NCBI GenBank assembly: GCA_020860445.1
Contig: JAJBUH010000129.1
Location: forward strand, 1 to 32,135
Direction: 5' to 3'
Origin: Bacteroidales bacterium
GTDB taxonomy: Bacteria; Bacteroidota; Bacteroidia; Bacteroidales; Muribaculaceae
DNA: 32,135 bases
Shown: in pieces, positions 1-32,135 of the stretch
Position numbering within the stretch: the first letter of the stretch is position 1
Layout of the letters: each line of letters begins with the position of its first letter
Translations under genes and position numbers: made by a program
Notes under the pieces: model-generated
The model's input: the letters and a program-made list of their open reading frames with translations, nothing else
Told to the model about the DNA's origin: nothing
Databases searched by the model: none

Positions 1-315
1 CCTGATTATGATACATATATTGATGATATAAGTAATCTCGAGGTTAGTAAATTCCTTAATAGGACAGATTGCGTGTTGATCCCCAATCTCACTTACAACC
101 CTCGCGCCTGTTTTATGCCTACTAATTGTATAGCTGATGGCTCAGTAGCCATCTTGACCACTTTATCCGGAGAGAAAGTTACCCAAGATGATTTGGCCTA
201 TTATGCTACTGATGAGTTTGGTAAATTTTACACAATTGCCAGAAATCGAGGTACCCGGTCTCTAAACATCGACAATAATTCAGTATTTTTCTTTGGCAAA
301 ATAAAAAGAGTATGA
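1..315 (+). CDS. Adenine-specific DNA methyltransferase, C-terminal part (5' end outside window)
   Basis: Frame open from base 1 (PDYDTYIDDISNLEVSKFLNRTDCVLIPNLTYNPRACFMPTNCIADGSVAIL...). VLIPNLTYNPRACFMPxNCIxDGSVAIL resembles the C-terminal part of N6-adenine MTases paired with Type II nucleases. Confidence 0.7.
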   Translation, partial: PDYDTYIDDISNLEVSKFLNRTDCVLIPNLTYNPRACFMPTNCIADGSVAILTTLSGEKVTQDDLAYYATDEFGKFYTIARNRGTRSLNIDNNSVFFFGKIKRV

Positions 316-1499
316 TACAAACTATATCCACTTTCCTAAGCCAATTTGACTTTGATGTGAGAAAGTCGGGGGATGCAAGATTTATGGATCAGAAATGTAC
401 TCCTGATGTGGTTTGCTTTATAGCAGACTGCATTATAAACCTCAATCCCCAAGAAGATTTCACCGTGCACAATATTTGGGATATGAGATACTTCATAAAG
501 AACGCGTCGGCTATCTTTGGTAAACCTAGCCCCAAGAACACCTCAGCCAAACATGAATATGATAAATTTATCCAGCAACCCTTAAGAATGTTGGCTTATG
601 CCCATATACTGGATATTCAAAAATGTGGCAATAAGAATTATTACCGCATCGCCAATCCCGACATACTGGAATATATTGCCACAAAAGAACGTAATGCCTA
701 TAATTTCCTCTATCTTTATATCGTTAAAGTATTGGGAGATAGTAACATATTAAAAACATTTGAGGATTTCAAAAGAAAATGCCTCTTGGGACCTGTTACA
801 AATCAAGATTATTTGGATCTCAAAGAGAGATATACTCGCTTTATCATAGGCAATACAGCTATCAACAAGGCCGTTGAAGTTCATCGAATCTTCACAAAGG
901 TCCTAAATATCTATGCGGCAGAAAATGATATCCAAGGAACTGAGCGAGGACATCTCTCAAAGTATATCATTAGCTTCTCAGATTTGATGTATAATCGTAG
1001 AAATTGGCGCGACCTTGGTAAAGCTAAATCTATGACTAGACAAGAAGCAGCTAATGTAGAAGAAGAGGGTCAAAAAGATTACGACGAATATCAGGTTACA
1101 AAAGCCATAAATCTTATTCGAAAGATTCAAATTGAAAGCGAAGTTAAAGACCAATATGGGGTTGGAGAGGCCACCCAGGTTCATCATATCTTCCCCAAAT
1201 CTCAATTTCCTTTAATAGCTCATTACTTGGAGAACCTAATAAAACTTACTGCTACCCAACATTATACAAAAGCTCATCCTAAAAATCATACCCAAATAAC
1301 GAATAAGGACTACCAGTTGGTCTGTCTACTCGCTAAATCACAGACGATAGAAAAATCAATAAAAACTATAGGAGAAAAATACTATAGGAAAGATGCTTTC
1401 GTTTTCGTTATCAACACTGGACTCGATGCCAATCTAAATACAGATTTGACATTTCCTGAGATTCGAAGCCATTTAAGGGTGCTCTATAATGAAGGATAG
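312..1499 (+). CDS. HNH-type restriction endonuclease (probable)
   Basis: 395 aa ORF; ATG overlaps the MTase TGA (ATGA). HNH-like VHHIFPKSQFPLIAHYLENLIKLTATQHYTKAHP near the C-terminus. Confidence 0.65.
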   Translation: MIQTISTFLSQFDFDVRKSGDARFMDQKCTPDVVCFIADCIINLNPQEDFTVHNIWDMRYFIKNASAIFGKPSPKNTSAKHEYDKFIQQPLRMLAYAHILDIQKCGNKNYYRIANPDILEYIATKERNAYNFLYLYIVKVLGDSNILKTFEDFKRKCLLGPVTNQDYLDLKERYTRFIIGNTAINKAVEVHRIFTKVLNIYAAENDIQGTERGHLSKYIISFSDLMYNRRNWRDLGKAKSMTRQEAANVEEEGQKDYDEYQVTKAINLIRKIQIESEVKDQYGVGEATQVHHIFPKSQFPLIAHYLENLIKLTATQHYTKAHPKNHTQITNKDYQLVCLLAKSQTIEKSIKTIGEKYYRKDAFVFVINTGLDANLNTDLTFPEIRSHLRVLYNEG

Positions 1500-1543
1500 G
1501 CCTCTTCTTCCGACTTCCAAGGCAAAAAGGATGCAGTATACAA

Positions 1544-1567
1544 GGAGGGATAATAGTTTATCCCTCC
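1544..1567. terminator. Perfect 10-bp hairpin GGAGGGATAA-TAGT-TTATCCCTCC between convergent genes
   Basis: Exact inverted repeat 1544-1553 / 1558-1567 just after the nuclease stop; no clear T-run. Confidence 0.5.
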
Positions 1568-1615
1568 CAACACTTCTATAGGGTCAGACTTGGGTAGGGT
1601 AGGCCTATATCTAAG

Positions 1616-2898
1616 TTACAGTTCGTCAATTTTGCCATTTACACAGTCTTCTTCGCGCATCTTTTCCTCAACCCAAGGATTTTCGCGCCTAAACGTTCTG
1701 TACTCCTTGTTTTGGATCACCGTCCAAACGAACACCGCGAAAGCCCCACTCCCAGAACTATGAACGGCCAGGCGTTCGGTTCGCTTACGGTGTCCCAGTA
1801 ATGCCCGATTGCCCAGAAGAAGGTGAAGAATACGGATATGAAGCAGACGATTTCCATGCTGCTGAAAATATCCACCCACACGCTTCTGTATCTCTTATGG
1901 GCCCTGGAGTCTTTCAATGTTTTGAGCGGAGGTTCTTTGTAGGGGATGTTGCGTTGTTTCAAATTATAATTGCGTTCACAGGCCATCTTATCCATGTCAA
2001 GCAGCTTGCGTCGTTGATGGGGGTCTGCGGGCCAGTAAACTCCGCAATCGTACGCCCTGAATCTCAGTCTCCAAACGTATTCCTCGCTGTCGCTTCGGAA
2101 TCGCAAAAGGTCAACGGGCCATTTCGGGTCTGAGGTTTTTTCCGCGCAATGCACGATGCGTTCAACGGTTCTCCCGTCGAGCCACGGGTAATTCGACCAA
2201 AGCGAAAGACAAGCCCAGCGGTAATTTCCGATTTTCATGATCGCGCACAGCTCTTTGAAAAACCACCAGTCGATTATGGGAACTTCCCAGCACAAGTCGG
2301 TGCGCCAAAACACTGGCTTGGTATGGAGGGGGTCGCGGCGATAACCGGTGTGGTCTGTGCAGGTGAAAACATAATCCACGTAACTGGGGGAACGCTTGAT
2401 GACGACGGGCTTCAAGCGCAAGGTCAGATTTTCACTCAGAAGCTCTTTCAATTCTTGAGGCGTGACTTCAAAATCCACCCGGCATTTTCCGGTTCGGAAA
2501 GGGTCAAGGCGTTTTCCGAGATACTCGCCCAGTATTGTTTCGGCTTCATCACTTATGCGGTCCAGCACTGGACTATAGATTTGCGTTTCCTTGGGCTGGT
2601 CCGTTTTTGCGTGTGCGAAATAGCAATCGAAAAACTTCTTTCTTTTGTTCCGCCAATACAATGCGTACGCGGCCAAAAAGCCTATGGGCAGCAGAATCAC
2701 CAGCCCTCCGTACGCAGAATCGAAGGAATCGGACCAATGGGCTACAAGCAGGAAACACGCGACCCAAACCGCAGTGTACAGAACCACCGCTCCCAGCCCC
2801 GTCCAAAACTCCGGGCGCTTTTGGAGCGCGTATTTCCAGCCTGATTTTATGTCCCGAAGGCCCCAGTTCCTGACCACGTTCCAGTCACGCTTGCCCAT
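1616..2898 (-). pseudogene. Membrane protein of unknown function with apparent -1 frameshift near 1744-1747
   Basis: 404 aa frame (MGKRDW start at 2898) ends in SRCSFGR at 1717. The -1 frame continues the final TM segment as GAFAVFVWTVIQNKEYRTFRRENPWVEEKMREEDCVNGKIDEL to 1616. Confidence 0.5.
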
Positions 2899-3169
2899 GG
2901 CCGGAACTGCTGGATCGTGAAGAACGCTCAAGGTTCTCGCACCACTTCAGCATGGTTGCGAGGCCCTTGTTCTTCGCGCTTCTGCGGACCATCGCCACAT
3001 ACAGGCGCGAATCCTTGTGCGCGTACGCCCAGCCTATCGCGTACACCATCACGAGCGTTTGGATGGCGTAGAGGTACAAGAAGGCGGGCACGAGCCACCA
3101 GGAAATCGGCGCGATTCCGAACCACTTCAAGGCGACTAATACGAGTGTGAAAAACAATGCTATTCTCAT
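2885..3169 (-). CDS. Small membrane protein, unknown function
   Basis: 94 aa with two hydrophobic segments; overlaps the start of the downstream membrane gene. Confidence 0.5.
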   Translation of the reverse strand: MRIALFFTLVLVALKWFGIAPISWWLVPAFLYLYAIQTLVMVYAIGWAYAHKDSRLYVAMVRRSAKNKGLATMLKWCENLERSSRSSSSGHGQA

Positions 3170-3213
3170 ATAGGTGTCATTTTAGTTCGCAAATTAAGCC
3201 ATTAATTTCCAAT

Positions 3214-4203
3214 TCACAATGGCTTCTCTTCAAGGGATAGCCTCTGTTTTTTCATTACTACCCCACTCACCTCTTTGATGAATGAGGCGAGGATGGATTT
3301 TTGGAATTCTACATCGTCTGAGGATTCTAAGTTTTGGAGGAGGGTTGGCTGGAGGCGGAACCAGTAGCCGCGCATCATTTTGGTATAATACGCTGCCTTA
3401 TCGTAGGTGCCACCTTCCGAATTAACATTATTAAAGGTTTGTAGTGACTTTACGACTGGCGTGTTTTTATCCCAATTGATGTCAGGGATGCAAATCCAGA
3501 TGCGCGGGTCCTCGTACTCAAAGTTAATCCAAAACAGGGCATAGACACACTCGGCAATTACAAATTCTACATACTGTATGCCAGCCGAATAAGCCTTTGG
3601 CTTGGCTGAGGCGATATAGGGTCGCAATGTGGGTTGGGCCGATGGCTGGTTAAGCAATTTGCCCAGTATGGTGTACAGTGAGTATAGTGAATTGAGATTG
3701 TTGAGGCGCATAGGCTTATCGATTATCTGTATGTTGCACACACTGTTTAGGTATTGGCGGTATCCACTGATGAGACTGCGTTCTTCTGGGTCCGAAGGTT
3801 GCAAAGCCCGCATGCTTAGGCTAAACTCTTCCCAGGTCTTGACATCATAGCCGTCCATCTCCATCTCGTAATTGACTATGTATCCAAACCTGGCCGAGGG
3901 GATGCCATAGGCTCTTTCGTACTGCCCGAAATGATGGTTGGTGTCGCCAATCTTCACCTCAATCATGTAATGATTGCCATCGGCCATATCTATAAAGAAA
4001 TCGACACGGCTATCGCCGGAATTGGCATCGGGCTGCTCCCTCCTCACCTCAACTACTTGACCTATGTCTATCCCCGGAAAGAAGAAGCGCAGCCAATGTT
4101 TCCTAAAGGCTGGCGACACCTCTTGCATTATCCAAGTCATATTTGACAGGTCGTTCTCAGCTCGATAAAACGTTGTCAGTCTATGGAAAAAGCTGTTTGT
4201 CAT
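3214..4203 (-). CDS. PD-(D/E)XK nuclease superfamily-like protein
   Basis: 329 aa; SRVDFFIDMADGNHYMIEVKIGDTNHHFGQYERAYG fits the D-x(n)-ExK nuclease core pattern. Confidence 0.6.
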   Translation of the reverse strand: MTNSFFHRLTTFYRAENDLSNMTWIMQEVSPAFRKHWLRFFFPGIDIGQVVEVRREQPDANSGDSRVDFFIDMADGNHYMIEVKIGDTNHHFGQYERAYGIPSARFGYIVNYEMEMDGYDVKTWEEFSLSMRALQPSDPEERSLISGYRQYLNSVCNIQIIDKPMRLNNLNSLYSLYTILGKLLNQPSAQPTLRPYIASAKPKAYSAGIQYVEFVIAECVYALFWINFEYEDPRIWICIPDINWDKNTPVVKSLQTFNNVNSEGGTYDKAAYYTKMMRGYWFRLQPTLLQNLESSDDVEFQKSILASFIKEVSGVVMKKQRLSLEEKPL

Positions 4204-4329
4204 CTCATTTTAAATAAGCATAAGGAATTCTGGGGCGCAAGCCAAACGCAATGGCAAAATTAGCGTATTTCCCTATTTCTCAAAAATTTCCTCCTAAAAA
4301 TTTTCTCCCATCCACTCTGTGTACCTAGT

Positions 4330-4362
4330 ACAGGTCCCCCTTCTCACCTTTTTCATAAAAGC
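4330..4362. repeat. Repeat A copy 1 (ACAGGTC-N9-ACCTTTTTCATAAAAGC)
   Basis: 33 bp with 29 identities to 8060-8092 by hand alignment. Confidence 0.7.
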
Positions 4363-4502
4363 AACCAGAGATAGGGATTCTTTTCGATGAGACTACCAAA
4401 TTTTTGTTGGATTTTATATGGTTTGTTGATGGTGATTTGAGAAAAATTTTCTAATTTTGCGTTATAATTAAAAGGATTGAACTCAAAATGTGATACAACC
4501 CA

Positions 4503-5075
4503 ATGAATAGTTCAAGAAATGTCATATTGCCAACCCTGCTGGCTCAGTCACAGACTGTATTCTCCTGTGATAGCGTACGACTATTGCTGGGTAGTACACC
4601 TATAGATAATATTTCTTGGAATCTTAATTACTACGCTAAGAATGGCTGGCTCGTAAATCCTCGTCGTGGGTTTTACGCTAAGCCAAACTACAATCCTGAA
4701 GAATTGGCCAATAAGCTGATTACCCCCAGTTATCTTTCCCTTACCTATATGTTGCAAAAATACGGTATGATTTTTCAATATTCCGAAACCATCACAGCCG
4801 TATCTTATCTTTCTCGTATGATTCCTGTTGACAATTTTCTGATTGAATATAGGAGAATCAAAGAAATCATTCTAATAGATCCCCGAGGAATAGAACAAAG
4901 AAATGGCATCAGTTATGCTACACCTGAAAGAGCCTTCCTCGACACGCTCTACTTAAATTCTAATTTTACCTTTGACAATCTTTCTTGTATAGATAAGGGG
5001 GCAGTTGAGGCCCTCCTACCAATTTATTCTAATAAATCCCTAAACAAGCGAGTAGCTTCTCTCATTAAAATCTAA
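4503..5075 (+). CDS. AbiEi-like antitoxin / transcriptional regulator (type IV TA)
   Basis: 190 aa; winged-helix-like N-terminus (NLNYYAKNGWLVNPRRGFYAKPNYNPEELANKL) and YATPERAFLDTLYLN, typical of AbiEi family antitoxins. Confidence 0.65.
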   Translation: MNSSRNVILPTLLAQSQTVFSCDSVRLLLGSTPIDNISWNLNYYAKNGWLVNPRRGFYAKPNYNPEELANKLITPSYLSLTYMLQKYGMIFQYSETITAVSYLSRMIPVDNFLIEYRRIKEIILIDPRGIEQRNGISYATPERAFLDTLYLNSNFTFDNLSCIDKGAVEALLPIYSNKSLNKRVASLIKI

Positions 5076-5438
5076 TGGATACCAATAAACATAAATACTT
5101 CATGCTACAGATTCTGAAGGAAATCTTCACGGATCCGTTACTCTCTACATGTGGATCGTAGCGAAGTTAGTGGTAGAGATGTATTCGACTGCTGGTTCTT
5201 CCTCGACCGCCAAATGTCAGTCAACCCAAATATTGTAGAACTAAGAATGGGCAAATCCCTTTCTGATCATATTGGAGACTGTATCACAAGCCTTCAGTCA
5301 GTAAGTGATAAAAGTATAATGAATGGATTAGGGGAAGTTACGGATGCCAAAATGAAACCTTTCGTGAAAAACAAGTTAAGAAAGGATCTGATACAAAAAC
5401 TTACCTTCTTCCAACAATTTCCTATTATAGATCAATAA
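5075..5438 (+). pseudogene. AbiEii/AbiGii nucleotidyltransferase toxin remnant with internal deletion
   Basis: N-terminal piece MDTNKHKYFMLQILKEIFTDPLLSTCGS* (5075-5161, TAATG-coupled to AbiEi) runs directly into an out-of-frame C-terminal piece VDRSEVSGRDVFDCWFFLDRQ... (5151-5438). The nucleotidyltransferase core is missing. Confidence 0.7.
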
Positions 5439-5485
5439 ACCATATTGTCTATCTATAGTGATTCTCACTACTACAAGATAAGGGG

Positions 5486-5546
5486 AACTATAAAATATGA
5501 ACTGCTAATGTGATTGAATCACATTAGCAGTTCATATTTTATAGTT
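5486..5546. repeat. Perfect 28-bp inverted repeat, 5-nt loop
   Basis: AACTATAAAATATGAACTGCTAATGTGA (5486-5513) - TTGAA - TCACATTAGCAGTTCATATTTTATAGTT (5519-5546). Confidence 0.95.
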
Positions 5547-5820
5547 ATACTTGAGACTTTTCCCCTTTATCCCTTCCAATTAAAGCTCCCATATTCTCTT
5601 TGAAATCCAACCAAATGCGAGTGCTACGGCTTCTATTTTTCAGTTTGTGAGTATCACTCACGAACTGAAGGCCTTGAGTCACCAATTTACGCTTTAACCA
5701 TCTCCAATAGTTACCAGCTTTTGTATAGTCCGGTTCATTATTGATGGCGCGCACAATATCCGTTGCGGAATTACTGGCCATGTCCTCAGCTGTACCCGGG
5801 CCGAATGGCCGTCCCAGCAT
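5545..5820 (-). pseudogene. Possible Bro-N / phage antirepressor-like remnant
   Basis: SATDIVRAINNEPDYTKAGNYWRWLKRKLVTQGLQFVSDTHKLK resembles part of a Bro-N domain. No intact flanking frame. Confidence 0.35.
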
Positions 5821-6025
5821 TTGTCATAAAAGCATCCGAAGATACGCCAATCCCGCCTCACTCTATAGCAAAATCCACAAATGAGAGAAGCCATTTTTCA
5901 TACAGACTCCTAATTTTAAGGAGAATCCTATCCGAACAAATCCTCCATTGTCACTTGGCAATGGATATCATGGGCTTAAGGAAGCCCTATCAGTGGCTCA
6001 CTTTTTCTGCAAATATACAAAAAAT

Positions 6026-6087
6026 CTCTGAACTCAGCGGAAATGTACCTTTTTTCACCACATTTCCGCTGAGTTCAGAGTTTTTTT
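6026..6087. terminator. Bidirectional terminator-like hairpin made of two copies of a 21-nt repeat B
   Basis: CTCTGAACTCAGCGGAAATGT (6026-6046) pairs perfectly with ACATTTCCGCTGAGTTCAGAG (6060-6080). T7 follows on + and a T-rich run follows on -. Confidence 0.8.
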
Positions 6088-6124
6088 GCGATGTTGTCTA
6101 CACTGGACAGGTCAACCTTTACGC

Positions 6125-7834
6125 TTATTGGGTGATGTGCCACTGGCCGCGCTTGGCTGAGCCGTGATAGGAGATTTGGGGCAAGTGCTTGAGTTGGCGC
6201 TTGATGGTGCTGCGGCTTACATGGCACTGCTCTGCTAACTCATCGAGGGTAATGGTGGGCGTGGCAGCCACCGCCTTGATGATGGCGTTGCTCAGGGCCT
6301 CGCCCTTGAGGCGAGGCGGAGCAACATAGGCCGGAGTAGGCGGAGTCACATCGACTGGAGCTGGCTGAGCTGCATAGGTAGGAGTCGGCGCAGCACCATA
6401 GGCTGGGGCGGTGGGAGCAGCATCTATGACGGCTCGTGGCTGCCTATGCTCAGCTGCCCGACGCTGCTCTATTTCCTGCAATATCGAGGATGGACGGCGA
6501 GACAGGTAGGGAACTGCCGGCTCTGAAGCCCCTAGTGGACCCTGAGTAGCAGATGGCGCATACAGGCGCAACATGGCTTCGATGTCGGGGCCGTCTGGAC
6601 CAACGGGCAGATGCAGCCGAGTGCGGAATACCCCGTTGAGGGCAGTCTCTTGTAGCGTAGGAATCTCATGGTATACAATGGGCCATACCGAGAATATAGT
6701 AGAGACCCCGCTGCCGGCTCGTTCGCCAAATTTGATGAAGGAGAACATTTTGAGCAGCACGGCCCCTCTTGGATCCGAAATGCTGCCTTGGATGGCTGAA
6801 TCGACGGATATGCGCATGTTGCCTGGGTTTTCAAAGGTGAATCCGTCATCATCTTTGGTGATTACCACCCCTTGGCGCCCATAGTAATCGGCGTTGGTGA
6901 GGGTGTTGGTCAGCGCCTCGCGCAGCATTTGGTGGATGGGAGTGTCATCATCGCGGAAGACGCCTCGCATTGCGAATGGCACCTTGAGGTCGGCCTGAAG
7001 GCGCGTGAGTGCCTTGACGGCGAAGTCGAACAAGTTGCCGCTCCAGTCGCCAGTCTGCGAAGTGATACGGTCGACCCAACGGGTGTGCAGCACTTTCCTT
7101 TTCTCTTTGAAGTCGAGAAAATAGTTGGGAAATTTGCGGGTAATCTCGTATTCGTAGCCAAACATCAGCAACCCGGCCGCTGTGGGATGGAATTTCATGT
7201 CCTTGCCGACGCCCATGGCGCCGAGATAGCGCAGAAATTGTGTATCATCGGTGTTGTTCCAGTGGTGTGTAGGGTGAGTGTCGCGGAATACCTGACGGTA
7301 TGCCTTGATTGTTTCTTGGCAAAATACCGTCTCGTCCATCTCATCGATTACCTCGCAATCGAGCGATGATGAGGAGGAATCGCGCAGCATGGCACTTACT
7401 TCATCGGGTGAGCACAGAAAGTCGCCATCACCGTATCGGCGGTACGAGCCGGTGCGGGGATCGGGGCCCTTGGAGATAGGTCTGAGCTCGCGCTCGACGC
7501 GTGGCACCTCGATAGCCATGACGCTCTTGCCATCGATGTCTACGACGGTGACCATCGAGTGAGTGAGGATGTTGATGCTAGCTTTTTGCCGATTGCCGGC
7601 CATGCACCACAGGTCTTTTTCTGTCTTGCGGGCATCAGGCAGCCCCTCGACAAATAGCTTGCCGGTCTTTTTGTCCTCGCCCACGCCGAGCAGTATCACG
7701 CCCCCGTCGGTGTTGGCGAATGCGGAATAGGTCTCCCAGAGCGAATCGGGGAACCCGCCCTTGGCGCTTTTGGCCTCGATGTGGTCGCCTTCGCCTTGGT
7801 GTATGGCTTGCAGTATTTGGTCTTTAGTCATCAT
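6125..7834 (-). CDS. AlbA-type putative DNA-binding domain / divergent AAA ATPase with C-terminal HTH
   Basis: 569 aa; EGDHIEAKSAKGGFPDSLWETYSAFANTDGGVILLGV (AlbA_2), PIHQMLREALTNTLTNADYYG (HATPase-like), Ala/Pro-rich linker, then TITLDELAEQCHVSRSTIKRQLKHL (HTH). Confidence 0.8.
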   Translation of the reverse strand: MMTKDQILQAIHQGEGDHIEAKSAKGGFPDSLWETYSAFANTDGGVILLGVGEDKKTGKLFVEGLPDARKTEKDLWCMAGNRQKASINILTHSMVTVVDIDGKSVMAIEVPRVERELRPISKGPDPRTGSYRRYGDGDFLCSPDEVSAMLRDSSSSSLDCEVIDEMDETVFCQETIKAYRQVFRDTHPTHHWNNTDDTQFLRYLGAMGVGKDMKFHPTAAGLLMFGYEYEITRKFPNYFLDFKEKRKVLHTRWVDRITSQTGDWSGNLFDFAVKALTRLQADLKVPFAMRGVFRDDDTPIHQMLREALTNTLTNADYYGRQGVVITKDDDGFTFENPGNMRISVDSAIQGSISDPRGAVLLKMFSFIKFGERAGSGVSTIFSVWPIVYHEIPTLQETALNGVFRTRLHLPVGPDGPDIEAMLRLYAPSATQGPLGASEPAVPYLSRRPSSILQEIEQRRAAEHRQPRAVIDAAPTAPAYGAAPTPTYAAQPAPVDVTPPTPAYVAPPRLKGEALSNAIIKAVAATPTITLDELAEQCHVSRSTIKRQLKHLPQISYHGSAKRGQWHITQ

Positions 7835-7858
7835 GGCTCATCTCTTTTAAATCCGCCA

Positions 7859-7889
7859 CAAAGGTACGGCTTTTTTCGGGTTCTTCCAA
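7859..7889 (-). promoter_or_regulatory. Bacteroidetes-type promoter (TACCTTTG / TTG)
   Basis: Minus-strand TACCTTTG at 7866-7859, TTG at 7889-7887; upstream of the 569 aa ORF. Confidence 0.55.
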
Positions 7890-8059
7890 ATTTTTGACCC
7901 TAAATTTTCAATTATTCAGGCTCTTTTTTTTTAATTTTGACCCTCTAAGACCAAAAACGCACCTTAATCTCATTTTAATAGAGGTTCAATAAGACTTTCC
8001 CTATCACATTCCATAACAAAATAATGTCAGGCTTTACTCCTCTGTCAGGTACACCCAGG

Positions 8060-8092
8060 ACAGGTCACCATTTCCACCTTTTTCATAAAAGC
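8060..8092. repeat. Repeat A copy 2
   Basis: ACAGGTC-N9-ACCTTTTTCATAAAAGC, as at 4330-4362. Confidence 0.7.
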
Positions 8093-8111
8093 CTTACATA
8101 GAGGAAAAGCC

Positions 8112-8132
8112 ACATTTCCGCTGAGTTCAGAG
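8112..8132. repeat. Solo copy of repeat B (ACATTTCCGCTGAGTTCAGAG)
   Basis: Identical to 6060-6080; same orientation. Confidence 0.95.
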
Positions 8133-8154
8133 ATTTTCTGTCAAAATATGTACC

Positions 8155-9768
8155 TCACTGGCGGTTATTGATGGCGTTGGCGATGCGCTCGGCCAGGGTC
8201 TTTTTGTCGAGGGGGTGGATGTCATTCCATTCGCCAAGGTCGGCGTTGGGGATAAGATAAGCGTTGGCGGTCGCTTTGGCGGCATCAGCCTGCGCAGCGC
8301 GCATTTCGGCCCAAGCGCGTTGGCCACCGGTGTCGGAGGGATGCAGATACCCAGCAAGCTCGACTATATAGAATGGGAGCTCAGAATCAGCAAATGTCGA
8401 GCGCCAGTCTGAAATCATGGCTTGCAATTGATCAGAATATTGGTTGCGACGTTCGACATTGCTCTCGCCTTGATACCACACCACTCCGCGCAGTCGCATG
8501 GGAGCCAAGGGATGAATCATGGCATTGTACAGCACTGTGGGCTTGTAGCAATAAAATTCCATACCCGGGGCCTGAGGCATCACTGCGCCTCGGCAATAGC
8601 GCCATTTGCCCTCGAGGCTATATTGTTGTTCGCCCACCTCAAGGCGGTAAGGCTTTTCTGGCACGAAGCGCGCCCCACCCTTTTGGCTAATCAGACGCAC
8701 TGTGACTACATTGCGACCCGGCACCAGCACCCCAACCGGCACTCGATAAAAGCGCGGCGGATACTGATACCCAGTGGCTCCTACGAATTGGCCATTGACA
8801 TACACCGAGTCAGCATCGACAATGCAACCGAGCCTGAGCACTGCGCTTTGGCCAGCCACGCTGGCTGGGAGGTCAATAGTCTTGCGCAGCCAATGGCTGC
8901 CGTTCACTGGGTTTAGGCCGTCGCTTGCCCAATGGGTGCTGGTGAGGTCGACTTCGGGCCATGCTGTATCGTTGTAATCAATCGACCACCACGGAGTGGA
9001 GGCTTGCCGACCGGGGTCGCCTTGGTAGAGAGCCTGATTCCAGCGAGAAAAATTCTCGCCCTCAAGCTTCTTGAATCGAGCCCGATAGCCATCATCTTGC
9101 CATAAGCGCCATTCGCTCACTGCCTTTGGCCATCGCTGCAAGGCATCAAAGCTCATCCAAGACTCTATGGGAGTGCCTCCCCAACTCGCATTGACGATGC
9201 CAATGGGCACGTTCTCGAGTTCGTTGAGTTCCTTGCCGAGAAAATAGCCAAGAGCCGAGAAATTGAGGGCTGCCTCAGGCGTAGTAGCCACCCACGAGCC
9301 TCCGGCAAGCATATCTTGCTGATTGTGGAAATCTATCTCTTGTGGCACGGCAAACTGCCTGACCAGTCGATTGGCGTAGCTCCCTACCTCATCGGCAAAA
9401 CGCTCCGCCACGCGGCGCACCGGCAGCTCCATATTGCTCTGACCCGAGCATAGCAACACGTCGCCCGACAACACGTCATCAATTCGGCGGTCGTTTACAG
9501 TGATTGAATACCCATCGCCCGCAGGCATCGGCTCCAAATCTACGCGCCATTGCCCCTTAGCGTCTGCCACGACCGTGGCCGATGACTGATAGCCAGGCCC
9601 CGAGCCGCGCACATCGACAGTCTCGCCGGGCGAGGCTGTGCCCCACACGGCCACTGGTAGATTACGCTGCACTACCATTCCGTCCGATACTAAGGGCGTA
9701 AGCGTCACCTCAGCTTTCAGCATCCCAGCAGCAACCATCGCAGCCACCAGCATCAACATATTCTTCAT
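8155..9768 (-). CDS. Sialate O-acetylesterase (SGNH/SASA family), secreted
   Basis: 537 aa; signal peptide; GDVLLCSGQSNMELPV, GIVNASWGGTPIESW, VVWYQGESNV blocks. Confidence 0.9.
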   Translation of the reverse strand: MKNMLMLVAAMVAAGMLKAEVTLTPLVSDGMVVQRNLPVAVWGTASPGETVDVRGSGPGYQSSATVVADAKGQWRVDLEPMPAGDGYSITVNDRRIDDVLSGDVLLCSGQSNMELPVRRVAERFADEVGSYANRLVRQFAVPQEIDFHNQQDMLAGGSWVATTPEAALNFSALGYFLGKELNELENVPIGIVNASWGGTPIESWMSFDALQRWPKAVSEWRLWQDDGYRARFKKLEGENFSRWNQALYQGDPGRQASTPWWSIDYNDTAWPEVDLTSTHWASDGLNPVNGSHWLRKTIDLPASVAGQSAVLRLGCIVDADSVYVNGQFVGATGYQYPPRFYRVPVGVLVPGRNVVTVRLISQKGGARFVPEKPYRLEVGEQQYSLEGKWRYCRGAVMPQAPGMEFYCYKPTVLYNAMIHPLAPMRLRGVVWYQGESNVERRNQYSDQLQAMISDWRSTFADSELPFYIVELAGYLHPSDTGGQRAWAEMRAAQADAAKATANAYLIPNADLGEWNDIHPLDKKTLAERIANAINNRQ

Positions 9769-9772
9769 GCTA

Positions 9773-9961
9773 TTAATTTTCTATGGGTAATTGATCAATG
9801 GTCGGATTTCCATACACCCCGAGTGAGAAGTCGTAGTATTCAGCCTTACCGCTATCATTGCTGGCCATAGCTTGCTCTGGGGTGAGGGTGGTAGCGTTGG
9901 CCGCTAAGGCACAAACCGTCACGCTCATTGACAAAAAGAATCGGGAGTAAATTTTTCTCAT
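9773..9961 (-). CDS. Short signal-peptide ORF upstream of the sialate esterase (small secreted peptide or truncated gene)
   Basis: 62 aa MRKIYSRFFLSMSVTVCALAANATTLTPEQA...; ends 4 bp before the esterase start; canonical promoter upstream. Confidence 0.5.
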   Translation of the reverse strand: MRKIYSRFFLSMSVTVCALAANATTLTPEQAMASNDSGKAEYYDFSLGVYGNPTIDQLPIEN

Positions 9962-10016
9962 ATATGGTAGGATTTAATATAAGGCTATTGTGAATAATAG
10001 GCAATACTTTTCTATG

Positions 10017-10046
10017 CAAAGGTAGCTACAAAAATGGGATAAACAA
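10017..10046 (-). promoter_or_regulatory. Bacteroidetes-type promoter (TACCTTTG / TTG, 19-nt spacer)
   Basis: Minus-strand TACCTTTG at 10024-10017, TTG at 10046-10044. Confidence 0.6.
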
Positions 10047-10062
10047 AATATTAATATAATAA

Positions 10063-10100
10063 AAAGCAGCCGCAAGGAGGAATGTCCTTGCGGCTGCTTT
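10063..10100 (-). terminator. Intrinsic terminator downstream of rpoC
   Basis: 16-bp perfect stem AAAGCAGCCGCAAGGA/TCCTTGCGGCTGCTTT; U-rich on the minus strand. Confidence 0.85.
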
Positions 10101-10161
10101 CTATGAGGGATGAAAAATCAAGGGTCATTTTTCATTTTTCATTATTCATTTTTCATTAGCC

Positions 10162-13100
10162 TCATGCGTTAGTGAGCTCGATGTGGTCGACGTCTTGGAT
10201 CTCGTTGGCTTCGTCGAAGAGGCCATCGATGTCGTCCTTGCTGCCGACAACCAGACGCTCGTACTCGCGCAGACCCGTACCGGCGGGAATCAGGTGACCG
10301 CAAATCACGTTCTCCTTCATGCCCTCAAGATAGTCGGTCTTGCCGTTGATGGCAGCCTCGTTGAGCACCTTGGTAGTCTCCTGGAATGAGGCAGCCGAGA
10401 TGAAGCTCGAGGTCTGCAGAGCGGCGCGGGTGATACCTTGCAGAATCTGCTCTGAGGTAGCGGGCACTGCATCGCGCACGGCAATCAGCTTGAGGTCGCG
10501 GCGCTTGAGGGCTGAGTTCTCATCACGCAGCTTGCGAGCGGTGATGATCTGACCCACTTGCACGTTCTCGCTGTCGCCAGCATCGACCACAACCTTGCGG
10601 CCCCAGATGCGATCGTTCTCCTCCATGAAGTCGCGCTTGTCAACGATTTGCGATTCCAGGAAGTTGGTATCGCCCGGCTCGAGGATGTTGACCTTGCGCA
10701 TCATCTGGCGCACAATCACCTCAAAGTGCTTGTCGTTGATCTTCACGCCCTGCATGCGGTACACATCTTGCACCTCATTCACGATGTACTCTTGCACAGC
10801 GGTCGGACCCATGATGTTGAGGATGTCGGCCGGTGTGATAGCGCCGTCAGAGAGCGGTGTGCCAGCGCGCACGAAGTCGTTCTCCTGTACCAGGATCTGC
10901 TTTGACAGAGGCACCAGGTATTTGCGCTCGTTGCCAACCTTCTCGTTGACCACCGAAATCTCACGGTTACCGCGCTTGATCTTGCCGAAGTGCACCTCGC
11001 CGTCAATCTCAGATACGATTGCGGGGTTCGACGGGTTGCGAGCCTCAAACAGCTCGGTCACACGAGGCAGACCACCGGTGATATCACCAGCACCGCCGCC
11101 TGATGCGCGAGGAATCTTAACAAAGATTTCGCCAGCCTTGATTTCGGCATCATTGTCCTTGAGCAGGTGAGCGCCCACAGGCAGAGCGTATAGCTTGATC
11201 TCCTGGCCGTTGGCATCAATTATAGCGGCTTCGGGCACTTTGGCGCGATCCTTAGATTCGATTATCACACGGTCTTGCAGACCCGACTGCTCATCGATAT
11301 CGGTGCGGTAGGTGACATTCTCGATGAGGTTGCGATACTCGATGCGGCCGGGCACCTCGCTGACAATAACAGCGTTGAAGGGGTCCCATTCGCAAATGAT
11401 ATCGCCTTTCTTGACCTCTGAGTCGTTCTTGAAGAACAGCTTAGAGCCGTAAGGTATTGCTGCCGAGGTAAGCATCATCTTGGTCTTGGGATCCATGATG
11501 CGCATTTCGGCCAGACGGCCAACTACCACATCTACTGGCTTGCCATCGATAACCTCATCGGTAGAAACGGTGCGGAGCTCCTCGATTTCGAGCTTACCGT
11601 CATAGTTGCTGGTGATGGTTGATACGGCTGCGATGTTTGAAGCCACACCACCGACGTGGAATGTACGCAGTGTAAGCTGTGTACCCGGTTCGCCGATCGA
11701 CTGGGCAGCGATGACGCCCACGGCCTCGCCCTTCTGCACCATGCGGTTGTTGGCCAGGTTGCGACCATAGCACTTGGCGCATACGCCGCGCTTAGCCTCG
11801 CAGGTGAGCACCGAGCGAATTTCTACGCTCTCGATAGGCGAAGCATCGATGCGCTCGGCAGCGGCATCGTTGATTTCCTCGCCAGCGCGCACGATGACCT
11901 CCTCGGTCTGCGGGTCGATGATGTCATGCACTGACACACGGCCCAGGATGCGCTCGCCAAGCGAAGCTACCACCTCGTCGTTATTCTTAATCTCCTTGCA
12001 AACCAGGCCGCGCAGAGTGCCGCAGTCCTCCTCGGTGATAATCACGTCGTGAGCTACGTCCACCAGACGACGGGTCAGGTAACCAGCGTCGGCTGTCTTC
12101 AGTGCGGTATCGGCAAGACCCTTGCGGGCACCGTGGGTCGAGATGAAGTACTCGAGCACCGAGAGGCCCTCCTTGAAGTTTGCAAGAATCGGGTTCTCAA
12201 TAATCTGGCCGCCTTCGGCACCGGCTTTCTGAGGCTTGGCCATCAGACCACGCATACCTGCCAGCTGACGGATCTGGTCCTTAGAACCACGAGCGCCAGA
12301 GTCAAGCATCATGTATACAGCGTTGAAGCCCTGATTGGCCTCCTTCATCTGCTTCATGAGCACCTGGGTGAGGTCGGCGTTGACGTGTGTCCAGATATCG
12401 ATAATCTGGTTGTAACGCTCGTTGTTGGTGATAAAGCCCATCGAGTAGTTGTTCATCACCTCCTCGACTTCGGCGTATCCCTTGGCTACGATTTCCTCCT
12501 TTTCTGGCGGGATGATCACATCGCCGAGGTTGAACGACAGACCGCCCTGGAATGCCATGCGGTAACCGAGGTTCTTGATGTCATCGAGGAACTGTGCCGA
12601 GCGCGGAATACCGCACTTCTTGATCACCTTTGAGATGATGTCGCGCAGCGACTTTTTGGACAGAATCTCGTTGACATAGCCAATCTCCTTAGGCACATAC
12701 TGGTTGACCAGCACACGGCCCACCGACGTGTCCTTTACGAGGTGCTTGTAGGGCTTGCCCTCCTCGTCGACATCGTCAACCATTACGGTGACGGGGGCAT
12801 GGAGAGTGACCTTGCCTTCGTTGTAGGCGATTTCGGCTTCTTCAGGTCCATAGAATATGGTGCCTTCGCCCTTGTCGCCCTTGCGGAGTTTGGTGATATA
12901 GTAGAGACCGAGCACCATGTCCTGCGAAGGCACGGTGATAGGTGCGCCATTGGCGGGGTTGAGGATGTTGTGAGCGCCGAGCATCAGCATCTGAGCCTCG
13001 AGGATAGCCTCGTTGCCCAGCGGGAGGTGCACAGCCATCTGGTCACCGTCGAAGTCGGCGTTGAATGCCGTACATGCCAGCGGGTGCAGCTGGATTGCCT

Positions 13101-14478
13101 TACCCTCGATCATCTTGGGCTGGAAGGCCTGGATACCGAGGCGGTGCAGTGTAGGAGCACGGTTGAGCAGCACGGGGTGACCCTTCATCACGTATTCCAG
13201 GATGTCCCATACCACCGGCTCTTTGCGGTCGACAATCTTCTTTGCGCTCTTGACAGTCTTGACGATGCCGCGCTCGATGAGCTTGCGGATTACGAATGGC
13301 TTGTACAGCTCGGCTGCCATATCCTTGGGCAGACCGCACTCGTGCATCTTCAGCTCAGGACCTACGACGATTACCGAACGTGCTGAGTAGTCGACGCGCT
13401 TACCGAGCAGGTTCTGACGGAAACGACCCTGCTTGCCCTTGAGCGAGTCAGAGAGCGATTTGAGCGGACGGTTGGCATCGCTCTTCACGGCCGATGACTT
13501 GCGGCTGTTGTCAAGCAGTGAGTCGACAGCCTCCTGGAGCATACGCTTCTCGTTGCGCAGAATCACCTCGGGAGCCTTGATCTCGAGCAGTCTCTTCAGA
13601 CGGTTGTTGCGAATAATCACGCGGCGATACAGGTCGTTGAGGTCGCTGGTTGCGAATCGGCCTCCATCAAGCGGCACCAAGGGACGCAACTCTGGCGGAA
13701 TCACCGGCACCACCTGCAGAATCATCCATTCGGGCTTGTTGCGATTGCGAGATGCGCGGAACGATTCCACCACCTGCAGGCGCTTCAGAGCCTCGGTCTT
13801 GCGCTGTTGCGATGAGTTCTCCTTGTCGGCCTGTGCGCGCAGCTGGTAGCTGAGGCTATCGAGGTCGAGCTCGGTGAGCAGGTCGTAGATTGCCTCAGCG
13901 CCCATCTTGGCAATGAATTTGTTGGGGTCTGTGTCGTCGAGCAGCTGGTTGTCCTTGGGGAGCTTGGCCATCAGCTCGATGTATTCATCCTCGGTGAGGA
14001 GGTCGAGACGCTGCGGTCCGCCCTCAACGTCGGCTGCTGCGCCAGGTTGGAGCACGATGTAGCGCTCATAGTAGATTACAGAATCAAGCTTCTTGGAGGG
14101 GAGACCCAGCAAGTAGCCTATCTTATTGGGAAGTGAGCGGAAGTACCAGATGTGAGCCACCGGCACAACGAGCTTGATGTGGCCCATGCGCTCGCGACGC
14201 ACTTTCTTCTCAGTGACCTCTACGCCGCAACGGTCGCACACGATGCCCTTGTAACGGATGCGCTTGTATTTTCCGCAATGGCACTCATAGTCCTTGACAG
14301 GACCAAAGATGCGCTCGCAGAACAGGCCATCCCTTTCAGGCTTGTAGGTGCGATAATTGATAGTCTCCGGTTTCAGGACTTCGCCCGACGATTTCTCGAG
14401 GATCTCCTCGGGCGATGCGAGCCCGATGGTGATCTTGGAGAAGCCGTTTTTTGTTTTAGTGTCTTTTCTAAAAGCCAT
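10162..14478 (-). CDS. rpoC: RNA polymerase beta' subunit
   Basis: 1438 aa; [15 protein letters not shown]; zinc-binding [24 protein letters not shown]. Confidence 0.99.
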
Positions 14479-14493
14479 ATTTTGGTTTTACAT

Positions 14494-14522
14494 CAAAAAG
14501 TCAAAAGTCAAAAGTCAAAAGT
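14494..14522. repeat. Tandem CAAAAGT heptamer tract (about 4 units) in the rpoB-rpoC gap
   Basis: CAAAAAGT-CAAAAGT-CAAAAGT-CAAAAGT. Confidence 0.9.
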
Positions 14523-14582
14523 GCCCTGAATGGGGTGCTCCCGGCCGGGGCACTTTCAAATAGCAGAGAAGCCGGAGGCTCT

Positions 14583-17500
14583 TTATTCGAGGTTGACGCT
14601 GAGGCCAAGGCCGCGCAACTCATGGAGCAGCACGTTGAGCGACTCGGGGATACCGGCCTGCGGCATTGGATCGCCCTTGACGATGGCTTCGTAAGCCTTG
14701 CTGCGGCCGTTGACGTCGTCACTCTTGATGGTCAGGATTTCTTGCAGCACATGCGAAGCACCGAATGCCTCGAGTGCCCAAACCTCCATCTCACCAAAGC
14801 GCTGTCCACCGAATTGGGCTTTACCGCCGAGTGGCTGCTGGGTGATGAGCGAGTACGGACCGATGCTGCGGGTGTGCATCTTATCCTCAACCATGTGGCC
14901 GAGCTTAAGCATGTAGATCACGCCTACTGTAGCCGGTTGGTCAAAGCGCTCGCCAGTGCCGCCATCGTAGAGGTAAGTCTTGCCGTAGCGTGGCAGACCG
15001 GCCTTGTCGGTGAGGGCGTTGATGTCATCGAGAGATGCGCCGTCGAAAATCGGGGTTGAGAATTTCTCGCCCAGTTCGCGGCCTGCCCATCCGAGCACGG
15101 TCTCGAAGATCTGACCCAGGTTCATACGCGAAGGCACGCCCAGAGGGTTGAGCACGATGTCAACCGGTGTACCGTCGGCCAGGAAGGGCATATCCTCCTG
15201 TCTTACTATACGCGACACGATACCCTTGTTGCCGTGCCGACCTGCCATCTTATCGCCCACGCCGATTTTGCGCTTCTTGGCGATGTAGACCTTGGCGATC
15301 TGCATGATGCCTGAGGGGAGCTCGTCGCCAATCGAGATGTCAAATTTCTTGCGGCGCAACTCGGCATCGATTTCCTTTGACTTGCGCAGATAGTTGACGA
15401 TGGCCTGGCGGATCAGGTCATTCTTGTGCGGGTCGTTGGTCCACTTGCTCAAGTTGATAGTGTCATAGTTGAGGTCGCGCAGCGTCGAGGCGCTGAATTT
15501 CGCTCCCTTAGGTATGATATCGCTGCCGATAAAGTCCTTGATGCCCATCGAGGTCTTGCCCTCAGTCAGGGTCATCAGCTTGTTGACCAGCAGGTCCTTG
15601 AGTTCGCTGAGCTTGAGCTCATACTCTTCGTCGAGCTTGGGCAGCAGCGCGTTGGCGGCTTTTGATTTTTTCTTGGCAGCCTTTGAGAACAGGTTGGTGC
15701 CAATCACCACGCCCTTGAGCGAGGGGCTTGCCTTGAGAGATGCGTCCTTGACATCCCCGGCCTTGTCGCCGAAGATAGCACGGAGCAGCTTCTCCTCAGG
15801 CGTCGGGTCTGATTCTCCCTTAGGAGTAATCTTACCGATCATGATGTCGCCCGGCACGACGTGAGCGCCGATGCGGATGATACCGCGCTCATCGAGGTCG
15901 TGGGTTGCGTCTTCGCTCACATTGGGGATGTCGGCGGTGAGTTCCTCCAAGCCGCGCTTTGTCTCGCGCACCTCGAGGGCGTACTCATCAACATGCACCG
16001 ATGTCAGAATATCGTCGCGCACCATGCGCTCGTTGAGCACGATAGCGTCCTCATAGTTGTAACCCTTCCATGGCATGAACGCCACTTTGAGGTTGCGACC
16101 CAGGGCCAGCTCGCCGTTCTCGGTGCTGTAGCCCTCGGTGAGGATATCGCCACGCTCCACTCTCTGACCAGCCTTGCATATGGGGCGAAGGTCGATAGTG
16201 GTGCTCTGGTTGGTTTTGCGCCACTTGGGCAGCATATAGGTTTTGACTGCGGGGGTGAAGGCTACGAATTCCTCCTCCTCGGTGCGGTCATATCTGATTA
16301 CAATCTTGGTAGCGTCCACAAACTCGATGGTGCCGGCGCCCTCAGCGGTAATCTGAGTGCGCGAGTCGCGTACGAGTTGGGCCTCGATGCCGGTGCCAAC
16401 GATCGGGCTCTCTGAGCGCATCAGAGGCACAGCCTGGCGCATCATGTTTGATCCCATCAGAGCGCGGTTGGCATCGTCATGCTCCAGGAATGGAATCAGA
16501 GATGCGGCAATCGATGCAATCTGTGTGGGCGATACGTCCATCAGTTCTACCTCGCTTGGGGGCACTACGGGGAAGTCAGCGTCGAGGCGAGCCTTCACCT
16601 TGTCGCGGATAAATGTTCCGTCGGGGTTGAGCGGCGCGTTGCCCTGAGCGATTACCTTGCCCTCTTCGATTTCTGCGGTGAGGTATGTCACCTCATCGTT
16701 GTTGAGGTTGACCTTTGAGTTCTCAACCTTGCGATACGGGGTCTCGATAAATCCGAGGTCGTTGATCTTGGCATACACGCAGAGCGAGCTGATAAGACCG
16801 ATGTTAGGACCCTCGGGGGTCTCAATCGGGCAGAGGCGACCGTAGTGGGTGTAGTGCACGTCGCGCACCTCAAAGCCGGCGCGCTCACGCGACAGACCGC
16901 CGGGGCCGAGGGCCGACATACGGCGCTTGTGGGTAATTTCGGCCAGAGGGTTGGTCTGGTCCATGAATTGCGACAGGGCGTTGGTGCCGAAGAATGTGTT
17001 GATCACCGACGAGATGGTCTTGGCGTTGATCAGGTCAATGGGCTTGAACACCTCATTGTCTCTTACGTTCATTCTCTCGCGTATAGTGCGCGACATGCGG
17101 GCCAGGCCCACGCCGAATTGGTTGTAAAGCTGCTCGCCGACGGTGCGCACACGGCGGTTGCTCAGGTGGTCGATATCATCGACTGCCGTCTTTGAGTTGA
17201 TCAGCTCTATGAGATATTTGATAATGGCTATGATGTCTTCGCGAGTCAGCACCTTGACATCCATCGATGTGTCGAGGCCGAGCTTCTTGTTGATGCGGTA
17301 GCGTCCGACAAGGCCCAGGTCGTAGCGCTTCTCTGAGAAGAAAAGGTTTTGGATTACCTCGCGAGCGCTGGCGTCGTCTGGCGGCTCAGCGTTGCGCAGC
17401 TGGCGATAGATGTATTGGATGGCGTCTTGCTCAGTGTTTGAGGTATCCTTCTGCAGGGTGTTGAAGATAATCGAGTAGTCGCTGGCATTGGCGTCCTCCT

Positions 17501-18389
17501 TGTGGAGCAACACATTGTCAACGCCTGATTCCAGGATGTCGTCGATGTTCTCCTCGGTGATTTCGGTCTCGCGGTCGAGCACAACCTCGCTGCGCTCTAT
17601 GGTTGATACCTCACCGGTATCCTCATCGACAAAGTCTTCGACCCAGGTCTTCAGCACGCGTGCGGCCAATTTGCGGCCAATTGCTTTTTTGAGGTTAGCT
17701 TTGGTCACCTTGATTTCTTCGGCCAGGCCAAAGATCTCAATGATGTCCTTGTCGCTCTCCAGACCGATAGCGCGCAGCAGTGTGGTCACGGGCAGTTTCT
17801 TCTTGCGGTCGATGTAAGCGTACATCACATTGTTGATGTCAGTGGCAAACTCGATCCAAGAGCCGCGGAAAGGTATGATGCGGGCACTATACAGCAGGGT
17901 ACCGTTGGCGTGGGTGCTCTGTCCGAAGAACACGCCGGGCGAACGGTGGAGCTGCGACACGATTACGCGCTCGGCCCCGTTGATGACAAATGTGCCTTTG
18001 TCTGTCATATAAGGAATGGGACCCAGGTACACATCCTGGATCACCGGTTCGAAATCCTCGTGGTCGGGGTCGGTGCAGTACAATTTGAGCTTCGCTTTCA
18101 GGGGCACGCTGTAAGTCAGACCGCGCTCCAGACATTCCTCAATGGTGTAGCGTGGAGGGTCGATATAATAGTCGATAAACTCAAGCACAAAGCTGTTGCG
18201 TGTGTCGACTATGGGGAAATTCTCGGCAAAAACCTTGTACAATCCTTCATTGTTGCGCTTCTCAGGCGGGGTGTCGAGCTGCAAGAAGTCCTGGAAAGAC
18301 TTCAGCTGCACCTCCAAAAAGTCGGGATAAGGCAACGGGTTCTTTACCGAAGCGAAATTTATGCGGGGTTTTGCGGTGGGTACTGACAT
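14583..18389 (-). CDS. rpoB: RNA polymerase beta subunit
   Basis: 1268 aa; [39 protein letters not shown]. Confidence 0.99.
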
Positions 18390-18444
18390 CTATTAAGGAA
18401 AAATAGTAAATAAAAGGGAAGTCAAATCGAATATACGACAAAAA

Positions 18445-18477
18445 GGTTAAGAATCTCCCTTGAGGGGATTCTTAACC
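18445..18477 (-). terminator. rplL-rpoB intergenic attenuator-like hairpin followed by T5
   Basis: Minus-strand GGTTAAGAATCCCC-TCAA-GGGAGATTCTTAACC then TTTTT. Confidence 0.65.
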
Positions 18478-18501
18478 CGATACCTGCGTGGGGCAGGCAT
18501 T

Positions 18502-18876
18502 TTATTTCAGTTCGACAACAGCGCCGTCAGCTTCGAGACGCTCCTTGATGCTGTCAGCATCAGCCTTGGCAACGCCTTCCTTCACGTTAGCGGGTGCGCC
18601 GTCAACGAGTTCCTTAGCTTCCTTGAGGCCGAGACCGGTGATTTCCTTCACAGTCTTCACCACTTTGAGCTTGTTGGGGCCAACTTCCTTGAGCACTACG
18701 TCGAATGAGGTCTTCTCCTCTTCAACGGGAGCAGCGGCAGCGGGGCCAGTTGCAACAGCTACAGCAGCTGCGGCGGGTTTGATACCGTATTCGTTCTCGA
18801 GTACCTGAGCGAGTTCGTTTACTTCCTTTACGGTGAGGTTCACAAGTTGTTCAGCAAGAGCTTTGATGTCTGCCAT
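18502..18876 (-). CDS. rplL: 50S ribosomal protein L7/L12
   Basis: 124 aa; [42 protein letters not shown]. Confidence 0.99.
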
Positions 18877-18921
18877 TGTAGTATTTGTTTGGATTGTTTG
18901 ATTTTTATTTTATTTGGGTTT

Positions 18922-19443
18922 TTATCCCTCGCGTTCGCCGAGGGTCTTGAGCACGCCGTGGATGGTGTTGCCTCCGCTTTGCAGAGCACCGATGACATTG
19001 TTGATCGGCGACTGGAGCAGTGCGATAACATCGGCGATGAGCTCGTTCTTGCTCTTGATCGATGCCAGAGCATCGATAGCGTCGGCTCCGTATACGCATT
19101 CCTCAACAAAGGCGCCCTTGAGCATGGGCAGCTTGTCGCCTTTTTTGACAAAGTCCTTGAGGAGCTTTGCGGGAGCGTTGCCTACGCGGGTGAGCATCAG
19201 TGAGGTTGATTCCTTCAGAGCTGGATAGAGGCCCGAGTAGTCGGTGTCGAGCTCTTCCATGGCCTTGTGGAGCAGGGTGTTCTTAACCACCAGCAGCTTG
19301 ATGTCGGCCTTGAAGCAAGCACGGCGCAGGGCGCTGGTCTTCTCAGCGTTGAGGCCGGCGGTCTCAACGAGATAGAATGCCGGATACTCCTGGAGGGCAA
19401 CCTTGATGTTCTCTATGATTTGTGATTTATCTTCCTTTTTCAT
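18922..19443 (-). CDS. rplJ: 50S ribosomal protein L10
   Basis: 173 aa L10-like; position between rplA and rplL. Confidence 0.97.
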   Translation of the reverse strand: MKKEDKSQIIENIKVALQEYPAFYLVETAGLNAEKTSALRRACFKADIKLLVVKNTLLHKAMEELDTDYSGLYPALKESTSLMLTRVGNAPAKLLKDFVKKGDKLPMLKGAFVEECVYGADAIDALASIKSKNELIADVIALLQSPINNVIGALQSGGNTIHGVLKTLGEREG

Positions 19444-19466
19444 TGTAGTCGCTTAGTTAGGGGTAT

Positions 19467-20165
19467 TTAGACTGCATCGACCGACTTGACGTCAACCTTG
19501 ACGCCAGGGCTCATTGTGCTGGAAAGATAAATGCTCTTGATATATGTGCCTTTGGCAGTGGCGGGCTTCAGCTTAATGAGTGTGTTGACAAACTCACGAG
19601 CGTTGTCACGCATCTGCTCAGGGGTGAACGATACTTTTCCGATTGAAGAGTGCACGATGCCATTCTTGTCAACCTTGAAGTCGATTTTGCCTTTCTTCAC
19701 TTCCTCAACGGCCTTGGCCACGTCTTGGGTCACAGTGCCGCTCTTGGGGTTAGGCATCAAGCCGCGGGGACCGAGGATACGGCCCAACTGGCCTACCTTG
19801 CCCATCACTGAGGGCTGGGTGATGATCACGTCGACATCGGTCCAGCCGTCCTTGATCTTCTGGATGTACTCGTCGAGGCCGACATAATCAGCTCCGGCAG
19901 CCTTGGCGGCAGCTTCGGCATCGGGGGTGCAGAGCACGAGCACGCGCACCACCTTGCCAGTGCCATGAGGCAGAGTCACCACGCCGCGCACCATCTGGTT
20001 GGCTTTGCGGGGGTCTACGCCCAGGCGAACGTCGATATCTAAGGAAGCGTCGAATTTGGTAAAGGTAACTTCTTTCACCTTCTCGGCTGCTTCGAGCAGC
20101 GGATACGACTTCCCGGCTTCAATCTTTGCTATGGCAAGCTTTTGGTTTTTGGTAAGTTTACTCAT
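19467..20165 (-). CDS. rplA: 50S ribosomal protein L1
   Basis: 232 aa; [29 protein letters not shown]. Confidence 0.99.
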
Positions 20166-20179
20166 CTTGATTGAATTTT

Positions 20180-20623
20180 TTAATTGTTGGCGGGAAATTC
20201 GCCCTTAACGCTGATACCCATGCTGCGAGCGGTGCCGGCAACCATGCGCATAGCCGATTCTACGGTGAAGCAGTTCAAGTCGGGCATTTTGTCTTCAGCA
20301 ATTGTCTTCACCTGGTCCCAGGTGACCTCGGCTACCTTGTTGCGGTTGGGCTGGGCTGAGCCGCTCTTGATCTTGGTGATCTCTTTGAGCTGCACGGCCA
20401 CCGGCGGGGTCTTTACGACAAAGTCAAAACTCTTGTCGGCGTAATAGGTGATTACGACCGGCAGAATCTTGCCAGCTTTGTCCTGGGTGCGGGCGTTGAA
20501 TTGCTTGCAAAATTCCATGATGTTGATGCCCTTGCTACCAAGAGCGGGACCAACTGGAGGCGATGGGTTAGCAGCGCCACCCTTTATCTGCAATTTAATC
20601 TGGCCAGCAATTTCTTTTGCCAT
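20180..20623 (-). CDS. rplK: 50S ribosomal protein L11
   Basis: 147 aa; [29 protein letters not shown]. Confidence 0.99.
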
Positions 20624-20703
20624 TTCTTTTAACTACTTAAGATTAATTATAACAAAACATTAATACAGGTCCTGACCGACTTGGGGGCGTAACCTCCCCA
20701 GGG

Positions 20704-21264
20704 TCATTCCCTCGTAACTTGCCAATTGTCAAGCTCAAGCAGAGTCTTGCGACCGAAGATTTTGACAGCAACCTTGAGCTTGCCCTTATCGGGAGCAATC
20801 TCCTCAATCAGCCCGGAGAATCCGCTGAACGGACCCTCGTTGACCTTCACTGTCTCACCCACCATATAATCGCTCTCTACTACGCCTGCGTTTTCGGCAT
20901 GCTCGTCGGCCGAGCCCATCATGCGCTTCACGTCGCTTTCAGAAAGCATCGTGGGCGCAGACCCTTTTTCGCGTCCGCGCAGAAAATCGATTACGTTGGT
21001 GGTGTTAGTCAGCTCATGTATCAGCTCGCCTGTGAGGTCAGCTTCAATAAACACGTACCCGGAATAGAGATTGCGCTCCTTGATCACTTTCTTTCCTCTG
21101 CGCACAGTCACAACCTTTTCAGTGGGAATCAACACCTGGAAGAGATGGTCGCCCAGACCTCCGTTCTTCATTGCTCCGTCGAGGAGCTCCTTCACCTTGG
21201 TCTCCTTGCCTGAAATGGCACGCAGCACGTACCATCCTCTGCGGTTTGCTTGTTTCTCTGCCAT
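20704..21264 (-). CDS. nusG: Transcription termination/antitermination protein NusG
   Basis: 186 aa; WYVLRAISGKETKVKE, LYSGYVFIEADL, C-terminal KOW-like region. Confidence 0.97.
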   Translation of the reverse strand: MAEKQANRRGWYVLRAISGKETKVKELLDGAMKNGGLGDHLFQVLIPTEKVVTVRRGKKVIKERNLYSGYVFIEADLTGELIHELTNTTNVIDFLRGREKGSAPTMLSESDVKRMMGSADEHAENAGVVESDYMVGETVKVNEGPFSGFSGLIEEIAPDKGKLKVAVKIFGRKTLLELDNWQVTRE

Positions 21265-21443
21265 GATGTTCTGATTCTACAATTGTAAGTTGGTTGTTTT
21301 TGTAACATTGCTCACAGCCTTGCCGGGGCTGCTGGTGGTTGGGGATGCTGGCGGCAAATTCGCCCAGGGGCGAAGGTGGAAGCATTTGAGCCGCTCAGCT
21401 TCCGCTATTGGTAGTTGCGTTAAGTGTCTTATATTCATTACAA

Positions 21444-21473
21444 AAAACCTCATCTCTGACGAAATGCGGTTTT
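21444..21473 (-). terminator. Hairpin with T-run in the secE-nusG gap (attenuator-like)
   Basis: Minus-strand AAAACCGCAT-N10-ATGAGGTTTT plus TT; one internal mismatch. Confidence 0.5.
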
Positions 21474-21518
21474 CGGTAAATATAGATTCCTTATTTCATA
21501 AGCTTCTAACCTACGATA

Positions 21519-21713
21519 TTAGATATGGTAGAGAAGCTTCATCAAGGCTTCGGAAATTTGGTCCATCACCAGCACTATCAGTGCTATGATTAGCGATGCG
21601 ATCATTACGATGATGGCCGATTTCACGACCTGTGACTTGGTGGGCCAGGAGGTCTTGTAGCGCAACTCTGTGTACGAGTTCTCCAAGGCCGTTACTAATT
21701 TGAGTTTCTTCAT
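21519..21713 (-). CDS. secE: Preprotein translocase subunit SecE
   Basis: MKKLKLVTALENSYTELRYKTSWPTKSQVVKSAIIVMIASLIIALIVLVMDQ; between tRNA-Trp and nusG. Confidence 0.93.
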   Translation of the reverse strand: MKKLKLVTALENSYTELRYKTSWPTKSQVVKSAIIVMIASLIIALIVLVMDQISEALMKLLYHI

Positions 21714-21728
21714 TTTTTTGTTTTTTAG

Positions 21729-21801
21729 CACGGGAAGTAAGGCTCGAACTCACGACCCTCGGTTTTGGAGACCGATGCTCTACCAACTGAGCTATTCCCG
21801 T
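21729..21801 (-). tRNA. tRNA-Trp(CCA)
   Basis: Cloverleaf with ACGGGAA/TTCCCGT acceptor and CCA anticodon. Confidence 0.95.
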
Positions 21802-21864
21802 GTGTTTAAGGCGGCTTGCGGCTTGCAAGCCGCCTTATTATGTGGTGTTAGTGTTGACTGTGGA

Positions 21865-23049
21865 TTAGTCGAGGATCTCGGTGATCTGACCTGAACCAAC
21901 GGTGCGGCCACCTTCGCGGATAGCGAAACGCAGACCAGCGTCGCAAGCTACGGGAGTGATGAGGTCAACAAAGATCTCTACGTTATCGCCAGGCATTACC
22001 ATTTCTACGCCCTCGGGGAGAGTAATCTCGCCAGTCACGTCAAGTGTGCGGATGTAGAACTGGGGACGATAGTGGTTGTGGAACGGAGTGTGGCGGCCGC
22101 CTTCCTCTTTCTTGAGGATATAGACAGAAGCTTTGAACTTGCTGTGGGGCTTCACAACACCCGGGTGGCAGATTACCATGCCGCGCTTCACGTCCTTCTT
22201 GTCGATACCACGGAGCAGCAGACCTACATTGTCGCCAGCCTCGCCGAGGTCAAGGATCTTGCGGAACATCTCAACGCCAGTAACGGTCGACTTCATGCTT
22301 GCGCCAAGGCCCATGATTTGAACTTCGTCACCAACCTTAACCACGCCGGTCTCGATACGGCCAGTAGCTACGGTGCCGCGGCCGGTGATGGTGAACACGT
22401 CCTCAACAGGCATCAGGAAGGGCTTGTCGATTGCGCGGGGAGGCAGTGGAATCCAGCTGTCAACAGCGTCCATGAGCTCCATTACTTTCTCTTCCCACTC
22501 GGGCTCGCCGTTGAGGGCGCCGAGGGCTGAACCGCGGATAACCGGGGTGTTGTCGCCGTCATAGCCGTACTGGTTGAGCAGGTCGCGCATGTCCATTTCG
22601 GTGAATTCGATCATCTCCTCGTCGTCGACCATGTCGCACTTGTTGAGGAAAACAACGATGCTGGGCACGTTTACCTGGCGGGCGAGAAGGATGTGCTCGC
22701 GGGTCTGGGGCATCGGGCCGTCGGTGGCGGCTACCACGATGATTGCGCCGTCCATCTGAGCAGCACCAGTCACCATGTTCTTAACGTAGTCAGCGTGTCC
22801 GGGGCAGTCAACGTGGGCATAGTGGCGGTTCTTGGTCTCATACTCAACGTGAGCGGTGTTGATGGTGATACCGCGCTCTTTCTCCTCGGGAGCGTTGTCG
22901 ATCTGGTCGAACGACTTAACTTCGGAGAGACCCTGCTTAGCGAGCACCATGGTGATGGCGGCGGTGAGGGTGGTCTTGCCGTGGTCAACGTGACCGATTG
23001 TGCCGATGTTTACGTGCGGCTTCGTTCTTTCGAATTTCTCTTTAGCCAT
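21865..23049 (-). CDS. tuf: Elongation factor Tu
   Basis: 394 aa; [40 protein letters not shown]. Confidence 0.99.
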
Positions 23050-23140
23050 AGCTGGTTTATTTATTTCTTTTTGTTAATGATATGCTTTTTCACAAAAGAC
23101 CACGGCAACGACGAGCGCCACCGGGGCTTTATTGGATTGG

Positions 23141-23212
<72 letters not shown>

Positions 23213-23227
23213 ATTGGCATAAAAAAG

Positions 23228-23300
23228 AGCGGAAGACGAGGCTCAAACTCGCGACCCTCAGCTTGGAAGGCTGATGCTCTATCAACTGAGCTACTTCCGC
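23228..23300 (-). tRNA. tRNA-Gly(TCC)
   Basis: GCGGAAG/CTTCCGC acceptor; anticodon TCC. Confidence 0.95.
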
Positions 23301-23309
23301 AATCATTTG

Positions 23310-23392
23310 TGGGCGCGGATGGATTCGAACCACCGAAGGTGTCAACCAGCAGATTTACAGTCTGCCCCATTTGGCCACTCTGGAACACGCCC
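23310..23392 (-). tRNA. tRNA-Tyr(GTA)
   Basis: Class II tRNA with long variable arm; anticodon GTA. Confidence 0.95.
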
Positions 23393-23426
23393 ATTTTCAT
23401 TTGTCGATTTAGCTTTCAATGTCCTG

Positions 23427-23500
23427 AGCCTCTTGTCGGATTCGAACCAACGACCCCGAGATTACAAATCACGTGCTCTGGCCAACTGAGCTAAAGAGGC
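23427..23500 (-). tRNA. tRNA-Thr(TGT)
   Basis: GCCTCTT/AAGAGGC acceptor; anticodon TGT. Confidence 0.95.
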
Positions 23501-23556
23501 GGTTTTCAATTTTCTCTTGCCTCGGTTGAGGTGGCTTACCTCCCCGTTTGCGATTG

Positions 23557-23586
23557 CAAAGTTACGGCCTTTTTCTGAATTGACAA
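23557..23586 (-). promoter_or_regulatory. Bacteroidetes-type promoter of the tRNA-tuf block (TAACTTTG / TTG)
   Basis: Minus-strand TAACTTTG at 23564-23557, TTG at 23586-23584, 19-nt spacer. Confidence 0.6.
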
Positions 23587-23717
23587 AATATTTTTCAAAG
23601 AATTTTTCAAAAAAACATCACTTTTTTCGTAAGTCGTTGATTATCAGTAGGCGATTAATTGCCTTCAAAACCACAGGATCAAAGCCCCAAGAGGCATCAG
23701 ACGGCTTGACAGCCTTA

Positions 23718-23812
23718 GACCATAAAGCCACAAGGACGTAAAGCCACAAGATTTCTTCTCTTTTCCTTTCCTCTATGTCCTTGTGGCTTTATGTCCTTGT
23801 GGCTTTATGGTC
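23718..23812. repeat. 33-bp inverted repeat whose arms are themselves tandem repeats (ATAAAGCCACAAGGAC)
   Basis: Arm 23718-23750 versus 23780-23812, 32/33 identical on reverse complement. Confidence 0.9.
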
Positions 23813-23836
23813 TCAGGGCATCCATGCCCGCTTCTA

Positions 23837-26089
23837 TCAGTATTTCTTTATCTTTTTGGTGCTCCAGTCGATTTGCTCGGTGCACAGGGCTGGGGCCACA
23901 TGGGGGATTTCCGACCCGGCCTTGACCAAGATCACGCAGCGTATGTCTCCGCCTGGGGCCAGCGAGTGCCATCCCGGCTGGTATTTCTTGCCGCTCTGGT
24001 AGTCAACCCACGCGGTATTGCCTGGCAGGTACACATCGCGGCGCTCGGTATTCTCCATAAACGGTGCCACCATGATCTTGCTGCCAAACATATATTGGTC
24101 CTCAACTCGCCATGCGCCTGGGTCGTCAGGAAATTCGAGCAGCAAGGCGCGCATCATCGGCCAACCATTCTCAGTGCACTCCTTAGCCTCGTCGAGCACA
24201 TAGGGCATGAGCGAGTATTTGAGCTCGGCGCAACGGCGGAAATAATCGGTGAACTCCTTATTATATAGCCAAGGCTCGGTGGGAGGCGCTCCATGAGCGC
24301 GGGTGTGTGAGCACAGGAATCCCATAGGCAGCCAGCGGCGGTACAGCTCCTCGGGCGTACTGGTCACGAATCCTCCCATGTCATGGCTCCAGAAGCAGAA
24401 GCCTGACAAGCCGAACGACAAGCCCTCGCGCAGGGTGCCGATCATTCCGGCATCGGTCGATGCGGCATCGCCTCCCCAATGCAATGGGTAACGCTGGCTG
24501 CCGGCCCAGGCCGAACGAGCCCAGATGATATTGTCACCGCTGACCTTCTTGGTGGCCTCGGCCACAGCGCGGTTGTAGCGCACCGGGTATAGGTTATGCT
24601 CGTACCAGCCCGAGCGGCCATTGTGGTACACGGCTTCAATCGGGGCTGCCTCGCCAAAGTCGACCTTGATGGCTCCTACCCCCATTGAGATGAGGTTTGA
24701 GATCTTGTCTTGGTACCAAGCCACGGTCTCGGGATTGGTGAAGTCGAGCACGGCATCCTCATAGGGGAGCGCTCCCTTGCCGTTGGCAACGGCCAAGCCG
24801 CGCTCTACCAGCTCGGGGAAGTATTTGTTGCCTGGCACGAAGTATGGGAGCTGCCACAAGCAGATGTGGAAACCATCGTTCCTGAGGTCGCTGATCATCT
24901 GCTGCGGGTCGGCGAAGCGCGATGGCGAGAACTCGTAGTCGCATTGCCAGTCGACATCAAACCATCCCGTGTCGAAATGTATCACATCGGCCGGTATGCG
25001 ATTGTCGCGCAATTGGCGTGCCACCTCGCGGCCCTCGTCCTCGGTAAAATATGAGATGCGGCTCATCCAGGTGCCAAAACTCCATGTCGGTGGCATCTCG
25101 GGGCGTCCGCTCACCTGGGTGTAGGCACTAAGCACCTCTTTGGGCTGCCCAAAGAAGATGAACAGGTCCATATCCTCGTCGATCATGAATAGCTTGTTGG
25201 CCCCGATGTAGCTGCAGCCGATGTCGGCTGTGACGGGCGCTGAGGTGTGGAGAAACATCCCATAGCCCTTGTTGCTCATATAAAAAGGTATAGGCTTGTA
25301 CATGTCGGGGGTCTCCGGGCCCTGCGGGTCGGTGACGAACAGGTTGAGCTTCTGCCCTACCTTGTCGAGATGGGTGGCAGATTCGCCAAAGCCGTAGATG
25401 CGTTCGGTCGGGGCTATGCTCCACACGGGGTTTATGCTGCGCGAGTTGTCGCTGCCGCGCTTGATGAAGCTGAACGGTGGAACCTTGACCTGGGTGCTGT
25501 CATTGTCGGCCCATACGCGCGTCTGGGTCATTATGCGGCCATCCGCATCGCGCAGCACCAGGCGCCAAGGATAAGCCTGGATTTCGAGTTGGCCATTGGG
25601 GCTGGAATAGATTATGTTTTGCCCATCCTTGGTTACGGTCCAAGCTGAGGCGTCGGCTTGGGGCGCGCCGTTGAGCATGGGAGATTCGGCATCATCGGCC
25701 GGAGCCGGACGCGGCGAGGTGTGGATCTTGACTCTCAAGGTGCGCGGTCCGATTGGCTCGACCGAGAATCCGAGTTGTGGATTCTGCGGGTAGGCGGTGT
25801 TGGGGAAGTCCAGGCTCTGCAGGGGCTGGTGCAGATAGGTGTTGGCATTGAAAGCCTGGCGCGGCATCAGCTGCTGGCGCTTCCACTCTATCAGGCCCTG
25901 GCCGGTAGCGGTGTCGAAGGCGGCAAGGCTGTCGGCGAAAAAATAGGTGTTGCTCATATCGCTGAAGTCGGCGCTGACATCCTTGGTCTGGCTCAGCAGG
26001 TAGGCCGTACCTCCGTTGTGCTTGGTTTCGGCTTGGGCTATCCCCAAGGCGCAGATCGCTGCCGTCGCTATGATTGGTTTTATTCTCAT
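23837..26089 (-). CDS. GH31 family alpha-glucosidase/alpha-xylosidase, secreted
   Basis: About 750 aa from MRIKPIIATAAICALGIAQA signal peptide; GVGAIKVDFGEAAP and WARSAWAGSQRYPLHWGGDAASTD motifs. Confidence 0.92.
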   Translation of the reverse strand: MRIKPIIATAAICALGIAQAETKHNGGTAYLLSQTKDVSADFSDMSNTYFFADSLAAFDTATGQGLIEWKRQQLMPRQAFNANTYLHQPLQSLDFPNTAYPQNPQLGFSVEPIGPRTLRVKIHTSPRPAPADDAESPMLNGAPQADASAWTVTKDGQNIIYSSPNGQLEIQAYPWRLVLRDADGRIMTQTRVWADNDSTQVKVPPFSFIKRGSDNSRSINPVWSIAPTERIYGFGESATHLDKVGQKLNLFVTDPQGPETPDMYKPIPFYMSNKGYGMFLHTSAPVTADIGCSYIGANKLFMIDEDMDLFIFFGQPKEVLSAYTQVSGRPEMPPTWSFGTWMSRISYFTEDEGREVARQLRDNRIPADVIHFDTGWFDVDWQCDYEFSPSRFADPQQMISDLRNDGFHICLWQLPYFVPGNKYFPELVERGLAVANGKGALPYEDAVLDFTNPETVAWYQDKISNLISMGVGAIKVDFGEAAPIEAVYHNGRSGWYEHNLYPVRYNRAVAEATKKVSGDNIIWARSAWAGSQRYPLHWGGDAASTDAGMIGTLREGLSFGLSGFCFWSHDMGGFVTSTPEELYRRWLPMGFLCSHTRAHGAPPTEPWLYNKEFTDYFRRCAELKYSLMPYVLDEAKECTENGWPMMRALLLEFPDDPGAWRVEDQYMFGSKIMVAPFMENTERRDVYLPGNTAWVDYQSGKKYQPGWHSLAPGGDIRCVILVKAGSEIPHVAPALCTEQIDWSTKKIKKY

Positions 26090-26119
26090 GGCAAAAATGG
26101 TTTGTGATTTAATAATGTG

Positions 26120-26127
26120 CAAAGTTA
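26120..26127 (-). promoter_or_regulatory. -7 element TAACTTTG upstream of GH31
   Basis: Minus-strand TAACTTTGC; TTG-like -33 is less certain. Confidence 0.4.
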
Positions 26128-26278
26128 AGGGGTTTTGGCACACTCAAAGGGTCAGAAATGTTGTCAATATTGGTCAAAAATGACTTAATTAAGGATTTTC
26201 CGACCGTTTTTACAACTTTTTTTGGTGGGTTCGGTTTTTATGAGTAAGTTTGTAGAGTGAAATTGTATTAACTCCGAA

Positions 26279-26896
26279 ATGGACCCTGTAGATACCAATG
26301 AAGTGAAGCGCTCAATGCGCGAAATCCTCGAGGCCGAAAGCCGTGCCATAAAGAACATCCCCGTTACCGACGACTACGCCAAAGCCGTCGATATCATCGT
26401 AGAGCGTGTCCACCGCCAGGGAGGCAAGCTCGTGGCTTCAGGCATGGGCAAGGCCGGACAGATTGCCATGAACATAGCCACCACCTTCGCCTCAACCGGC
26501 ACTCCGGCCATAACCCTCCATCCCAGCGAGGCGCAGCATGGCGACTTGGGGGTGCTGCAGCCTCACGATGTGCTGCTGCTCGTGTCTAATTCTGGAAAGA
26601 CGCGCGAGATCCTCGAGCTGATCAAGCTAATCGAGGGTTTCTACACCGATATACCTATTATAGTAATAACGGGTAATCCGGCCAGCCCGGTGGCTCAGGC
26701 TGGCGATGCCGTGCTCGCCACTGGAGCCAGTCCGGAGGTGTGTCCTCTGGGGCTGACACCCACCACATCGACTACGATCATGACGGTAATCGGCGACGTG
26801 TTGGTCGTCAACACCATGCGAGCTATCGGATTTACGCGCGAGGATTACGCCAAGCGCCACCATGGCGGCTACCTCGGCACCGTCGCCCGCAGCTAA
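26279..26896 (+). CDS. SIS-domain arabinose-5-phosphate isomerase-like protein (KpsF/KdsD type), no CBS domains
   Basis: 205 aa; GKLVASGMGKAGQIAMNIATTFASTGTPAITLHPSEAQHGDLGVLQPHDVLLLVSNSGKTREI. Confidence 0.88.
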   Translation: MDPVDTNEVKRSMREILEAESRAIKNIPVTDDYAKAVDIIVERVHRQGGKLVASGMGKAGQIAMNIATTFASTGTPAITLHPSEAQHGDLGVLQPHDVLLLVSNSGKTREILELIKLIEGFYTDIPIIVITGNPASPVAQAGDAVLATGASPEVCPLGLTPTTSTTIMTVIGDVLVVNTMRAIGFTREDYAKRHHGGYLGTVARS

Positions 26897-26953
26897 TCCG
26901 CTACTTATTACTAATTACTTGTTACTTATTACTTTTGACTTTTGACTTAATAT

Positions 26954-27424
26954 ATGTCTCAGCATACCCCTACCACTAAGGCTCCCCGCGTCGACGGAGC
27001 CAACATAGCAATCCTTAGCGCCGAATGGAACGGCCACATCAACCAGCGTATGGTCGACAGCGCCGCTGCCGCCCTCAAGGAGATGGGCGCCAAGCATCAG
27101 ATATTTTATGTGCCCGGAGCCGTAGAACTCACTTTCGGAGCTTCGCAGCTCATCGAGGCATCGGTGTTTGATGCCGTGATTGTATTCGGCACTGTGATTC
27201 GCGGCGGCACTCCCCACTTCGACTATGTGTGCCAGAGCGTGACCCAGGGCATCACCGCCCTCAATGCTGACTGCGACACACCGGTGATATTCGGTGTCCT
27301 CACCGTCGACAACGAGCAAGACGCCCTCGACCGCGCTGGCGGTCCCCACGGCGACAAAGGCCGCGAGTACGCCGAAGCCGCCCTCAAGATGATCGCCTTC
27401 CAGCGCCAAGTGCAAGAGCTGTGA
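26954..27424 (+). CDS. ribH: 6,7-dimethyl-8-ribityllumazine synthase
   Basis: 156 aa; AEWNGHINQRMVDSA, VPGAVELTFGASQLIE, VFGTVIRGGTPHFDYVC. Confidence 0.95.
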   Translation: MSQHTPTTKAPRVDGANIAILSAEWNGHINQRMVDSAAAALKEMGAKHQIFYVPGAVELTFGASQLIEASVFDAVIVFGTVIRGGTPHFDYVCQSVTQGITALNADCDTPVIFGVLTVDNEQDALDRAGGPHGDKGREYAEAALKMIAFQRQVQEL

Positions 27425-27507
27425 AATGAAAAATGAATAATGAAAAATGAAGAATGGCCCCGTTGAGAGCCATTTTTCATTTTTCATTATTCATTCTTCA
27501 TTCTTAG
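27424..27507. terminator. Long hairpin built from AATGAAAA-type repeats between convergent ribH and thioredoxin
   Basis: Arms of about 36 nt with about 4 mismatches around CCCGTTGAGA. Confidence 0.7.
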
Positions 27508-27809
27508 ATTACTCTGTCGAGCATGTCCTTCAGCTCTGAGAGGGGTTTCTCACCCTCGTCGTGCCAAAATTCTGTGCCGTCTTTGTAAACGAAGAATGCT
27601 GGGTAGTGCTCTACTCCCCACTCTTCGGTGAGTTTCGGTTCCTTGTCTACATCTATTTGTATAATGTTTGCTTTGTCGCCCATCACATTTCTCAATTCAT
27701 CGATGATAGGCATTTCGCGTTGGCAATGAGGGCACCAGGTGGCGTAGAACTCAATCAGCGTCGGCTTGCTCTCAGCCAAATCAGCTTTAAGTTTCTGAGT
27801 AATGTCCAT
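27504..27809 (-). CDS. Thioredoxin-family protein (CPHC active site)
   Basis: 101 aa; PTLIEFYATWCPHCQREMPIIDEL. Confidence 0.9.
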   Translation of the reverse strand: MDITQKLKADLAESKPTLIEFYATWCPHCQREMPIIDELRNVMGDKANIIQIDVDKEPKLTEEWGVEHYPAFFVYKDGTEFWHDEGEKPLSELKDMLDRVI

Positions 27810-27811
27810 GG

Positions 27812-28126
27812 TTATTCGTCCTTTTTGGTTTGGATATGTTCTTTGATTTTGCGCACAAGCTCATCGGCTGACTGTACACCCACGGCACGCCAAGCGGCCA
27901 CGCCGAGTTTGAAGATGATCAGCGTAGGCACCGAGCGCACGTTGTACTCGGCTGCCAAAGCTTGGTTTTTGTCAATGTCGACCTTTACAATGTTGGCTGC
28001 ATCGCCAACTTGGCTCTTCACCTCCTCAAGGATGGGACCCTGCACCTTGCACGGGCCGCACCAAGTGGCGAAGAAGTCAACCAGTGTCGGCTTCTCCTGG
28101 CTTATAAGTTTGTTGAAATCGTCCAT
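27812..28126 (-). CDS. Thioredoxin (CGPC active site)
   Basis: 104 aa; PTLVDFFATWCGPCKVQGPILEEV. Confidence 0.93.
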   Translation of the reverse strand: MDDFNKLISQEKPTLVDFFATWCGPCKVQGPILEEVKSQVGDAANIVKVDIDKNQALAAEYNVRSVPTLIIFKLGVAAWRAVGVQSADELVRKIKEHIQTKKDE

Positions 28127-28245
28127 ATTCTTGAATTTTTGGTTATGAGTTCGGTTTGTCTATTAGAAAAACAACCCTTTTGCCTCAAAGTTTAGCCCTA
28201 GAAAGCCAAAATGAGGTTAACGTTGCAAAAAATCATTGTTAAATT

Positions 28246-28275
28246 TTGACATTCGGCCAAAAACTCGTACCTTTG
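28246..28275 (+). promoter_or_regulatory. Bacteroidetes-type promoter of tRNA-Arg (TTG / TACCTTTG)
   Basis: TTG within TTTTGAC at 28246-28248, TACCTTTG at 28268-28275, 19-nt spacer. Confidence 0.65.
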
Positions 28276-28296
28276 CACTTGGAAACGCAACAGTCC

Positions 28297-28339
28297 TCGG
28301 GGCGCATTAGCAAATGCAGCATCCACGCGCCCCGATTTT
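28297..28339 (+). terminator. GC-rich leader hairpin plus TTTT between promoter and tRNA-Arg
   Basis: TCGGGGCGC/GCGCCCCGA 9-bp perfect stem, 21-nt loop, then TTTT. Confidence 0.5.
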
Positions 28340-28352
28340 GCGCCCCTCCCCT

Positions 28353-28426
28353 GGTCTGGTAGCTCAGCTGGATAGAGCAACAGCCTTCTAAGCTGTGGGT
28401 CCCGGGTTCGAATCCCGGCCGGATCA
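28353..28426 (+). tRNA. tRNA-Arg(TCT)
   Basis: GGTCTGG/CCGGATC acceptor, anticodon TCT, T-arm GGGTTCGAATCCC. Confidence 0.95.
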
Positions 28427-28433
28427 CAACCCC

Positions 28434-28463
28434 AAAAAGCCGCCCTCTCAGAGCGGCTTTTTT
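28434..28463 (+). terminator. Intrinsic terminator of tRNA-Arg
   Basis: AAAAAGCCGC-N9-GCGGCTTTTTT. Confidence 0.85.
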
Positions 28464-28535
28464 GCGTTCTGGAGCCCTTAAAATACCCTTCAAAACCATA
28501 AAATAGCGAAAAGCCAACCCGATAAGATGGAGAAG

Positions 28536-28700
28536 TTGTGCAATTGTTGTGCAACTTTTACCGGATGGTTGTGCAACTTTTACCGGATGGTTGTGCAACT
28601 TTTGCCAGATGGTTGTGCAACTTTTATAGGGTGGTTGTGCAACTTTTGTGCGACCCTTGTGCAACTTTTGTGCGACCCTTGTGCAACTTTTGTATCCCAA
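28536..28700. repeat. 22-bp tandem array, 7 perfect TTGTGCAACTTTT cores plus one degenerate copy
   Basis: Core starts: 28547, 28569, 28591, 28613, 28635, 28657, 28679 (all 22 bp apart); degenerate TTGTGCAAT at 28536 (11 bp before). The 9-bp spacers vary. Confidence 0.97.
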
Positions 28701-28701
28701 C

Positions 28702-28719
28702 TTTAGGTAAATACCTAAA
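28702..28719. repeat. 18-bp palindrome TTTAGGTA-AA-TACCTAAA
   Basis: Perfect 8-bp arms right after the 22-bp array. Confidence 0.9.
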
Positions 28720-28722
28720 CGA

Positions 28723-28761
28723 AAAACGCCAAACCACTGAAAATCAATGATTTGGCGTTTT
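28723..28761 (-). terminator. Terminator of tRNA-Val (bidirectional hairpin)
   Basis: AAAACGCCAAA/TTTGGCGTTTT perfect 11-bp stem; on the minus strand it extends to about 18 bp through two U-G pairs. Confidence 0.8.
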
Positions 28762-28767
28762 CATTCG

Positions 28768-28842
28768 TGATCTGCATTGGATTCGAACCAATGACCTCCT
28801 CCCTGTCAAGGAGGCGCTCTAAACCAACTGAGCTAGCAAATC
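28768..28842 (-). tRNA. tRNA-Val(GAC)
   Basis: GATTTGC/GCAGATC acceptor; anticodon loop TTGACAG. Confidence 0.93.
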
Positions 28843-28855
28843 CCGTATTGTACCG

Positions 28856-28886
28856 CAAAGTTACTGCTTTTCCTCCATTCCACCAA
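28856..28886 (-). promoter_or_regulatory. Bacteroidetes-type promoter of tRNA-Val (TAACTTTG / TTG)
   Basis: Minus-strand TAACTTTG at 28863-28856, TTG at 28886-28884. Confidence 0.5.
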
Positions 28887-28946
28887 ATTTTTTCCAATAA
28901 AAGATACGTTTTTTATTTGAATTCATAAAAAAGTATATTCCTTATG

Positions 28947-28975
28947 TTGGAATAGTCAAAAGTTTAGTACCTTTG
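28947..28975 (+). promoter_or_regulatory. Bacteroidetes-type promoter of the alpha/beta hydrolase (TTG / TACCTTTG)
   Basis: TTG at 28947-28949, TACCTTTG at 28968-28975. Confidence 0.65.
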
Positions 28976-29002
28976 TTGGTGTTTTGAGTTAGAAAATAAC
29001 CA

Positions 29003-29719
29003 ATGATGAAAGGAATTGTCATATTTATACATGGATTTGCCGAGGGGCCCAAAGTCTTTGGTGAGTTGCCTGCCTTAGTGAACAGCCAAGGTTGGGATAC
29101 ACAATTGCTGCTTCTGCCCGATCATGGAGGCACATGCCGAGATTTCTCCAAGACAGATGGCTCCAATTGGCTCGCTTATATTGATGAGGCCATTAGCAGA
29201 GCCTCAGTAGAATATGAATCTATAGTGCTGGTTGGCCATTCTATGGGAAGCCTGTTCTCAATTATATGTGCCAATAAATATACTAAGGTAAAGGCAATGG
29301 TGTTGATAAGCACTCCCTTGGCGGTGAGAGTGACCTTCAGAGCAATTCGCACCAATTTGACGGTCGGCTTGAAGAAAAATATCCCTCCAGACCACTTCGC
29401 TTACGCTGCCTCCCAAGCTCTGTCTGTCGCTCCGGGCAAACCCTGGGAATACATCGGCTGGCTTCCACGCCTCCAGGACCTCTTCCGTTACATCAAGCAG
29501 GCTCGTAAGGTTCTACCCAAAATACGCATCCCAATCCTCTGCTTCCACGGCGCCAAAGATGAACTCATAGGCTCCAAATCTATGCGCCTATTCAAGAGTC
29601 TCGCTCCCGATGCCGAAATCCATATTCTCCCTGGATCCTCTCACTTCACTTATCCTGCCTCCGACTTCAATGAAATAGAGACTACCATCAAAAAGACATT
29701 GAAAGAGCTTAAATCATGA
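29003..29719 (+). CDS. Alpha/beta hydrolase (carboxylesterase/lysophospholipase-like)
   Basis: 238 aa; IFIHGFAEGPKVFGEL, LVGHSMGSLFS, PILCFHGAKDELI, GSSHF. Confidence 0.88.
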   Translation: MMKGIVIFIHGFAEGPKVFGELPALVNSQGWDTQLLLLPDHGGTCRDFSKTDGSNWLAYIDEAISRASVEYESIVLVGHSMGSLFSIICANKYTKVKAMVLISTPLAVRVTFRAIRTNLTVGLKKNIPPDHFAYAASQALSVAPGKPWEYIGWLPRLQDLFRYIKQARKVLPKIRIPILCFHGAKDELIGSKSMRLFKSLAPDAEIHILPGSSHFTYPASDFNEIETTIKKTLKELKS

Positions 29720-29766
29720 AAAGTAAATTTTAGGCTTTATCAGAATAAAATTTTTTGTAATATTGT

Positions 29767-29987
29767 ACAATGGATGTTCCGAGTGGGTCGGGAGACGAGC
29801 AACCCCCACTTTCTGCTTCGATTGTAATCTTAGCCGGTCAACATGCTTTCGGGCGCTCTCGTCGTTCCCCGATTATATAAACAGCGAGGTAGTACATTAC
29901 TGGGAATGGGGATCCGTACTGAGACGCCCACTTGTGAGGAACCCTTGCTGGAGGAGGGCTCCGGGTGCGGACGACCCTCCTTTTTTT
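29767..29987 (+). ncRNA. Structured ncRNA with intrinsic terminator; 6S RNA-like candidate
   Basis: Non-coding; closing helices GTTCC/GGAAC and AGTGGG/CCCACT, inner GACGAG/CTCGTC, hairpin AGTAC..GTACT, then terminator GGAGGGctCCGggtgCGGacgaCCCTCC-T7. Confidence 0.6.
29953..29987 (+). terminator. Intrinsic terminator of the ncRNA
   Basis: GGAGGG...CCCTCC followed by TTTTTTT. Confidence 0.9.
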
Positions 29988-30097
29988 ATTTATCATTATA
30001 TCGGCCTTCTTCTCTCTACCACGGCGTAAGGCGTTTGTGATGTTTGTTACATCATTATGTTTCCTTCGAAAGAATTTGTGAGCGCCGCAGAAAAACT

Positions 30098-30979
30098 CTA
30101 AGTTAGGGAGGGAACTCTCAGCCAGATTCTGAACAGTGGGTCTTTAATGGTATATATAGTATTCCTTTTGATGGATTTATCAGCGGATACTAACCTTAGT
30201 TTACAGAGGCTTTTGAGATAGGAAGTCAAGATGCCAGAGGTCAATTGGCTTTTATCCCTGATTTCAGGCACAGTCAACCCCATCCTGGAGGTCCCAAGAA
30301 CATTTAAAATACGCTGGGAAGTTATAGGTATACTTTGGTATATCAATTTGTAGTTGTCAGAGAAAAATGATAGCAAACTGTCGATATCTCTGTCGGGGCT
30401 CTGGTCACTCTCTACTATATGGGTTATGATATCTATGGATTTGATAGTTGGTGAGGCTAAATTATACATAGAGGCCACTCTGGCGATTGACGTGGCATCA
30501 AACAAAGTAGATAGTTCTTCAATAGCAATAGGAGGAAGGTGGACTTTCTTTAACCCTTCAAAGAATGGTGCCTTATATTCGGTCAGCGCAGGGAGTAGTT
30601 TGCTCACTGTGGCAATCATCATGGGAGCACCCTCGTTGTAAAGGTATCTGCGGAGACCGAACTGCTCCTCATAAGAGCATCGACGCAGGTAATAATCCAG
30701 ATTGTCAATGAAAAGCATGGCTTTTCCCTTTCCTTGGTTGATAATGTCAGCGGTACTAAATATGGTGCGTCCGTCAATCCATACAAAAGGTAATTCTGGA
30801 TAAGTGTTGACCAAGCGTTGCAACAAAGAGGTTTTCCCTGACCCTTCCTGTCCAATCACCAATACAGGCTGGGGGATTGAAGCCCCAACATTGGCCTCAA
30901 TCTCCCTACAAATCGAACTGAAAGCTCCCTCATTCGCCACATAATTAGCAAGAGCCTTAGAGTGTCGCTGGCTCTCCAT
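30098..30979 (-). CDS. P-loop ATPase (AAA/STAND-like) with C-terminal winged-helix-like region
   Basis: 293 aa; Walker A GQEGSGKTS, Walker B AMLFIDNLDYY, C-terminal LNVLGTSRMGLTVPEIRDKSQLTSGILTSYLKSLCKLRLVS. Confidence 0.75.
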   Translation of the reverse strand: MESQRHSKALANYVANEGAFSSICREIEANVGASIPQPVLVIGQEGSGKTSLLQRLVNTYPELPFVWIDGRTIFSTADIINQGKGKAMLFIDNLDYYLRRCSYEEQFGLRRYLYNEGAPMMIATVSKLLPALTEYKAPFFEGLKKVHLPPIAIEELSTLFDATSIARVASMYNLASPTIKSIDIITHIVESDQSPDRDIDSLLSFFSDNYKLIYQSIPITSQRILNVLGTSRMGLTVPEIRDKSQLTSGILTSYLKSLCKLRLVSADKSIKRNTIYTIKDPLFRIWLRVPSLT

Positions 30980-32135
30980 TACTCAACAAATTTTGAGTAC
31001 CACCATTTCTTAAGCAAGGGCGAATGGAATCTCCGTATCCCTCCCTTTTCTCTCACTATATATCCATCATGCTCAATCATGTTTAGTATGAGACTGAATT
31101 TGGTGTTAGCTCTTAGTGGAGGCTCATCTATGAATTGAGAATACATCTCCAGTAGTTCATCTCTTGACAATCCATCGTCGGCAATACTTAGGGCATTAAG
31201 AAGCAACTCTGCGCCTTCCTTGAATCCATTATATTCGGCGAGTCGTTCATACCAAGTATTCAAATCATCTGTATGAGCCAGATGATCGAAGGCTTCATCC
31301 ACCATTTGTTGAGCAATACCATTTTTTGCTTCTGGATAATCTTTTATGGTAGTGAAAAGGAGCTGAATGAAATAAGGCACATGCCATTCGATCTTGTCTA
31401 TAATATATTTGACCGAATAGGTTGAGATGGGTAGATTCAGAGAATTTGCCAGAGCAATAATTAGGCCTTCAGCTTCTTCTTGCGACAAGGCATCGAAATC
31501 AAAAGAAACCATGTCATTTATAGTCATAGACAAATTCCTCATGCTCGTAAATGCATGAAGTCCGACCGATCCACAGAATATCCATCTTATCTTAGTGTCT
31601 GTGACTTGCCTCAAGCTTCTAAACCAGTTTAGCAGAAATCCTGCTTCTCTGTGTAAAGTATCCTCCTTGTCAATTATATTTAGGAATAACGGAAGTTCAT
31701 CAATCACCACAAGAGTATCTTTAGAATGATCAATTGCTCCAGCCAAAGAAGAATAAAGATTTTGAGGGGCATCAGTTTTGGAAAAATCGAATTTTATTGG
31801 CCCAATACCCTTTACGCCCTCAAGGATGCGATTAAAGAAACCTTCTGCCACATCGGCTGCCTGGTTCCAAATCTTAGAATTATCGAATTTGGTGATAAGA
31901 ATATTAAGGAAATCCTCCTGAGACTGGACTCCTTCAAGATCAATATATACGCACTTCCATCCAGAATTGGTCTTATCCTCCACAAGCTTTTTAGCAAACG
32001 ATGACTTGCCAATTCGTCTTGGGGCTGATAAGACCAGCGAATGATTACTATTAAGGTACCTGTGAGCTTGTGATAGCTCACGGATTCTTCCGAAGAAGTC
32101 TTCTCCTGTAACAGGAGGACCAACTTTGTTTGATA
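30979..32135 (-). CDS. Archaeal-type ATPase (ATPase_2-like) protein, N-terminus outside window
   Basis: Frame continues to the window edge as SNKVGPPVTGEDFFGRIRELSQAHRYLNSNHSLVLSAPRRIGKSSFAKKLVEDKT...; Walker B LVVIDELPLFL. Confidence 0.8.
   Translation of the reverse strand, partial: SNKVGPPVTGEDFFGRIRELSQAHRYLNSNHSLVLSAPRRIGKSSFAKKLVEDKTNSGWKCVYIDLEGVQSQEDFLNILITKFDNSKIWNQAADVAEGFFNRILEGVKGIGPIKFDFSKTDAPQNLYSSLAGAIDHSKDTLVVIDELPLFLNIIDKEDTLHREAGFLLNWFRSLRQVTDTKIRWIFCGSVGLHAFTSMRNLSMTINDMVSFDFDALSQEEAEGLIIALANSLNLPISTYSVKYIIDKIEWHVPYFIQLLFTTIKDYPEAKNGIAQQMVDEAFDHLAHTDDLNTWYERLAEYNGFKEGAELLLNALSIADDGLSRDELLEMYSQFIDEPPLRANTKFSLILNMIEHDGYIVREKGGIRRFHSPLLKKWWYSKFVE

Follow-up and report, generated by a model that had tools for sequence, protein, structure and literature searches.

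The window analysed here, the whole stretch of 32,135 nucleotides, is chromosomal, with rpoB, tuf and the genes for ribosomal protein L1, a thioredoxin, a GH31 protein and an alpha/beta hydrolase recognised in it. On this Muribaculaceae chromosome, an array of short direct repeats occupies the gap between two convergent (head-on) tRNA genes, tRNA-Arg(tct) (28353..28427, plus strand) and tRNA-Val(gac) (28767..28842, minus strand), both detected by ARAGORN and Rfam and both pointing into the array. The hairpins AAAAAGCCGC..GCGGCTTTTTT (28434..28462, plus strand) and AAAACGCCAAA..TTTGGCGTTTT (28722..28762, minus strand) are predicted to be the terminators of tRNA-Arg and tRNA-Val, respectively, a label based on their folds and T-runs; a simple consensus terminator scan listed neither. 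The array appears to lie outside both tRNA transcription units and not to precede any gene, and no gene is directed away from it. No promoter-like site was found within the array; the only two, no more than chance would give, were at 28932-29022 of the minus strand; given this and the convergence of both tRNA genes on the array, a promoter role was rejected. Elsewhere, the window holds 7-bp tandem repeats (TCATTTT, AAAAGTC, TACTTAT, AAATGAA and CATTTTT, at 10125-10157, 14496-14522, 26902-26949, 27424-27456 and 27471-27502), mostly outside long ORFs. A dispersed 16-bp repeat, TATGTCCTTGTGGCTT / CATAAAACCGCAAGGA, was seen at 23774-23809 of the window and at L224:13347, L228:6448 and L233:12679, and a 10-bp CACAGATTTA repeat recurs in the same genome at L215, L216, L220 and L225.

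Seven exact copies of the 13-bp core TTGTGCAACTTTT start at 28547, 28569, 28591, 28613, 28635, 28657 and 28679 on the plus strand, spanning 28547-28691 in steps of 22 bp with variable 9-bp spacers between them. A degenerate first core, TTGTGCAATTGTT (28536..28548, plus strand), lies 11 bp upstream of the first perfect one and has two mismatches to it. In 100 shuffles, 9 core matches were never reached (mean 0.95, largest 4). An earlier note on this DNA had described these seven cores and an eighth, degenerate one, and its list of spacers agrees in sequence with ours. It had also placed a GTTG-TG-CAAC dyad in most units, and this dyad is whole in five of seven, units 6 and 7 being preceded by C. 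The 18-bp palindrome that it reported after the array is present at 28702..28719 (TTTAGGTA-AA-TACCTAAA, that is, TTTAGGTAAATACCTAAA); it is imperfect, with two 8-bp arms around a central AA, and is not kept in the sister species described below. Tandem Repeats Finder (TRF) assigned periods of 22, 44, 66 and 11 to the array (28546-28693), the period of 11 covering its last part (28635-28693), in which the plainest 11-bp sub-repeat is TTGTGCGACCC TTGTGCAACTT TTGTGCGACCC (28646..28678, plus strand). Read in 11-mers, the array begins with TTGTGCAATTG and then has the constant TTGTGCAACTT at every second position, the 11-mers between its copies being TTACCGGATGG (twice), TTGCCAGATGG, TTATAGGGTGG, TTGTGCGACCC (twice) and TTGTATCCCAA. 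With alternate 11-mers constant, the array has a basic step of 11 bp and is better described as 11+11 bp units than as plain 22-mers. As in minisatellites, the units are head to tail, within the range of about 10-60 bp, and outside genes.

The units differ in only 9 of their 22 positions: across the seven of them, all 13 core columns are invariant and all nine spacer columns are variable. A column-shuffle test of this contrast gave p = 2e-4, the floor of the test (exact value about 4e-5 by hand arithmetic), and none of 12 other indel-free arrays in a sample of the genome reached 0.01. The spacers seem to fall into two families, ..GGATGG and GTGCGACCC, which differ from each other at seven of nine positions between identical cores. 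When the difference between families was counted conservatively as one event and the last spacer as the edge of the array, about six events remained in nine contiguous positions, and the p value rose to about 0.07 (hand arithmetic). As the array was picked for its striking look, which bears on the reading of these p values, we regard the contrast between core and spacer as suggestive, not decisive.

The earlier note had proposed a search of related genomes at the same tRNA-Arg/tRNA-Val gap. Among 49 congeneric genomes, the gap was matched in the sister species only (Muribaculaceae bacterium Zag1, L098), and none of the other 47 has the array. The sister has two perfect cores at the shared site versus seven here. 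Its flank is 97% identical up to the second core, and its degenerate first core reads TAGTGCAATTGTT. After the second core, the sister has 29 bp of other sequence in place of the five further units, and the flanks realign from TTTTGT(A/C)TCCCA. The 29 bp hold CTATCCAGCTTTT at the next 22-bp position, identical to the core at 9 of 13 bases and possibly a decayed third core. Copy number at one locus thus varies between relatives, in this case between species. The comparison of two genomes would fit either growth here or shrinkage in the sister; we take growth as the working reading.

A genome-wide search for the core had likewise been proposed, and it revealed one array and one hairpin, and no regulon. 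Beyond the array, the 4.14-Mb genome has exact copies of the core solely in the two arms of a perfect hairpin, AAAAGTTGCACAATCCAAATTGGATTGTGCAACTTTT, a predicted guaA terminator between guaA and a 60-aa ORF followed by parA (L012:2520-2560, L013:60-100, L199:2680-2716). The hairpin was seen at the ends of contigs C9 and C252 and is a single locus judging by the sister species, in which it is nearly identical. A given 13-mer is expected to recur by chance about 0.12 times in 4.1 Mb, and the core in this hairpin is probably a chance occurrence, not a link to partition. Sites with one mismatch to the core numbered five more, as expected by chance. A regulon of the core was accordingly rejected.

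Short tandem arrays are abundant in this genome. In 296 kb of stretches from other contigs, on which our census rests, TRF found 110 of them, with periods mostly of 7, 10, 12 and 14; the commonest was 7 (24 of 110), and 22 was not preferred. A second array with a constant core (CTACTTGGTGGTT) and variable spacers (7-9 bp, steps of 20-22 bp) was found at L220:2850-3070 (contig C25 of this genome, G000), between a convergent tryptophanase-like gene and AAA-ATPase-like gene. Its core has no exact copies elsewhere in the genome, and the array is missing in the sister species. Arrays of core plus variable spacer therefore arise in convergent gaps of this genome with unrelated cores, which favours a mutational habit over one dedicated protein.

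Outside the genus, the tandem TTGTGCAAC array was absent from nearly all of 297 genomes of the family; together with 393 genomes of the order, these displayed neither a habit of tandem TTGTGCAAC nor a preference for 22 bp, and a family-wide element was rejected. Across 85,462 species genomes, TTGTGCAAC at 22-bp spacing was found in 59 stretches, largely from Bacteroidales, versus about 8 expected by hand arithmetic. Similar single arrays occur in L068 (GTTGTACGACTTTC..) and L097 (GTTGTGCAACTCTTGACCGGAG). Pairs in G083 and G137 were set aside as lying within coding sequence. Also rejected was G315/L050 (AACCCTCTGGCGAGGTTTGTGC, 22 bp, about 6 copies), whose hairpin unit is unrelated; by a rough estimate, the 9-mer that it shares is expected by chance among the many tandem arrays searched. 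Neither the 72,556 plasmids nor the 50,697 phages searched gave a match to the array, and a phage or plasmid origin was discarded. A literature search with the 9-mer and descriptive queries returned BrickBuilt as the only close parallel.

Arrays of the same register are numerous in some Prevotellaceae. Three metagenome-assembled genomes, G319 (RUG11392; L062, L066, L075, L086, L089, L107, L110, L116, L118 and L200-L204), G321 (RUG030; L210-L213) and G328 (UBA3294; L205-L209), contain 114, 41 and 65 TTGTGCA pairs, respectively, versus 0 for a reversed-pattern control; among the pairs listed, most are 22 bp apart and some 11 or 33. Their units read TTGTGCA-N7-TGCACA plus two bases, with conserved half-sites and variable spacers. 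Two more array-bearing genomes were found in a 121-genome sample of the family, in which most genomes have none. The control pattern itself turned up G766, with 267 pairs (L243-L254, core CAACRYGTTG). In 12 stretches of G766 chosen without regard to the motif, 62 AACRYGTT sites gave 57 distances of at most 100 bp, all of them 22, 44, 66 or 88, and the commonest array period was 22 (12 of 43); as G766 was picked via 22-bp control hits, these figures speak for a strict register in that genome, not for the frequency of such genomes. Arrays of 22 bp are present in G736 (L255-L257, core CAACACGTTGGGACACCTTGCA) and G800 (L258-L262, core TGCAYCGGGCGRTGCAGTGTTG). By crude gene calls, the Prevotellaceae arrays are intergenic or lie over short doubtful ORFs only, and rarely in divergent gaps. 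No published description of them was found in the papers searched.

From its anatomy, location, copy-number difference and rarity, and from the array richness of the genome, we infer that the array is a lineage-restricted intergenic minisatellite that grew in place and has no dedicated replication or partition role, a reading that we hold with about even confidence and rank first. As the array is restricted to this species and, in shorter form, to its sister, a repeat that grew locally is the most likely reading, ahead of a site for replication or partition. The common ancestor with the sister would have carried a short array, with two or more 13-bp cores besides a degenerate 11-mer, and growth to seven cores here, 22 bp (11+11) at a time, may have been due to unequal recombination or slippage. 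The array could grow because the gap between the terminators of the convergent tRNA genes is apparently untranscribed and would tolerate changes in length. Identical cores would then reflect recent growth of two 22-mers (with spacers ..GGATGG and GTGCGACCC), the core serving as the homology used for unequal exchange. This reading is favoured by seven cores versus two in the sister, by the absence of the array from the rest of the genus and by the abundance of locus-specific arrays. The confinement of other copies of the core to hairpin arms, the chance level of its one-mismatch copies, and the flanking genes that converge and end before the array also count for it. The contrast between core and spacer columns, the difference between the two spacer families, which is beyond simple drift of a duplicated 22-mer, and the strict 22-bp arrays spread over some Prevotellaceae genomes count against it. 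The earlier note had offered a minisatellite with a conserved core as its alternative, and this now fits best. The array would be a tidy example of the origin of intergenic minisatellites where genes converge in a Muribaculaceae genome rich in repeats.

The main rival, less probable though still a serious contender, is that the near-palindromic core GTTGTGCAAC is recognised, on one helix face at every second turn, by a protein that dimerises or forms filaments, while the spacers drift freely; where the two tRNA transcription units collide, such an array might serve, for instance, as an insulator or roadblock, or as a site of the nucleoid or of supercoil handling. Invariant cores beside fully variable spacers, the exact register, the near-palindromic form of the core in five of seven units and the single similar arrays in L068 and L097 are what such binding would leave, and other Bacteroidales cores (CAACRYGTTG, TTGTGCA/TGCACA) are phased strictly by 22 bp at many loci with variable spacers. 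However, the protein would have a single array in this genome, the other 47 congeneric genomes have none and the sister has at most 2-3 units; the different core of the L220 array means that one protein cannot account for both, no candidate binding protein was found, and order-wide pairs of TTGTGCAA have no preference for 22 bp. The cooperative regulator proposed in the earlier note is weakened by the inward-pointing genes and the lack of a core regulon, although the strong contrast between core and spacer and the similar Prevotellaceae arrays still speak for it.

A broader form of the idea, which we consider doubtful, would see the window array as an outpost, of one locus only, of a class of chromosomal arrays that spans the Bacteroidales, with inverted-repeat cores, strict 22-bp register and free spacers. 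These mostly intergenic arrays would have species-specific cores, bound by a protein family whose specificity drifts alongside them, and would possibly organise the chromosome or insulate gene ends. The minisatellite is ranked above it since the window array lacks both the many loci and the inverted half-site and since order-wide pairs of TTGTGCAA do not favour 22 bp.

It seems quite improbable that the phased T-tracts (CTTTT per 22 bp) form a curved segment that buffers the collision of tRNA transcription, with sequence mattering through shape only. TTTT does recur at exact 22-bp steps, and in the sister a CTTTT keeps to the register even at the position where the core has gone, but the T-tract is no more strictly kept than TTGTGCAAC, whose conservation would not be needed for shape alone, and convergent tRNA genes elsewhere lack such a segment. 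Equally improbable is that the array is transcribed as a structured RNA or belongs to REP/BIME-like palindromic repeats. Folding of the gap was stronger than that of its shuffled versions (z = -5.5); however, the two hairpins at its sides and base-pairing of imperfect repeats with one another are part of this fold, the two-base centre of the dyad permits no hairpin within one unit, and no Rfam family reaches threshold for the gap, so that known RNA families were dismissed. REPs, which one source describes as palindromes of 20-40 bp (PMC3733652), and BIMEs are dispersed in high copy, whereas the core is not dispersed in this genome. Least probable of all, and the lead guess of the earlier note, are replication iterons or a centromere-like partition site, which the helically phased 11/22-bp repeats resemble in form but which are disfavoured by the chromosomal housekeeping surroundings, by a scan of 14 window proteins in which no family of replication or partition proteins was found, by the plasmid and phage searches, by the lack of conservation in the genus and by the palindromic, chance-level nature of the 13-mer upstream of parA, just after guaA.

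Among known systems, plasmid iterons and ParR/parC centromeres share with the array direct repeats in helical register (11/22 bp), two 11-bp repeats being the minimum for ParR of R1 (PMC9426499). Unlike these, the array is not conserved, is on no plasmid replicon and has no cognate gene nearby, neither an adjacent Rep gene nor the parM and parR of a type II centromere, both of its neighbours being tRNA genes. BrickBuilt of Porphyromonas gingivalis, an intergenic 23-nt tandem repeat with gain and loss of units between strains (PMC4596501), likewise places short tandem units between the genes of a member of the Bacteroidales. It is free of spacers, has about 19 copies per genome and sits in a MITE with a leader, a tail and inverted repeats at its ends (PMC4596501), whereas the array has spacers and forms one locus with neither leader nor tail, no inverted ends found, and flanks conserved in the sister alone. 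Intergenic bacterial minisatellites (VNTR loci) resemble the array in their tandem units between genes, in a copy number that differs between relatives and in their locus-specific sequence; the array differs from them in that only the spacer half of its unit varies. The arrays of the six Prevotellaceae genomes (G319, G321, G328, G766, G736 and G800) have the same strict 22-bp register, inverted-repeat cores, variable spacers and largely intergenic position, but other cores and many loci of the same core per genome, in contrast to the one locus here, which is without an inverted TGCACA half-site. Should the window core prove to be protein-bound, it would be linked to these genome-wide 22-bp arrays, which are of more interest than the window array itself and, with many phased sites per genome and species-specific cores, provide a testable case.
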